Origin: Pelotomaculum schinkii
GTDB lineage: Bacteria > Bacillota > Desulfotomaculia > Desulfotomaculales > Pelotomaculaceae
Assembly (NCBI RefSeq): GCF_004369205.1
Contig: NZ_QFGA01000001.1
Location: 1,550,001-1,614,000 of the forward strand
Length of the DNA: 64,000 nucleotides
Direction: 5' to 3'
Both the position numbers and the translations under genes were made by a program. The notes under the pieces were generated by a model. The model was not told the DNA's origin, searched no databases, and saw only the letters and a list, made by a program, of their open reading frames with translations. Of the stretch, positions 1 through 64,000 are shown one piece after another (positions within the stretch are counted from its first letter, which is position 1; each line of letters starts with the position of its first letter).

Positions 1-101
1 TACTCCGGATCCACAATCTGACCCAAAACAATGTGTTTTATAGGTGATATAGTAGCTGCCCTTGTTAACGGTGGGAAACTACCTATAAGTATAGGCACGC
101 A

Positions 102-145
102 AATAAGATTAGGCCGATAACCATTCTTATCGGCCTAATCTTATT
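102..145. terminator. Perfect 19-bp hairpin
   Basis: Positions 102-120 and 127-145 are perfect inverted copies around a 6-base loop (CCATTC). The hairpin lies about 57 bases beyond the stop of the minus-strand ABC permease at 202, so it fits a transcription terminator for that operon. There is no long T-run on either side, so it could also be a bidirectional or protein-bound palindrome. Confidence 0.5.
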
Positions 146-201
146 GTGTTAACTTGGTAAAAGCACAAGCTATGTTTAAGGGTGGCCCTGACTTGTTTAA
201 G

Positions 202-2612
202 TTATTGCAGCGATCCGATGTTTTCGGAAATGCTCTTTGTCTTGATCTTTTTGAGCGGCCCGATGATGGAAAACCGTGTCACAAGAAACGCGGAGGCAAA
301 AACGCAGACGATTTGCACAAGAGGGAATACCCACACTATTTTGATCGCCGTCAGAAACTGTGTAATAAGCGCCTTTTGCAGCAGCATGCCGAGGACACAC
401 CCGACGACGGTACCCGTAATGCAGTATGCCGAAGCCTCCGCTGCGATCATCCTGTTAAGTTGCTTTCCCGACATGCCGACCGCCCGCAGGACACCCAGAT
501 ACCTCATTTTTGAGGTGATGCTGGTATTCATCGTGCTGACGATATTGAGGATGCTGATGAGCGCAATAACCACTACAAAACCGTATACGAAAACCGCCAT
601 GGTCAAGAAGGTCTGGTTCATCTCACTGTTTTTCTGTCGCAAATCAAGATAGGTGATATTATTCCCGATCATGCGCTTGATTTCGGAAACTGTTTCCTCC
701 TGGTCATTCTTTTTCAGCTGAATATCAATGATCTTAAGCGTGGAGTCTCCCGTTATTTTAGTATACTGCTTTTCCGTCGTAATGAAGGTCGCCAGATTCA
801 AATTGCTGTCGGCAAACGGCACGGAACGAAGGACGGCCATAACAGTATACGGCTTTTCCCCGGATACGGTATCGATATAAACCTTGTCCCCTGCATGAAG
901 CTCCGCTGTCCGGACCGAGACACCCTTTCGCGTATTCAGCAAAACGGCGATAATACCGTCCTGTGCGTTGAGTGTATCTTCAGATAACTCGCCTTCCACG
1001 AGGTCCGTTTTTGCCCACTTCAATTGATTTTGGTCATAGGAGATAAGCCAGGATTTTTCAGGAGTCTCAAAGAGGCCGTCGGCGTTGACCTCAATACTCC
1101 CCCCGGCCTCCTCCATATACGCTTCGGTAAGCCGGGACGCGTCGAAGGTCGCGTTTACATAGCCGAACATCCTGCCGTATACATGCTTTATTCCCGGAAG
1201 ATGCGTTATCTGCGCGTATAAATCGGGGCTTAAGCCTTCCTTTGACGTCAGGGAAATATCGGGCGTATACGGTTTCGTTGTCTTCAGGCTTGTATGCAAG
1301 AAATCAACAAACACGTTGAAGCCAAGAAACATCATGATGCTTAATGCAATGGAGGCCGACATCAGGATCAGCGTTTTTTTCCGGGCGGCCGCGCTCCCAA
1401 TCCCCATCGCCGACTCAATAGGCAGCAGCTTTGTCAGGATTCCTTCTTTTTGGGCTTTTCGCATCCTGATTTCGCTGTTTCCCGTCACGGCGTTGACAGG
1501 AGACACCCTTGATGCCTTTTTTGCCGGCAGCAAAGTCGCAATCGTGACAGTCAGAACGCCAACGGCTGCACCAGCTAGGATACCTGCGGGGCTTATTGTA
1601 AACAGGGGAATATCGGAAAACAGATAGCTGTTATAGAATTTAAGGAGCGCACAGCAAAAGAGCGTGGCGGCAATCCCCAAAAGCACGCCGCCCGGAATCG
1701 CCCACCGCAGCAGCAAAAACCCTTCTTTTTTCACAAGCTTCCTGATCTGCGCTTTCGAAGCCCCGACGCACCGCAGAAGGCCGAACGAGCGCATCCTATC
1801 CGTGACCGATATATTGAAGGTGTTGTAGATCATTACGACGCCCGCAATCAGGACGATAAAAAACAGAATCGCTCCCACCTGGTACAGCCCGACCGCCGCT
1901 TTGTGATCACTTTGCCCGATAACAGCAAGCAGGCGATCGTTCCGCCCGATGCGGTCTTCGGATATCCGAAGGCTTTCCATGATCTGCTGCTCTGCATTTT
2001 TCATATTTGCCCGTTCTTTGAACTCAATCAGAAACAAACTGGTTTTTTCCACGTTTGCCTTTTCGGCTGCTTTCATGGAAATTGCCACGCCCGGCTCGCC
2101 AGATGCCTTGGTGCCCGCGTAATCGGCAAATATCCCGCTGATCACAAACGGCCTTTCCGTTTTATCTTCAAAGGCGAAGGAAACCGTGTCGCCGGTGCCT
2201 ACGCCCAGCTTTTCAGCCACCCAATTTTCGATCATCAGCTCATTTTCGGCTTCCGGATAAGTTCCCGTAAGCAGGTTCATGTTCATATTGGTGGCAAAAT
2301 TATCGTTTAATGCCACAATATCGCATTGATTGCTGTTGAGGCTGCCGCTCTTGAAGGATATCCATGTGCCGGTGTTTTTTACGTCGATCCGGCTTGAGAT
2401 CGCTTCTTTTTCCTCGTCTGTCGCATTATTGACCAATAGGTGATAATTTCCGTAATCATGAATGACCTGAACTTTTTCAAATTTCAAAAGCACATCCAGC
2501 ATGGAAAATATCCCCACGACAAGCGCCACTGACAGGACAATGCTGAATATCGAAAGTCTCGTTCTCTTTTTATGGGCGGCAAGATATTTATACCCCAAGT
2601 CAAGATATCCGT

Positions 2613-2616
<4 letters not shown>
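202..2616 (-). CDS. ABC transporter permease, FtsX/MacB-like (804 aa)
   Basis: Membrane component of an ABC exporter or sensor complex. The N terminus has one membrane helix (about residues 20-42), followed by a large outside domain, a cluster of helices around 240-370, a second outside domain, and a final helix cluster around 680-790. This doubled FtsX layout at about 800 residues is usual for permeases partnered with BceA/MacB-type ATPases. Its start overlaps the stop of the ATPase gene by 4 bases (ATGA), which indicates translational coupling. The neighbouring two-component genes suggest a stress- or peptide-antibiotic-response module. The substrate cannot be read from sequence. Confidence 0.88.
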
Positions 2617-3305
<689 letters not shown>

Positions 3306-3365
3306 CTCACATTTTTTGATGTGATGATGATAGCAAGCCCGCCTTACTTTCCGGTGAATTTTGTC

Positions 3366-4622
3366 TTACAGATTCGTAAGCTTGGGGAATATCAGATGGA
3401 ATTCTGCCCCCTGACCCAGTTCGCTGCGGACGGTGATGGTGCCCTCGTGCTTTTCGACGATGGCCTTTGAGAGCGCTAGCCCGATGCCGACGCCCTGCTT
3501 GTCCTTTGAAAAACGGCTGCGGTAGAAACGCTTGAAAATATGATAGATGTCCTCGGGATGAATGCCCGCGCCGTTGTCACGGATGATGATTTCTGTCACT
3601 GCCATTGCTTCTTCGCAGGATATTTCAATGCTGTCTCCGGAGCCCGTATGGTCAAGTGCGTTTTTTATGATGTTGCCAACCGCTTCACCGAGCCATGTTT
3701 CATCAAAGCACAGCATGACGGAATCATTGCATTGCAGGCTGATGCTTTTCCCCTCCTGTTTTGCACGGGTGGCAAAGGAACCGATAAACTTTTCCAAAAA
3801 ACCATGAAGACTGGAAACGGTCTTTTCCAGCTCAATGGTTCCCGCATCGAGCCTGGCAAGCTTCAGGAGATTTTGAATCAGGCTTTCCATCCGCTCAAGC
3901 TCGCGCCGGCTTTTATCGGTAAAGCTCTCCACCACCTCGTTGCCGGTCTTTTCATCGCGAATAATCTCATTGTACATCTGCAGGGCAGCAAGCGGCGTTT
4001 TCAGCTGGTGGGATATGTCGGATATCGTATCCTTTAAAAACTGCCTGTTCTGCTTTTCCTTATCGATATGGGCGGTCAGTGACGTCACCATGGTGTTAGT
4101 GGCCGCGAAGAGCCTGGAAAGGCTGCCTTCTCCGCAGTCCGAAAGGCGGACGGCAGTGTCTCCGTCCATGAAGAGCCGGAGCTGTCCGGCAGCTGTTTCA
4201 AGTTGTTTGCCGCGGTATTGCTCGCCAAGGTAAAGTACGGCAAGAAAGGCAAGGGAAAACAGGACGGAGAATGAGAGCACGGTCAGAGCGAATTTTTGAT
4301 GAAAACTTTCCACCACGGGCAGCAGGCTGTTTTGCATACTCTCCATGTACCCGGAAGAAGACAGCAGAGACGAGCCTATTTCAGTGTCCGCGCCGGTTTT
4401 ATCGTGCGTAAAGGCCGTAACGATCCGGCTATTGTCCACTCCGCACCGGGACAGATACCCCGCGACAGCGTAGTCATGTTCAATCATGGCCTTTTTGTAG
4501 TCCTCCGCCATGCGCGCGACGATAAGCTGTCCTAAAAGGATTAACGCGAGCAAAATTATCACGGTCACGGCAACCTGACGCCGGACACTTTTATCGCTAA
4601 ATATCACTTTACCACTTTCCAT
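3366..4622 (-). CDS. Sensor histidine kinase (418 aa)
   Basis: Membrane sensor kinase of an OmpR-type pair. A first helix lies at about residues 16-37 and a second at about 110-133, enclosing a small outside domain of about 70 residues. A HAMP-like linker follows, then a HisKA box with the phosphoacceptor His near residue 205 (ISHQLKTPL). The HATPase domain has an N-box (NIIKNALDH), a DNGAGI G1 box, an F-box with FKRFYRS and a final GVGIGLALSKAI. The start overlaps the response regulator stop by 19 bases. A two-helix sensor with a short ectodomain next to an ABC exporter is common in antimicrobial-response modules, but the signal is unknown. Confidence 0.9.
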   Translation of the reverse strand: MESGKVIFSDKSVRRQVAVTVIILLALILLGQLIVARMAEDYKKAMIEHDYAVAGYLSRCGVDNSRIVTAFTHDKTGADTEIGSSLLSSSGYMESMQNSLLPVVESFHQKFALTVLSFSVLFSLAFLAVLYLGEQYRGKQLETAAGQLRLFMDGDTAVRLSDCGEGSLSRLFAATNTMVTSLTAHIDKEKQNRQFLKDTISDISHQLKTPLAALQMYNEIIRDEKTGNEVVESFTDKSRRELERMESLIQNLLKLARLDAGTIELEKTVSSLHGFLEKFIGSFATRAKQEGKSISLQCNDSVMLCFDETWLGEAVGNIIKNALDHTGSGDSIEISCEEAMAVTEIIIRDNGAGIHPEDIYHIFKRFYRSRFSKDKQGVGIGLALSKAIVEKHEGTITVRSELGQGAEFHLIFPKLTNL

Positions 4623-5290
4623 TTATATCCCACACCCCGCGCCGTTAATAAGTACATTGGATTTTCGGGATCGTCCTCTATCTTGCTCCGCAGCCGTCGC
4701 ACATAGACTGATAGAGTATTGTCGTCAACAAAGCTGCCGCTCCCGTCCCAAAGCTTATCCAATATGACTGCTCTTGTCAGGACATTATTGGGATTTTGCA
4801 TGAAAAGGCATAAGAGCCGGTACTCCACGACGGTAAGCTCGATCTCAAGTCCATCTTTCAGCACTCGATTTTCGTCAAGTCTAACAGTTATTCCGTTTGA
4901 TTTCAGTTCTGTATGTAGAGCGTTCGAAATACCCGCGCGGCGCAGCAGTGCGTTGATTCTGGATATTAACTCGTTGAGCTTAAAGGGCTTGGTTATATAG
5001 TCGTCCCCGCCCATGTCAAGCCCCATGACAACATTTACTTCCTCGTCGGAGGCAGTCAGAAAAATAATTGGCACATTCGATGTTTGCCTCGCTTTTCTGC
5101 AGATTTCAAAGCCGCTGCCGTCAGGCAGCGTCAGATCAAGCAGCAGCAAATCATATTTTTGCGCCACAAGCTGTGACAGAGCTTCTTTGATGGTTCTGGC
5201 AACATCAACTTCAAAACCATTTTTTCGAAGAGAGAACTCCAAGCCGTCAATCAGGCTAAGATCGTCCTCAATAAGTAAAATTGTATGCAT
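4604..5290 (-). CDS. OmpR/PhoB-family response regulator (228 aa)
   Basis: DNA-binding regulator partnered with the overlapping kinase. The receiver domain (about 1-120) carries the acidic pocket near the N terminus (IEDD), the phosphoacceptor Asp in LLLLDLTLPDGSG (about residue 52), the Thr in FLTASD and the Lys in YITKPF. A winged-helix Trans_reg_C domain (about 128-226) ends with the RGVGYKW hallmark. It is the first gene of the minus-strand module regulator-kinase-ATPase-permease. The likely targets are its own operon and the ABC genes, by analogy with Bce/Vra-type systems. That is inference, because no direct repeat was identified in the upstream region. Confidence 0.92.
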   Translation of the reverse strand: MHTILLIEDDLSLIDGLEFSLRKNGFEVDVARTIKEALSQLVAQKYDLLLLDLTLPDGSGFEICRKARQTSNVPIIFLTASDEEVNVVMGLDMGGDDYITKPFKLNELISRINALLRRAGISNALHTELKSNGITVRLDENRVLKDGLEIELTVVEYRLLCLFMQNPNNVLTRAVILDKLWDGSGSFVDDNTLSVYVRRLRSKIEDDPENPMYLLTARGVGYKWKVVK

Positions 5291-5591
5291 TTATGTCACT
5301 TCCGCAATTAATGTTACTGTATATGCAAATAATAACATAAGTTTATTACATCATCAAAAGCTGGTCATTTTTTCGGCATGAATCTTATCAAACGGGGATG
5401 GGAGCGTTGTCCTGGCCAGTGAAAAGTTATTTATGCTATAATATAATTAAGAATATTTTCGTTTATCCATTATGACGAGCGGACTGAAAACTACAGGATT
5501 CACAATGTTTTCAGCAGCTATTTTATTAATTTGCTTAAAGAGCTGTACAGGCGCTGGTATTATTATTAAGTTAAGAGGAGTTTTAATTGGT

Positions 5592-6896
5592 ATGCATGCA
5601 TCTAAAATTCAAATGATGAAATCAACAGAATCAACTTTGGGAATAAATAAGAACGAATGTATCCAATTTGGGATAGGTTTTGCTACCGGAAGAAAAAGTT
5701 TCCAGAAAGTTTTAAAAGCCTATCTTTATAATTGGAAAGAAGCCCGTCAGCAGGAAAAAGAAAATATTAACCTCCATTTATTGGTGGCATATGATTTAAA
5801 ATATTCCAATACAAAATCTACGGATTATACCAATCTCAATCAAGACATTGTTGATATGATTGAACAATCATATTTTATTGACAGAAAATCACTGCTAAAA
5901 AATATTGAGGATTTAATGCAAGATAAGGTAATCTCTGAAAAAGAAATCACTTCTTTTTTTGGTAACGGTTATGCCGGAAAACGCAATGCCATTCTTTATA
6001 CGGCAATAAGGAATAAAATTGATTATCTTGTTTTTCTTGACGACGATGAGTATCCAATGGCAGTTACCAAGAATCATAGTGCTGTGCTATGGAGTGGACA
6101 GCATATACTGACGAATCATCTCAAATTTATTAAGGAGGCAGATATAACAAACGGTTATCATTGCGGGTATATTTCTCCAATCCCTAATGTTAATTTCGAT
6201 AATACTCTCTCCGAATCAGACTTCCGATTGTTCATTGAGGCTATCAGCAATGATATTGTTAATTGGAATTCCATCCGTAATATTATGAAAAACGGTGGTG
6301 TTACTTATGCCGATACCAATATACTGGTCAACGAGTTAGCGGAGGAAGTTGCAGAAGTCAATCATTGCAAGTTTATTACAGGCGCCAATTTATGTATAAA
6401 CCTCACTAATCCCAATAAGGTATTGCCTTTTTACAACCCACCCGGAGCCCGTGGCGAGGACACTTTTTTAAGTACCTGCTTAAACAGCCATAAAGTAATC
6501 CGTATTCCTTGCTATGCCTTCCATGACGGATTTTCAGCTTACAATCATTTGTTGGACGGTGTTCTTCCTACAACCCTTGGCCATATCAGCACGAACTCCG
6601 AAAAGATAGTTAACCGTTTTTACCACGCTTGCATCGGATGGATACGCTATAAGCCTCTTTTACTGTATATCACTCAACGGGAGCACTATGAGGATAAAAT
6701 CCGGGAAGTAGAGGAAAAGCTTGCCGTAACGTTGCCTAAAATTTGCGCATATTTCAACCGGAGTGATTTCATGAAAATCTCTTCCGAATTAGCTTTGTAT
6801 AGCAGAAATGTCAAAAAACACTACAAGCATTTTCTTGACACACAAGCGATTTGGACTAGAATCCTTGAATATTTAAAAACAACAAATAAGTGCTGA
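5592..6896 (+). CDS. Putative GT-A-type glycosyltransferase (about 434 aa)
   Basis: I do not recognise a precise family. The protein has a GT-A-like pattern: a region with GYAGKRNA, then a strand ending in an acidic cluster (YLVFLDDDEYP) like the DXD metal/nucleotide-sugar site, and later a GARGEDTFL segment resembling the catalytic-acid ED motif of GT2-like enzymes, with HDG following. The C terminus is helical. The open frame begins at 5472, but the ATG at 5592 has a GAGGAG ribosome site 11 bases ahead and the first 40 residues of the longer frame look hydrophobic and unrelated, so 5592 is preferred. It stands alone and AT-rich between two unrelated loci, which suggests acquisition. Sugar donor and acceptor are unknown. 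Confidence 0.55.
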   Translation: MHASKIQMMKSTESTLGINKNECIQFGIGFATGRKSFQKVLKAYLYNWKEARQQEKENINLHLLVAYDLKYSNTKSTDYTNLNQDIVDMIEQSYFIDRKSLLKNIEDLMQDKVISEKEITSFFGNGYAGKRNAILYTAIRNKIDYLVFLDDDEYPMAVTKNHSAVLWSGQHILTNHLKFIKEADITNGYHCGYISPIPNVNFDNTLSESDFRLFIEAISNDIVNWNSIRNIMKNGGVTYADTNILVNELAEEVAEVNHCKFITGANLCINLTNPNKVLPFYNPPGARGEDTFLSTCLNSHKVIRIPCYAFHDGFSAYNHLLDGVLPTTLGHISTNSEKIVNRFYHACIGWIRYKPLLLYITQREHYEDKIREVEEKLAVTLPKICAYFNRSDFMKISSELALYSRNVKKHYKHFLDTQAIWTRILEYLKTTNKC

Positions 6897-6914
6897 TATC
6901 GTATCAGCACTTAT
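6886..6914 (+). terminator. 13-bp perfect hairpin overlapping the stop of the glycosyltransferase-like gene
   Basis: ATAAGTGCTGATA (6886-6898) and its exact complement (6902-6914) flank a 3-base loop. The stop codon TGA at 6894-6896 is inside the left arm. Together with the next hairpin it closes the gene. Confidence 0.6.
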
Positions 6915-6926
6915 CATATAAAATAT

Positions 6927-6973
6927 AAAAACACCAGAACACCCTTCTGCAGGAAGGCGTTCTGGTTGTTTTT
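6927..6973 (+). terminator. Rho-independent terminator
   Basis: A long stem pairs AAAACACCAGAAC (from 6928) with its near complement ending in GTTGTTTTT (to 6973), with a small GC-rich top around CTTCTGCAGGAAG. The T-run on the plus strand and A-rich left foot would allow termination from either side. Confidence 0.75.
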
Positions 6974-6974
6974 A

Positions 6975-7376
6975 TATTTGTATTTAGTTCCATCTATATA
7001 AATATTTAACCTAATAAATATTTTACCTATTCCATTATGAGGTGGTTGACATTACATTCTCATTTTTTTAGTGCCCATAAAATTAATTCTTCGATCCCTT
7101 TAGTTCTTTTTCTTTTTTGACTATTGCCAGTTCATATACTGAGATTTTATAAAGATTTATTTAAAATAAAGTTTGTTGAAAGTATAGACATATTCCTTAA
7201 TATGGTAGGGGTTTTTATAATAAAGTTTGTAGTATTTCACTAGGGGACAAGGGGAAAGTTCTTCTGTCTTCTTGGGCTGGTATTTGTCCGGGTAACAAAG
7301 AAAGTGCAGATAAAAAAATAACCCCAAATTTCATGCTAAACGCAGGTTCGCATAGCTAGATAGAGAATGCATTTTT
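6975..7376. other. Gene-free AT-rich stretch
   Basis: No credible reading frame or RNA gene is visible in these 400 bases. Two similar short stretches (AATAAAGTTTGT near 7166 and 7220) are the only repetition seen. It separates the orphan glycosyltransferase-like gene from the tail-to-tail TetR gene. Confidence 0.6.
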
Positions 7377-7967
7377 CTATTCAGTTTTGCAGCAAAGGCC
7401 GGCAAAGATTACATTCAGATCTTTGCCCACGTATTCCATGAGATTATAGGAATATTCATGCAGGCACCAGTCGATGATATCGCCCCGGACAACGCGAATT
7501 AAAAATTCCGTAAGGTAGTCTGCCGTAAAGGAGGCATGAAATTTTCCTTCCTTAAGGCAAAGCTCGATTGCTTTGCGTACGGTCCGGTAATAAAGCCTGA
7601 AGGTATCAATCGCATACTTGTCGTTTGAAGAGAGCAGCGCGCGGTAAAGCTCCGATGTGAGGGAGCCGGTCTGCTTCATTACATATTCAGTTTGATTGAG
7701 CAGTACAAAGCGCAGAAATTCAAGGGGGTCCGGGTTTTCGTAGGTTTCCAGAACCTCAGCCAGGTATTCGTCATAAGTGCCGAACCCTATATTGAGCATA
7801 TCTTCCTTGGACTTGAAGTGGTGATAAAAGGCACCTGTAGAGATCCCGGCTGCGTCGCATATCTCGCGGATGCCGACATTTTCGTATCCTTTTTTCCTCA
7901 TCAGGGAAAGTGCTGTGCGCACTATTTTTAATTCTGTTTCAATCGACTGCTTTTGCCGTGAATTCAT
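7377..7967 (-). CDS. TetR/AcrR-family regulator (about 196 aa)
   Basis: The N-terminal helix-turn-helix domain spans about residues 10-58 (IREICDAAGISTGAFYHHFKS), followed by an all-helical ligand domain. The frame stays open to 8024, but the Met at 7967 is favoured because a GGAG lies just upstream and the N-terminal arm then has the usual TetR length; the site is close to the ATG, so the start is not certain. It is divergent from the aconitase-X operon at 8214. The shared intergenic region holds a promoter and a short palindrome (8176-8188), so it probably represses that operon and responds to a pathway metabolite. That regulatory link is inference from position. Confidence 0.85.
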   Translation of the reverse strand: MNSRQKQSIETELKIVRTALSLMRKKGYENVGIREICDAAGISTGAFYHHFKSKEDMLNIGFGTYDEYLAEVLETYENPDPLEFLRFVLLNQTEYVMKQTGSLTSELYRALLSSNDKYAIDTFRLYYRTVRKAIELCLKEGKFHASFTADYLTEFLIRVVRGDIIDWCLHEYSYNLMEYVGKDLNVIFAGLCCKTE

Positions 7968-8133
7968 AGTCTCCAAATATTGCCCTCCCGATGCCGCCAT
8001 ATGCTTTTCATGCAAAGTAGACAACCTACATATTTACTATTTTTAAACAATTTATTATTATATCACAATTTCCTTTTAATTAAAATCTTATCAAATTTTT
8101 TTAAAGCGGTACAGAACTTGGTTGTAATGGATA

Positions 8134-8162
8134 TTGACATAAATATAACGAAATGCTAGCAT
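8134..8162 (+). promoter_or_regulatory. Sigma-A-type promoter for the aconitase-X operon
   Basis: TTGACA at 8134-8139 and TAGCAT at 8157-8162 are separated by 17 bases. They lie about 50 bases upstream of the ATG at 8214, which has its own AGGGAGTG ribosome site (8201-8208). Confidence 0.6.
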
Positions 8163-8175
8163 TAAAACAGAACAG

Positions 8176-8188
8176 CGTTCGGCGAACG
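8176..8188. promoter_or_regulatory. Candidate operator palindrome
   Basis: CGTTC-GGC-GAACG is an exact 5-bp inverted repeat directly downstream of the -10 box, where a bound TetR protein would block elongation. It is short and single, so it is only a candidate site for the divergent TetR regulator. Confidence 0.35.
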
Positions 8189-8213
8189 TGATTATGTAAA
8201 AGGGAGTGATCGG

Positions 8214-9503
8214 ATGATCAAGACCAATATGAAGCTGACGCCGGAAGAAATCGATATTTTAAACGGCAGTCAGGGCGAAACCATGAGAAAAACAATGGAA
8301 ACACTGGTTCGCTACGGGGATGCTTATCACGCTGAATGCCTTGTGCCTCTGGATGGAGCAATCCATGTCGTTTGTTCCTTCGGCATGCCTACTCTGCGCC
8401 CGTTCTTTAAAATCATGGAGCAGTATGTGGCGGAAGGCATTAAGACCAAACTGCCTTTTACTGCTGACCCCCGGCCTATGGATTATGAAAATGTGGAGGC
8501 CACTGAAAAAGAGAAACAGGTTTTTAACATGATCTACGCCGACCAGGAGAAGTATGAAGAAACGCTTAGAAAAGTCGGCCTCAAGGATAAAAATGCATTC
8601 AGCTGCGCCTGCTATTTCGACGAGGTCGGTAATATTCCGAAACGAGGCGACATTCTGGCCTGGGCCGAATCTTCTGCGGTTGTTTACGCCAACTCTGTGA
8701 TCGGGGCCAGGACCAACCGGACTTCCGGCGTGATGGAGCTGTTCAGCGGAATTGTCGGAAAAACTCCGAAGTTCGGTTTCCTGACGGACGAAGGACGCAA
8801 AGCCGACTGGATCGTCGAAGTCAAAACCGCCAAAAAACCGCGCCCGCAGGTACTTGGCAGCGCTATCGGCATGAAGGTTCTGGAGCAGGTTCCCTATATC
8901 AGGGGGCTGGACCGTTGGATCGGCACGGAGCTTACATCAGACGCGAAGGACTTCCTGAAGGATATGGGCGCCGCAACCGCCTCCAACGGAGCGGTGGGGC
9001 TTTATCATGTGGAACATCTTACCCCCGAGGCAAAGGATTTCGGTGAGAGCCTCATCCGCCCGAATGCAAAAACCTACATTATTGACGATGCGGAACTCGA
9101 ACGTGTCGTTGCTTCCTACCCGATCATGTGGAAAAATGTCGACGACTCCCCCGAGATCGCGTTTGTGGGCTGCCCACATTGCTCATTTGTCCAGCTTTGT
9201 GAATGGACACAGACCTTGGAGCAGGCGCTGAAGGAAGCAGGAAAAGAAAAGGTGATCATTCCCACTATTTTCACCACGGCGCCCGACGTAATTGCTGAAT
9301 TTAAGAAATCGGAATTTTATCCTCGCCTGATGGCAACGGGTGCGCATTTAACCTATATTTGTCCGCTGATGTACATGTCCAATCCACTTTGCTCGGCTAA
9401 AAGGGTAATTACGAATTCTAATAAGCTCCGGACTTATTCCGTGGCACGTTACGTTGACGATGCCGAACTAATCCATGCAGTTGTAAAAGGAGGCTTGCAC
9501 TGA
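8214..9503 (+). CDS. Aconitase X, large (catalytic) subunit (429 aa, DUF521)
   Basis: Member of the aconitase-X family, iron-sulfur hydro-lyases that dehydrate hydroxy-acids. Characterised relatives act on cis-3-hydroxy-L-proline or phosphomevalonate. Visible hallmarks are the YANSVIGARTNRT block (about residue 158), the GCPHCS motif (Cys about 320 and 323), the CACYFDE segment (Cys 131/133) and CPLMYM...C (Cys about 383 and 392), which supply candidate cluster ligands. The stop codon shares a base with the ATG of the small swivel subunit, so this is the split two-subunit form. The third gene of the operon is an Old-Yellow-Enzyme reductase. The substrate is not readable; a catabolic dehydration followed by enoate reduction is my inference. 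Confidence 0.88.
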   Translation: MIKTNMKLTPEEIDILNGSQGETMRKTMETLVRYGDAYHAECLVPLDGAIHVVCSFGMPTLRPFFKIMEQYVAEGIKTKLPFTADPRPMDYENVEATEKEKQVFNMIYADQEKYEETLRKVGLKDKNAFSCACYFDEVGNIPKRGDILAWAESSAVVYANSVIGARTNRTSGVMELFSGIVGKTPKFGFLTDEGRKADWIVEVKTAKKPRPQVLGSAIGMKVLEQVPYIRGLDRWIGTELTSDAKDFLKDMGAATASNGAVGLYHVEHLTPEAKDFGESLIRPNAKTYIIDDAELERVVASYPIMWKNVDDSPEIAFVGCPHCSFVQLCEWTQTLEQALKEAGKEKVIIPTIFTTAPDVIAEFKKSEFYPRLMATGAHLTYICPLMYMSNPLCSAKRVITNSNKLRTYSVARYVDDAELIHAVVKGGLH

Positions 9504-9946
9504 TGAAAGAGTTTCATGGACGTGCGGTTATTCCCGGGGAATTAAAAGGCAGCGCTCTTGTCTCCCATACCGGATTCAACGTGCTTGCTTCGTTTTGGAA
9601 AAGCCTGACCGAAGGCCAGAATCCTTCCATTTGCGTGGATCAGAATAACAAGGAATTTTTCGGAAAAAAGCTGACCGGGGAAATCCTTTGCATTCCCCAG
9701 GTGGTCGGTTCCACAACGGCCGGCATGATTATCCAGTCGGTAGCGGCCCTCGGCACTCAGCCCAAGGCAATGCTTTTCTCACACACGGCCGAATCGCTTG
9801 CAATTTCAGGCGTTTTGCTGGCCGATATCTGGGAAAATAAGAAGATTATCACGGTCGACGGGCTGGGAGACGAGTTCCTGAACTATGTCAAAGGAGGCGA
9901 ACAGTTGGAAATTACGGCGGACGGTACTGTACGAATTTACGAATAA
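9503..9946 (+). CDS. Aconitase X, small swivel subunit (147 aa, DUF126)
   Basis: Swivelling domain that closes over the active site of the large aconitase-X subunit. The protein starts with the family-typical RAVIPGELKGSALVS segment, contains the conserved GSTTAGMII stretch (about residue 70) and the late pattern GDEFLNYVKGG...ITADGTVRI. It overlaps the large-subunit gene by one base (TGATG), which indicates tight coupling and a stoichiometric complex. Length is normal for the separate small subunit. Confidence 0.88.
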   Translation: MKEFHGRAVIPGELKGSALVSHTGFNVLASFWKSLTEGQNPSICVDQNNKEFFGKKLTGEILCIPQVVGSTTAGMIIQSVAALGTQPKAMLFSHTAESLAISGVLLADIWENKKIITVDGLGDEFLNYVKGGEQLEITADGTVRIYE

Positions 9947-9968
9947 AAAATGGAAGGGGAGATTTTTT

Positions 9969-11954
9969 GTGAATCCGAAGTATGCAAAATTATTCGAACC
10001 TGTTTCCATAGGAAAACTGGCCATCAAAAACCGGACCTCAATGGCTCCGATGGGGCTTGTTTGCTACTCCGACGTAAACGGAGGATTCAACAGAGAAGCG
10101 CAGGATTATTATATTGAACGGGCAAAAGGCGGAGTCGGCCTGATCATCACGGGAATCTGCGCGGCGGACTACAGTGAAATGCCGGAACAGGCTTTGCCCT
10201 GCCCGACATACAATCCGCTGATGTTCTGTAAATCCACTTCCCCCATGATCGAAAAAATCCATGCCTATGACGCCAAAATCTTTTTGCAGATTACAGGCGG
10301 GCTGGGGCGCTCGGCCATACCGGGACTGATAAAAAAGGCCATCGCTCCTTCAGAAAACAGCAACCGTTTTGATCCCGCCAAACAGCATCGGGCGATGACG
10401 AAAGAGGAAATCCAGACGCTGATTCAGAATTTTATTAAAGGCGCGGCAGTTGCAAAACAAGCCGGTTTTGACGGCGTCGAGATTCACGCGGTGCATGAAG
10501 GCTATCTGCTGGACCAGTTTGCCATCGCCTTTTTTAACAAAAGGACGGACGAATACGGCGGAGATCTTCGCGGCAGGCTGAAAATCGCCACCGATATTGT
10601 CCAAGGGGTCAAAAAGGTATGCGGAGCCGATTTCCCGGTTTCGCTTCGCTACAGCGTGAAGAGCTTCATGAAAGGGCTTCGCCAGGGCGCCCTGCCCGGA
10701 GAAACCTTCACGGAAGTCGGCAAAGATTATGATGAAGGCGTCGAAGCCGCCAGAATCCTTGTGGAGGCCGGGTATGACAGCCTGAATGTGGATGCGGGCA
10801 CCTATGATTCCTGGTACTGGAACCATCCTCCGATGTTCTTCAAAAAAGGAATGTACCGCGAATTCGGCCGCAGGGTAAAGGAAGCGGTGAATGTTCCTGT
10901 CATCCTGGCCGGCCGGCTGGACGATCCGGATCTCGCAATCGACGCCCTGAATGGCTGCTGCGACCTTGTTTCCTACGGTCGCCCGCTGCTGGCCGACCCG
11001 TATCTTGTTCAGAAGATAGAAACAGATCGTCTGGACGAAATCCGCCCCTGCCTTTCCTGCCATGACGGCTGCATGGGACGGATAGCAAAAGGGCTTCCGC
11101 TTTCCTGTGCCGTAAACCCTGCGTGCGGAAGGGAAACGGTCTACGGGCTTTCCCCGGTGGATGTGAAAAAGAAAGTTTTAATTATCGGCGGAGGTATCGC
11201 CGGGTTGGAAGCTGCGCGCGTCAGCGCGGTGCGCGGCCACAGCGTTACGCTTGTTGAATCCGGGGACCGTCTGGGCGGAAACCTGATTCCCGGCAGTGTT
11301 CCCGATTTCAAGACGGACGACCGCAGACTGATTGCCTGGTATGAGAACCAGCTGCGCAAGCTGGGCGTGGAGGTTAAACTGAATACAAGGGCAGACCGCG
11401 CCTATGTCGAAAAATTCGGAGCGGATGTGGTGGTCACGGCAACCGGTTCCAAACCGATTGTGCCTGATTTCGGAGGGGAAAATCATATCTGCACCGCGAC
11501 GGACGTTCTTTCCGGCAAGGAAAAGGCCGGGGACAAAATTGTTGTGATTGGTGGCGGTCTTGTAGGATGTGAAACGGCGCTGTGGCTCGCCCAGCAGGGC
11601 AAAAAGGTGTCCGTTGTGGAAATAATGCCCGATATTCTCGGCGGTCCGCACAATATGCCGTTTATGAATTATGACATGCTCAAGGATTTGCTGCCCTTTA
11701 ACAAGGTGGATGTCTACTGCGGAACGAAACTTACGAAAGTGGACGACACTTCCGTAACCGTTGAAAATAAGGAAGGCGCCAAAGAAATCCCGGCTGACAC
11801 GGTTCTTGTCGCCGTGGGCTACCGCAGCGAAAACAAGCTTCAGGAGGAGCTGCGCGGAGTGGGTATTCCGGTTTACAATATCGGGGATTCTCGTGAAGTA
11901 AAAAATATTATTCACGCGGTTTGGAATGCCTATGAGGTTGCCCGCAGCCTCTAA
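9969..11954 (+). CDS. FadH/Old-Yellow-Enzyme-type NADH:flavin oxidoreductase (661 aa)
   Basis: Modular iron-sulfur flavoenzyme of the 2,4-dienoyl-CoA reductase/trimethylamine dehydrogenase group. An N-terminal FMN TIM barrel (about 1-330; SMAPMG near the start, HAVHEGYLLDQF, the YGG...RLK segment) is followed by a 4Fe-4S cysteine cluster (CLSCHDGC...C, about 365-380), then FAD (GGGIAGLEAA) and NAD(P) (IGGGLVGCETAL) Rossmann folds. The frame is open from 9885, but the GTG at 9969 has a strong GAAGGGGAG ahead and gives the family-normal N terminus, so it is chosen. It lies 22 bases after the aconitase-X small subunit and probably reduces the unsaturated product of that dehydratase. The partner substrate is unknown. 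Confidence 0.88.
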   Translation: MNPKYAKLFEPVSIGKLAIKNRTSMAPMGLVCYSDVNGGFNREAQDYYIERAKGGVGLIITGICAADYSEMPEQALPCPTYNPLMFCKSTSPMIEKIHAYDAKIFLQITGGLGRSAIPGLIKKAIAPSENSNRFDPAKQHRAMTKEEIQTLIQNFIKGAAVAKQAGFDGVEIHAVHEGYLLDQFAIAFFNKRTDEYGGDLRGRLKIATDIVQGVKKVCGADFPVSLRYSVKSFMKGLRQGALPGETFTEVGKDYDEGVEAARILVEAGYDSLNVDAGTYDSWYWNHPPMFFKKGMYREFGRRVKEAVNVPVILAGRLDDPDLAIDALNGCCDLVSYGRPLLADPYLVQKIETDRLDEIRPCLSCHDGCMGRIAKGLPLSCAVNPACGRETVYGLSPVDVKKKVLIIGGGIAGLEAARVSAVRGHSVTLVESGDRLGGNLIPGSVPDFKTDDRRLIAWYENQLRKLGVEVKLNTRADRAYVEKFGADVVVTATGSKPIVPDFGGENHICTATDVLSGKEKAGDKIVVIGGGLVGCETALWLAQQGKKVSVVEIMPDILGGPHNMPFMNYDMLKDLLPFNKVDVYCGTKLTKVDDTSVTVENKEGAKEIPADTVLVAVGYRSENKLQEELRGVGIPVYNIGDSREVKNIIHAVWNAYEVARSL

Positions 11955-11973
11955 TCAATGATAAATTTTACAG

Positions 11974-12009
11974 AAAACCGGAGCGGAAATTTTCGCTCTG
12001 GTTTTTTTA
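11974..12009 (+). terminator. Rho-independent terminator of the aconitase-X operon
   Basis: AAAACCGGAGCG pairs with CGCTCTGGTTTT around an AT loop and is followed by a run of T, 20 bases after the reductase stop. Confidence 0.85.
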
Positions 12010-12656
12010 TTCAGTAATGAGTACCGGTTTTAATTCCGGTCGACCACACCAAAATTGCACCGTATGGGTTCGGCAATCGACCGCAAAATTACTTTGCATT
12101 CCCCCAATGGATGTTGAACAAATCCATACAGCTTTATTAAAACTTTTAGCTTTAGAAAAGGATTGGATCCCAGGTAAGCCAGGTACTTCTCTTTATATCA
12201 GGCCCTTTGTTGTGGCTAATGAACCGCAACTTGGCGTCAAGGTAGCGGATAGCTATAAATTGCTTATTATCCTTTCACCAGTCGGTGCTTACTATAAAAC
12301 CGGCTTTAATCCCGTTAGCATTAAAGTAGAAGATAAATATGTTCGGGCTACTAAAGGGGGGCTAGGTGAAGCAAAAACACCAGCTAATTACGCCATGAGT
12401 TTAGCTGCACAACAAGAAGCTTATGCTGAAGGTTTCGGACAAGTTCTCTGGTTAGATGCAGTCCACCGTAAATATATTGAAGAAGTAGGGACCATGAATA
12501 TTCTCTTCAAGATTAATGGTGAAATCATTACACCTGCACTCAATGGCAGTATTTTAGGAGGAATAACCCGTAAGACCGTCCTGGAATTATGCCGGAGCTG
12601 GGGGATGAAAGTATATGAACGCCAGATTTCTATTGAGGAAGTATTTGAAGCCCATG

Positions 12657-14541
12657 GTCGAGTAGATGTATGCCTCACGGCATACACCCCTCACAGATCC
12701 GTACGTGCCCAATTAAGGCATACGGCTCCTCATACCATCTTTTACAGAGTTGCTATGATCAGCCATAGATATTCACATAAATTTTGGGCTCGGGTAAAGG
12801 GTTGCGTTTCAGAAAGAGATTAAATTTGTCATAGGTGAAGCTTCTTCTCTGGCTCCTGCGATTTAGCCATTTGAATAACGCTTTGATGATCTGAAATTTG
12901 TATACGGACAGCGCCCGGCTATTGTCGGTTACCCCATAATAGCGGTAATGTCCTATTAGCTTGGCCCGTATTGTTTTCATTAATCTCTTCACGTCTTGAT
13001 GGCGTTCTGCTTTCAACCATTCCTTGAATGCTTTCACTTTTGACTTAAACTTCTTTCCGCTTGTTTTCCTCTTTACTCTGAATTTACCCTTGCTGCTTTT
13101 GCTGCAATAGTGAGTAAAACCTAGGAAATCAAACGTCTTGGGCTTCCCTAGTCCTTTTCGTTTCCGGTTTTCTTCGGCGAAGCGTCCAAATTCCAAGATT
13201 TTCGTTTTCTCTTCTGCAATTTGCAGGTCGAATTTGGCCAGTCGCTTAACTAACGCTTGGTAGAATCGCTCTGCATCGTCCTTGTACTGGAAGCAGCACA
13301 CGTAATCATCGGCATATCTGATCATACTCGCATCGCCACGGCACGCTCTCTTTACTACAATCTCGAACCATAAGTCCAAGGCGTAATGCAGATAGAGATT
13401 TGCCAGTATCGGCGAAATCAGCGACCCTTGCGGGGTGCCGGTTTCCGTTAGTTCCCATGTGCCTTGTTCCATAACCCCAGCCTTCAGAAAACGCCGGATC
13501 AGCCTTTGGATATTAGGGTCTGTTACTCTGACTCCAAGGAATTTCATGAGCCATTCGTGATTGACATTGGTGAAGAAGCTACGGATGTCGGCGTCCACGA
13601 TATAGCTGGTTTTTCCATACTCGATGATGCGATTCAGGGCTTTAAGCGCGTCGTGACAGCTTCTTCCCGGTCGGAAACCGTAGGATAGGTTTAGAAAGTC
13701 CTGCTCGTAGATGGCTTGTAAAATCTTGTTCAGTCCCAACTGCACGATTTTGTCCTCGTAAGAAGGGATGCCGAGCGGCCTTTTGCTCTTTTCATCCTTG
13801 GGTATATACGTTCTTCTTACGGGCTGTGGTCGGTAACTTTTCCTCTTTAATCGCTCTACCAGGTCCTTGATGTTTAATTCAAGATTTTCCTCATATGCTG
13901 CTTTCGTGACTTGATCGACACCTGTTGCTTTATTGCCGTCTAGTTCCCGATGGCATTGTGTCAGCAGTTCCTCGTTCAAGAGGTGATACAGCGATGTGAA
14001 TTGCTCTTTTGGATTTTCTTTCGCGATCTCTGCTATTCTTGCTAGTTTTGTTTGCACTTTTGGCCTACCCCTGTGTGTAGAAAATGTGTCCTTAGCAAGA
14101 TCGGTGATATGTCACTGCCTTCCCTCTGCCGACATTACTCGGTTTCATTGGTAGTATGCAGTGATCCGACTCCCTGTCCATCATTTGACATTCTCCCTTG
14201 TTATCGGTTGTTTGTCATACTTCCTTTCAGAAGAATGGGCAGGGTCTCCCAAGTTGCTGTAAAGTCATTGTATAGCATGCCTGGCTCTTCGACCCCGGGA
14301 GAGCTCATTCATCCTCGTCTTTAACGCATGAATGAGTGTTGTCTTCCGTGCTTTCGAAAACGTCGACCTCTCCAGTTTACTCTTTTCGAGGCTCAATCAC
14401 TTTCAGGCCTACTACCTGGCTGTCTACGCTTAACGTCTGGAATTACTTCCAGCCGTCCAAGACTCGCTATTGGTGGCTTGACTTAGCCTTTCCAAGCAGG
14501 ATTTCCACCTGCTAAACTTCACGACCTAGGCTTGGTCGCAC
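12657..14541 (-). mobile_element. Group II intron (about 1885 bp), inserted antisense in ilvE
   Basis: Read on the minus strand, the element starts with GTGCGACC at 14541 and ends with CTACTCGAC at 12657, the usual GUGCG...AY borders. A domain V hairpin is visible at about 12690-12735 (GAGCCGTATG, then CGTACGGATCTGTGAGGGG) followed by a domain VI stem. Domains I-III would occupy the roughly 480 bases 14058-14541. The borders are supported independently because excision recreates an uninterrupted ilvE frame. The reverse transcriptase gene is carried in domain IV. Confidence 0.92.
12759..14057 (-). CDS. Group II intron reverse transcriptase/maturase (432 aa)
   Basis: Intron-encoded protein needed for splicing and retrohoming. 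RT blocks are visible in order: RPLGIPSYEDKIVQ, YGFRPGRSCHDAL, VDADIRSFF, TPQGSLISPILANLYLH, and the catalytic MIRYADDYV (YADD), then FDFLGFTHY. A maturase/X region follows, with RRSFTYDKF near the end. No HNH/En domain is present after domain X, so integration would rely on replication forks or nicked targets. All key residues are present and the frame is intact, so the intron may still be mobile. Confidence 0.93.
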   Translation of the reverse strand: MQTKLARIAEIAKENPKEQFTSLYHLLNEELLTQCHRELDGNKATGVDQVTKAAYEENLELNIKDLVERLKRKSYRPQPVRRTYIPKDEKSKRPLGIPSYEDKIVQLGLNKILQAIYEQDFLNLSYGFRPGRSCHDALKALNRIIEYGKTSYIVDADIRSFFTNVNHEWLMKFLGVRVTDPNIQRLIRRFLKAGVMEQGTWELTETGTPQGSLISPILANLYLHYALDLWFEIVVKRACRGDASMIRYADDYVCCFQYKDDAERFYQALVKRLAKFDLQIAEEKTKILEFGRFAEENRKRKGLGKPKTFDFLGFTHYCSKSSKGKFRVKRKTSGKKFKSKVKAFKEWLKAERHQDVKRLMKTIRAKLIGHYRYYGVTDNSRALSVYKFQIIKALFKWLNRRSQRRSFTYDKFNLFLKRNPLPEPKIYVNIYG

Positions 14542-14903
14542 CGAAAGGTGAGTTAGAAGAAGTTTTCGGTTCCGGTACCGCTGCGGTCATCTCCCCTGTT
14601 GGCGAGCTATCTTGGAAAGGACAAAAAATCGTAATCAACAATAACCAAACCGGTGAATTTGCTCAAAAACTCTTTAATTATGTCACTGGCGTACAGTCTG
14701 GTAAAATTGCGGATCAATTTAATTGGATGGAGGAAATAACAGGTTAAACGTCTACTGATTAATCATATCTCAAGCATAGACTACCTTAACATATTAAAGA
14801 AAGATATACAGAACCCTTACCACAAAGTAACGCTACTAAACCTGACCCGATTTGATGGACACGGTAAATGGCTGGTACAATAAAACCAGTGGAGGTGTCC
14901 ATC

Positions 14904-15188
14904 ATGAAACGTTACGATAAGCATTTTAAAGAAGAAGCGGTCCGCCTGGTAGTAGAGTTGGGGCGATCCGTGGCAACGGTGGCCAAAGAACTCGGTATCC
15001 ATGAGAACACCCTGCACAAATGGGTTAGTCAGTATAAAGAACATAAGGAAAACGCTTTTCCAGGCAGCGGCAATCTACTGCCAGAGGACGCAGAAACCAG
15101 GCGTTTAAAAAAAATGATAGCTGATTTACAAGAGGAAAACGCCATTCTAAAAAAGGCCACGGCCATCTTCGCAAGACACCAGAAATAG
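14904..15188 (+). CDS. IS3-family transposase OrfA (94 aa)
   Basis: DNA-binding subunit with an N-terminal helix-turn-helix (about residues 5-50, VAKELGIHENTLHKWVSQY) and a C-terminal leucine-zipper-like helix (LKKMIADLQEENAILKK). The ATG at 14904 has GGAGGTG upstream and is preferred over 14868. A canonical slippery heptamer A-AAA-AAG at 15149-15155, in the OrfA frame, would allow a -1 shift into the orfB frame, which is open from there through to its own ATG. A fused OrfAB transposase is therefore expected. Confidence 0.92.
   Translation: MKRYDKHFKEEAVRLVVELGRSVATVAKELGIHENTLHKWVSQYKEHKENAFPGSGNLLPEDAETRRLKKMIADLQEENAILKKATAIFARHQK
15149..15155 (+). promoter_or_regulatory. Programmed -1 frameshift site of the IS3 element
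   Basis: The heptamer AAAAAAG is read A-AAA-AAG in the OrfA frame (codons CTA AAA AAG). The -1 frame is free of stops from here into OrfB. This matches the IS150/IS3 arrangement for producing the OrfAB fusion. Confidence 0.75.
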
Positions 15189-15226
15189 CTTATAAGTTTA
15201 TTAATCAGCACCGCTTCAAATTTCGG

Positions 15227-16051
15227 GTGGAGAAGATGTGCCAGGTTTTTGGAGTCTCTCGAAGCGGTTACTATGCTTGGCTGAAAAGGCCGGAAAGCCG
15301 GCGAAAAATCCGGAATAAAGAACTAATTAAAAAGATCCGTAAGGTTCATCAGATTTCCCGGGGTACTTATGGTAGTCCGAGAATAACCAGGACCTTGAAG
15401 AAACAAGGCATTACTTGCAGCCGGAACCGGGTGGCCCGCCTGATGCGGGAGAACGATATAGCCGCCAAGACAAGGAGAAAATTTAAGGCTACCACTAACT
15501 CAAAGCACCATTATCCGGTTGCTGAAAACATTGTTAATCAGAACTTTACTGCCAGCCATCCTAATCAGGTCTGGGTTGCTGATATTACATATGTCGCAAC
15601 GGATGAAGGGTGGTTATACCTTGCAGCTATTGAAGACCTGTTCCAAAGAAAGATTGTGGGCTGGGCTATGGACAGTACAATGACTCGCCAGTTGGTCCTG
15701 GATGCTCTCAGACAGGCAGTTTGGCGGTATCGGCCATCAGCAGGACTTATTCATCACTCAGACCGCGGGAGTCAATATGCCAGTCATGAATACCAGCAAG
15801 CTTTAAAGGACTACGAAATGAACGCCAGTATGAGCCGCAAAGGTAATTGTTATGACAACGCCTGTATGGAATCGTTTTTTGGAACCCTGAAGAGGGAACT
15901 GATTTATGGTACCCGATTTAAAACAAGAGCTGAAGCCCGTCAAGCCATCTTTGAATATATTGAAGTCTTTTACAACCGGGTTCGGCTGCATTCAGCCCTT
16001 GGATATATGTCGCCAGTCGAATACGAACAATCCTTTAAAACAGCAGCGTAA
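15227..16051 (+). CDS. IS3-family transposase OrfB, DDE integrase domain (274 aa)
   Basis: Catalytic part of the transposase. The N-terminal HTH_21-type region (REN-containing RLMRENDIAAKTRRKF) precedes a retroviral-type integrase core with the three acidic residues in VWVADITYV, HHSDRGSQYAS and CMESFFGTLKREL. The C terminus FYNRVRLHSALGYMSP is typical of IS3 OrfB. The frame is complete and probably mainly expressed as an OrfAB fusion by frameshifting. Confidence 0.94.
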   Translation: MEKMCQVFGVSRSGYYAWLKRPESRRKIRNKELIKKIRKVHQISRGTYGSPRITRTLKKQGITCSRNRVARLMRENDIAAKTRRKFKATTNSKHHYPVAENIVNQNFTASHPNQVWVADITYVATDEGWLYLAAIEDLFQRKIVGWAMDSTMTRQLVLDALRQAVWRYRPSAGLIHHSDRGSQYASHEYQQALKDYEMNASMSRKGNCYDNACMESFFGTLKRELIYGTRFKTRAEARQAIFEYIEVFYNRVRLHSALGYMSPVEYEQSFKTAA

Positions 16052-16479
16052 GTGGCCGTTCATCGTAGCGAAGCGAAGACCCTTTACATGGAGAATGCCC
16101 GTGTTAGCCTTGATTGGCAAGGGCCATAAGCAAAGCGATACTGGCCCCTTGGTCCTTGGCAACACGGGTGCGAGGCTCCATGTCAAGGGCGGCCACGGCT
16201 CTTATTCGATACTTGGTCGAACATGAGAAAGAATTTGCTAAGCCTCATTCCCAGCCTAAAATTGAAAATCTGTGAAAACAGAAGATAATCCGCCATTTTC
16301 TATGTCTATTTTAATGGGGCAAGCTCACTACCATGAGGGGCGTGTGGGTGACCGTATGGGTTCAGTCCCACCCTAGACACCATAAATGGGGCTTAAACAT
16401 AGGTTATTTACATTCTCTAAGTAATTATGTGTGGGTCCTTCGACACTAAAAAACTTGATTTTAATGGGCTGTAGGTTTA

Positions 16480-17067
16480 TACTGCCAGAATTCCTGGCAG
16501 GAACTTGACAACACATATGCGGTGAATGAAATCACCGTACCGCTTCAAAGCTGGGAACGGGCCAGAAGATTTGTTTTCATTAGAGAGAAAGTTAAAACAA
16601 CCTCCAAAGGTAACCAAGACACTTTTGCATTTACAGATTTATATGATTACGAAGCCATCGTGACAAATATGGAAGATCTCTCACCTGAGGAGATCTGGCA
16701 CTGGTACAATAAGCGCTGTAATGTGGAAAACAAAATCGATGAGCTGAAAACCGGCGTAGGCATCGAGCAAACCAGCCAGAATGAAATGTTAAGGAACAAG
16801 GCCTTTATGTGGATCAAGATATTGTCTTACAATCTCCTGAACTGGTTCAGGCTGTCGCTGTTACCGGCTGGCGCATCCAGCTATGAGATCCCAACCATAA
16901 GAAGGTTAATTCTAAATGTACCAGGCAATGTGGTTGGCAATGGCCGCTACCGTCATGTAAGGCTGGCAGCCAATCAGTGGTTGCAGGAGGTTGTAGATAA
17001 CACTAAAAGCAGGCTAAAGGAATTCATATGTCAAAGAGCATGGTTACTTGTCTCACCATCTGGATGA
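16480..17067 (+). pseudogene. IS1380-like transposase, C-terminal remnant
   Basis: The readable frame starts with YCQNSWQELDNTYAVNEI and continues with SWERARRFVFIREK, YNKRCNVENKIDELK (the region carrying the last catalytic Glu in IS1380/IS4-type enzymes) and an ILSYNLLNWFRL helix to the stop at 17067. About 180-195 residues remain of a roughly 430-470 residue protein, and an in-frame stop lies just upstream at 16462. The GTG at 16522 is only an internal codon. The sequence between the IS3 right end and this remnant contains a segment similar to 51540-51600, part of a dispersed repeat. Confidence 0.7.
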
Positions 17068-17361
17068 TAGCACCAAAGCTAAATTATAGTGATATTTTTA
17101 CTCCCGGAATGGCCCCGGCTTGTTTGATGCACCCTTTTCAAAAGCACTATAAGCTCAACTCTTTACTAAGGGAAAATCAATGCTATTTGATTCAATAATT
17201 ACCAGGAATAATGTGAGCCTACTTCCTTTTATTAGGTGATCACTTCACCACGAACAAAAAAACGGGAGTTACTTACCGGATCCAAGTTAACTACTTTGTG
17301 TTAATTTTTGTTGACAATTCCATTCTTCTATTTTTTGTGCGATTACTTGTCAGGGTGGAGT

Positions 17362-18570
17362 TTATATCTTTTCCAAGCGTTCTTTTATCTTATATATAAA
17401 TTCTTCTGTATCGACAACGGTCCTATCGGCTGAAGTTAACAGATGATCAAGATCCTTGGTGATGACACCCTCTTCAATAGTCTGAACAGAAGCTTTTTCC
17501 AGCTTCTGAGCAAATCTCACAAGATCCTGAGAACCGTCCAGCTCCCCGCGCTTTTTCAGGGCTCCGGTCCAGGCAAAGATGGTGGCCATGGAATTCGTAG
17601 AGGTTTTCATCCCTTTCAGATGCTTGTAATAATGCCTCTGAACGGTCCCATGAGCAGCCTCAAATTCATAATAGCCCTGCGGTGAGACTAAAACAGAGGT
17701 CATCATGGCCAGGCTGCCAAAAGCGGTGGCCACCATATCAGACATCACATCGCCGTCATAGTTCTTGCAGGCCCACAGCACACCGCCTTCAGACCGGACA
17801 ATACGAGCAACCACATCGTCAATGAGGGTATAGAAGTACTCTAAGCCAGCCGCTTCAAATTCGGATTTGTATTGTTCTTCATAAATTTCCTGGAAAATAT
17901 CTTTAAATTGATGGTCATAAATCTTAGATATAGTATCTTTTGTTGAGAACCAGAGATCGATCTTCTGATCAAGCGCAAAAGCAAAGCATGCTTTGGCAAA
18001 GCTTCTGATGGATGCATCAAGGTTGTGCATCCCCATGACAACGCCCGGGCTCTTGAAGTCGTGAACAAGGTATTTCTCTACCTGCCCATCCTCCGATGTA
18101 TAGACCAGCTCAACTTTTCCCGGCTTATCGACACGGTACTCCGTATTCTTATAAATATCTCCGTAAGCATGTCTGGCAATGGTAATGGGTTTCTTCCAGG
18201 TCGGTATATAGGAAGTCAGGTTGTTGACAAGGATCGGCGTGCGGAAAACTGTTCCGTCCAAAATACTTCTGATGGTACCGTTGGGACTTTTCCACATCTT
18301 TTTAAGTTTATATTCCTCAACCCTGGCTGCATTGGGGGTAATGGTTGCGCATTTTACACCAACGCCGTATTTTTTTATGGCGTTGGCAGCGTCTACCGTG
18401 ATCTGATCCTCGGTCTCATCCCTCTTCTCAAGTCCAAGATCATAGTATTCCGTATTCAGTTCCACATAGGGCTCTAAAAGGATTTTTTTGATCATCGCCC
18501 AGATGATTCTGGTCATTTCGTCGCCGTCCATCTCGACCAGCGGTGTTTTCATGATGATTTTTTCGCTCAT
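17362..18570 (-). CDS. icd: NADP-dependent isocitrate dehydrogenase (402 aa)
   Basis: Converts isocitrate to 2-oxoglutarate with NADP. The sequence is of the eukaryote-like, homodimeric type (about 400 residues): [13 protein letters not shown] near the start, the substrate-binding [16 protein letters not shown], the [12 protein letters not shown] metal-binding block and the [15 protein letters not shown] region. It is the last gene of a minus-strand operon, 19 bases after the aconitase stop, behind Re-citrate synthase and a GntR regulator. Together these make glutamate carbon skeletons from acetyl-CoA and oxaloacetate. Confidence 0.95.
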
Positions 18571-18589
18571 TTCAATTCCCCCACACCTT

Positions 18590-20515
18590 TTATTCTGCTA
18601 TATTCTTTCTGATCCAGGAAAGCTTGCCGCCCATCTTTAAGATCTCAGCGTCCAATTCTGAAAGGGTATGCAGTAATTTAATCTTAGTTCCCTTTGTTAT
18701 ATTGTGCAGGAATACTTCACTCTGAAGATTGCCTATTTCCACCTCTAAAGAATCTCCAGCCTCGATCTTGTCATAATCATCAGGATTTTCAAAGGTTAAG
18801 GGTACGATACCAAAGTTAATCAAATTTGCCAGGTGGATGCGGGCAAAGGATTTCACGATAACCGCTTTAATTCCCAGGTGTTTGGGTGCCAACGCCGCGT
18901 GCTCACGGCTTGAACCCTGTCCGTAATTATCACCGGCAATGATAAATCCGCCATTTTTTTCGACAGCCCTTTGATGAAAATTATTGTCGACCACCTCCAG
19001 AACATATTTGGATATTTCTGGTATGTTACTGCGCAATGGCAATATTTTTGCGCCTGCCGGCATAATATGATCGGTGGTAATATTGTCCCCTAGCTTAATC
19101 AGAGCCTCACCCCGCAAAACATCGGGCAGCGGCGGGAATGGAGGTAAAGGCTTAATATTAGGCCCATAGTGAACCTTAATGTTTTTAGCTTCCTCAAAAG
19201 GCCGCGGCCTGATGATCATGTTATCGTTGACAAAAAACTTTTCCGGCATTTCAATTTTAGGATATTCGCCTAAATCCCTGGGATCAGATAAAACACCTGT
19301 CAGCGCTGTTGCTGCAGCCACTTCAGGACTGACCAGATAGACCTGAGCATCCTTTGTTCCGCTTCGACCTTCAAAATTTCTATTGAAAGTCCTGACAGAC
19401 ACCCCTTTGGAACATGGCGCCGAACCCATTCCAATACAAGGCCCGCAGGTGTTTTCCAGGATCCTCGCTCCAGCCTGGATAAGATATTTCATTTCGCCGC
19501 TGTCAATTAAGTGCTCAACGACCTGCCTGGAGCCTGCGCTAATAGTCAGATGAAGGTTTTGGGACACCGTTTTGCCTTTTAACGCATTGGCAACAACTTT
19601 CAGATCTTTTAAAGAGGAATTGGTGCATGACCCGATTGCCACCTGGTCCACCTTTAAACCAGCAACTTCCCTTACCGTTTTAACATTGCCCGGGCTGTGG
19701 GGCAATGCCACCAAAGGTTCCAACTCACTTAAGTTGATTTCAATTACTTCATCATACTCAGCATTTTCATCAGGCACTATTTCCTGCCAATGTTCTCCTC
19801 TGCCCTGTGCTTCTAAAAAACTCCTGGTTATTTCATCGCTGGGGAAAAGACTGGTTGTGCAGCCGGTTTCCGTTCCCATGTTCGTGATGGTTGCCCGGTC
19901 CGGAACAGTTAAATTTTTCACTCCGGGCCCAAAATACTCCAATACTTTTCCGACTCCTCCATTTACATTGATTCGTCTTAAAACTTCCAGGATCACATCT
20001 TTCGCAGAGATCCAGTCAGACAACTTACCGGTAAGCTTTACACCAACAACTTTCGGAAATTTTATTCTAAAAGTTTCGCCGGCCATGGCGGCAGCAACAT
20101 CAAGTCCGCCAGCTCCCATAGCAAAAGAACCAATGCCACCTGCAGTAGGTGTGTGGCTATCAGAACCTATCAAAGTTTTTCCCGGACGGGCAAACCTCTC
20201 AAGGAAAACCTGATGACAAATCCCATTTCCGGGTCTGGAAAAGTGGATCCCATATTTTTGTGCTGCAGATTGCAAAAACAAGTGATCATCAGAGTTTTTA
20301 AAATCTGTTTGCAGGGTATTGTGGTCTACAAAGCTGACGCTTAACTCCGTTTTAACACGGTCGATGCCAATTGCTTCAAATTGCAGATAGGCCATTGTTC
20401 CAGTGGCATCCTGCGTTAAAGTGTGATCAATTTTTAGCGCTGCCACTTCACCTGCAGCAGCTTTCCCCTCAACAATGTGCTGTCTCAAGATTTTTTCCGT
20501 TATTGTACCGGACAT
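18590..20515 (-). CDS. Aconitate hydratase (641 aa)
   Basis: 4Fe-4S enzyme isomerising citrate and isocitrate. The three cluster Cys are visible in AIGSCTNSS and [31 protein letters not shown] and the swivel-domain [14 protein letters not shown] are also present. The length near 640 residues fits the mitochondrial-like single-chain bacterial aconitase (TIGR01342-type) rather than the 900-residue AcnA. The start is supported by AAGGAGA before the ATG. It is preceded by the gntR gene (142 bases) and followed closely by icd. Confidence 0.94.
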
Positions 20516-20657
20516 GTATATTCTCCTTGTATCTCATTTTTTAAATAAAATCCATAGACTCCAAATTAAGCTTATTGACATCTGCTGCCATTAATCAGTG
20601 GAGATTTCTCCTTTTTTCATGTGAAGGTTGGTCTTGTTTTGAAGAGGCGGCCCGCTG

Positions 20658-21317
20658 TTATTTATGTGTCCTGATAATATGCAAGAGATTTTCTTTTGCA
20701 TGGACAACATGTTCTATGGTCAGCTTCTCGGCGGCATCTTGGTCATGATCTGCGAGAGCCAACAAAATCTGGCGATGCTCCTTTATGGCTTTTTCAGCTC
20801 GTCCACCGGAGTTGAAAGAAAGCTGCCGGTAATACTGGATCATATGGTGCAGATGCGAAAGGGTATGCTGCAAAGTCCGGCTGTTGCTGTATGCGAAAAC
20901 CCTTTCATGAAACTGAGAATCCAGTTGGTTGATGTGTTCCATGGCATTTTTTATTTGATAGAATTCTTGCAAATCAACAATTTCCGTCAACTCTCTAATT
21001 TGTTCTTCGGTAATATTGGCGGCAGCCCACCTGGACCCCAATCCTTCGATATACATACGGATGGTATAAATATCTTCCAGATCCTTCTCGCTGATTCCTA
21101 GAACGACAGCACCTTTATTTGGGATAATTTGTACCAGGCCTTTTTGCTCCAGCATCCGAACTGCTTCCCGCACCGGCGTCCGGCTAACGCCCAATTCCGC
21201 ACAAAGCTTCATCTCAATGAGATTCTCTCCGGGTTTAATTATGCCGTTCAAGATACTCTCTTCCAGTTCTTCAAAAACGCGTACGCTTAATGAATTGGAA
21301 CTGTCCGGGCTTTTCAT
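20658..21317 (-). CDS. GntR-family regulator, FCD (FadR) subfamily (219 aa)
   Basis: The N-terminal winged helix (about 10-75, with CAELGVSRTPVREAVRMLEQKGLV) is followed by an all-helical FCD ligand domain with the metal/acid-binding residues typical of the group (DLQEFYQ, LDSQFHERVF, EHRQILLAL). The frame is open to 21377, but the ATG at 21317 has ATAGGAGGC ahead and gives the normal N terminus. It is embedded between the Re-citrate synthase and aconitase genes, so it probably senses a TCA intermediate and controls this operon. The palindrome TTGTATACAA in the citrate synthase promoter is the likely operator. Confidence 0.88.
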   Translation of the reverse strand: MKSPDSSNSLSVRVFEELEESILNGIIKPGENLIEMKLCAELGVSRTPVREAVRMLEQKGLVQIIPNKGAVVLGISEKDLEDIYTIRMYIEGLGSRWAAANITEEQIRELTEIVDLQEFYQIKNAMEHINQLDSQFHERVFAYSNSRTLQHTLSHLHHMIQYYRQLSFNSGGRAEKAIKEHRQILLALADHDQDAAEKLTIEHVVHAKENLLHIIRTHK

Positions 21318-21437
21318 AATCGTTTTGCCTCCTATAAGGAATATCTGGCAGGTAATGAAAAGAAGGTGCATGTTCAAAGCATTTCCTGTGGGTTTTAAAC
21401 CTGTTATAGCAGCTCTATGGATAGAGCAGCTAACAAG

Positions 21438-22814
21438 TTATGCTTTTTTTTCAAAAGACAAATTATATTCTTCGATAACAGATGCCAGTTCTTTATCGCT
21501 GATGTTGGTGGTTCGGCCGTTGCTATATTCTTTGTCCACCCATTCTTTCACATATTTAACCAGGGGATTATTTTTACTAACTTTTTTTTCATCAGGCAAA
21601 TCATAATAGGAATTTATCCAGTAAGCAATACCGGCCGAACCGGAGGTTTTGCTCACAGCTACCACTGGTGTACGATTCAACAATAGTTTTGTATCAAAAA
21701 TGTTATATATTTCTTCATCTTTCAGCAAACCATCGGCATGAATGCCGGCACGGGTTAAATTAAAGTTTTTACCCACAAAAGGTGTCATGGGCGGAACGTG
21801 ATAACCGATTTTCTTATCATAGTATTCAGCTATTTCTGTGATTACAGTGGGATCCATGCCGTCAAAAGCGCCTCTTAAAGAAGCGTATTCAAAGACCATA
21901 GATTCCAAAGGAATGTTTCCGGTCCGTTCCCCGATGCCCAACAAGGAACAGTTTATGGCAGAGCAGCCGTAAAGCCAGGCAACGGTTGCGTTTATCACAG
22001 CTTTATTAAAATCGTTGTGGCCATGCCATTCCAACAGTTCTGAAGGCACGTCGGCATAATGCTGGAAGCCGTAAATCAGACCGGGGACGCTTCTGGGCAA
22101 TGCAACGCCGGAGAAAGGAATGCCGTAGCCCATGGTATCACAGGCACGAATTTTGATTGGGATACCTGACTCTTTTGACATGGCCATTAATTGATTAACA
22201 AAGGGTACGACAAAGCTGTAGTAATCTGCCCGGGTGATATCTTCTAAATGACAGCGAGGCTGTACACCTACTTCTAATGCTTGTGCTACCACAGACAAAT
22301 AACTGTCCATGGCTTGCTTGCGGGTTTTGCCCAGCTTTTTAAATATGTGATAATCAGAGCAACTGACCAGGATGCCGGTTTCTTTGATACCCATATCTTT
22401 AACCAGTTGAAAATCTTCTTTGGTAGCTCTGATCCAGGAAGTAATTTCCGGAAAATCATAACCGAGATCCATACATTTACTGACTGCTTCCCGATCTAGT
22501 TTACTGTAGATAAAAAATTCTGTCTGCCGGATAATACCGTTAGGCCCCCCCAAACGATGGAGCATCTTATATAGATCAACTATTTGTTCCACAGTATACG
22601 GGGCACGGGATTGTTGCCCGTCCCGAAAGGTGGTGTCGGTAATCCAGATTTTCTCGGGCATTCCTATTGGCACAAGCCGGTGGTTAAAGGGTATTTTGGG
22701 CACTTCCGTATAAGGAAAGATATCTCTATAAAGATTGGGTTCTGCCACTTCCTGCAATTTGTATTTATAAGGATCCTGTTCTAATAGGTTACTGTGTTTG
22801 TTTGGCTCGATCAT
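21438..22814 (-). CDS. Re-citrate synthase (458 aa)
   Basis: HMGL/DRE-TIM-type enzyme resembling the Clostridium kluyveri Re-citrate synthase and distinct from Si-citrate synthase. The DRE-TIM signature is TDTTFRDGQQSRAPYT (residues about 60-75), and WHGHNDFNKAVIN gives the metal-binding His-X-His. The long N-terminal extension (EPNLYRDIFPYTEVPKIPFNHR) and the 458-residue length fit this group better than homocitrate or isopropylmalate synthases. The frame is open to 22937, but the ATG at 22814 with GAAGGGTG upstream is preferred. It is the first gene of the operon with gntR, aconitase and icd. Homocitrate synthase is the main alternative, made less likely by the context. Confidence 0.88.
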   Translation of the reverse strand: MIEPNKHSNLLEQDPYKYKLQEVAEPNLYRDIFPYTEVPKIPFNHRLVPIGMPEKIWITDTTFRDGQQSRAPYTVEQIVDLYKMLHRLGGPNGIIRQTEFFIYSKLDREAVSKCMDLGYDFPEITSWIRATKEDFQLVKDMGIKETGILVSCSDYHIFKKLGKTRKQAMDSYLSVVAQALEVGVQPRCHLEDITRADYYSFVVPFVNQLMAMSKESGIPIKIRACDTMGYGIPFSGVALPRSVPGLIYGFQHYADVPSELLEWHGHNDFNKAVINATVAWLYGCSAINCSLLGIGERTGNIPLESMVFEYASLRGAFDGMDPTVITEIAEYYDKKIGYHVPPMTPFVGKNFNLTRAGIHADGLLKDEEIYNIFDTKLLLNRTPVVAVSKTSGSAGIAYWINSYYDLPDEKKVSKNNPLVKYVKEWVDKEYSNGRTTNISDKELASVIEEYNLSFEKKA

Positions 22815-22836
22815 AAAAGCACACCCTTCACTGTAT

Positions 22837-22853
22837 ATTATACTTGTATACAA
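22837..22853 (-). promoter_or_regulatory. Promoter -10 box with overlapping GntR-type operator
   Basis: Reading the minus strand, the exact palindrome TTGTATACAA (22844-22853) sits directly before a TATAAT box (22842-22837), about 22 bases upstream of the Re-citrate synthase ATG. The palindrome fits the TNGTNNACNA form bound by FadR/FCD-type GntR proteins. A repressor bound here would occlude the promoter spacer. The -35 region is weak. Confidence 0.55.
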
Positions 22854-23057
22854 TAATGCAATATATAGATTATATTGTCGAAATTTAGGATCGTCAAGAG
22901 TACTCACGGCTCTTGTCATAAATCGATCCTTTCTCATTTGAAATTAAACGGCACACATTTGGCATGTCCGTAATCAGATTTACGGGTCTTGCCCAAAGTG
23001 TGCCGTTACATCAGCTAATAATATAGCCCTTTTGAGGAGGCTCGATTTGTTAGCAAC

Positions 23058-23774
23058 TTACTTTCTGCGTATGATTATTGCTATAAAGTTCATATACTTG
23101 CCTGCACCAGCGTTCATGGACTTGCGATCATTAACGGCATATTTATTGTCACAGACAAGCCAATCATTCCAGCATTCGTCAAAGCTTTCCATTTCGCAGA
23201 CTGATATAATTTCGATGCCATCAGTAATCTCAAGCATCTTCCGCCAATATGTGGTATCATGTAAAGTTTCTATATCTTCTGCTGTCCATGAAAGCAACAT
23301 TTCAGGCGGCAGATTGGCGTGAATATCCTTTTTAAGCCCAGGAACGGCAAACAGCAAGTATCCTCCATGCTTCACTAAAGGCAGCAAATGCTTACCCAGG
23401 TACTTCTCATCACGTCCAAAATAGTGATAGGAATCTATGCTTACCACTGCGTCAAAGAATTCTTCGGCATACGGCAGGCTGTGCGCCTCCGCATGGATTG
23501 GAATAATTTGCTCAGAAGTCAATCCCAGATCATCAAAACGCGTTTTATTATCGGTTGCGCTGACCCATAAATCGGTTGCAAATACACGCAGACTATACTC
23601 CTTAACCATAAAGACAGACGTAACTCCACGCCCGCATCCTAGATCAAGCACGGTTGCGTTTTGGGGAATACTGTGAAGTGCAAGTAATTCCTCCAGCAGC
23701 TTTATGGGATTTGGTCCCATTATATTTTCTTTTATATAGTTACTGTCATATTTTCCTGATTTTGTATACTTCAT
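23058..23774 (-). CDS. Class I SAM-dependent methyltransferase (238 aa)
   Basis: A single Rossmann methyltransferase domain: motif I VLDLGCGRGVTS (about residue 42), an acidic residue after the second strand (VFATDLW), and SLPYAEEFFDAVVSIDSYHYF covering motifs III-IV. The N-terminal KYDSNYIKENIMGPN and the C-terminal NDWLVCDNKYAVND segment recur in a widespread Firmicute family of unknown substrate. The AAGGAAG ribosome site and ATG at 23774 are clear. Upstream on the same strand lies a short reading frame followed by a terminator hairpin, suggesting attenuation control of the type known for drug-resistance genes. The substrate is unknown. Confidence 0.85.
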   Translation of the reverse strand: MKYTKSGKYDSNYIKENIMGPNPIKLLEELLALHSIPQNATVLDLGCGRGVTSVFMVKEYSLRVFATDLWVSATDNKTRFDDLGLTSEQIIPIHAEAHSLPYAEEFFDAVVSIDSYHYFGRDEKYLGKHLLPLVKHGGYLLFAVPGLKKDIHANLPPEMLLSWTAEDIETLHDTTYWRKMLEITDGIEIISVCEMESFDECWNDWLVCDNKYAVNDRKSMNAGAGKYMNFIAIIIRRK

Positions 23775-23842
23775 AATTTATCTTCCTTTCTAATAATGAA
23801 TAAGCGATTTTCAATTTGGAACACACTTTCCATACAGAAAAG

Positions 23843-23868
23843 AAAAAAAGCATAGTACAATACTATGC
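23843..23868 (-). terminator. Leader terminator upstream of the methyltransferase
   Basis: On the minus strand GCATAGTA and TACTATGC (23868-23850) form an 8-bp stem with a 3-base loop, followed by seven T residues (23849-23843). It lies about 70 bases before the methyltransferase ATG with no real gene ending there, so it looks like a conditional terminator. The segment ACTATG at 23907-23902 can pair with CATAGT of the stem (23867-23862) as an antiterminator. Confidence 0.65.
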
Positions 23869-23892
23869 CAAACCCAAGATCATATCTTAAGA

Positions 23893-23967
23893 TCAGCTTG
23901 ACATAGTTCTGTATGAAGACAAAAATTGCACACAAATAAAAGCAATCGCAATTGCCTTTTCTAACAT
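23893..23967 (-). CDS. Putative 24-residue leader peptide
   Basis: An ATG at 23967 preceded by TAAGGAA opens a 25-codon frame ending at TGA 23895-23893. It encodes MLEKAIAIAFICVQF followed by nine residues and overlaps the antiterminator strand of the hairpin described above. Ribosome stalling in such a peptide would change which hairpin forms. The spacing of the ribosome site (about 13 bases) is long, and a competing 79-codon frame covers the same area, so this is a candidate rather than a certainty. Confidence 0.4.
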   Translation of the reverse strand: MLEKAIAIAFICVQFLSSYRTMSS

Positions 23968-24225
23968 GTACAATTATGTGTTCCTTACAGGACAATAGCC
24001 AAACAGACACTACCTTTTCGATTTTAATATGATAAAAGTTTATAGTAACTCCGATACATTGTCAAGAGAAATGGTTTTGGCTTACCTGGGCTCCATGCCA
24101 GCAGTACGCCAACAAGAATGAGTATACAGGCCAGTAAAATAGAAAGCGTGATTAACACGATACGTCCCGCCTTTCGCATAGGGGGTATGGCTCAAACTCA
24201 ATTAAGGGGCTTAATAGTTAAGATA

Positions 24226-26175
24226 TCACTTAATAAATATATTCCAATAATTAAGGATCCAGATCAATCCCATAACTGCCAGGGTAAATATACTATAATG
24301 CACCCGGGCAATCCGCCCCCAAAGTCCCTTCCACCAAGCAATCACCGTAAAAGGCACCAGTAAACAACTGAAAATCCACATAAGGGTTGGTATAAAATCA
24401 AGTAATGGATTTCCTTCTACAGGCATATACGCTTCTTTTGGTAATTGGTATACAGGATCAATGCCTGAAGAAAACAGGCTGGCGAATAAAATCAGGATGG
24501 TGATGCTCGTACAAATTCCAACCCAAAAAGCAATGGCAGAAAACCCGGAGTTTTTATTTTTTCCCCTTTTAAACCAACCTGATATCATCATGATTGCCCA
24601 GCAAATAAGCGAACTTATAGTGATTAATAATATGATTATTGCAGCTAATGCTGTAAAACTCATAGTTGAATAAAATGGAGCTTTCGAATATGTCAGGGGT
24701 CCATCGGTGGTTAACATTATTCTGCCAAAGGGATCTGTTTTAAAAATAATTTTATGAAACGGGCCAAAGGCATCCTGAGTTCTTCCTTCTCTAAGGTTCT
24801 GATACACACCAGGCTCAATTTCAATAAATTTATTTGTTTCTCCGCCATTAGTTACCAGAAGATATCCATCTTCATCCACATCAACATTAATAATACCCCC
24901 AGCCAATATGCTGGCAATTTTCTCATCAGTAGTAACGCTTTTCCGGTTCATCTGGTATTCACCTGTAAACTTCTTAGCCCTTTCCCGGCTGCCTTCGCCA
25001 GGTACTCCCTTTATTTGAGCTGTAATTGGATAGTAAAAATCCATAAACTCTTGAAAAACCTCGGAATGAAGAAGATGATTACCACCACTGTAGGAAATAA
25101 AAATTCCTGTATTCACTTCCGGCACCAGGTAAAGACCTGAGTTATAGAGCATAGTACTTCCACCATGAAAAAGCACATCTTTGTCATTAAAGACCCCCTC
25201 CATATATCCAAGAGTCATGCCTCCCAACGTCGGATCATAGGTAAAGTGCTGCTTATGCATTTCTTTTGCGGTTTCTTCCTTAAGGATTCGTCCTCCGCTA
25301 TAAGCACCACCAGATAAATGGGCTATCATGAAATTGGCCATATCTGAGGCAGTACTGCTCATACTGCCTGCTGGTTCGAGCATTATGTATTCGAAACTTG
25401 CTTCAGTATATGACCCATTAATAAACCTGTAGGGTTTAGCAATACAGGCAGGCGAGTCTAATGTTGGAGGTTGCCGGTAGGTACTGTTATTCATATTTAA
25501 AGGCGTGAAAATATTTTTTTCAACATAATCTGAAAAGGGCTGACCAGATAATCTTTCTACAATATAACCTGCCAAAGCAGTACCATAATTTGAATAGGCA
25601 GCAACTTCACCAGCGGGAAATATCCTTGCAGGCAGGTAGTTCTTTATATATTCATTCAGAGGTAAAAGATCATCTTCCGAAAGCCTGAAAAGTATGTCGG
25701 GGTAATCTTCAAAACCTGGAGTGTGGGTCATCAAATGGGTCATTGTTATCGGTTCTGCTATAGTTTTTTGGAGGGGTTTTTCAAGCCGTGGTGATATTTC
25801 AAAATCCAAATATCTGTTAATATCGGTATTTAGATCCAGTCTGCCCGCTTCAACAAGCTGCATTACTGCAGTCCAGGTAATTAATTTGGAAGTAGAACCA
25901 ATACGAAAAAGGGTAGTATCGGCATCAACCGGAATATTGTTCTCAATATCTGCCAGGCCGAATCCTTTCTTATATACAATTTCGCCATTCTTCACGACAG
26001 ATACGGTTGCATTGGGAATATGATATTTCTCCAGCTTGGATTTCATTGTATTGTCAAAAAAGGCTTCTAAGCTGATATCTTGAATGTCGTTTGCAGAAGC
26101 AGCCGCTGCAGATAGGGCTAAAATCAAGCTTATCAAAAAACTAACGAACGTAAGATATTTAATCCTTTTAAACAT
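24226..26175 (-). CDS. Serine hydrolase of the class C beta-lactamase/PBP4* type with C-terminal membrane helices (649 aa)
   Basis: Secreted, membrane-anchored enzyme of the beta-lactamase-related family. A signal peptide spans about residues 1-28. The catalytic domain (about 35-390) has the SXXK motif in RIGSTSKLITW, the Tyr motif YSNYGTALAGYIVE and the late HGGSTML motif. A linker domain is followed by several helices (about 495-645: FTALAAIIILLITISSLI, ISITILILFASLF and others). This architecture is usual for D-amino-acid or peptidoglycan-related hydrolases in Firmicutes. The gene is 30 bases after a TetR gene on the same strand, which probably controls it. The actual substrate is not known. 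Confidence 0.85.
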   Translation of the reverse strand: MFKRIKYLTFVSFLISLILALSAAAASANDIQDISLEAFFDNTMKSKLEKYHIPNATVSVVKNGEIVYKKGFGLADIENNIPVDADTTLFRIGSTSKLITWTAVMQLVEAGRLDLNTDINRYLDFEISPRLEKPLQKTIAEPITMTHLMTHTPGFEDYPDILFRLSEDDLLPLNEYIKNYLPARIFPAGEVAAYSNYGTALAGYIVERLSGQPFSDYVEKNIFTPLNMNNSTYRQPPTLDSPACIAKPYRFINGSYTEASFEYIMLEPAGSMSSTASDMANFMIAHLSGGAYSGGRILKEETAKEMHKQHFTYDPTLGGMTLGYMEGVFNDKDVLFHGGSTMLYNSGLYLVPEVNTGIFISYSGGNHLLHSEVFQEFMDFYYPITAQIKGVPGEGSRERAKKFTGEYQMNRKSVTTDEKIASILAGGIINVDVDEDGYLLVTNGGETNKFIEIEPGVYQNLREGRTQDAFGPFHKIIFKTDPFGRIMLTTDGPLTYSKAPFYSTMSFTALAAIIILLITISSLICWAIMMISGWFKRGKNKNSGFSAIAFWVGICTSITILILFASLFSSGIDPVYQLPKEAYMPVEGNPLLDFIPTLMWIFSCLLVPFTVIAWWKGLWGRIARVHYSIFTLAVMGLIWILNYWNIFIK

Positions 26176-26205
26176 TTTATCACTCCGTTCCGTTTTTTAT
26201 TTTGA

Positions 26206-26775
26206 TTAACTTTTACTTAGCCGGGAGGATAGTATTACATCATTAGCCGCACTTGATAATAAATCCATCAAATCCTGTATTTCATAATCTTTGGGCAGTA
26301 AGCCGTGGGCAACCATTACCGAGAGGCCCAATTGAAATATCTTCATTTTTAATAAAATAGTTTTTAACTCATCCACCGTGAAACCTTCCAACTCAGGGTC
26401 CTTTTTCATCTGTTCAATCAAGGCCGGTATTATTTTCTCATCATAGACTTTTATGCGGCTATTATTGGTCATGACTAAATCTCTGAAAATTATGCTGTAT
26501 TCTGAGGCAAACCTTAGACTTGCCCTCCCTATATCATGAAATGGGTTTCCTGAACTTTCTTCGCTTAAAAGCTGTTGACTGACACTTATTATCTTCTCTA
26601 TTAAAGCTTCATTCAGTTCATCAATGTTTTTAAAATTTACGTAGATGGGGGCTACAGAACTGCCCATTTGTTCTGCGATTTTTCTGATGGTTATACCATC
26701 AATTCCTTCTGTTTTAGCTATTTCAAAGGCTGCATCAATTATTTGCCCCTTGGTAAATTTAACCTTAGGTCCCAT
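26206..26775 (-). CDS. TetR/AcrR-family regulator (189 aa)
   Basis: The N-terminal TetR helix-turn-helix (about 5-50: KGQIIDAAFEIAKTEGIDGITIRKIAEQMG) differs from the classic YYHF form, having VAPIYVNFKNIDEL. The ATG at 26775 preceded by AAGGAAGTG is preferred over 26799. An 18-bp-arm palindrome lies directly upstream and is the likely autoregulatory operator. It is the first gene of a two-gene unit with the serine hydrolase. Confidence 0.88.
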   Translation of the reverse strand: MGPKVKFTKGQIIDAAFEIAKTEGIDGITIRKIAEQMGSSVAPIYVNFKNIDELNEALIEKIISVSQQLLSEESSGNPFHDIGRASLRFASEYSIIFRDLVMTNNSRIKVYDEKIIPALIEQMKKDPELEGFTVDELKTILLKMKIFQLGLSVMVAHGLLPKDYEIQDLMDLLSSAANDVILSSRLSKS

Positions 26776-26791
26776 AGTAACACTTCCTTCT

Positions 26792-26835
26792 TGTAACATA
26801 AATTATATATCATATGTTATATAATTTATGTTACA
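26792..26835. promoter_or_regulatory. Long operator palindrome upstream of tetR and the serine hydrolase
   Basis: Two perfect 18-bp arms (26792-26809 and 26818-26835) surround an 8-base centre (TCATATGT). The right-hand side in transcription terms reaches to 17 bases from the TetR ATG, overlapping the ribosome-site region. The size and position are typical of TetR self-regulation. Confidence 0.75.
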
Positions 26836-26922
26836 TCATATGCTAATTTTTTGCAATAGTTTTTCCAAATTCCTATATACTTCTTCCTCTGGGGAAGGTT
26901 GGTTTTATGGTGAATAGGCATG

Positions 26923-26950
26923 AAAAAACCACTATCTTTCAAGTGGCTTC
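26923..26950 (-). terminator. Rho-independent terminator
   Basis: On the minus strand CCACTTGAAAGATAGTGG is followed by six T. It would end transcription coming from the truncated F420-hydrogenase-type gene at 27020-27436. Confidence 0.8.
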
Positions 26951-27019
26951 TTCCAAACAATTAGGCTTATTATTAATCAGGTACTAAAAATTCATGCTTT
27001 AATTATTAACTTTCGGCAC

Positions 27020-27436
27020 TTATTTCTTACCGTTTTTTGTTTCCGGAGCCAAGTGCTGTTCCTTGACAAAGGGAGTGTGGTCAGTTTCCCTGTGATAGTC
27101 AGGCACCGGCCAGCCAAAACGGCGTCGCTGCCTCAACCGGAAAGCAGCCGCATGTTTTTTTAATTCAAAACCCACCCCGGCCGCCAGCCGGGAAGCTTCC
27201 AGGCCGGCTGTTTCAATGTATTTATTTTTGACAGCCCTGTCCAGAATATCTTCACCTATAGGTGTGCGCACCAGGCAGGAAGAGGTCCCTATGGTCTCAC
27301 CGGCTTGAGCTTGGGGATCCCAGTAATCCCCCACGGAGAGGTCTGCCAATTCCGCCGACCAGTCTACACACATCTCGCAGGGAGCCCGCTTGAAGGCCGG
27401 CATGAGATGGTGATACATATACTGGTGCCGGTCCAT
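27020..27436 (-). pseudogene. Coenzyme F420 hydrogenase/dehydrogenase beta-subunit C-terminal fragment
   Basis: The 138 codons match the C-terminal FrhB/FdhB domain: CEMCVDWSAELADLSVGDYWDP carries the Cys-X2-Cys and the D-X-SVGD signature, followed by SSCLVRTPIGEDIL. The usual N-terminal 200 or more residues are missing. The break coincides with 27433-27529, a 97-bp piece of the antitoxin-like gene found intact at 39256 onward. The apparent start Met is therefore an accident of the junction. A terminator follows. Non-functional, in my judgement. Confidence 0.75.
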
Positions 27437-27529
27437 CTGGAAGCTTGAGCTTTACACGCATATCAGCCCAGTCATTTAAAGGCATCTTTTCAACTTTTTA
27501 ATACTTAAAAAAGGAACATCCGCCAGACA
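27433..27529. repeat. 97-bp duplicated fragment of the AbiEi-like antitoxin gene
   Basis: This stretch equals 39256-39353 except for a one-base change in a T run. It encodes part of the sequence MPLNDWADMRVKLKLPDG on the minus strand. It joins the truncated F420-type gene to the region downstream of the signal peptidase fusion, marking a recombination scar. Confidence 0.9.
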
Positions 27530-27544
27530 GGTATTTCCTTCCAA

Positions 27545-28780
27545 TCATTTCAAGCTTTCATTCTTTGTATTATCTATTATTTGTATAACTTTACCTGTAA
27601 TCAAATCTTGAGGCAAAAACCCCCATACACGGCTATCATCACTGTTATTGCGGTTATCACCCATTACAAAATACATGCCATCAGGTATCGTCTTTGGGCC
27701 GTAATCAGAAAACTGTAAGTCCTTGGGCAAATACTCTTCAGGCACTTCTAGTCCGTTAATAAACAGGTGACTATCCTTCAAAGAAATAGTTTCGCCTCCA
27801 AGGCCAATAACTCTCTTAGCAAATACCCTCTTGGTATCTAATGGATACTTAAAAGCGATTATATCCCCACGTTTCAGTGAATTTATATTTTGATACTTTT
27901 TTACTATTATACAGCTGCCAGCAGGGATAGTCGGTTCCATAGAGCCACCAGGAAAACTATATATGTCCTGGTCTTGCCATGTTTTTTTGACTTCATCCAC
28001 GGTCTTGGTATAATCATCGAGTGAACTTGGCCTGAAAGTAAACTTTGTTAGTTCATCATTTTCAGCGTACTGTAAATTCAATACACCATGTTTTATAGAT
28101 CCAGTTATATCAATTACAGGAACGGTTTGGTAATGAACTGTTATGCTGATGTCAGGACCATTTTTAGTGCCTTCAAATGGAACTTGTGCACTCATTATTT
28201 CACCATTATTGATTTGAAAGCTATGGAATTCCCCTTTAAGTTTTGTGCCTGACTCTGTCCAAGTTATATAAAACACTTTATTATAATGTACAGCGAGATA
28301 GCCATTTTGCTGAGAGGATTTTGAACTCTTGTCATCATTGTTGGGTGGAGTTTCAGCAGGGTTATCTGTAGAAGAAATAGTAATTATCTGTCTAGAATCA
28401 TCCCAATTTACTGTACAGCCCATAGCCTCTGATATAAACCGTAGTGGTACCATTGTCCTATCGTTGATAATTTTTGCCGGAACGTCAAGTTTTACTGGTA
28501 CACCGTTCTTATATGCAGCGTCTCCGATGACTAGTTTTACTTCAGTACTATCTTTTATTGCAATAACCGTTTGAGTAGATTCGTCCCAAATAACACTTGC
28601 ACCTAAGGCTTCAGATATTGCTCGCATCGGAACCAAGGTGCGACCGTTTTCAACAGTTGGGGGTATATCAAATTGAAGGGTTTCACCGTTTAGTGTTACT
28701 GTAGTTGCACAAACCAACCCCACTGGAAACAAGGCTAAACATGTTATCACAACCAACATTATTAAAACTATCCTCGACAT
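27545..28780 (-). CDS. Signal peptidase I fused to an N-terminal stalk (copper amine oxidase N-type) domain (411 aa)
   Basis: A signal peptide (about 1-25) leads into a stalk domain of two repeats (about 27-135: NGRTLVPMRAISEALGASV and NDRTMVPLRFISEAMGCTV). A polar linker and an unassigned beta-rich region (about 160-255) follow, then a type I signal peptidase domain (about 272-405). The catalytic Ser is in GGSMEPTIPAG (Ser about 280) and the general-base Lys in FAKRVIGLGGE (Lys about 322); GDNRNNSDDSR is the conserved box E. Normal signal peptidases have an N-terminal membrane anchor immediately before the catalytic domain; here none is seen apart from the signal sequence. A GAGGAGGG ribosome site supports the start. 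Confidence 0.88.
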   Translation of the reverse strand: MSRIVLIMLVVITCLALFPVGLVCATTVTLNGETLQFDIPPTVENGRTLVPMRAISEALGASVIWDESTQTVIAIKDSTEVKLVIGDAAYKNGVPVKLDVPAKIINDRTMVPLRFISEAMGCTVNWDDSRQIITISSTDNPAETPPNNDDKSSKSSQQNGYLAVHYNKVFYITWTESGTKLKGEFHSFQINNGEIMSAQVPFEGTKNGPDISITVHYQTVPVIDITGSIKHGVLNLQYAENDELTKFTFRPSSLDDYTKTVDEVKKTWQDQDIYSFPGGSMEPTIPAGSCIIVKKYQNINSLKRGDIIAFKYPLDTKRVFAKRVIGLGGETISLKDSHLFINGLEVPEEYLPKDLQFSDYGPKTIPDGMYFVMGDNRNNSDDSRVWGFLPQDLITGKVIQIIDNTKNESLK

Positions 28781-28853
28781 GATAATCCCTCCTCGTTATT
28801 ATTATGATATGTTCTATGCCTTGTAATATTTTACCTTTAGGGATAATGAATAG

Positions 28854-28921
28854 CAAATTATCTGAAGCCCAAAAAAGAAACCCCATGTAAGCAGAGGCTA
28901 CGTAGGGCTTCAGATAATTTG
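28854..28921. repeat. 17-bp inverted repeat upstream of the signal peptidase fusion
   Basis: CAAATTATCTGAAGCCC (28854-28870) is exactly complemented at 28905-28921, with a 34-base loop. It may be a terminator-like or mobile-element end. It lies between the signal peptidase gene and the IS91-type element. Confidence 0.7.
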
Positions 28922-29126
28922 ATTGAACGGAACCGCCGATGTCGGTAGGTGCTATGGGGAAAAAGGAACTGTATAAGTTGCAGAATTTCTGGCGCTAAAA
29001 GGGTTCCGATGTTATGGGGCGAAATCTCAGTCAAAGAACAGGGTCATTATTGGGAAATTCGCCTGTCGATGGGCATAGTTTCCCCCTCCCCCATAGAAGG
29101 GGCTTTTTTGTATAAGGAATTTGTTT

Positions 29127-30248
29127 TTACGGAAGAGGAGATGCGCGTATCATCATTCCTATTCTGCAGCAGGGACATTTACGAAATGTATCATTGAACT
29201 TGTCAATGAGGATTTCGAATAATGAACGCGGCTTAGAGAATATGCTAAAAGGTGTATTCGTAAGTTGCCGGCATAACTGTATCCGTTTGGTTTTCCCTCC
29301 GGAAGCCAAAAGTCCGTAGTGTCGTATCTTCCGGAATCCTCGAGGCAGTACATGGAGCATAAAGCGGCGGATAAATTCTTCGGCTGTAATAGTCATCTGC
29401 TTGACCTTGTTATGGTCGGCATAGTCCCGCCAACTAAATGTGACTTTATCATCTTGAAGCGCCAGAATCCGATTGTTGGAAATAGCCACGCGATGTGTGT
29501 AGCGGCTTAAATATTGAATCACCTTGCCGGTATTGCCGAAGGGCGGTTTGCAATAGGTTACCCAGTCCTTGTTATACAAATCCTGCAGAAAGAGGGCATA
29601 TTCTCTCGAACTATTGAGTTTGTTCGTAGATTCATCGAAGCGTAATTGAGCCGCACGCATGAGAGCGAGAAATTTCCCCCGGAATTTCTTGGACAATACC
29701 TTAACCGGAATGAAGAACTTCTTGCGCGAGTTTTTCCAATGACCGGCGCTGGTCAACCCGCCGCCCGGTACAACACAATGGATGTGGGGATGATACAGAA
29801 GGTTCTGCCCCCATGTGTGGAGAATTGCGGTTACTCCGAGTTTGGCGCCGAGATATTTTGGATTTTGGCCTAACTCTAACAAGGTTTCCGAGACAGCTTT
29901 GAAGAATAAAGTGTACATCGTTTCCTGGTTCTGCCGGAATACCATATACAATTCGTTCGGCACCGTAAACACGACATGGAAATAGCCAATGTTAAGCAGG
30001 CAACGTTCCTGGCTTTCGATCCATTGTTCTTTGGCAAGCATTTGGCATTTGGGGCAATGTCTGTTTCGGCAGGAATTATAAGAGATACGTTGATGGCCAC
30101 ATTGGTCACATGTATCTATATGCCCGCCCAAAGCATGAGTCCGGCAGTTCAAGATAGCGCGATATGCCTTTATTTGAACGGTATTAAGCGGATGCTGGCG
30201 CAAGTATTCATCGCCATGTTCCCGAAAGATGTCCTGCACTTCAATCAT
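29127..30248 (-). CDS. IS91-family HUH transposase (373 aa)
   Basis: Rolling-circle transposase. An N-terminal zinc-binding region (CDQCGHQRISYNSCRNRHCPKCQ) is followed by the HUH motif in YHPHIHCVVPGGG and the Tyr motif YLSRYTHRVAI, with two Tyr spaced by three residues as in Y2 enzymes. A second Cys pair lies near the C terminus (CPCC). The start ATG overlaps the recombinase stop by 4 bases. Length and motif order are complete. Confidence 0.92.
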   Translation of the reverse strand: MIEVQDIFREHGDEYLRQHPLNTVQIKAYRAILNCRTHALGGHIDTCDQCGHQRISYNSCRNRHCPKCQMLAKEQWIESQERCLLNIGYFHVVFTVPNELYMVFRQNQETMYTLFFKAVSETLLELGQNPKYLGAKLGVTAILHTWGQNLLYHPHIHCVVPGGGLTSAGHWKNSRKKFFIPVKVLSKKFRGKFLALMRAAQLRFDESTNKLNSSREYALFLQDLYNKDWVTYCKPPFGNTGKVIQYLSRYTHRVAISNNRILALQDDKVTFSWRDYADHNKVKQMTITAEEFIRRFMLHVLPRGFRKIRHYGLLASGGKTKRIQLCRQLTNTPFSIFSKPRSLFEILIDKFNDTFRKCPCCRIGMMIRASPLP

Positions 30249-31117
30249 AATGGGCAGTCCACAAACTTCTGAGGCATGTTGTCCGCCGGACTGGTTATTC
30301 CGTTCGTGGTGTTTGCCAGATGAAGATAGATCGTGGTTGAGGAAATGCTGGCGTGTCCGAGCAAAGCCTTTATTTGGAGTAGACTTAGCCCGTCCTCTAA
30401 TAAGTGAGTGGCGAAACAGTGCCGAAGGGTATGCGGCGACACACTCTTTTGGATAGCTGTCTTGGCAAGCGCTTCTTTAATCGCTCGTGCTACTGCGCTT
30501 GTTGTGATATGCCCAACATTTTTGATTCCGGGAAAAATGTATCCATCTGAGCTTTTCGGGCGGTACTTGCGCCAATAGTCACGCAACGCGAATAAAGCGC
30601 TTTCGGGCAGAAGAGTATAGCGATCCTTTTGGCCTTTGCCGCCGCGCACCAAAACCCGCATGGATGCCGAATCAATATCCGTCGTTTTGAGACTGGCAAG
30701 TTCGCTGACTCGTAAGCCGGAACCGTACGCCATTAAGAGCAGGGCTTTGTGTTTGGCATTCGTTGTCTGGGAAATTAGTTCTGCAACTTCATTCCGCGTT
30801 AAAATCTCCGGTAGCTTCTTAGGCCGCTTAAGGCGTGGAATTTGTAGATAGTTCATCGTCCGGTTCAGCGTAACTGCGAAGAAGAAGCGAATGGAAGCAC
30901 TGTAAACATTGACCGTGCCTGGCGATAATTTCTTTTCGACAATCAAGTGTCCCAGGAAACTTCGAACGTCCATTTCATTGAGCTTCTCGATAGGTTTTTT
31001 GAAGTGATTAAGGAAGATCCCAACATGAGTCGTATAGGAATCGAGTGTGTTTCTGGATAGCCCCCTAAGCTGGATGTCAGCTTTCAGGCGTTGCAGCGCC
31101 TGACGGTTAGTCATCAT
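30245..31117 (-). CDS. Tyrosine recombinase/integrase (290 aa)
   Basis: XerC/D-like site-specific recombinase. The N-terminal SAM-like core-binding domain (about 1-90) precedes a catalytic domain with Arg I in YGSGLRVSELASL, HTLRHCFATHLL (His-X2-Arg), LLGHASISSTTIYLH (His and nucleophilic Tyr). It is translationally coupled to the IS91 transposase, an arrangement known in some IS91-group elements. Its role in transposition is not settled. Confidence 0.9.
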   Translation of the reverse strand: MMTNRQALQRLKADIQLRGLSRNTLDSYTTHVGIFLNHFKKPIEKLNEMDVRSFLGHLIVEKKLSPGTVNVYSASIRFFFAVTLNRTMNYLQIPRLKRPKKLPEILTRNEVAELISQTTNAKHKALLLMAYGSGLRVSELASLKTTDIDSASMRVLVRGGKGQKDRYTLLPESALFALRDYWRKYRPKSSDGYIFPGIKNVGHITTSAVARAIKEALAKTAIQKSVSPHTLRHCFATHLLEDGLSLLQIKALLGHASISSTTIYLHLANTTNGITSPADNMPQKFVDCPL

Positions 31118-31122
31118 TAAAT

Positions 31123-31182
31123 AAACAACCCCTTTGTTTGATATTGCGGACAGGCCGCATTCTCATTTTAAAGGGGTTGTTT
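31123..31182. repeat. 13-bp inverted repeat at the 5' side of the IS91-type element
   Basis: AAACAACCCCTTT (31123-31135) is complemented exactly at 31170-31182. On the plus strand it ends in a T-rich tail, so it could be a terminator shielding the element or part of its terminus. Confidence 0.65.
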
Positions 31183-31349
31183 TGTGTTAGCCATGACTTT
31201 TGTATCTACTATGAGCAGATCGGATCATTTCGCTTTGATACTATCTTGGGTTTCTATCCACCGCGGAGCGGTTTCGTTCAATGTCGATAATTCTCACATA
31301 AAGTGTCAGTAAAAAAGTTGGCATTATCCGTCTTAGAAGTCTACCCTTT

Positions 31350-32510
31350 TTAATTAGCCAAAGGGTTTTTTTTCTTACGGTATATTTTAAATGCATGCAG
31401 GAAAATTGCAATCACCAGCCAGGCAATGGAAAATAAGAGGCCATTCCTGATGTAGGGCCATAATATATCCCAGCCGATTCCTTTTAAACTTAAATATTTC
31501 CAGGCATTTGCCACATGGATATACGGCCAGATGCATTTCACAACCTGGGAAAAACCTGCCGGCATCATGTATTCCGGCCAGACAGCGCCCGAAGTAAGAA
31601 TAAAAAGTGTATAAATAATAGAATAAAATTCTACAAAGTAGGTGTAGTTTTGTTTATTCAGAAAAGATATAAGTACCAGGCCCATTACCGTCAGGGCCAG
31701 TAAAAATATTATCATCAGGATAAAATAAGCCAGAATATTACCCCTGACCGGTAAACTGTAAATTCTGCCGCACAGGCATAAACCGGTGAAACTGGAAATA
31801 CAGATCGTGATCCACATGGTTCCGGTCCGCACCAGTAGAGACTTGCCTCTTAGTATAAGCACTTTCAAGCTGATTTTATCGTTGGCCAGAAATTTTTTCT
31901 CTTCAATTAGAGCTGGTAGGAGATAAATAATTAGATAGAAAAATTGAATTATCAAGAGAGTGGCAACATACGTTAAATAACACATATAACTTAATTGCGG
32001 GTCATATAAAGTCCGGTCTTTAAAGGCAAAAGCCGCCATGGCCTGTTTTGCTGCCTGAGGAAGCATATTTTTACCTTCAAAAATATTAAGCTGAAACTGT
32101 GCGTTGAATGTCCCTAAAATCGCACTGCTATAGCCCTGCGCATTATTTGCGAGCAATAAGTTAGTACCGTCAATCAGTAAAATTACTTTGGGCATTTTCT
32201 TCTGGCTTAAATCCTGGCTGAAATTATTCGGTATAATAATTCCGCCAATGATCTTTTTTGCTTTTATGGCATCCTGCAGTTCAATTTCAGAAACCGCATA
32301 ATAATTGACGTCCAGTCCAGGATGATTTTCAAAACTCTGAACGATCGTTCTTGAAAGTGAAGAATTATCCAGATTTGCAATCCCAAAGGGTATATTTTCT
32401 ATATAAACTCCTCCCAAAAAGTAACACAGCCCCAACTGGACAAGGATTGGTATTGCCAATAAGACCAACAGTAACTTTCCGTCCTTGCTTATACATTCTG
32501 CCAGTTTCAT
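31350..32510 (-). CDS. ABC-2-type transporter permease (386 aa)
   Basis: Membrane subunit of an exporter. One N-terminal helix (about 12-32) is followed by an outside domain with the family pattern GIANLDNSSLSRTIVQSFE and GGIIIPNNFSQDL, then five further helices between about 180 and 375, as in the YbhR/YhhJ group (ABC2_membrane_3). The start overlaps the preceding permease stop by 4 bases. It is the last gene of hlyD-permease-permease, and no ATPase lies in the unit. Confidence 0.87.
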   Translation of the reverse strand: MKLAECISKDGKLLLVLLAIPILVQLGLCYFLGGVYIENIPFGIANLDNSSLSRTIVQSFENHPGLDVNYYAVSEIELQDAIKAKKIIGGIIIPNNFSQDLSQKKMPKVILLIDGTNLLLANNAQGYSSAILGTFNAQFQLNIFEGKNMLPQAAKQAMAAFAFKDRTLYDPQLSYMCYLTYVATLLIIQFFYLIIYLLPALIEEKKFLANDKISLKVLILRGKSLLVRTGTMWITICISSFTGLCLCGRIYSLPVRGNILAYFILMIIFLLALTVMGLVLISFLNKQNYTYFVEFYSIIYTLFILTSGAVWPEYMMPAGFSQVVKCIWPYIHVANAWKYLSLKGIGWDILWPYIRNGLLFSIAWLVIAIFLHAFKIYRKKKNPLAN

Positions 32511-33661
32511 ACTTCTTTTGCCTCTTTTCCCCGGCGCGTCGAAATAAAACTGCTGATCAGGCTGCGCAATTCACCAAATTTACATGCGAACAGAATACCC
32601 AACCAGGTATACAGCATGAATTTTAGCAGCCAATAGATGTCCGGTAATACTTGCTGTAACGTTGTTCCCAGCAAGGTCACATCTCTCAGGGGAATCACGT
32701 AATAGGAAATAGGGATAAATTTAGATACCTTCTGAAAAAGATCCGTCATCGCAACGACAGGAAATGTGTATCCGGCAAGGAGTAATGTGGCCATGATCAG
32801 CGTTGCAAATTCTACTGCGAGTTGCTTTTCTTTTGTAAGCAGGCTGAGCAAAATACCAATATTGGCCATGCCGGTCATGTTGAGCACAGTCAATACCAGT
32901 ACCGGAATTGCGCTGCCGTTAAAGGGACTTTTAAACAAATTTATGTGAATCCATAGGGTACCCACGGCTGATAGCGTACCTGCCAAACCACAGAAAATCC
33001 CTTTTTTGAAATAGGCCGAAAATCTTTTATTTTTTTTGTCGAACATTTCTATGCCGAGAAGGAAAACTGCAACCTGCACAATATTTACCAGGATTCCCTG
33101 CAGGATAAAAGTAGGCGTACTTTTAGCAGGATTACCGAGAATTCTGGTCGTATAGGCAATTGGTTGAATATAGTTTTGTGCTTCCGCCGGTGTTAAGTTC
33201 AGTTTCCCCTGCATTACCTGCAAAAGATAGCCGCTTCTGATTGTTCCCAACACTTCAGAAATTCCTGTTTTTACAGCCCCTGCCATTGCCATTTGGGTGC
33301 CGTCATATATGACTAAAATCTCGGGTGCTTGTCCGTTAAGCATATCCGAAGAAAAGTTTTTGGGTATGATGATGCCTGTTGCAATCTCTCCAGATTCAAT
33401 CAATTTTTTTACGACATCGTTTTCTTGGCCGAAGTACTTGATGTCAAAAGCATCATTTAAACTGATTTTATCGGTTAAGTTCCTGCTTAATGTAGAATTG
33501 TCATGATCTACAATGGCGGTAGGAACATGGGTGACTCGCTGACCGCTGAATTCATATCCTAATATTAAACTGCAAACTGGAGGGAGCAGCAGGGTAAATA
33601 GAATGGGTATCAAAAGACCCTTGTTGATTATATGCCTGTTCTTCATTTGCTGATTCTCCAA
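32507..33661 (-). CDS. ABC-2-type transporter permease (384 aa)
   Basis: Paralogue of the next gene with the same topology: an N-terminal helix (about 12-32), an ectodomain with AIVDHDNSTLSRNLTDKI and TGIIIPKNFSSDM, and a C-terminal block of helices (about 185-375). The two permeases probably form a heterodimer. It starts 3 bases after the hlyD stop, so the three genes form one transcript. Confidence 0.87.
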   Translation of the reverse strand: MENQQMKNRHIINKGLLIPILFTLLLPPVCSLILGYEFSGQRVTHVPTAIVDHDNSTLSRNLTDKISLNDAFDIKYFGQENDVVKKLIESGEIATGIIIPKNFSSDMLNGQAPEILVIYDGTQMAMAGAVKTGISEVLGTIRSGYLLQVMQGKLNLTPAEAQNYIQPIAYTTRILGNPAKSTPTFILQGILVNIVQVAVFLLGIEMFDKKNKRFSAYFKKGIFCGLAGTLSAVGTLWIHINLFKSPFNGSAIPVLVLTVLNMTGMANIGILLSLLTKEKQLAVEFATLIMATLLLAGYTFPVVAMTDLFQKVSKFIPISYYVIPLRDVTLLGTTLQQVLPDIYWLLKFMLYTWLGILFACKFGELRSLISSFISTRRGKEAKEV

Positions 33662-33664
33662 TAT

Positions 33665-34717
33665 TCATTTTTTCTTTTCCTCTCCGAAATTAACGAAAAC
33701 AGTCATGCCTGCATAAAGCGGGACATCAACGTCTTGCAGTTCAACCTTGACCCCATAAGCTAAAATATCAAATTCGCCATTTGAATTCGTTGCTCTCTTT
33801 ACGGCAAAATCAGCGCTTTTATTGATTTGTGTGATCCTTCCCTGAAATACTTCACCAGGATATGCTTGAAAGGTGACTTCGACAGATTGATCCAATTTTA
33901 CTTTGCTTAAGTTGTCTTCCATCACTTTGCACTCCACCCACGGCGCAGCAGTGTCGGTAATTACAGCGATAGGCAATCCTGTGGAAATCAACTCTCCTTC
34001 CTCCACACTTAGCTGAGTAATGCCGTCGGTCGGTGCAGTGATTTCAGTTTTGCCGATATTGACTTCAACCTCCGCAAGAGCTTGCTCTAACTGTCCCTGC
34101 AGCGTAGTAATAGATGCGCTTGCCGCGTCAAGATTTGCCTGGGCCTGATCAAGCTCTTCCCGGGTTGCTCCATTTACGACTAAATTATATTGCTGTTTGG
34201 CCACTTCATACTGAGCAGCAACAGAGTCCAGTTCAGATTTGGAGATCGCACTATTTTCAAAGAGGCTTTTCTTTCGATCATAGTTTGCCTGCGCCAGATC
34301 GAAGTTTGCCTTTGCCTGGGCAATTTCTTCCGGTTTCGCCCCGGTTTGCACTTTCTTCAATGCTGCCTGAGCCCCTGCCTTTGCTGCTTCTGCCGAACTG
34401 ATCTGTCCATAAACGGTGGCAATGGCGGCTTGTGCCTTTTCTCTCTGCGCCAGCAGATTATCGCTATCTATAACCGCTAAAATCTGGCCTTTTTTTACTG
34501 TATCTCCTTCCTTTACATTCAATTGCTTTATTTGTCCTGCAACCTGGGAGTTAATGTTGGTTTCTTTCATTTCCAAGGTTGACTGCACGACAAGCTTCTT
34601 GGATTCTTTAGCAATAATGTCTTCCCCTGTTAGGTGATTCATAACAGTTCCCAGCACAACCACCAGGCAAATCACCAGGAAAATGATAATGCTTTTTTTT
34701 ATAACTTCTTTTTTCAT
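33665..34717 (-). CDS. HlyD-family periplasmic-adaptor-like protein (350 aa)
   Basis: Membrane-fusion-type protein. An N-terminal anchor (about 8-27) is followed by a biotinyl-lipoyl half-motif (INSQVAGQIKQLNVKEGDTVKKG), a long coiled-coil hairpin rich in Ala/Gln (about 90-215), the second lipoyl half (ITAPTDGITQLSVEEGELI) and beta-barrel domains. The ATG at 34717 with GAAGGGA is preferred over 34741. It begins an operon with two ABC-2 permeases, the layout of YbhG-YbhS-YbhR systems, but the usual ATPase gene is missing. The divergent tetR gene, its likely repressor, is disrupted. Confidence 0.9.
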   Translation of the reverse strand: MKKEVIKKSIIIFLVICLVVVLGTVMNHLTGEDIIAKESKKLVVQSTLEMKETNINSQVAGQIKQLNVKEGDTVKKGQILAVIDSDNLLAQREKAQAAIATVYGQISSAEAAKAGAQAALKKVQTGAKPEEIAQAKANFDLAQANYDRKKSLFENSAISKSELDSVAAQYEVAKQQYNLVVNGATREELDQAQANLDAASASITTLQGQLEQALAEVEVNIGKTEITAPTDGITQLSVEEGELISTGLPIAVITDTAAPWVECKVMEDNLSKVKLDQSVEVTFQAYPGEVFQGRITQINKSADFAVKRATNSNGEFDILAYGVKVELQDVDVPLYAGMTVFVNFGEEKKK

Positions 34718-35484
34718 AAGATTCCCTTCACTTTCGTGCAAATTATGTTACATTATAGTAAACACCGTGTATGCTTATTACCTATTGTGCTACATAAATT
34801 AATTTAAGTTTTTTGTTAGTACAAAACAATGGTCAAAAAACCAAAATGTGTGGCATATCCATGAAAACCCGTGCCGAATGTTACTTATCATTGAAAAATT
34901 TTACAGGACAAGAGGAGCACTACCCATGGTGAATCAGGCCGATCTTCGTGTTGTCCGGAGTAAAAAAATGATCAAGGATGCGTTTGTTGATTTAATTGAA
35001 AAAGAAGGGTATGAAAATATTACTATCAAGGACATTGCAAAACGGGCCATGATCAACCGGAAAACCTTTTATTCTCACTATGAAAGTAAAGCTGTTCTCT
35101 TTGATGAAATAGTCAAGGATACCCTGGATCTGCTTATGCAAAATTTACAGTATGAAAAATTGGATTTTGACGATGCTCTTTTCTCTATTGATTTACAAAG
35201 GGAAATCCTGAGCTTGCCCCATTAAAATAGACATAGAAAATGGCGGATTATCTTCTGTTTTCACAGATTTTCAATTTTAGGCTGGGAATGAGGCTTAGCA
35301 AATTCTTTCTCATGTTCGACCAAGTATCGAATAAGAGCCGTGGCCGCCCTTGACATGGAGCCTCGCACCCGTGTTGCCAAGGACCAAGGGGCCAGTATCG
35401 CTTTGCTTATGGCCCTTGCCAATCAAGGCTAACACGGGCATTCTCCATGTAAAGGGTCTTCGCTTCGCTACGATGAACGGCCAC

Positions 35485-36309
35485 TTACGCTGCTGTTTTA
35501 AAGGATTGTTCGTATTCGACTGGCGACATATATCCAAGGGCTGAATGCAGCCGAACCCGGTTGTAAAAGACTTCAATATATTCAAAGATGGCTTGACGGG
35601 CTTCAGCTCTTGTTTTAAATCGGGTACCATAAATCAGTTCCCTCTTCAGGGTTCCAAAAAACGATTCCATACAGGCGTTGTCATAACAATTACCTTTGCG
35701 GCTCATACTGGCGTTCATTTCGTAGTCCTTTAAAGCTTGCTGGTATTCATGACTGGCATATTGACTCCCGCGGTCTGAGTGATGAATAAGTCCTGCTGAT
35801 GGCCGATACCGCCAAACTGCCTGTCTGAGAGCATCCAGGACCAACTGGCGAGTCATTGTACTGTCCATAGCCCAGCCCACAATCTTTCTTTGGAACAGGT
35901 CTTCAATAGCTGCAAGGTATAACCACCCTTCATCCGTTGCGACATATGTAATATCAGCAACCCAGACCTGATTAGGATGGCTGGCAGTAAAGTTCTGATT
36001 AACAATGTTTTCAGCAACCGGATAATGGTGCTTTGAGTTAGTGGTAGCCTTAAATTTTCTCCTTGTCTTGGCGGCTATATCGTTCTCCCGCATCAGGCGG
36101 GCCACCCGGTTCCGGCTGCAAGTAATGCCTTGTTTCTTCAAGGTCCTGGTTATTCTCGGACTACCATAAGTACCCCGGGAAATCTGATGAACCTTACGGA
36201 TCTTTTTAATTAGTTCTTTATTCCGGATTTTTCGCCGGCTTTCCGGCCTTTTCAGCCAAGCATAGTAACCGCTTCGAGAGACTCCAAAAACCTGGCACAT
36301 CTTCTCCAC
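35485..36309 (-). CDS. IS3-family transposase OrfB (274 aa), copy 2
   Basis: Identical at protein level to the OrfB at 15227-16051, with the complete DDE core (WVADITYV, HHSDRGSQYAS, CMESFFGTLK). Expected to be made as an OrfAB fusion by -1 frameshifting. Confidence 0.94.
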   Translation of the reverse strand: MEKMCQVFGVSRSGYYAWLKRPESRRKIRNKELIKKIRKVHQISRGTYGSPRITRTLKKQGITCSRNRVARLMRENDIAAKTRRKFKATTNSKHHYPVAENIVNQNFTASHPNQVWVADITYVATDEGWLYLAAIEDLFQRKIVGWAMDSTMTRQLVLDALRQAVWRYRPSAGLIHHSDRGSQYASHEYQQALKDYEMNASMSRKGNCYDNACMESFFGTLKRELIYGTRFKTRAEARQAIFEYIEVFYNRVRLHSALGYMSPVEYEQSFKTAA

Positions 36310-36347
36310 CCGAAATTTGAAGCGGTGCTGATTAATAAACTTATAAG

Positions 36348-36632
36348 CTATTTCTGGTGTCTTGCGAAGATGGCCGTGGCCTTTTTTAGAATGGCGTTTT
36401 CCTCTTGTAAATCAGCTATCATTTTTTTTAAACGCCTGGTTTCTGCGTCCTCTGGCAGTAGATTGCCGCTGCCTGGAAAAGCGTTTTCCTTATGTTCTTT
36501 ATACTGACTAACCCATTTGTGCAGGGTGTTCTCATGGATACCGAGTTCTTTGGCCACCGTTGCCACGGATCGCCCCAACTCTACTACCAGGCGGACCGCT
36601 TCTTCTTTAAAATGCTTATCGTAACGTTTCAT
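36348..36632 (-). CDS. IS3-family transposase OrfA (94 aa), copy 2
   Basis: Identical at protein level to the OrfA at 14904-15188, with helix-turn-helix, C-terminal coiled coil and the A-AAA-AAG slippery site near its end. The start corresponds to the ATG preceded by GGAGGTG. Confidence 0.92.
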   Translation of the reverse strand: MKRYDKHFKEEAVRLVVELGRSVATVAKELGIHENTLHKWVSQYKEHKENAFPGSGNLLPEDAETRRLKKMIADLQEENAILKKATAIFARHQK

Positions 36633-37055
36633 GATGGACACCTCCACTGGTTTTATTGTACCAGCCATTTACCGTGTCCATCAAATCGGGTCAGGTTTAT
36701 CCAGACGATTTTGCATAATGTCACCGAGAACAGGAGGTTATTTAGAATTCTCTTTAGCAGCAGCTCAAGCTATGAACTTACTATGCAAATAGAACGGCTC
36801 TTACAGACAAAAATTATCTATAAATTAATTAAGGCAAATCCGGCTAAGGACCTCTCTGAAATACCCCAAGAGTTGTTAACCAGTTCAGTGTCCTCGGTTT
36901 TTATGATCATTATAAAGTGGTGGATCAATCAGGATGTATATTCAAAAGAAGACGCTGCTAAAATTTTCTTGAAGCTAGTTTCTACAGGATTTACGAAATC
37001 GTTTGGTTTTACTAATTAAGAGAATTAAAACTGCGAACGTTACCAGGCAAAATAA

Positions 37056-37085
37056 AAGCACCCGCAAAAACTCTGCAGGTGCTTA
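37056..37085. terminator. Terminator between the tetR remnant and the nitroreductase
   Basis: AAGCACCCGC and GCAGGTGCTT form a stem with one mismatch between two converging genes. An A-rich foot (37051-37057) gives T residues on the minus strand, and the plus-strand tail is AATTTA, so it may serve both directions. Confidence 0.6.
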
Positions 37086-37099
37086 ATTTAAACAAGAGC

Positions 37100-37756
37100 T
37101 TATTCTACAAATATTACCATTTCATCCAGCGGTTTTTTTCCAGGACTTTTTGCTTCACCATCTGGAACACCTATGGGGAGCATAGTTGCGAGAAACCAAC
37201 CTTCTCTTTCAAATCCTAATTCTTCTTTAACAAAAGCCTCAATCTCCCTGTGTGCCCAATTCTGACTTGTCATGGTGCAGGAGCCGTAGCCTAAATCCAT
37301 TGCCATGAGTACGCCATTTTCTACGGCAGCACCCAAACTCTGCATACCGCAGTTCTGCAGAAACAGATGATCTAATTCCTCATGCGGCATGTTTATCATT
37401 TTATATTCAGTGTATGCAGCTGGCGGTGCCGTATACGAATAGATCATCACCAGTACGGGAGCATTAAGTGCAAAGAGCGTGAAAAGCTTCGTAAACTTTT
37501 CAAACCGTGCGGCTCTTTTTTCATCGACCTCAGCAACTCTGCTGACAACTTTCGCAAGCTTTGTATTAATGACATCAGCCAGTTTATTCATGAAATCCTT
37601 GTTTTTAACTACGATGAAATGCCAATTTTGATCGTTCTCCGCGGATGGACCTACTCGTATCGCATCAAGTATTTTCAGGATGTCTTCTTTTGGGACATCT
37701 GTATCCTTGAATTTTCTGATACTATGCCTCGAATAAATCAAATCTTTTAGTTCCAC
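37100..37756 (-). CDS. Nitroreductase-family flavoprotein (about 218 aa)
   Basis: FMN-dependent nitroreductase fold. The N-terminal RHSIRKFKD block and GPSAENDQNWHFIVV are the phosphate/FMN-binding and substrate loops. LGAAVENGVLMAMDLGYGSC is the conserved middle helix, and the C terminus has the IGVPDG...PGKKPLDEM pattern. The frame is open to 37777 (ATG), but GGAGGAGAGG sits before the GTG at 37756, which gives the normal start, so this is preferred. It follows the truncated AbiEii-like gene, and the junction may be a recombination point. Confidence 0.85.
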   Translation of the reverse strand: MELKDLIYSRHSIRKFKDTDVPKEDILKILDAIRVGPSAENDQNWHFIVVKNKDFMNKLADVINTKLAKVVSRVAEVDEKRAARFEKFTKLFTLFALNAPVLVMIYSYTAPPAAYTEYKMINMPHEELDHLFLQNCGMQSLGAAVENGVLMAMDLGYGSCTMTSQNWAHREIEAFVKEELGFEREGWFLATMLPIGVPDGEAKSPGKKPLDEMVIFVE

Positions 37757-37773
37757 AGTCCTCTCCTCCATTC

Positions 37774-38352
37774 TCAAAATTCGTCTTTCTCCTTTAATCG
37801 GTCATGCAGTGCCATACCTTTCATAATAATAAATGGCACAATGGAAGCCACCCGGATGGTAGTAGTATCATTACCGCCACCCGGCAGTTCCCCTTGTATG
37901 GCTACTTCCTGGTACATTTCAAAAGACAAATCACAACCACGTGCTTTACGTGCTTTTATTTCCTGAATCTTCTGGGTGCGATGGCTTTTACCTGTTCCTT
38001 GGTATTCCCCGGCTAAAAAGTCTACTTCAACCACAACATCCCGGCCATTGACGGAAACAGTCCGGTAAAAAATAAAAGGTTGTTGAGCTCCCTGACGGTA
38101 GCCTCTCTCCAAGAGAAGTTCCATAATTGTTCTGTAATGAGTATCCATAAGCGTACGGTGATTTAAAGCCATATCAATGTCCATACTTCCAATATGTCTT
38201 TCCTGGCTTTGAGGAAGCAGAAGCTCCGGAACCCACCCCCCTACAAGCACGATATCTTCCCGGTATTGACCAAGCAGGTGGGTTAGTTCCAGCAGTACGG
38301 ACCTCGCCGCTGCTACTGCATCAGCTGTATAATCTGTGCGTGTGGCTACCAT
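37774..38352 (-). CDS. AbiEii-like nucleotidyltransferase toxin, probably C-terminally truncated (192 aa)
   Basis: The nucleotidyltransferase signature is IVLVGGWVPELLL (Gly-Gly) followed by HIGSMDIDMAL (the D-X-D metal ligands), with a third acidic residue in VVEVDFLAG. This fits the AbiEii/AbiGii toxins of type IV toxin-antitoxin systems, which modify RNA ends. The chain stops after KGMALHDRLKEKDEF, where relatives usually continue through a DAYDI helix for a further 50-80 residues, so the C-terminal domain seems lost. The start overlaps the upstream antitoxin-like gene by 7 bases. It may be inactive. Confidence 0.75.
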   Translation of the reverse strand: MVATRTDYTADAVAAARSVLLELTHLLGQYREDIVLVGGWVPELLLPQSQERHIGSMDIDMALNHRTLMDTHYRTIMELLLERGYRQGAQQPFIFYRTVSVNGRDVVVEVDFLAGEYQGTGKSHRTQKIQEIKARKARGCDLSFEMYQEVAIQGELPGGGNDTTTIRVASIVPFIIMKGMALHDRLKEKDEF

Positions 38353-39401
38353 TGCGACTTAATAACCTCCTCTAAAAGAACACTTGCAGCCTCTTCACCG
38401 CGTCCTCGGATCTCACGAAGATCTAAATAAACTTGGACGGGCGTCGCTACCTTAACCCAATCGTAGTTCTTGGCTCCATAAAAAACACCGTCGTCGTAAG
38501 GAACCAACAAACTGACATTAGCACCGCTAGATACTTTCTTAAGGTTCATCTGTAGAGCCAGGTTTTCAATGGCTTCCTGCTGGACATAGGCCGTAACGCG
38601 CTGGTATCGAACAGAAGGCGCCATTCTTGCAGCTCCGGAAAATCCGGTTAAAACGTAAACGTATTGGATATTTTTCATGTCACAGATTCTAGCCAGTTCA
38701 TATTCAATTTCGCTTACGGATTTTAGTGAATAAAAATCATGAACTTGATTGCGCCGGAAATCGTAATTCTCTGCCCATTCAAACAACAACTGTTTCGGCT
38801 TGTTAAGCAAAAGTCCGTTCATATTAAAGCTGAGCCATTCTCGGTCAGCCAGCAGACTTTTCACGTTGGCAACCTGCCCTAAGCTTACCTCAGACTCTTC
38901 TGCCAAAGCCTGCATTTTCCACTCCCTGCCGGGATTGCTCAGAAGAACCCGCAATACTCGCGTTGCTTTGGGAGAATACAGTGACCGCAAGTCCCGCTTA
39001 TGGTTAAATGGATTAGCCTTTCCTTCCTTGTATATGTAAACCTGGCCAAAACTAAGACGGCTGTTCCCCGCCAGATCGATATAACCAACTCCTTCATTGA
39101 CACATATTTCCGCAGACTGTGGGGAGATGTAAGGAGCAATAAGTACAGGATAGCTATTGGGAAGTGCGTTTTTGTACCTTAATAACTGATTAATAGCATC
39201 ACGTACAAGCCTCGGTTGCCCGTTGCTTTTTACTTCGACAATAAGAAACAGATCACCATCTGGAAGCTTGAGCTTTACACGCATATCAGCCCAGTCATTT
39301 AAAGGCATCTTTTCAACTTTTTTAATACTTAAAAAAGGAACATCCGCCAGACAAGTCAACAGAGCTTTTTCAGCCTTATTCTCCAATTGTTCATATTTCA
39401 T
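38346..39401 (-). CDS. AbiEi-type antitoxin-like protein with nuclease-like N terminus (about 351 aa)
   Basis: The N-terminal region (about 25-125) has a PD-(D/E)XK-like pattern: an acidic residue before LFLIVEVKSNGQPR (E-X-K) and a following helix with AINQLLRYK. A winged helix (about 150-210; ATRVLRVLLSNPG...LAEESEVSLGQVANVKSLL) and an AbiEi-like C-terminal domain (about 215-350; YVLTGFSGAARMAPSVRYQRV) follow. The ATG at 39401 with GGTGAT is preferred over 39422, which lies inside the operator palindrome. It is coupled to the AbiEii-like toxin. It should be the DNA-binding autoregulating antitoxin; whether the nuclease-like fold is active is unknown. Confidence 0.75.
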   Translation of the reverse strand: MKYEQLENKAEKALLTCLADVPFLSIKKVEKMPLNDWADMRVKLKLPDGDLFLIVEVKSNGQPRLVRDAINQLLRYKNALPNSYPVLIAPYISPQSAEICVNEGVGYIDLAGNSRLSFGQVYIYKEGKANPFNHKRDLRSLYSPKATRVLRVLLSNPGREWKMQALAEESEVSLGQVANVKSLLADREWLSFNMNGLLLNKPKQLLFEWAENYDFRRNQVHDFYSLKSVSEIEYELARICDMKNIQYVYVLTGFSGAARMAPSVRYQRVTAYVQQEAIENLALQMNLKKVSSGANVSLLVPYDDGVFYGAKNYDWVKVATPVQVYLDLREIRGRGEEAASVLLEEVIKSQW

Positions 39402-39410
39402 TATTATCAC

Positions 39411-39434
39411 CATTTTCAGCATTTGCTGAAAATG
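39411..39434. promoter_or_regulatory. Operator palindrome of the toxin-antitoxin operon
   Basis: CATTTTCAGCA (39411-39421) is perfectly complemented at 39424-39434 with a 2-base centre, ending 10 bases before the antitoxin ATG. Type IV antitoxins of the AbiEi kind bind inverted repeats in their own promoter, so this is a good candidate for autorepression. Confidence 0.7.
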
Positions 39435-39603
39435 ATTATATCAGTGAAAATACTTATTGTCAAGTTTAGGAAATTCCACAGCCCTCTGCGTATGAGTTAG
39501 ATAAAATATGATGTACCCTTCGTTTTTCCAACCCGCAACACGGGTGGTGAGGGTGCTGTACTCAGTGGCCGAAATTGCTGTATTTTATGTTACCGCTAAC
39601 ATA

Positions 39604-40248
39604 TAATTTGCATTTTCATTTTAATGATATAATCGATGTAATATGAAAAAATACCTGGTTAATTCTTCCGGAGACTGTGCCATATCATTTTGTATCCACC
39701 ATTTGACGGTTTCAACAAAACCACCAGCCATATGATTAACAACATACTCTTTAGGGATTCCATCCAAACTTTCGTTTGTCATAAATTCATTGAACAACTG
39801 CTCCAGATACTTTTTAAATAAGCTTAAAAACAACTCTCCACTTTCACGCGTGAGAATTCCTTTCATATCTCTTTTGCTATCTTTTAAGTGATATAAAATA
39901 TGCGTGATTTTAGCCTCCAGGTCGTTATTAGAAGAGGAAAAATCATGAGTGTTTTCAGAAATTAGATCCTTAGAGAATACGTGGTCAAATATATCGCTGC
40001 ATAATGCCTTCAATAAACCGTAGCCATTGTTCTTTCGGTTTTGGGTCTTCTGAACCCCATTACAGGCGCTTTGGTGCATAATGCCGGATCGGTGTTGGTA
40101 GTTTTAAATGCAGCTCTTCTTTACGATAGAAATTTTGCTCAATAAAAGAAACGTATCCCTCAAGTACTCAATCTCGTTGCTTGGGGGGTACGTTGTTTTA
40201 ATTATACTATTCATACACTCCGATTTGTATCTATATTGCTCTCGTTTG
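39604..40248. pseudogene. Internally deleted duplicate: TetR 3' part joined to the metal-ATPase 3' end
   Basis: From 39604 to 40017 this matches 46628-47041 (3' part of the tetR gene, minus strand) with a few per cent differences. From 40018 to 40248 it matches 50486-50714 (last 42 codons of the P-type ATPase, plus strand, and its terminator) almost exactly. The 3.4 kb that lie between these two segments in the intact locus are absent. The 152-residue minus-strand open frame 39621-40079 is thus a chimera lacking the TetR DNA-binding domain. Confidence 0.92.
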
Positions 40249-40333
40249 CCAAAAGTAGTGGTGCCGACAAAGGTTTGATTCGTAATAACCGGTTTTCCTG
40301 CTTATTTAATTCGATTTTACAGGTCTGCGCCGC

Positions 40334-42050
40334 TCAGAGTCCAGCTTTTCTCAATTCGTCCTGTAAGGCGGGCAAATGGGCGTATCTATTTTTTAAAGCG
40401 CCATAATATTTGGTCCAACCGGTGCTGTCACCGAGTCGCACATAAAGTTCCCCAACATGCCGTAACAACCTTGCCGCATAGGAATAGCTTTTTCGTCTGC
40501 TTAAAAGCGATAGCCTCTTCCGCCATCCCCTGGTATAACTTGATGGCTTCCCGGGGATGTTCGGACTCTGCCGCCTTGGCCACTTCACCTTTGTAGCTGT
40601 GCCCCGAGACAACCTGGGGTAACAGCTCCAGCGCCCGTGCTACATCGCCCTCGTCCAGTGCAATTTCAATCAGCAGGCCACCATTTTTCTTTTGCGTTAC
40701 TGTTTCTAAAGCCTCGGTGCGCGCCTGCGGCCATACCCCCACCTGTTCACCAAGCTGGCGCATCGCTTGAAATGATTTTAGGGTGGGGAGTTGCTGAAAA
40801 ACCTGGCGCTGCCATGCCAGGGCCACCTCCGGCTTATCCTGCCGGTGATGCGCTACCAGCCATTCCAGGTAACCGGAATACGCTTTTTCCGCTACCAGTT
40901 CAGTCAGAAAGCTGACCGCCAACTCCCCGGCGCTGGCTTCCACCAAGGCATCAGCCAGTTGCTTTATAGCCCCCGGCTTGTCACGCAGATGCTGCTTGGC
41001 CAAAGTCATTGCCTCTTCCGGCCTGCCTTCTTCGACTTTAAGAAATATCTGCTGTTCGAGAGTACCAAACTCCCGGACCAGTTGCCGGGCTTGCTCCAGT
41101 TTTCCGTGCTGTTCTTCCCAGCCCGCAAGGAGATTAACCAAGCACTCTCGCTGCCAGCGATCGCTTTTCGGTATCCGTTCCCGGATTGAGGCCGCAAGCT
41201 GCTCCCAGTCCTGCTTATCGGCATATCTGAGAATGACGTCCCCAACCTCAGGAGCAAAATCGATACCACCCATCTCGATGTCGGCCAGTTCAGCGTCCAA
41301 AAGAGTGATCAGCCAGCCCCGCTTTGTCTTCTTATCGATAACACCTGATTCCAGGCACTCCTTCAACCCCTCTTCGCAGTCCTGGGCAATACAGGCGATG
41401 TCCCCCGACTCATCCATTTCCTGAAGTTCATCGGGGTAGCTTTGCGCCATGGCGTCCAACACTGCGGCATAGACCATCCCCGCCCCCCGCCAGTCTTCCT
41501 TTTCAGCCAGGCGTTCGGCCATCTGCAGAATCTGGCGCAGATCCGTCTCGATATCATAGGGGTCATGCCGGCGCAATGTTCTCTGTACCTCACGGTTCAA
41601 GGCAGCCACATCCAACAGCTGTCCCTTGGACGTTCCCGCCGCCAGCCCGACCACGGATGCCAGGGAAGGATCTCTCAGTACCAGCTCGCCGATCAGGGCG
41701 ATCAGTTCCTCCTTGCTAAGCCGGGCAAGGATGGTGTTCAGCGATGCCACATCTTCGAAGGAATCGGGCTCGTGTATGTATTGCAATAACAGGGCGACGA
41801 TATGTTTGCAGAACCCGCCCCGCGGGCAAGAGCATGATGCATCCTCGATACCGTTCTTCTTCAAGACCACCCTGACTCTGTACGGCTGGTCGCGCGACCC
41901 GTAGCACTCCCCGCGCAGTTCTTTTCCTTGGCGGACGGGGTTGGAGATATTGCCGGACTCGTAATAATCGATCCCACGTCTGAAACTGGACCCATCAGCT
42001 AACTTGCGGATCTGTTCCTCTGTCAAGAATAATATCTTGTCGTCTTTCAT
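40334..42050 (-). pseudogene. SWIM zinc-finger protein with a frameshift near its C terminus
   Basis: The long frame (40428-42050, 540 codons) begins KDDKILFLTEEQIRKLA and has a SWIM zinc finger, CSCPRGGFCKH, at about residues 73-83, followed by a long helical-repeat region. Near 40500 the coding sense moves to another frame: after EEAIAFK the family-like continuation RRKSYSYAARLLRHVGELY runs on in the next frame to the stop at 40334. One extra base at about 40495-40505 would explain it. GAGGAAGG precedes the ATG at 42050. Whether this is a real mutation or a sequencing error cannot be told. Function of such SWIM proteins is poorly known, often near helicases. Confidence 0.75.
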
Positions 42051-42378
42051 ATACCTTCCTCACACTGTCTCCATAAAATCCCACACATCTTCGTCAATCT
42101 AAATCCGATGTAATTCAGTAACCTGATATCTTTTTCTACATAATTTGTGCATGTTCCTGCAACTCTCTCGTCAACGTTGGCAGGACGAGAGAAGGCATGC
42201 GTCTCGCTAGCGGTCACCACCCTGCTCATGGTACCGGAACTCGTGAACACCTTTAACTCTCTTCAGTCTAAGTCTCTTCCAATCGACTACCAGGAGATGA
42301 TGGACCGGCTGAAATCCAATTTTGTTTACGTTTTATAGAAAACAACTGTCAGTTGTTGTTAGAACTGCCTTAGACCAA

Positions 42379-42590
42379 AAGCCCCATAGAGGGGCTTTGG
42401 GTACAAAACTTTATTGTTCAACAACTGGTGTTGAACAATAAAGTTTTGTACTGACTGAAGCCTCGATACCAGGAATTACGCCATCTATGCCCTTTGATTT
42501 CTGTCCTATATTAAAATAAAGTTGTGAACTGAAACGGCAGCAAAACTGACCGGCTCAAGCCGAAATAACAATAAAGTTGGATACTAACTA
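42379..42590. repeat. Transposon-end-like repeat, copy A
   Basis: A terminator-like AGCCCC/GGGGCT hairpin (42379-42398) is followed by a perfect 23-bp inverted repeat (42401-42423 and 42429-42451; tips GTACAAAACTTTATTG). Further AAAGTTG-type copies follow at about 42522 and 42572. The same layout occurs at 45966-46190 and, in part, 51674-51766. Multiple short copies of one motif near an end resemble transposase-binding sites of IS21- or Tn7-type elements. No matching transposase gene is present. Confidence 0.6.
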
Positions 42591-43000
42591 CTATACAAAA
42601 CTAATCTGTAGTACAAAAAATAACCGAATCAGAGGTTCAGGATAAGGAAGAATGGGAATATTTGTTGAAGAGGATATCTGAATGACAAATCTACCTCCTT
42701 CAAATTTACCCTTTCTAAAAAGAGTTATAATGACATTATTCAAGGTGAGAGAGATACAGATCAGACGGGCAAGAATTCCTCTTTGATTTGTCAAAGGAAA
42801 ACTTTTGTTTTTTCTGACGATTCTTTTCTATCTATCACCGAGTTTTTAAAGAATGGAAAAATTGACTATTATCATTACGATTGGTTTTCTAAAAGCAAAA
42901 AATCTTTGTTAAAGTTTCATAGGTTTTTCATGACAGTTTAATTTTACACCCTGAGGCAGGTTCTTCGGAACTTGTCTCTTGCCTTTTTTGCCATAAAGAT
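42591..43000. other. Gene debris without an intact reading frame
   Basis: Protein-like fragments appear in different plus-strand frames, including a stretch near 42745-42941 reading ICQRKTFVFSDDSFLSITEF and ending at TAA 42939-42941, and an earlier ESEVQDKEEWEYLLKRISE piece. I do not recognise the parent protein. A TTCG-loop hairpin lies near 42954-42980. Confidence 0.4.
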
Positions 43001-43036
43001 GGGGCTGCCTCAAATTTTTTATTGAGACAGCCCCTT
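43001..43036. terminator. Terminator hairpin downstream of the thioesterase gene
   Basis: GGGGCTGCCTCAA pairs with TTGAGACAGCCCC with a single mismatch around an AT-rich loop. Plus-strand tail is CCCTTTTTC. It lies 8 bases beyond the thioesterase stop. Confidence 0.75.
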
Positions 43037-43043
43037 TTTCACG

Positions 43044-43481
43044 CTATGGTCGGCTGCTGTCGGCAGCGGGGACCTTAAGGGGCTTGTCGCCGACCAGCAC
43101 CACCGTGGACTTGCCTTCGGCGGCAACCGTGCCGTCGGCAAACGTCACCTTTCCCTCCAGTTCCATCAGCTTGCCGTTCCGGCCGGTAATCCAGCCGGTT
43201 ACCGTCACCGGCTGGCCGACAAACACCGGGTGGCGGAACTGCACCTCAAGGCGGGCGGTTCTAGGGCCCAGCCCTTTGAAAAAAGGATACCCTGTCATTA
43301 TTTCATCAAGCAGCGTGCTGATGATTCCCCCGTGCACAACATCGCCATAGCCTTGATGTTCGGGCCCCGGGGTAAAAGCGGCGATAAACTTGTCGTTCTC
43401 CTCGCGGCAGTCGAGTTTCAGACCGATGGGGTTTTGCGTGCCGCAGCCAAAGCACCAGGGGCTGCGTTCCTCTCGTTTCAT
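43044..43481 (-). CDS. PaaI-type hotdog-fold thioesterase (145 aa)
   Basis: Single hotdog domain of the acyl-CoA thioesterase group: an N-terminal CFGCGTQNPIGLKLDC, the conserved GYGDVVHGGIISTLLDEIM helix region (HGG...D/E catalytic pattern) and a late ITGRNGKLMELEGKVTFADGTVAAEG strand pair. The ATG at 43481 with AAAGGAGC is preferred over 43520. It is a single gene, with a terminator after it. Substrate unknown; detoxification of acyl-CoA or phenylacetyl-type thioesters is usual for the family. Confidence 0.85.
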   Translation of the reverse strand: MKREERSPWCFGCGTQNPIGLKLDCREENDKFIAAFTPGPEHQGYGDVVHGGIISTLLDEIMTGYPFFKGLGPRTARLEVQFRHPVFVGQPVTVTGWITGRNGKLMELEGKVTFADGTVAAEGKSTVVLVGDKPLKVPAADSSRP

Positions 43482-44115
43482 CCGATTTGCTCCTTTCGTT
43501 CGCTTCAGAGGAACCAGCATCCGTGTTTGAATAACCGGCCGGCGGACAACGCCGGCGTGCCGGCACGGCCGAAGCGACAGCTATCAGTTACGACGTATCG
43601 ACGCTAATATTTTACTATTTGATGGAACACTTTACAATTGAATTGTTTTGCGTGTGCAGCATCCAGCGGCCTGAAATACTGTTCTTCCTGTAACGCTCTC
43701 CGTAACAGTAATTGCAAAGTATATGTGTTGGCCCTCCGACACCACAAGCAAAATAAAGCGTAGGACATTGTTCCAACGCTTTATTTGTTTTCTAAAAAGT
43801 AGCCTAGATAAAGTACCACATTACATTGGCTTGCTCTGGAGCATCAGCTTCACATGCTGCATCTGTTAAAATGGATCTTGACTGCTTGTTCTATTGATGC
43901 TGCTTGAATTATAATATACATATACTATATTATATAATACTATTATTAAAAACAAATTGGTGCTTTACGTGTTCGAGCGCAATAGAGTTTGAACCACCTT
44001 TTATATCGTACTAATAAAATTTCCGTATAATCACGAATAATGAATATGATGCAAGTACGCAATACTTTTTGTAAAACGGCTGATGCTACACTAACAGCCG
44101 CAGGGAGGTAAAATA
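43482..44115. other. Intergenic region with dispersed repeat and hairpin
   Basis: Positions 43708-43744 match 51591-51627 (TGTGTTGGCCCTCCGACACCA core), a repeat related to the debris at 45905 and 16425. A strong hairpin follows (43751-43786: AAATAAAGCGT and its complement). The remainder up to the metallo-hydrolase ribosome site GGGAGG (44103-44108) is AT-rich and shows no gene. Confidence 0.6.
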
Positions 44116-45156
44116 ATGGCAACAGAATTAATGAAAGATATTTACAGACTTGAAGTCCCTCTCCCGAAAAATCCGCTGAAATTATTGAACTCATATCTGA
44201 TCAAGGGCAAAGAACGCAATCTGCTGATCGATACCGGATTCAACCGTCCCGAATGTGAGGCAGCACTTATGTCAGAGCTGGCCTCACTGGAAGTGGATTT
44301 TAATAAAACAGACATTTTTATCACTCATTTGCATGCTGATCATAGCGGCCTCCTCTTCAAAATCAAAACTGACAACAACACCGCATATTGCCAGAGGTTA
44401 GACGCAGCTATAGTAAACCGCTTGTCAGACCCCACATACTGGGATTATCTTGCAGATGAATTTATAAAAACCGGGCTCAGGATGTCACCGGAACTTGCAG
44501 TGGAGACTCACCCCGGCTGGCTATACAGGCCAAATAATAATGTAGATTTTACATATATCGAAAACGGCGATAAGCTCGTTGTCGGCAGGTATACCTTTAC
44601 GTGCATTTATACACCCGGCCACTCGCCCGGCCACATGTGCCTGTATGAAGAAAATGAAAAAATATTGTTTGCGGGAGACATGATCCTGGGGGATATCACA
44701 CCGAACCTCTGTATAGAACTTTATCTGGAATATCCTCTGACAGACTATCTGGAAAGTCTGGACAAAGTGGAGAAGCTCGATATCAAACATATATTTGTCG
44801 GACACAGGAGCATGCTCAAGGATGTTTACGGTAGAATCAAGGAACTCAGGGAACATCATGCCGCGCGCTGCCAGGAAGCTCTGATGGTCCTGGAATCCGG
44901 ACCACTCGATGCTTGGGAGGCTGCTGAAAAAATGACATGGGATATCCAGGCAAAAGACTGGAATGCTTTTCCGCCTTCCCAGAAATGGTTTGCAACTGGT
45001 GAAGCTCAGGCCCATTTGCTTTATTTGTGGCAAAAAGGCAAGGTTCGCCGCAAATTTCGAGCCAACGGAGTAAACTATTTTGAGCTGGAAGACGGCGTTC
45101 CGATCGAGCGTGAACTGATAAGCGCATGGAGAAAAGAATTTAAACACAAAAAGTAA
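44116..45156 (+). CDS. Metallo-beta-lactamase-fold hydrolase (346 aa)
   Basis: The metal-binding signature THLHADHSGLL lies at about residues 73-83, with a further His in YTPGHSPGHMCLY, the Asp in FAGDMILGD and a late His in IFVGHRS. The C-terminal 90 residues (KWFATGEAQAHLLYLWQKGKV) form a winged-helix-like tail seen in many clostridial members of the glyoxalase II/lactonase-like group. GGGAGGTAAAATA before the ATG supports the start. It is followed 157 bases later by a MoaE-like gene. Substrate unknown. Confidence 0.87.
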   Translation: MATELMKDIYRLEVPLPKNPLKLLNSYLIKGKERNLLIDTGFNRPECEAALMSELASLEVDFNKTDIFITHLHADHSGLLFKIKTDNNTAYCQRLDAAIVNRLSDPTYWDYLADEFIKTGLRMSPELAVETHPGWLYRPNNNVDFTYIENGDKLVVGRYTFTCIYTPGHSPGHMCLYEENEKILFAGDMILGDITPNLCIELYLEYPLTDYLESLDKVEKLDIKHIFVGHRSMLKDVYGRIKELREHHAARCQEALMVLESGPLDAWEAAEKMTWDIQAKDWNAFPPSQKWFATGEAQAHLLYLWQKGKVRRKFRANGVNYFELEDGVPIERELISAWRKEFKHKK

Positions 45157-45313
45157 CTGGAAAAACAACTGAGGAGATAGTGATTCCCCACGAAAGGCAA
45201 AAAAAAAAGAATGTATTGCTTGTAAATATTATGACGGTATGGAATTGATTTTCATGGAAACTTATTGCAGGCAGACCGCAATTATTTTTAATAAATAAGG
45301 AGTGTATTGATTT

Positions 45314-45721
45314 ATGATTAATGAAAAAATAAAAAAAGTATCACCATCTATCGATAAATGGCTCAAAGAAGCAAAAGCGGATCCAATGGCTTTACAGGAA
45401 GGGATGTTTTTAGTCCATAATGGCGTTGTGCGTCAGACGCCCAAAGCCAAGGTCCGCCAAGGGCTTGATGATGGTTCGTTGGTAAAAGGAATGGAATTTG
45501 CTTATGATGCAATGAAAGTGGATGCGGCGATTGCGGAAACTTATAAAATGGATGGTATCTTCTATGTTAAAGTTTGGCTTAATGAAGGCCGGCTTGAGGT
45601 TGGTGACGACATAATGTATGTACTGATAGGCGGCGATATTAGACCACATGTTGTAGATGCCCTCCAATTCCTCATTGGAAAAATCAAAAACGAATGTGTT
45701 ACGGAAATAGAGCAAAAATAA
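45314..45721 (+). CDS. MoaE-like protein (135 aa)
   Basis: Resembles the molybdopterin synthase catalytic subunit fold. After an N-terminal HNGVVRQTPKA stretch comes the family-like VWLNEGRLEVGDDIMYVLIGGDIRPHVVDAL and LIGKIKNECVTEIE. In classic MoaE the last motif is K...P-X-W-K. Here the first Lys (GKIK) is kept but the PXWK segment is replaced by CVTE, so catalysis is uncertain. A gene for the MoaD partner is not seen nearby. It may be a divergent MoaE of sulfate-reducing or related anaerobes. Confidence 0.6.
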   Translation: MINEKIKKVSPSIDKWLKEAKADPMALQEGMFLVHNGVVRQTPKAKVRQGLDDGSLVKGMEFAYDAMKVDAAIAETYKMDGIFYVKVWLNEGRLEVGDDIMYVLIGGDIRPHVVDALQFLIGKIKNECVTEIEQK

Positions 45722-45869
45722 TAATTGACATTAGGTCGTCCAGGCAGACATAGAAATTGCTTGTCAAAACGTTTCAAAATGGACACCTCTACAAAATTCT
45801 CCTTTTAACAACAAACCTCCGATACAAGAAAGAAATACCGACCATAAAAGGTGGGTAAGATTTTTATAT

Positions 45870-46190
45870 GGTAATTTGGCATACATTTCTGACCAACTCC
45901 CGCCTCCGACACCAATTGAAATGCAACGTAAAGGCCAAAAATTCAATCTATCTGTGATTTTGAAAAAGCCCCATAGAGGGGCTTTTTCAGTACACAACTT
46001 TCTTGTCCAACAACAAATGTTATTGAACAATAAAGTTGTGTACTGACTGAAGCCGCTATACCTGATATTTAGCCATCTTTTCTCTTTTGATTTCTTAATA
46101 ATTATAAAATAATGTTGTGTACTGAAACAGCAGCAAAACTGACCGGATCAAGCTGAAAAAAACAATAAAGTTGTGTACTGGGTTCCATGT
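45870..46190. repeat. Transposon-end-like repeat, copy B
   Basis: 45908-45999 closely matches 51617-51711. It includes an AGCCCC/GGGGCT hairpin (45966-45985), then an imperfect 23-bp inverted repeat (45990-46012 and 46021-46043). Three direct copies of an AAAGTTGTGTACTG-type unit lie at about 46031, 46109 and 46172. Segments GCAGCAAAACTGACCGG at about 46131 and 42539 tie it to copy A. Confidence 0.65.
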
Positions 46191-46627
46191 ATTACCACAA
46201 GGGTGCTGACTCAAAATGTTTAATTTTAGTATTCCAGAGGAAAATTTTTATGACGGTCCCTGGTTGCAAAGATCTAATACAGGATTCAACTCTTTCCAAT
46301 AACCACCTCCCTCATTCGTAAATAGAACGGTCAATCAATAAATCTCACACACCACACTTGTTCTATATAGAAATGTCTACGTACCCAATCTTAATTTTTC
46401 ACCTTTTCATAAATCAGTTTTGAGCCTACAGAGAACATATGCCCACCCCCAACCATGTTTACTGTTCGCTGTTCCAGATGATGCACACTTACTAAATAGT
46501 AACATTTCTGATTACACAATATTCAACTTCAAAATGCCTGCATTGAGGATATTGACTACTTAGCTGACAGGCCTATTCCTTCAGCTTGTTTATTGAGCAG
46601 GAACAGAACATTGTGGTAAACCACTAT
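46191..46627. other. Gene-free AT-rich stretch
   Basis: I see no reading frame, RNA or strong hairpin here. It ends where the duplicated segment shared with 39604 begins (46628). Confidence 0.55.
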
Positions 46628-46644
46628 AAATTTGCATTTTCATT

Positions 46645-47199
46645 TTACTGATATAATCGATGTAATATGAAAAAATACCTGGTTAATTCTTCCGGGGACT
46701 GTGCCATATCATTTTGTATCCACCATTTGACGGTTTCAACAAAACCACCAGCCATATGATTAACAACATACTCTTTAGGGATTCCATCCACACTTTCGTT
46801 TGACAAAAATTCATTAAACAACTGCTCCAGATACTTTTTAAATAAGCTTAAAAACAACTCTCCACTTTCACACGTGAGAATTCCTTTCATATCCCTTTTG
46901 CTATCTTTTAAGTGATATAAAATATGCGTGATTTTAGCCTCCAGGTCGTTATTAGAAGAGGAAAAATCATGAGTACTCTCAGAAACTAGATCCTCGGAGA
47001 ATACGTGGTCAAATATATCGCTGCATAATGCCTTCAATAAATCGTCTTTTGTTTCAAAATGGGAATAAAAGGTACTTCGACCTATATTGGCTTCATCAAT
47101 GATTTCCTGCACCGTAATTTTAGAATATCGCTTATGTGCCAAAAGTGAGCTGAAAGCACTAAAGATTGATTCCCTCGTTTTTTGTATTCGTCTATCCAT
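46645..47199 (-). CDS. TetR/AcrR-family regulator (184 aa)
   Basis: Intact version of the gene whose 3' part is duplicated at 39604-40017. The helix-turn-helix is at about residues 10-50 (ITVQEIIDEANIGRSTFYSHFETK), and the C-terminal domain (FVETVKWWIQNDMAQSPEEL) is of the same type as that of the IS-disrupted TetR at 34926-37019. The ATG at 47199 with GAGGAT is preferred over 47256. It is divergent from the DUF1786 gene at 47378 and may control it or the metal ATPase. No clear palindrome was found between them. Confidence 0.86.
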   Translation of the reverse strand: MDRRIQKTRESIFSAFSSLLAHKRYSKITVQEIIDEANIGRSTFYSHFETKDDLLKALCSDIFDHVFSEDLVSESTHDFSSSNNDLEAKITHILYHLKDSKRDMKGILTCESGELFLSLFKKYLEQLFNEFLSNESVDGIPKEYVVNHMAGGFVETVKWWIQNDMAQSPEELTRYFFILHRLYQ

Positions 47200-47377
47200 A
47201 TCCGATCCTCTATTCCGTACAAATGATAATATTTTATTCAGTATCTTACATTTCATCTCTTTTGATTGTTGTTGCTTGATAAAAAAACCGTATAATAATT
47301 ATTGAACATTATGTTCATTACAGTATGAATTGTACTATATTTTTTATATTAAGTCAATTTAAAGCAAAGGGGCATCA

Positions 47378-48436
47378 ATGGTGACTGTATGTGGAAGCAA
47401 ATCATTATTATTTAAGCAAAAAGATATCCTGGTGGTTGATGTTGGTTCAGGGACCCAGGATGTGCTGGTCTATCAGGCCGGCAAAAATATAGAAAATTGT
47501 CCAAAATTGGTTATGCCCAGCCGGACGCAGCTTGTCGCTGGGCAGATCCGTCGGGCAACGCAGCAAGGGCATAGCATTTGTCTTCATGGTCATGTGATGG
47601 GCGGTGGGGCCTGTTATCTTGCTTTGAAACAGCACCTTGCAGCAGGCTTTAAGGTCTACGCGACAGAGCAGGCCGCCTATACCTTCAATGATAATCTAAC
47701 CAAAGTCCGCCAGATGGGGATTGAACTGGTCGAAGCTGTACCAGATAACGCAGATAAAATATGGCTGGGAGATATCGACCTGCCAGCATTTCGACAAGCT
47801 CTGACCGCCTTTGAACAGCCCCTGCCTTCCCAGCTGGCCGTAGCTGTTCAAGACCACGGCTTCAGCGCTGAGGAGAGCAACCGTACGCTCAGGTTCCGCT
47901 TATGGAAAGAATTCATTGCTAAAGGCGGTTTTCTGAGGGATTTAGTCTTTACAGAGCAAATACCGGAAGTTTATACCCGGATGAAAGCTATTAGAGCGAT
48001 AGTGCCCGGCGCGGTGCTCACAGATACCGGGGCAGCGGCTCTGTTGGGCATTACAGCGGATCCGGCTGTGCGGCCGCAGCTGGAAAAAGGGATACTCGCT
48101 GTCAATATCGGCAATTCGCATACACTGGCAGCAGCTATTCGCGGCCAGCGTGTCTATGGACTATTTGAGCAACATACCGAGTACTTGAGCACTGAATTGC
48201 TGGCATCGCTGGTTAAACGGATGCAAAACAACGAATTAACCAATGACGAAATTTATAATGCCGGCGGGCATGGCGCAACCTTGCATCCGGATATGGGTCT
48301 GGGCTGGGACTATATTGCGGTTACCGGACCACGACGGACTATGGCCAAACCATTGGGCTGGCATGAGGCAGCACCCTATGGTGATATGATGCTGACAGGC
48401 TGCTTTGGTCTATTAATTGGGCTGGGCATAATCTAA
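47378..48436 (+). CDS. DUF1786 family protein, ASKHA-like fold (352 aa)
   Basis: The N terminus has an actin-like phosphate-1 motif, ILVVDVGSGTQDVLVY, and a second Gly-rich motif GILAVNIGNSHTLAA near residue 240. GHVMGGGACYLAL and GLGWDYIAVTGPRR are typical of DUF1786 proteins, which are often mislabelled as pyruvate-formate-lyase activating proteins but have no radical-SAM CX3CX2C motif. It lies between a divergent TetR and a metal-transport ATPase. Biochemical role unknown. Confidence 0.8.
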   Translation: MVTVCGSKSLLFKQKDILVVDVGSGTQDVLVYQAGKNIENCPKLVMPSRTQLVAGQIRRATQQGHSICLHGHVMGGGACYLALKQHLAAGFKVYATEQAAYTFNDNLTKVRQMGIELVEAVPDNADKIWLGDIDLPAFRQALTAFEQPLPSQLAVAVQDHGFSAEESNRTLRFRLWKEFIAKGGFLRDLVFTEQIPEVYTRMKAIRAIVPGAVLTDTGAAALLGITADPAVRPQLEKGILAVNIGNSHTLAAAIRGQRVYGLFEQHTEYLSTELLASLVKRMQNNELTNDEIYNAGGHGATLHPDMGLGWDYIAVTGPRRTMAKPLGWHEAAPYGDMMLTGCFGLLIGLGII

Positions 48437-48731
48437 TCCTGCACTGGTTTTCTGGCCCAGCGGAGGTGTCGCGCAGGCCGTATTTTTCCAGCATGCGGGC
48501 AAAAGCATCTCCCAAATAATAAACAGGATATCAACCATCTACAGGCCGTATCGCCTTCCACCTCACTTGGCTTTTTGGATTTTTCGCCGTAACAGTGGTT
48601 ACTTCCCGGGCCAGTTCCCAAACTTCTTCAATCAAGCACAGCATCATCGAAGAAGGCTCCCAATAACATTTTTCAAACTGGGAAATCCACACATCAACTT
48701 GTTTTTGCCAATCTTTAATATCCAAATAGGA
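48437..48731 (-). pseudogene. Decayed MazG-like nucleotide pyrophosphohydrolase
   Basis: Minus-strand fragments in different frames give DIKDWQKQVDVWISQFEKCYW, LIEEVWELAREV (the EEXXE-type helix, partly changed), GEKSKKPSEVEGDT and then GDAFARMLEKYGLRDTSAG, in the order expected for a YpjD/MazG-like protein of about 110 residues. The middle helix and several bases are missing, so it is not functional. Confidence 0.7.
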
Positions 48732-48741
48732 GGAATGGACT

Positions 48742-50613
48742 ATGGAGAAAACTATGGACTTTCTAGCCGGATTAAAGATGACCATAGTTTCAGGTGTTTT
48801 CTTAGCCGCCAGTTTAATTTTAATGCTAACCGGAACGGAACTGCCTGTTGACCCAGCTTGGGTTACAGTTGTGATTTCCGGCTTACCGCTTTTATATCTT
48901 GCAATTACAAGATTGGTTTTTGAGAAATGGATTTCATCCGCTCTGCTAATTTCTATTGCTATGGTTGCTTCAATCGCAATTGGCGAACTCTTTGCAGCAG
49001 GCGAAGTTGCTTTTATTATGGCAATTGGCGCTATTCTTGAAGACATGACCGTTGCTCGTGCCAAAAAAGGTATCGGTAAACTGATTTCACTTTTACCACA
49101 GCAAGGCAGAAAATTGATTCATAATGCTGACGGTGTTCGTGAAGAGTTTGTCCCCATAGAACAGATATCAAAAGCTGATCTGCTTCGTGTTCTTCCAGGT
49201 GAAACGATTCCTGTTGACGGCATCATTATCTATGGTAATACCTCTGTTGATCAATCTGTTATGACTGGTGAATCTCTGCCTGTAGATAAAAAAGAAAACG
49301 ACAGCGTTTTCTGCGGAACGATGAATTGCTATGGATCAATTGACATCCGTACTACCCAAGTAGGTAAGGATTCGTCGCTGCAAAAAATGATTGATATGGT
49401 TAAGGCAGCAGAATACAAGAAAGCGCCTATGCAGAAAATCGTTGATGTATGGGCAGCATGGCTTGTACCTATTGCCCTTCTGATTGCAATAGTTGCATAT
49501 ATCACCACAAATGACATTGTCAGAGCAGTCACTGTATTGGTCGTATTCTGCCCCTGCGCATTGGCTCTTGCAACACCAACCTCGATTATGGCAGCCATCG
49601 GTCAGGCTACTAAACATGGTGTACTGATTAAGTCCGGTGAAGCCTTAGAACGCATGGGAAATGTAGACTGCATTGCCTTTGATAAAACCGGTACTCTTAC
49701 CTATGGAAATCTGAAAGTATCGGATATTATTCCTCTGGATGAAACTATTAGTAATGTTGAATTACTCTCAAAGGCGGCATCCGTTGAAAAACGATCTGAA
49801 CACCCTCTTGCAAAAGCAATCATCAAGTACGCTGAAGATAATGGATTGGTTATTAACGAAGTAGAAGATTTTCAGATGATACCTGGAAAAGGCGTGACGG
49901 CAACAATATCCAGTAAAACAGTGATTTGCGGCAATGCTCTCTATATAAAGGAAAACTCGATTGCCGAAACCGATAAAATGCAGAATATCTTAGTCAATTT
50001 AAGAAATCAAGGCAAGGCATCTATCATCGTGGCTGAAAATGGTAATGCAATCGGAATCATAGCTCTTTCTGATACCATTCGCCCAACTGCAAAAAATCTT
50101 GTTGCGAAACTTGGTGCTATGGATACCGATGTTGTTCTCCTTACAGGTGACAATCATCTGACAGCGAAATATATGGCAGAGCAGGTTGGGATCAAGAATA
50201 TCCGTGCAGATCTGCTTCCGGCACAAAAGGTTTCAAGCATTGAGGACTTACAAAAGGAAAACAAAATCGTCTGCATGATTGGCGATGGCGTGAATGACGC
50301 TCCTGCTCTAAAAATGGCAAATGTCAGTGTTGCAATGGGCAGTATGGGAAGCGATATTGCCATAGAAGCCGCCGACATCGCCTTGATGAGTGACAACATA
50401 GATAAAATACCGTATCTCAAACGATTGTCAAACTCCACTCTCCGTACAATCAAAGGCAACATAACCGCATCCATGGGTATCAATGCCGTAGCCATTGTTC
50501 TTTCGGTTTTGGGTCTTCTGAACCCCATTACAGGCGCTTTGGTGCATAATGCCGGATCGGTGTTGGTTGTTTTAAATGCAGCTCTTCTTTACGATAGAAA
50601 TTTTGCTCAATAA
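48742..50613 (+). CDS. P1B-type heavy-metal-transporting ATPase (623 aa)
   Basis: Metal efflux pump. The membrane domain is followed by the actuator TGESLPV (about residue 175), the transmembrane metal site CPCALALATP, the phosphorylation motif FDKTGTLTYG, the P1B-specific HP in RSEHPLAKAI and the hinge GDGVNDAPAL. There is no N-terminal heavy-metal-associated (CXXC) domain, and the protein is short, like CadA/ZntA-type pumps lacking their sensor domain. CPC with no extra His-rich tail is compatible with Zn/Cd/Co, but specificity is not established. AGGAGG precedes the ATG. Its last 42 codons are duplicated at 40018-40142. Confidence 0.92.
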   Translation: MEKTMDFLAGLKMTIVSGVFLAASLILMLTGTELPVDPAWVTVVISGLPLLYLAITRLVFEKWISSALLISIAMVASIAIGELFAAGEVAFIMAIGAILEDMTVARAKKGIGKLISLLPQQGRKLIHNADGVREEFVPIEQISKADLLRVLPGETIPVDGIIIYGNTSVDQSVMTGESLPVDKKENDSVFCGTMNCYGSIDIRTTQVGKDSSLQKMIDMVKAAEYKKAPMQKIVDVWAAWLVPIALLIAIVAYITTNDIVRAVTVLVVFCPCALALATPTSIMAAIGQATKHGVLIKSGEALERMGNVDCIAFDKTGTLTYGNLKVSDIIPLDETISNVELLSKAASVEKRSEHPLAKAIIKYAEDNGLVINEVEDFQMIPGKGVTATISSKTVICGNALYIKENSIAETDKMQNILVNLRNQGKASIIVAENGNAIGIIALSDTIRPTAKNLVAKLGAMDTDVVLLTGDNHLTAKYMAEQVGIKNIRADLLPAQKVSSIEDLQKENKIVCMIGDGVNDAPALKMANVSVAMGSMGSDIAIEAADIALMSDNIDKIPYLKRLSNSTLRTIKGNITASMGINAVAIVLSVLGLLNPITGALVHNAGSVLVVLNAALLYDRNFAQ

Positions 50614-50616
50614 AAG

Positions 50617-50668
50617 AAACGTATCCCTCAAGTACTCAATCTCGTTGCTTGGGGGGTACGTTGTTTTA
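50617..50668 (+). terminator. Terminator of the metal ATPase gene
   Basis: AACGTATCCCTCAAG pairs imperfectly with CTTGGGGGGTACGTT around an 18-base loop and is followed by GTTTTAAT. The same hairpin is present in the duplicated segment near 40148-40199. Confidence 0.7.
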
Positions 50669-50718
50669 ATTGTACTATTCATACACTCCGATTTGTATCT
50701 ATATTGCTCTCGTTGCTG

Positions 50719-51150
50719 TTAATATCTGGGCAATTTACTTTGTTCCAGATAATAATTCTCAACGCCTATTTCCTTCATTCGATTGTTTCGCTCCAACCAT
50801 TTTTCTCTGGTTTTGCCTTCAAATTGTTTGTCACATGGATACTCGTTGCATTCAAAACAAAAACCCACACCATGTTGTCGATGACAAGTTTTCGCATGAC
50901 ATTCGATAGGGCACCGTAAATTATCACTACGGCAACCACCACAAGCTCCTTGGGCAAAGTGCTGTAGAAATTCGAGAAATATAGGATATTCATTGAAGAG
51001 GGGGTTATTTACCGACTTCAAACTTGCCACTCGTTCATAACCTCTAAGCAGCTCTGCCAGTCTCGCACTTAAGATCTTGATCTCGCCGTTTTCATAGTCC
51101 GCACATCTTGTACAATCCAATCCACAAACAGCTAATTCAGTTCTATTCAT
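50719..51150 (-). CDS. DUF3795 cysteine-rich protein (143 aa)
   Basis: The protein starts NRTELAVCGLDCTRCADYENG, with paired cysteines, and carries further clusters GACGGCRSDNLRCPIEC and HGVGFCFECNEYPCDK. This is the pattern of DUF3795, presumed metal or Fe-S binding, of unknown role. The second of two adjacent ATG codons (51150) is used, with AAAGGGAAT upstream. It converges on the metal ATPase. Its stop lies just beyond the end of the segment duplicated at 40248. Confidence 0.82.
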   Translation of the reverse strand: MNRTELAVCGLDCTRCADYENGEIKILSARLAELLRGYERVASLKSVNNPLFNEYPIFLEFLQHFAQGACGGCRSDNLRCPIECHAKTCHRQHGVGFCFECNEYPCDKQFEGKTREKWLERNNRMKEIGVENYYLEQSKLPRY

Positions 51151-51298
51151 CATTTTATTCCCTTTCTTCTAATTATCACACGGAGTTTGGCTTCTACCAT
51201 TAATGTAATCACGTTGTTTATAGTATGAAGCATCCTAATTGAAAGTATTTTCATAAATTATACATCTTAAAATTCAAAGCATATAGTATATTATTGCA

Positions 51299-51449
51299 GA
51301 GTTACAGGTTTTAATTGAACGGCAAGACAGACAATTAGGGAAGTCAATTCAAGGATACTTTCCGGCAGTTGGAAGTTACCTATATTTTCGGACCTACAGA
51401 CACTGGAAAAACACGGTCTGTAATGGAAACCCTATTTTTTAATCTATAA
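51299..51449 (+). pseudogene. Remnant of a rolling-circle Rep helicase P-loop region
   Basis: One frame reads ELQVLIERQDRQLG from 51299. After a one-base shift, the next frame from 51369 reads LEVTYIFGPTDTGKTRSVME and stops at 51447-51449. The Walker A (GPTDTGKT) followed by RSVME matches superfamily 3 helicase parts of CRESS-like replication proteins found on small Firmicute replicons. Only about 45 codons remain. Confidence 0.5.
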
Positions 51450-51527
51450 ATAGCCCGAGGTTAAAACCCCGGGCGCCATAAAGCGGGTTTGATTATTCAT
51501 ATAGTAATTTCAGTATACATTTCTGAC

Positions 51528-51766
51528 CAACTACCGCACTGGACACCATTTTAAATAGGGCTTAAACATAGGTAATTTATATTCTCTAAGTAATTGCAAA
51601 GTATATGTGTTGGCCCTCCGACACCAATTGAAATGCAACGTAAAGGCCAAAAATTCAACCTATCTGTGATTTTGAAAAAGCCCCATAGAGGGGCTTGTTA
51701 GTACACAACTTTATTGGCTTAGTACACAACTTTATTGTCTAGTACACAACTTTATTGTCCAACAAC
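51528..51766. repeat. Transposon-end-like repeat, copy C, with three tandem motif copies
   Basis: 51540-51600 is similar to 16375-16425. 51591-51627 matches 43708-43744. 51617-51711 matches 45908-45999. After the AGCCCC/GGGGCT hairpin (51675-51694) come three tandem copies of AGTACACAACTTTATTG (starting 51698, 51719 and 51739). No transposase is nearby. Confidence 0.65.
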
Positions 51767-51790
51767 AACACAACGGAAGATTACCTTCAC

Positions 51791-53620
51791 TCACTCCACC
51801 GTCACCGATTTCGCTAAATTTCGTGGTTTATCGACATCACAGTTTCTGGCTACGGCGGTGTGGTAGGCCAGCAGCTGCAGCGGGACCACGGTCAGGATCG
51901 GGGCCAGCACCTCGTAGGTCCTGGGGATATAGACGACCTTGCGGGACACCTTCTCCACTTCCTTCAGACCTTCCATGGCCAGAGTTAGCACGGCGGCGCC
52001 GCGGGCGTTGACCTCCTGGATGTTGCTGACCATCTTCTCAAAGAGAGTTTCCTGGGTGACCAGGGCCACCACCGGCGTATCCTCTTCGATCAGGGCCAGG
52101 GTGCCGTGCTTCAGTTCACCGGCGGCATAGGCTTCGGCGTGGATGTAGGAGATCTCCTTAAGCTTCAGCGAGCCCTCCATGGCCACAGAGTAGTCAAGGC
52201 CCCGCCCGAGGTAGAACAAATCGTCGCTGTTGGCGATTTCCCTGGCAAAATCCCTGATTACTTGAGAATCGTTGAGAATTTCCTGGGTCTTTTCGTCCAG
52301 GGTCTTCATCTCGGCCAGGAGCTCACTGATTTTCTCAGGCGCCAGCGTCCCGCGCAGGCCGGCCAGGTGCAGGGCCAGGAGATACATGCTCACCAACTGG
52401 GTGGTATAGGCCTTGGTGGAGGCCACGGCAATCTCGGGACCGGCCCAGGTGTAGATGACATCGTCAGCCTCACGGGCCACGGAACTGCCCACCACGTTGG
52501 TCACGGCCACAATCCTGGCTCCCTGCCGCTTGGCTTCCCGCAGCGCGGCCAGAGTGTCGGCGGTCTCGCCGGACTGGCTGATGATAACCACCAGGGTGCC
52601 CGGTTCAATAATCGGCTGGCGGTAGCGAAATTCGGAGGCGATATCCACCTCCACCGGCAGCCGTACCAGCTTTTCAATGATATATTTCCCCACCAAACCG
52701 GCGTGATAGGCCGTACCGCAGGCGGTAATAAAGATTTTCTTCAGTCCTTTTATTTCTTCCGGGGTGATTGTTACCTCTTCCAGGTTAACCCGCGAGTTGT
52801 CCGCCTCAATCCGGCCGCTTAAGGTATCCCTGAGGGCTTTGGGCTGCTCATGGATTTCCTTCAGCATGAAGTGGTCGTAGCCGCCTTTTTCAGCCTGCTC
52901 AGCGGCCCATTTTACTTCAAAGATGCTTTTGCGGATTTCCTTGCGGTCAAGATCCATAACCTTGACCCCGCCCTTTTCCAGCACTGCCACTTCACCGTCA
53001 TTTAGGATATAGGTAAACCTGGTGTGCTTCAAAAGAGCCGGGATATCCGAGGCCAGAAAGTACTCACCTTCACCCAGGCCCACCACCAGCGGACTGTCCT
53101 GGCGAACCGCCACCAGTTTATCCGGCTCTTTGGAGGAGACTACCGCCATGGCGTAAGAGCCCACCAGCTTCGACACTGACACCAGCACGGCTTCCAGCAG
53201 ATCCCCGTTATAAAAGTGCTCGATTAAGTGGGGCAGTACTTCGGTGTCGGTCTGGGAACGAAAGACATGGCCCTCAGACTCCAGCCATTCCCGCAGGCTG
53301 AGGTAGTTTTCAATGATACCGTTGTGCACCACGGCAAACTGCCCGGTGCAGTCCGTATGCGGGTGGGCGTTGGTATCCGAAGGCCTGCCGTGGGTGGCCC
53401 AGCGGGTGTGCCCGATACCGACGTTGGCGCAGTGTTCCTCACCGTTTAATTGATCCTTGAGGACGGCCAGTTTGCCGACCTTTTTTAATATTTCCAGGTT
53501 TTCTTCACCAGGGATTGCCACCCCGGCGGAGTCGTAGCCCCGGTACTCCAGCTTTTCCAGTCCGTCAACCAGAACAGAAACGGCCTCTTTGGGACCGATA
53601 TATCCTACAATACCACACAT
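51791..53620 (-). CDS. glmS: Glucosamine-6-phosphate synthase (609 aa)
   Basis: Makes glucosamine-6-phosphate from fructose-6-phosphate and glutamine, the entry to UDP-GlcNAc. The nucleophilic Cys follows the initiator Met (MCGIVGYIGP). The glutaminase domain has GIGHTRWATHG and AVVHNGIIENY. Two SIS domains follow (ACGTAYHAGLVGKY, ISQSGETADTLAA, GRGLDYSVAMEGSLKLKEISYIHAEA), and the C terminus ends DKPRNLAKSVTVE. It is last in the cdaA-cdaR-glmM-glmS unit, and a glmS ribozyme lies in its leader. Confidence 0.97.
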   Translation of the reverse strand: MCGIVGYIGPKEAVSVLVDGLEKLEYRGYDSAGVAIPGEENLEILKKVGKLAVLKDQLNGEEHCANVGIGHTRWATHGRPSDTNAHPHTDCTGQFAVVHNGIIENYLSLREWLESEGHVFRSQTDTEVLPHLIEHFYNGDLLEAVLVSVSKLVGSYAMAVVSSKEPDKLVAVRQDSPLVVGLGEGEYFLASDIPALLKHTRFTYILNDGEVAVLEKGGVKVMDLDRKEIRKSIFEVKWAAEQAEKGGYDHFMLKEIHEQPKALRDTLSGRIEADNSRVNLEEVTITPEEIKGLKKIFITACGTAYHAGLVGKYIIEKLVRLPVEVDIASEFRYRQPIIEPGTLVVIISQSGETADTLAALREAKRQGARIVAVTNVVGSSVAREADDVIYTWAGPEIAVASTKAYTTQLVSMYLLALHLAGLRGTLAPEKISELLAEMKTLDEKTQEILNDSQVIRDFAREIANSDDLFYLGRGLDYSVAMEGSLKLKEISYIHAEAYAAGELKHGTLALIEEDTPVVALVTQETLFEKMVSNIQEVNARGAAVLTLAMEGLKEVEKVSRKVVYIPRTYEVLAPILTVVPLQLLAYHTAVARNCDVDKPRNLAKSVTVE

Positions 53621-53675
53621 GTTTTATTTACCTCCACGTGTTTCCCTGTTTAAACTCCAGGTAACAACCCTGAAA

Positions 53676-53767
53676 ATGTAGGTGCGAATTCATTCCCCAC
53701 AAAAGTTATTTTAGATGCCCAAGTTCGGCGCTGGCGCGCCGTCGTGCGATTAAACCCGCACCTACAT
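53676..53767. repeat. REP-like palindromic element in the glmS leader
   Basis: ATGTAGGTGCG (53676-53686) and CGCACCTACAT (53757-53767) form the outer stem. GGCGC-rich inner palindromes lie around 53727-53742. It looks like a small repetitive extragenic element inserted between the ribozyme and glmS, lengthening the leader. Confidence 0.65.
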
Positions 53768-53984
53768 CACTGGTGTATTTTTATGATACGTGGCGCCGCC
53801 GGCGACATAGCCAACTATTCCGAACATATACGGAGCCTGCCATAAAAATATGGGCGCAATTGCTAAGTTTTCATGTACGCATAGGCAGTTAAAAAACAAA
53901 AAAACCGGGCATAATTAGCCACGGCATATAAACCCGCGTATTTAGGGCTGTCAAAAAAGCGACACTTACCCCTTGCATATTTAG

Positions 53985-54203
53985 CCGCTGCTGCCGCAGG
54001 CACTTTTGTCCCACCGGTTACCCGGTGGTTTTGTCATGCCGTTAACGGTCCGGCTTAGACCGGGGGGCACCCGCCGAAAACTTCGATAAACCCCCTCCTC
54101 GTCAACCCTGGCAAGTGAAGCGGAACCGGCTTTCCTCAAAACTCACCGATCCCGCCACCACCCGAAAAACTACAAATAAAACTCGGGCAGGGTTCAGGCG
54201 CTT
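53985..54203 (-). ncRNA. glmS ribozyme (glucosamine-6-phosphate-dependent riboswitch)
   Basis: On the minus strand the conserved 5' segment AAGCGCCTGAACC begins at about 54203. It is followed by GGGTTGACGAGGAGGGGG, the stretch TTTATCGAAGTTTTCGGCGG, GTGCCCCCCGGTC, GCCGGACCGTT and a P4-type arm with ACAAAACCACCGGG. Order and wording match the T. tengcongensis-type ribozyme core. Cleavage would fall between A54202 and G54201. It starts about 50 bases after the glmM stop, so glmS is probably read from the glmM transcript and cut off when glucosamine-6-phosphate is abundant. The 3' edge is approximate. Confidence 0.9.
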
Positions 54204-54254
54204 GCATATTTTATTATTGTTTGATATTTGCTGGTCCTCGATTTTTCACCCCCC

Positions 54255-55592
54255 TTACTCAATCTCTTGAATTATATTCGACAGCCTGCCAACTATTCCC
54301 TCCAGCTGCAGCATATCTTTTCCTTCGGCCATTACCCGCACCAGCGGCTCCGTACCGGACGGCCGGACCAGGATGCGGCCGGCGCCGCCCATTTTCTTTT
54401 CTTCCTCCTTGATCGCCGCCGACAGGACAGGGCTGTCCATTACCGCATTTTTGTCGGCTACCCGCACATTTACCAGGAGCTGGGGCAGGCGCTCCATCTG
54501 TGCCGCCAGCTTGCTCAACGGCTTGCCGCTTTCCTTCATCACAGACAGCAGCTGCAATGCGGTAATAATGCCGTCGCCGGTGGTGTTGTAGTCCAGAAAA
54601 ATAATGTGTCCGGACTGCTCTCCCCCAAAGCGTGCTCCGGTACGCAGGAGTTCCTCAAGGACGTAGCGGTCGCCGACTTTTGTTTCAATCACGTTAATTC
54701 CGCAATTCCGTAAAGCCAGGTGCAAGCCGAGGTTGCTCATAACCGTGACCACTACCGTATCCTTTTCCAGCCGCCCCTTGGCTTTCAAATGACCGGCGCA
54801 GGAAACCATAATCTGGTCGCCGTCGACCAGCCGGCCGTCGGCATCCACGGCCAGGACACGATCGGAGTCCCCGTCGTGGGCCAGGCCCAGGTCAGCCCCC
54901 GCCTCAATTACAGCTTCCATCAGGTCCTCGGGGTGGGTCGAACCGCACCCCTTGTTAATATTCACCCCATCCGGATAGTTGAAGATGGGCAGCACTTCGG
55001 CTCCCAGTTTCCTGTATATCAACGGCGCCACGTAAGAAGCCGCCCCGTTGGCGCAGTCCACCACAAACCTTAAGCCCTTCAGGTCAGTGCTGACTGTGCT
55101 GCAGGCATAGTTCACGTAACGGTCGGCGGCGTCGGCCACCTGGTAGACACGTCCCACCCCGCCTCCCACCGGAGACGGCACGGAGGCGCAGTCTTCCAGC
55201 ACCAGCGCCTCGATATCAGCCTCGGTTTCGTCGGGCAGTTTGTAGCCGCTGGGGCCGAAGAACTTGATCCCGTTGTCTTCCACGGGGTTATGAGAAGCCG
55301 AGATGACCACTCCTGCCGCCGCCTGTAAATCACGGGTCAGGAAAGCAATAGCGGGAGTGGGCATAACCCCTACTTTCAAGACATCAATGCCCGCAGAACA
55401 AATACCGGCCGCCAGGGCGGCCTCAAGCATATCTCCCGAGACGCGGGTATCTTTACCGATCACTATACGGGAGCCGGCGCCGTTTCCGGCCAGGATACAG
55501 GCCCCGGCCCGGCCCAGCTGAAAGGCAAGTTCAGGTGTCAGCTCACGGTTGGCCACACCCCTTACCCCATCTGTACCAAACATACCCGCCAT
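54255..55592 (-). CDS. glmM: Phosphoglucosamine mutase (445 aa)
   Basis: Interconverts glucosamine-6-phosphate and glucosamine-1-phosphate. Visible are [12 protein letters not shown] at the N terminus, the phosphoserine loop [18 protein letters not shown], the metal-binding [11 protein letters not shown], the sugar loop GEQSGHII and the phosphate-binding [12 protein letters not shown]. The ATG at 55592 with AAAGGAGA is preferred over 55616. It stands between cdaR and the ribozyme-glmS unit. In other Firmicutes GlmM also binds and restrains CdaA; the same link is likely here. Confidence 0.96.
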
Positions 55593-55730
55593 ATAACCGG
55601 TTCTCCTTTCATCCAAGGCAAATTACAACAACTTATTATAACTTTTAGGCTGGAGAATTGTCAATTTCTCTGAATCTACGTTATTGTATGTCAGCCATAG
55701 GTCCATGGTAACGTTAGAAAGCCCAACAAT

Positions 55731-56693
55731 TTATGGTTTTGGCACGGAGGGATCTTCACTGTCTCCTCCCGGTGAAGGGGGCGTCTCATCCAACTTACTG
55801 ATTTCCACCAGGACTTTTATCCGGGCAGGCTGTACGGTGGTCACACCTGCCGGCGCCAGCAGGCCCACTTCTTTGGTCACATTTTTATCGGCGCCATTGA
55901 TATCGACAGGCTCGGTGCGGATCTCATCAATATTGCTGATAACCTCCACCGGCCCGTAGATTTGGACCGAAGCCGGATCTCCGGCGCTCCTTTTTACGGT
56001 AAACCCTGCCGCAACGCTGCCGGTTGTCTGTGGCGCCACCGGTACCTTCTTGGAAGCTATGCTATTGACAACAGGCACAACCACCTGTACCGTTGCCGGA
56101 ATCAGGGTGACATTCGAGGAGCCCGCGTTTACCGGTACGGTCAGGGTAACATCGCTTGAAGCGTCCTGAATGTCAACTACCGCGGATGCCTGACCGATAT
56201 CGTTAACCACGCGTGAGGGTCCCCTTACGGTTACCGTTTCCGGATTGTACGCGGGCGCCAGCGCGGAATAGCCCTGGGCCGGCGTCCCCTTCAGGCTGAC
56301 CGCCACGGCAATTTGCCTTTCCACCATGCGGTCTAATCCAACTGTAACCTCCTCCGGGCTGACCTGGACCACCCGCAGGTTGGGCGGGGCGCTTACCTGT
56401 ACCGGCAGAAGCACATCCCCGGTCTTGCCTTCCGGCAGGTTGACAACTGCCCTGAAGTCAGCCGGAGCGAGATTGGCTAAGTCATTGCGGTTGCCTTGCA
56501 CCCTTACCCGGACGCTTTCAGGCAGGCCGCCCGTAATGATATAGTTTTGGGCCGGACCGGTGTGCTCCAGGGTTACAGTAAGGATCTTTTCCCTGACCGG
56601 GTTTTGTTCGTTGCTTACGTAAATCCACATGACAAAAGCCAGAAATATTGCAAGCAGTATTAGAGAGTTGTTTTGCCAGTCCAGACGACCCAA
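55731..56693 (-). CDS. cdaR: YbbR-domain protein, CdaA regulator (320 aa)
   Basis: An N-terminal membrane helix (about 11-27) is followed by about three to four YbbR repeats exposed outside the cell (patterns such as PESVRVRVQGNRNDL, PETVTVRGPSRVVNDI, PASVQIYGPVEVISNI), then an acidic/Pro-rich tail. It starts 4 bases after the cdaA stop. CdaR proteins modulate the diadenylate cyclase CdaA across the membrane; this role is taken from family and context. Confidence 0.9.
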   Translation of the reverse strand: MGRLDWQNNSLILLAIFLAFVMWIYVSNEQNPVREKILTVTLEHTGPAQNYIITGGLPESVRVRVQGNRNDLANLAPADFRAVVNLPEGKTGDVLLPVQVSAPPNLRVVQVSPEEVTVGLDRMVERQIAVAVSLKGTPAQGYSALAPAYNPETVTVRGPSRVVNDIGQASAVVDIQDASSDVTLTVPVNAGSSNVTLIPATVQVVVPVVNSIASKKVPVAPQTTGSVAAGFTVKRSAGDPASVQIYGPVEVISNIDEIRTEPVDINGADKNVTKEVGLLAPAGVTTVQPARIKVLVEISKLDETPPSPGGDSEDPSVPKP

Positions 56694-56697
56694 GTCA

Positions 56698-57531
56698 TTA
56701 CCTCCTGAACCAGAGTGATGAAAGCGAACTGCCGGCCTTCAGGTTTAATAAAGATGAAAGCCTGTCCATCAGGCTTGCTTCGTCCAGGTATCGTGTCAGG
56801 TCACCTTCAACGGCCAGGGAAACGCTGCCGGTTTCCTCGGAGACAATAACGGCCACCGCGTCGGAATGTTCAGTGATGCCGATGCCGGCCCGGTGCCTGG
56901 AGCCGAGGTCGCTGGTCAGGTAAGGGTTTTCGCTGAGCGGTAGAAAACAGGCCGCCGCAGCCACGCGTTCCCCGCGAATTACTACCGCCCCGTCATGCAG
57001 CGGCGTCTTGGGAATAAATATGTTAACCAGAAATTCGGCGGAAACCACGCCGTCTATTTTGACACCTGTGTCGATATATTCCTCCAGACCCGTCTCCCGC
57101 TGCAGGACAATCAGCGCCCCCATTTTATTTTTGGAGAGCAAAGTGGCCGACCGGCAAATTTCGGCGATAACCCTGGACGGGTCGACTTCACCATGACTGA
57201 TGGTGTTGGTCGAGAGTAATCTTCCACGCCCCAGTTTTTCCAGGGCTCGCCTGAGCTCCGGCTGGAATACTACCGGCAGCGCCACCACCAGCGCGGTCAT
57301 GGCCTGCCGCAGCAGCCAGTTGGCGGTGTTGAGGTTAAAAAGACTGGAAAGGGCGGTAAGGCCCAGCAGTACGATCAAGCCTTTAATCAACTGCACCGCC
57401 CTGGTCCCTTTGATTAAAAGCATCAACCTGTACATAACAAAAGCAACGATCGCAATATCGATAACGCTGCTCAGGTTAAATTTAAGTACCGCTTTAAGGT
57501 AGTCCAAATTCGGGAGCCAGAACTGCTCCAC
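56698..57531 (-). CDS. cdaA: Diadenylate cyclase CdaA (277 aa)
   Basis: Membrane-bound enzyme forming c-di-AMP from two ATP. Three helices occupy about residues 15-85. The DAC domain carries TPLHDGAVVIRGERVAAAAC (DGA motif) and LGSRHRAGIGITEHSDAV (RHR motif), then SEETGSVSL. Translation begins at GTG (57531) with GGGAGGAA ahead. First gene of the conserved cdaA-cdaR-glmM-glmS cluster, coupling osmotic/cell-wall signalling with amino-sugar supply. Confidence 0.95.
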   Translation of the reverse strand: MEQFWLPNLDYLKAVLKFNLSSVIDIAIVAFVMYRLMLLIKGTRAVQLIKGLIVLLGLTALSSLFNLNTANWLLRQAMTALVVALPVVFQPELRRALEKLGRGRLLSTNTISHGEVDPSRVIAEICRSATLLSKNKMGALIVLQRETGLEEYIDTGVKIDGVVSAEFLVNIFIPKTPLHDGAVVIRGERVAAAACFLPLSENPYLTSDLGSRHRAGIGITEHSDAVAVIVSEETGSVSLAVEGDLTRYLDEASLMDRLSSLLNLKAGSSLSSLWFRR

Positions 57532-57658
57532 CGGTATTCCTCCCTTGAAAGGTTACAGGAAGTAGTATTTCTCCTGGATGGTGAAATACCCACCACTGTT
57601 AAATGTTTTATTTCTGTGGCGGGCATGTCGTTTCCTGCAGGAAAATAATAAAAATAGT

Positions 57659-57753
57659 CGTGGGAAGTGGGAATACATGATGGATCTCAAGGGTTTTAAG
57701 ACCCCAAAGGAATGCAGTATATTCTCACGTCCCACGTCCCACGTCCCACGTCT
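57659..57753. repeat. Solo remnant of the CACGTC-repeat cassette downstream of cimA
   Basis: 57723-57753 consists of tandem CACGTCC/CCCACGT units. The opposite end 57659-57672 holds an inverted pair (CGTGGGAAGTGGGA). Between them the minus strand reads GGGTCTTAAAACCCTTGAG, similar to the GGGTATAAAAACCTTGAG start of the four-helix-bundle gene at 59793. It appears to be a cassette that lost its gene, located 8 bases after the cimA stop. Confidence 0.6.
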
Positions 57754-57760
57754 ATTCAAA

Positions 57761-59368
57761 CTATTCTCCTGCGGCAGACTTTTCTGAACTGCTCTCCAGA
57801 TTTGTCTTTTCCCCCTTCAGCAGACCGTAGGCGATGCTGTCGGCGAGCGCCTGCCAGCTGGCCTCAATAATGTTCTGGGAGACCCCGACCGTACCCCAGG
57901 AATTTTGGCCGTCGCCGGTCTCGATATGGACACGTACACTGGCCCCGGTACCGTCCTTCTCATCCAGTACGCGCACCTTGTAGTCGTTTAAATGCATCGA
58001 GCCGATGTTGGGATAGAAATCCTTCAAAGCTTTGCGCAGGGCGTGGTCCAGGGCGTTAACCGGGCCGTTGCCTTCAGCCGCTGTATGCACCACCTGGTCA
58101 CCTACCCGTATTTTAATAATAGCCTCGGCATAGGCGGGGTTGTTTTCTTTCATTTCAACCAGGAGGCGCAGGGCCTCCAGGGAAAACGGCTCGGTGTAGT
58201 TGTCCTGGGCTTTGCGCATAAGGAGCTCGAAAGACCCCTCCGACCCCTCAAACTGAAAACCCTGGTTTTCCAATTCCTTAATTTCCGCCAGGATACGCTT
58301 GCCTTCAGGGCCCTGCCGGTCAAACCCGAGGTTCATCTCTTTATACTTGTAAAGCAGGTTGGACATGCCGGACAGCTCGGAGATCAGCACGCGGCGGTGG
58401 TTGCCCACCAGTTCCGGTTCAATGTGCTCGTAGGTCTTGGGCTCCTTCAAGAGGGCGCTGACGTGTACACCGCCTTTATGGGCGAAGGCGCTGATCCCCA
58501 CGTAAGGCTGCCGGGCATCCGGGCTGAGATTGGCTACCTCGCTGACGTAATGGGACATTTCCACCAGGTGCGCCAGGTTCTCGCGAGGGATGGTATCGAT
58601 GCCCAGTTTCAGGTACAGGTTGGGAATAACGGAGCAGAGGTTGGCGTTGCCGCACCTCTCGCCGTAGCCGTTGACCGTCCCCTGCGCCTGCGACGCTCCG
58701 CTCTGCACCGCCATGATCGTGTTGGCGACAGCCAGTTCACCGTCGTTATGGGCGTGGATCCCTATAGGTATACTGAGCCGCTGCACGGCCACTTCCACAA
58801 TTTCTTTAATCTCCAGAGGCAAGCTGCCCCCGTTGGTGTCGCAAAGCACCAGGGTATCGGCCCCGCCCTCCGCGGCTGCCTCAAGCGCCGCCAGAGCATA
58901 AGCCGGATTGGCCTTGTAGCCGTCAAAAAAATGCTCGGCGTCGAAGAACACTTCCAACCCGTGGCTTTTGAGGTAAGAGACGGTATCACGGATCATGGCC
59001 AGGTTTTCTGCCAGCGTGGTACCCAGGGACTTGGTTACGTGCAGGTCCCAGGTCTTGCCGAAAATGGTGGCGCACCTGACCCCCGAAGCAAGGAGGGCCT
59101 TGACATTGTCGTCACTTTCAGCCGCCAGTTTCGCCCGGCGGGTGGAACCAAAAGCTGCCAGCCTGGCGTTCTTGAAGCTGTAACTGCGAATCCGCCAGAA
59201 GAAATCAGCGTCCTTGGGGTTGGACCCCGGCCAGCCGCCTTCAATATAATGGAAGCCCATTTTGTCGAGACGCTGGGCGATTTTTATCTTATCTTCACAG
59301 GACAAGGAAATGCCCTCAGCCTGCGTGCCGTCCCGTAACGTTGTGTCGTAAATCTTTACTGAGGGCAT
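57761..59368 (-). CDS. cimA: (R)-citramalate synthase (535 aa)
   Basis: Condenses acetyl-CoA and pyruvate to citramalate, opening the threonine-independent isoleucine route. DRE-TIM motif YDTTLRDGTQAEGIS at the N terminus, HAHNDGELAVANT metal-binding region, GYGERCGNANL, and the GGVHVSALLK segment that separates this group (TIGR00977) from isopropylmalate synthase. The C-terminal LeuA-type regulatory domain has NDYKVRVLDEKDGTGASVRV. AGGAGGT precedes the ATG. It follows leuACDB, whose LeuCDB enzymes can process citramalate, so the operon serves both pathways. Confidence 0.94.
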   Translation of the reverse strand: MPSVKIYDTTLRDGTQAEGISLSCEDKIKIAQRLDKMGFHYIEGGWPGSNPKDADFFWRIRSYSFKNARLAAFGSTRRAKLAAESDDNVKALLASGVRCATIFGKTWDLHVTKSLGTTLAENLAMIRDTVSYLKSHGLEVFFDAEHFFDGYKANPAYALAALEAAAEGGADTLVLCDTNGGSLPLEIKEIVEVAVQRLSIPIGIHAHNDGELAVANTIMAVQSGASQAQGTVNGYGERCGNANLCSVIPNLYLKLGIDTIPRENLAHLVEMSHYVSEVANLSPDARQPYVGISAFAHKGGVHVSALLKEPKTYEHIEPELVGNHRRVLISELSGMSNLLYKYKEMNLGFDRQGPEGKRILAEIKELENQGFQFEGSEGSFELLMRKAQDNYTEPFSLEALRLLVEMKENNPAYAEAIIKIRVGDQVVHTAAEGNGPVNALDHALRKALKDFYPNIGSMHLNDYKVRVLDEKDGTGASVRVHIETGDGQNSWGTVGVSQNIIEASWQALADSIAYGLLKGEKTNLESSSEKSAAGE

Positions 59369-59390
59369 TGAAAAACCTCCTAAATTGGGC

Positions 59391-59856
59391 GTGAGACGTG
59401 GGACGTGAGACGTGGGAAAAACATTGTTTGTAGTTATCCAATATTTTTTTCCCTTAAACGAAAGATTTGTTTTCCAAGGACATCGTACTCCTCAGACAAT
59501 TTTTTATAATACTCTTCCTGAATATAATTAAGCGCTCTAATGAAATCCAGCAGGACACAAATTTCGTTGCAGGAGCCTAAGGCATTCCTTAAGAAATGCT
59601 GAAATTCTCTTGAAGAATCTTTTCTACCGTATCCTTCAGCGATATTTAAGGCTACCGAAAGTGAAGCTCTTCGGAGTTGACTGCCAAGTTCATACTTCTC
59701 TGAGGTTGGAAATGATTGGGTAAATTTGTGTATTTCCAGTGCCAGTCTGTAAGACCTCTTATAGACCTCAAGGTTTTTATACCCGGTCCGCATATGTGTC
59801 TCACTTCCCTATGGATATTCCGGCTTCTCACGTCCCACGTCTCACGTCTCACGTCC
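59391..59856. mobile_element. Four-helix-bundle protein cassette bounded by inverted CACGTC-type repeats
   Basis: The left end 59391-59417 reads GTGAGACGTGGGACGTGAGA and onward. The right end 59826-59856 is its inverted counterpart, built of CTCACGT/CCCACGT units. Together they enclose one gene (59434-59793). The right repeat runs into the leuB stop codon and encodes its last residues. A decayed relative lies at 57659-57753, so the unit seems to move or be copied as a cassette. No transposase is encoded. Confidence 0.6.
59434..59793 (-). CDS. Four-helix-bundle protein, 23S rRNA intervening-sequence type (119 aa)
   Basis: The start RTGYKNLEVYKRSYRLALEIHK, the middle ELGSQLRRASLSVALNIAEGYGRKDSSREF and the C-terminal helix EEYDVLGKQIFRLREK are typical of the four-helix-bundle (IVP/bAvd-like) family. 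Members occur in 23S rRNA intervening sequences, as Avd in diversity-generating retroelements, and scattered in intergenic regions. A GGGAAGTGAG ribosome site precedes the ATG. It lies between inverted repeats separating leuB and cimA. No reverse transcriptase or variable repeat is nearby, so a DGR role is not supported. Function unknown; probably nucleic-acid binding. Confidence 0.88.
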   Translation of the reverse strand: MRTGYKNLEVYKRSYRLALEIHKFTQSFPTSEKYELGSQLRRASLSVALNIAEGYGRKDSSREFQHFLRNALGSCNEICVLLDFIRALNYIQEEYYKKLSEEYDVLGKQIFRLREKNIG

Positions 59857-60921
59857 TATTTGCTCTATAATCCGGCTTCCAATCTCATCCGTATTGACAA
59901 GTTGTTTGCCTTTTTCCATCAGGTCGGCGGTGCGGTAGCCCATGTCAAGCACGTCTGTGACGGCCTGCTCGATGCAGTCCGCTTCCCGGCCCTGTTCCAG
60001 GGAGAAGCGCAGGAGCATGGCTGCGGACAGGATGGCGGCAATGGGGTTGGCGCAGTTTAAGCCGGCCAGTTCTGGCGCGGTGCCGTGCGCAGGCTCGTAC
60101 AACCCTATTTTTCCTCCGAGGCTGGCGGAGGCCAGCATTCCTAAAGAGCCGCCCAGTACGGAAGCCTGGTCGCTTAAGATGTCGCCGAACATATTTTCAG
60201 TCACAAGGACGTCAAACTGCCCCGGGTTCTTGACCAACTGCATGGCGCAGTTGTCTACATACATATGATTGAGTTCCACATCCGGATACTCCCGGCCGAT
60301 CGCCACGGCCACCTCCCGCCAGTAACGCGAGCTTTCCAGCACGTTGGCCTTATCCACCGAAGTCACCCTGCCGCGGCGCAGCCTGGCCAGGTCAAAGGCC
60401 TTGCGGAGGATCCTCTCAATTTCCGGGGTGGTGTATTCCAGCGTGTCAACCACGCGGGTACCGCCGTCAGGCAGCGCCTCCCGGTATTTCTTGCCGAAGT
60501 AAAGGCCGCCGGTAAGCTCCCGGAGCACTAACAGGTCGAGGCCGGCAACCACCTCCGGTTTCAGCGTGGAAGCATTGGCCAGTGAGGGAAATACCTTGAC
60601 CGGCCGCAGGTTGGCGTACAAGCCCAGCTTCTTCCTGAGAGCCAGGAGAGCCCCGAGTTCAGGCCGCAGGTGCAGCGGCAAACCGTCCCATTTGGGGCCG
60701 CCTACGGCTCCGAAGAGGATGGCCTCGCTGTTAAAGCAGAGCTCCAGGGTTTCCTCGGGCAGCGGCACGCCGGTCGCGTCATAGGCCGCTCCACCCACTA
60801 AACCCCAGGCAAACTCATATTTATGCCCAAAGCGTTGGCCAACCGCTTCCAAAACACGGACCGCCTGGTCGATAATTTCCGGGCCGATTCCATCACCCGG
60901 CAATACAGCTATTTTAGACAT
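59842..60921 (-). CDS. leuB: 3-Isopropylmalate dehydrogenase (359 aa)
   Basis: Oxidative decarboxylation of 3-isopropylmalate in leucine synthesis. [13 protein letters not shown] at the N terminus, [14 protein letters not shown] substrate region, [16 protein letters not shown], the metal-binding [12 protein letters not shown] and [17 protein letters not shown], and the NAD-binding [12 protein letters not shown] are all present. The last four residues (GRET) and the TGA stop are encoded by the flanking CACGTC-type repeat, so the original C terminus has been replaced. GGAGAAAGG precedes the ATG. Confidence 0.95.
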
Positions 60922-60978
60922 AACCTTTCTCCTATCCGGGAAGCAAGGGGACGGTTCTCCTGCTTCCTTCCTTCTTTA

Positions 60979-61470
60979 TTACTTCACTTTTTCTTTAACG
61001 TAGTTAATCAGTCCGCCCGCGGCGATAATCTGCTGCATGAAGGGCGGCACCGGGGTGGCTGTGTATTTTTTGCCGGTGGTGAGGTTGGTGATCACGCCGG
61101 TGTCCGCGTCAACCGCGAGCTCTTCTCCCTCGTTCACCTCAGCCGCCGCCTCGGGCGATTCAAAGATGGGCAGGCCGATATTGAAAGCATTGCGGTAAAA
61201 AATCCTGGCAAAGGTGCCGGCAATGACGCAGGATACCCCGGCGGCCTTAATCGAGATAGGGGCGTGCTCCCTGGAACTGCCGCACCCGAAATTTTTCCCG
61301 GCCACAATGATGTCACCGGGCCGCACCTTGGCAGGAAAGCCGGGGTCGGCGTCTTCCATACAGTGTTTTGCCAGTTCGCCCGGGTCCGAAGTGTTCAGAT
61401 AACGCGCCGGAATAATGGCGTCGGTGTCAACGTCCGCTCCGAACTTCCAGGCCTTTCCTTTGAGCTCCAT
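60979..61470 (-). CDS. leuD: 3-Isopropylmalate dehydratase small subunit (163 aa)
   Basis: Swivel subunit of isopropylmalate isomerase. [18 protein letters not shown] and [19 protein letters not shown] are the substrate-recognition hallmarks, and [14 protein letters not shown] is also typical of the roughly 163-residue form of Firmicutes and archaea. Its ATG directly abuts the leuC stop, and the GGAGGTG site lies inside the end of leuC, so translation is coupled. Confidence 0.95.
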
Positions 61471-62733
61471 CTATAGCACCTCCGTGGGACCGGCTATGCG
61501 GCCAAGTACTGCTGACGCCGCGGCAACGGCGGGATTGGAAAGGTAGACTTCACTCTCCGTGTGCCCCATCCGGCCGACAAAGTTGCGGTTGGTGGTGGCC
61601 ACACAGCGCTCGCCGGCGGCCAGGATACCCATATGCCCGCCCAGACACGGCCCGCAGGTGGGCGTGCTGACAGCGCCGCCGGCTTCGACCAGGGTTTCAA
61701 TCAAACCTTCCCGCAAGGCCTGCAGGTAAATTTCCTGGGTGCCCGGGAAAATAATTAAGCGTACGTTTTTATGCACTTTTTTACCTTTGATCACCATGGC
61801 GGCCGCCCTGAGGTCTTCCATGCGGCCGTTGGTGCAGGAGCCGATGACCACCTGCTGGATTTCCACGTCCCCCACATCGCTTATGGGCCGGCTGTTTTCC
61901 GGCAGGTGGGGGAAGGCCACCTGGGGTTCAACGCGGGAGGCGTCATAGCGGCGCACCTCTTTATAGCCCGCATCCGGGTCGCTCCGGTAAAACCGGTACG
62001 GACGGCGGCAGCGGCCCTCCACGAAAGCGCGGGTTTTTTCATCGGGCGCCACAATACCGTTTTTGCCGCCTGCCTCAATAGCCATATTGCACATGGTGAA
62101 GCGCCCGTCCATGGACAAGTTTTCAATTGCAGGGCCGGCGAATTCCATCGCCTGGTACCGCGCTCCGTCGACACCGATGTCCCCGATAACATGGAGGATC
62201 AGGTCCTTGCCGCCCACCCAGGGCTGCAGTTCCCCTTCGAAAACAAATTTAATTGTTTCCGGAACTTTAAGCCAGATTTCCCCCAGGGCCATGGCCGCGG
62301 CCAGGTCGGTGCTGCCCACGCCGGTGGAAAAGGCGCCCAGCGCGCCGTAGGTGCAGGTGTGTGAATCAGCGCCGATAATCAGGTCGCCGGGGCCCACCAG
62401 GCCTTGCTCCGGCAGCAGGCAGTGTTCAATACCCATCCGGCCGACTTCGAAAAAGTTGGGTAGATCGTGCTTCCTGGCAAACTCCCTCAGTATGGCGACC
62501 TGCCCGGCCGACTTGATATCCTTATTGGGGGTAAAGTGGTCGGGGACCAGCGCTACCCTCTCCCGGTCGAAAACACCGGCCACCCCTATTCTTTCAAACT
62601 CCCGGACAGCAACCGGCGCTGTGATGTCATTGCCCAGTGTCAGGTCAACACGGGCGTTGATCAGCTCTCCGGGAGAGACCCTCTTCCTGCCTGCATGGGC
62701 AGCCAGGATTTTCTCGGTGATGGTCATTGCCAT
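61471..62733 (-). CDS. leuC: 3-Isopropylmalate dehydratase large subunit (420 aa)
   Basis: Fe-S catalytic subunit of isopropylmalate isomerase. [39 protein letters not shown] and [14 protein letters not shown] provide the three cluster cysteines. The 420-residue length is the single-domain type that pairs with a separate short LeuD. Lies between leuA (29-base gap) and leuD (abutting). Confidence 0.96.
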
Positions 62734-62762
62734 GCTTTTTCACTCCGTTCACTGATAAATAA

Positions 62763-64000
62763 TCATTCCCCTTCCGCGGCTTTAGCCTGCTCCGCTTCCC
62801 ATATCAGCTTGTTGACAGCGTTGATATAGGCCTTGGCGCTGGCTTCCAGGACATCGGTGCTGATCCCGCGGCCTGTGTAAACCCGCTGGCCGTCGGTGGT
62901 AATCTTTAAGGTCACGTCACCCAGCGCGTCCTTGCCGGCGGTGATGGCGTTGATGCCCCAGCTGATCATGGTGCAGTTGATGCCGGTAATTTTATCCACC
63001 GCGCGGCAGATGGCGTCAACCGGTCCGTTGCCGCAGGCGGCTTCCTCCAGCCGCGCTTCATCCTTTAAAAGCCCGATGGTGGCGGTGGGAACGACCGCGG
63101 TGCCGCTGGAAATCTGCATATAGTCGAGGCTGTAGGTCTGCGGCGCCAGTTTCATTTCTTCCTCGACAATAGCCTCTATATCATCATCGGTAATGTCCGA
63201 TTTTTTATCAGCCAGTTTTTTGAAACGTTCAAAGGACTTGTTCAGTTCTTCCTCGGAAAGGGCGAAGCCCATGTCCTCAAGCCTCTGGCGAAAAGCGTGC
63301 CGGCCGGAGTGCTTGCCCATGACCAGGTTGCTTTTGCTGACGCCGACCAGGGCCGGGTTCATAATTTCATAGGTGGTGCGCTCTTTTAAGACGCCGGCCT
63401 GGTGGATACCTGACTCGTGGGCGAAGGCGTTGTTGCCGACAATGGCCTTGTTGGACTGGACCTTCATGCCGGTCAAAGTACTGACCAGCCTGCTGGTACG
63501 GTAAATTTCCTCGGTATGAACACCTGTGTAAAGATTATTATACCTGTCCTTTCTGGTGTAAAGCGCCATCACCACTTCCTCCAGCGCGGCGTTGCCGGCC
63601 CTCTCACCAATGCCGTTAATCGCTCCTTCCACCTGCCTGGCGCCGTTTAAGACAGCCGCCAAAGAATTTGCGACAGCCAACCCCAGGTCGTTGTGGCAGT
63701 GCACGCTGACGGTCACCCGGTCAATGCCGGGGACCTCGCGGCAGATGGTCTCGATAAAGCTGCCCCACTCTCCGGGGACGGCATAGCCGACGGTGTCCGG
63801 TATATTGATCACCGTGGCCCCGGCCTCAATGGCGGCGGCAATGACCTGGAATAAAAAAGCGGGTTCGGTACGGGACGCGTCCTCCGCCGAAAACTCAACG
63901 TCGCCCGTAAAGCCTTTGGCGCGCTTAACCGCGGCCACGGCCGCTTCCAGCACCTGCTCCCGGCTCATGCGCAGCTTATGCTGCATGTGTATATCCGAAG
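62763..64000 (-). CDS. leuA: 2-Isopropylmalate synthase, N terminus outside the window
   Basis: First enzyme of leucine synthesis, joining acetyl-CoA and 2-oxoisovalerate. The frame is open beyond the window edge: upstream of [16 protein letters not shown] the codons for SDIH are readable to 64000, so the ATG at 63986 is internal. [18 protein letters not shown] is the metal-binding His-X-His, GIHQAGVLK and [11 protein letters not shown] follow, and the C-terminal regulatory domain ends in [17 protein letters not shown]. About 90-100 residues, including the first catalytic Arg-Asp motif, are missing. The promoter and any T-box leader would also lie outside. Confidence 0.95.

Follow-up and report, generated by a model that had tools for sequence, protein, structure and literature searches.

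Two overlapping genes on the reverse strand of the window (the whole 64-kb stretch of Pelotomaculum schinkii DNA that was analysed) raise the question of whether they form a working variant of an abortive infection system or the remains of one. A sequence-only reading had described them as an AbiE-type toxin-antitoxin pair, possibly a variant defence system in decay, with a nuclease-like antitoxin unlike the classic AbiEi, a clear operator and a toxin that seemed to lack its C-terminal domain. The locus belongs to the COG4861-COG4849 branch of the AbiE family and is an ordinary, decayed member of this known kind of pair. It is likely to be a horizontally acquired operon that has lost its toxin function and in which an autorepressor remains. 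The features on which this reading is based are collected in Table 1.

Table 1. Positions of the features discussed in the text (window coordinates)
Feature	Position	Strand	Basis
Antitoxin/repressor gene AbiEi_2 (PF09952, COG4861)	38346..39401	-	ORF; Pfam E-value 9.8e-21; start chosen from 87 relatives
Predicted PD-(D/E)XK nuclease-like domain, residues 1-125; D39, E56, K58	39027..39401	-	DSSP order, structure matches, D/E/K counts
Predicted winged-helix DNA-binding domain, residues 126-215	38757..39026	-	CadC, NolR and MarR-type matches, Z 8-9
Predicted nucleotidyltransferase-like antitoxin domain (AbiEi_2), residues 216-351	38349..38756	-	PF09952; structure matches
Toxin gene, AbiEii/MenT-type nucleotidyltransferase, truncated at 192 aa	37774..38352	-	Alignments with relatives
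Junction where AbiE toxin similarity ends, after the GAC codon of motif IV	37774..37783	-	DNA compared with relatives, by eye
Perfect palindrome, 11-bp arms, centre of the operator-like element	39411..39434	-	CATTTTCAGCA-TT-TGCTGAAAATG
Operator-like element, 26+2+26-bp dyad (54 bp), four half-sites	39396..39449	-	20/20 consensus bases
Sigma-70-type promoter, TTGACA-N17-TATAAT	39435..39463	-	12/12, with TG preceding the -10; shares bases with the operator-like element
100-bp stretch nearly identical to part of the antitoxin gene (window 39256-39356)	27433..27532	+	99/101 identical

The gene pair and its shortened toxin

The antitoxin is 351 aa long when read from the ATG at 39401 and 358 aa when read from 39422. 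Its PF09952 match scores 75 bits (curated cut-off: 21) and spans residues 206-354 of the longer frame, which is the C-terminal half only. This domain, which we take to be DUF2186, is matched at E-values of 0.1 or lower in 77 of the 80 rows of the antitoxin alignment (the window and 79 related loci), the window among them; PADLOC and NCBIfam models gave noise only. The toxin gene follows the antitoxin gene directly and overlaps its stop by 7 nt. The window toxin matches no model in Pfam, NCBIfam or PADLOC, so its identity rests on alignment to relatives: PF08843 is matched at E-values of 0.1 or lower, in some cases weakly, in 51 of the 62 rows of the toxin alignment.

Pairs of this kind have been noted before. 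In the excerpts of the literature covered, PF09952 is listed as COG4861 (PMC7251935), COG4861-COG4849 pairs are described as AbiE-like (PMC3985639), M. tuberculosis Rv0836c-Rv0837c is named as a DUF1814-COG4861 pair (PMC3968373) and AbiE is ranked fourth in abundance among phage defence systems (PMC11375011). The P. schinkii locus shares with COG4861-COG4849 pairs (PF09952 with PF08843) the antitoxin family, the gene order, toxin motifs I-III and a spread over plasmids and chromosomes, but its toxin stops before motif IV is complete and has no C-terminal helices, and its upstream region lacks the distal operator copy.

Relatives were collected by scanning one genome per species with a six-row alignment, and the best 80 of 182 were kept (L018-L097). 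Near-identical loci (e.g. L057/L059, L095/L097 and L060/L066) were retained in the counts and not thinned. In one locus (L048) no start codon was found near the expected place, and both its antitoxin and toxin frames are broken; it was left out of the antitoxin alignment and the operator count. The toxin alignment consists of 60 long relatives, the window and one short relative, L038 (62 rows). Three further loci were left out of it (L059, L083 and L042, the last because its frame is broken near the start of the toxin), although L042 and L083 are still counted among those with a toxin frame of 260-320 aa.

The window toxin retains the GG and DxD motifs, with motifs I-III and the first Asp of motif IV intact. 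It aligns with its relatives until the K-D of motif IV, continues for two extra residues and then stops. The second Asp of this motif is present in 60 of the 62 rows, the gaps being the truncated window and L038. In 63 of the 80 related loci (best 80 of 182) the toxin frame is 260-320 aa long and its product ends in a helical bundle that the window toxin lacks; among the others, four toxin frames are cut by a contig end and 13 (L048 among them) are broken or missing though the DNA continues. The model of a full-length relative, the L020 toxin (pLDDT 91.9), is predicted to have the same fold as MenT1 (Z 14.3), TglT/MenT3 (Z 11.6-12.1) and JHP933 (Z 11.8); the window copy is truncated by comparison. 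Because the window toxin ends inside motif IV, the helices from about residue 189 to 276 of this model are gone. The window toxin is very probably inactive, since all that normally follows the first Asp of motif IV has been lost.

These comparisons agree with the sequence-only reading as far as the gene pair and its decay are concerned. Two overlapping genes of the AbiE type are present as described, the antitoxin gene is whole, and the toxin has kept its GG and DXD motifs without its C-terminal domain, the second Asp of motif IV having been lost as well. Long toxins are found in the 63 loci counted above, and a toxin ending at the same place as that of the window was found in one locus out of 80. 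This toxin comes from an Acidobacteriia MAG (L038 4091-4660), and its end lies no more than three residues from the truncation point.

The toxin stop codon (TGA, 37774-37776) lies at the junction, with a nitroreductase frame directly behind it (37100-37777; PF00881) that has the Shine-Dalgarno-like sequence GGAGGAGAGG ahead of its GTG. A search of the rest of the genome at E-values up to 1 did not find the missing toxin end, and the idea that it had moved to another place was rejected on this basis. Whether the nitroreductase is a conserved core gene that was interrupted by an insertion was also considered, but the comparison was uninformative (matches in 3 of 59 other genomes at an E-value of 1e-20, with 27-33% identity).

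Domains of the antitoxin

The AlphaFold model of the antitoxin (mean pLDDT 94.9), built from the 80-row alignment, is predicted to comprise three domains: a nuclease-like fold of the PD-(D/E)XK type at the N terminus, a winged helix in the middle and, at the C terminus, a domain resembling nucleotidyltransferases. The core of PD-(D/E)XK proteins has the order alpha-beta3-alpha-beta. In the model, DSSP assigns helices to residues 2-18 and 63-79 and strands to residues 25-31, 40-46, 49-57 and 83-89; because this gives the order helix, three strands, helix, strand, residues 1-125 can be read as such a core. Structure matches within residues 1-120 include PaqCI (Z 10.3 over 117 residues, 3.1 A), NucS (Z 9.2), Cdn1 (Z 9.0) and MspJI (Z 8.7), although Z scores of 8-10 are modest by the tool's own note. 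The top Foldseek match for this domain is EndoMS (E-value: 5.1e-4), and weak Pfam matches to Mrr_cat (best E-value: 5.6e-4) and NucS_C (best E-value: 2.7e-3) were each obtained for 7 of the 80 members of the antitoxin alignment. For the winged helix, MarR_2 is matched at E-values of 0.1 or lower in 14 of the 80 members. Residues 227-351 are predicted to resemble MenT1 (Z 10.9) and ANT(2'') (Z 10.2). The PDB sequence search with each protein and the 80-row profile yielded nothing useful, the best match being to a MarR-type helix at an E-value of 1.

The residue pattern of PD-(D/E)XK nucleases is D...E-x-K. In the numbering from the likely start, the E-x-K motif of the window antitoxin is E56-V-K58, which corresponds to E63/K65 of the longer frame, and D39 would complete the metal site, its placement and that of E56 and K58 being judged from sequence order. 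D39 is conserved in 73, E56 in 70 and K58 in 72 of the 80 rows, and all three are present in 60, including the window. At least one of them has been lost in the other 20 rows, so catalysis cannot be essential everywhere. In 51 close pairs the median dN/dS is 0.17 in the nuclease-like domain, compared with 0.13 in the winged helix and 0.15 in the C-terminal domain; by this measure the front domain is constrained like the rest of the antitoxin. An association between loss of these residues and loss of the toxin was examined and rejected (residues lost in 4 of 12 loci without and 15 of 63 loci with a full-length toxin; Fisher p 0.49).

The predicted front domain thus carries the E-x-K motif ahead of the winged helix, as the sequence-only reading had proposed: the modelled N terminus folds like nucleases and the weak Mrr_cat and NucS_C matches agree with it. 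The antitoxin also differs from the classic AbiEi as claimed, because residues 1-125 precede the winged helix. What did not hold is the impression that this is a peculiarity of the locus. The nuclease-like domain is normal for the relatives; by the alignment, it is an inherited feature of the family whose metal-site residues have been kept.

In AbiEi, as far as the excerpts consulted cover it, the winged helix comes first (PMC3985639, PMC7319586), and likeness of AbiEi to nucleotidyltransferase structures has already been pointed out (PMC7319586). AbiEi of Streptococcus agalactiae and Rv2827c (both COG5340) share the winged helix and the nucleotidyltransferase-like C-terminal domain with the window antitoxin, but they begin with the winged helix, whereas the window antitoxin has the PD-(D/E)XK-like domain in front. 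Neither AbiEi (6y8q) nor Rv2827c appears among the best 50 structure matches of the antitoxin model, which by the tool's note excludes nothing. With NucS/EndoMS, PaqCI, MspJI and Can2/Cdn1 the front domain shares the core fold and the D...E-x-K residues; it differs from these nucleases in being a putative nuclease fused to a repressor-antitoxin, with a catalytic-type residue lost in a quarter of the rows (20 of 80).

Antitoxin structures and binding data in the parts of the literature examined come from the two-domain COG5340 branch, and COG4861 is shown there only as a putative regulator or antitoxin. Among the matches listed, which lie mostly outside the subscription literature, no description of a nuclease-like domain for the COG4861/PF09952 family was found, and a term search of the main text of a 2007 survey of PD-(D/E)XK families did not return the names AbiEi, PF09952 or COG4861. 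Binding, toxicity or nuclease data for the COG4861-COG4849 branch were likewise not found in the portion of the literature searched. In our view the nuclease-like domain most likely supports DNA binding, or the pairing of monomers on the operator, and catalysis is possible.

Operator, promoter and start codon

Perfect palindromes with arms of at least 11 bp and a spacer of at most 4 bp occur twice in the 64-kb window and in none of 12 order-1 Markov copies of it. One is the palindrome of Table 1, and the other lies at 6886-6914 (13-bp arms, 3-bp spacer). The former is the centre of a longer dyad with the half-site layout TTTCA-N13-TTTCA-N8-TGAAA-N13-TGAAA. This element was scored, at any position, in 88 loci (the window, eight plasmid loci and 79 others). 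A score of 20 is reached in 47 of the 88 loci and one of at least 16 in 78, and the best score in 1760 shuffles, in which base composition only was kept, is 15 out of 20, seen twice. In 69 of the 88 loci an element scoring at least 16 has the same spacing from the start codon as that of the window. Both a proximal and a distal element, each scoring at least 15, are found in 56 of the 88; the window keeps the proximal element without the distal one, and its similarity to the relatives, judged by eye, ends just upstream of TTGACA.

The antitoxin most likely starts with the ATGAAA at 39401, rather than with the ATG at 39422 inside the palindrome. A start within the palindrome was rejected because of the relatives: among 87, of which 16 gave no match to the palindrome pattern used in the scan, an in-frame stop precedes the downstream start in seven, and in 12 (one of them also among the seven) the codon at the palindrome site is other than ATG, GTG, TTG or CTG. 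The last half-site usually falls within the start-codon region (ATGAAA or GTGAAA), a placement favoured by the preference for TGAA-type starts with which start codons were picked. The perfect palindrome with 11-bp arms is real, and the operator claimed for it is borne out as an operator-like element. Its claimed position at the start codon is not: the palindrome lies upstream of the likely start, in the middle of the larger element.

Excerpts of PMC7319586 give the AbiEi operator as two 23-bp inverted repeats 3 bp apart and attribute two such pairs to Rv2827c. The arrangement in the window (26+2+26 bp against 23+3+23 bp) is comparable in being a long inverted repeat across the promoter, but the sequences differ. 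The two inverted-repeat pairs of Rv2827c resemble the two elements in 56 of the 88 loci scored here.

Origin of the locus and competing explanations

At an E-value of 1e-10, matches were found in one of 113 genomes of the P. schinkii class (its own) and in two of 398 genomes of the phylum, again including its own. Because of this near-absence the pair looks acquired from outside the lineage. The nearest relatives among the best 80 of 182 are 59% identical and come from Deltaproteobacteria MAGs. At an E-value of 1e-5, antitoxin-like proteins occur in 80 plasmid records and toxin-like proteins in 62, and many of the plasmid matches listed are annotated as type IV AbiEi and AbiEii proteins. Phage records gave no match at the same threshold. 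A scan of viral sequences with the single antitoxin found none, and a scan with the 80-row alignment identified antitoxin relatives in 3 of 63 pattern-matching stretches, on the viral contigs L145, L146 and L147.

The surroundings of the operon contain several repeats. Besides the copy of an antitoxin piece listed in Table 1, a copy of a toxin piece lies in the same genome at C1:1544866-1544984 (L015 9866-9984; 118/125 identical, 6-bp gap). Both copies are 100-125 bp long, sharply bounded and far from the operon in unrelated contexts. Further short repeats, 96-99% identical, pair 39605-40021 with 46629-47045 (holding part of a TetR-type regulator), 40018-40246 with 50486-50714, and 45903-46005 with 51615-51716. 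With these short, near-identical repeats the region looks like a patchwork of fragments. In addition, 14837-16327 and 35209-36699 are 100% identical 1.49-kb copies in opposite orientation, probably of an IS3-type element by the look of their two frames, and could invert the 19 kb between them.

The proposed history of the operon runs from acquisition to partial loss. A toxin-antitoxin operon of the COG4861-COG4849 branch would have been acquired, and its antitoxin gene has stayed whole. The winged helix of the antitoxin is expected to bind the 54-bp operator, which extends across the -10, the transcription start and the ribosome-binding site, and so to shut off its own promoter, as the conserved sequence suggests. 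The C-terminal nucleotidyltransferase-like domain is presumably the antitoxin part, as in the AbiEi literature. A deletion would then have removed the toxin after the first Asp of motif IV, joining it to the nitroreductase gene, and the remaining autorepressor may now govern this gene directly behind it.

The alternative that survives best, though we regard it as unlikely, is that the antitoxin is kept for a job of its own (as repressor of the gene behind it or as a nuclease), toxin loss being tolerated or even favoured and lone antitoxins forming a functional class. An open antitoxin frame without a full-length toxin, though the DNA continues, is found in 12 of the 80 related loci, and dN/dS is ordinary (0.09-0.21) in the nine pairs that involve a locus without toxin. 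Because the antitoxin was used to find the 80 loci, however, toxin loss is over-sampled among them, and such losses may be recent; nor is loss of the D/E/K residues associated with toxin loss, as described above. A two-way search at an E-value of 1e-10 covered 155 genomes of one class, several of which are also among the 80 loci, and gave toxin matches in 13 genomes and antitoxin matches in 23. Twelve of these 23 have no toxin match at this threshold, but their antitoxins are distant relatives (best E-value: 3.6e-51) with toxins that may be too diverged to detect, and the one neighbourhood read among them (L128) does hold a nucleotidyltransferase gene. Against a separate class, moreover, all 11 full-length toxins have an antitoxin directly upstream; one antitoxin (G630) is followed by a toxin fragment only, and two genomes (G571 and G576) have toxin fragments and no antitoxin match at 1e-10. 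This outcome fits toxin-antitoxin logic and by itself shows no separate job for the antitoxin.

Two of the loci in these surveys differ in their domain make-up. In L052 (2160-3519, from an Actinomycetota MAG), one of the 12 loci without a full-length toxin, the nuclease-winged-helix part and an MntA-type domain (PF01909, E-value: 3.7e-15) form one protein. A HepT-like gene (PF01934, E-value: 1.7e-24) follows this fusion, and a palindrome of the same type as in the window lies ahead of it. The combination recalls MntA-HepT (HEPN/MNT) systems, whereas the window pair uses an AbiE-type domain and toxin. Since L052 is one case on one MAG contig it may be an assembly chimera, and none of 80 matching plasmid records covers 80% of the hybrid. 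The L128 antitoxin (PF09952, E-value: 7e-7; frame of 228-237 aa), beside a nucleotidyltransferase of PF12281 (E-value: 7.9e-11), has no nuclease domain, so pairs of this general type can do without one. Taken together, their sequences suggest a division of roles, with the front part as control cassette and the back part as matched antidote.

It is highly improbable that the 192-aa toxin is a working minimal nucleotidyltransferase comparable to MenT1 (about 190 aa), which is toxic without a long C-terminal part. The frame is open, without an internal stop, motifs I-III are whole, motif IV keeps its first Asp, and L038 stops at nearly the same point. However, the alignment of MenT1 with the full-length model runs to residue 232, whereas the window toxin ends at the equivalent of 190 and so is missing helices still present in MenT1; it has no second Asp in motif IV, and homology stops at the junction and not at a designed domain end. 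Least probable of all is an assembly or sequencing artefact. A chimeric assembly could give the several near-identical pieces of 100-400 bp that lie in unexpected positions, two of which derive from this locus. However, each of the copies shows a mismatch and a gap of 1 or 6 bp relative to its source, so they are not plain read duplicates, the assembly has eight contigs and the missing toxin end was not found in it, and toxins of relatives are truncated at other places.

The reading of the locus as a decayed, acquired operon makes the window copy itself matter less than the family-level facts, namely a conserved nuclease-like domain and a regular composite operator. Models of antitoxin neutralisation in the excerpts of the literature covered are binding, kinase activity and auto-phosphorylation. 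A bolder proposal, which we consider distinctly unlikely, is that COG4861 antitoxins are active nucleases that read the four-half-site operator, cut nucleic acid and neutralise a tRNA-modifying nucleotidyltransferase, the front part being a portable control cassette, as the single L052 hybrid would suggest. If this were true, the nuclease could trim the nucleotides that the toxin adds to tRNA, so that the antidote would repair damage instead of binding the toxin; alternatively, incoming DNA could be its target, which would make it a second weapon. The COG4861 branch adds to the AbiE plan a third, predicted nuclease-like domain with conserved metal-site residues, together with a very regular operator-like element, and both bear on how COG4861 antitoxins may neutralise their toxins.
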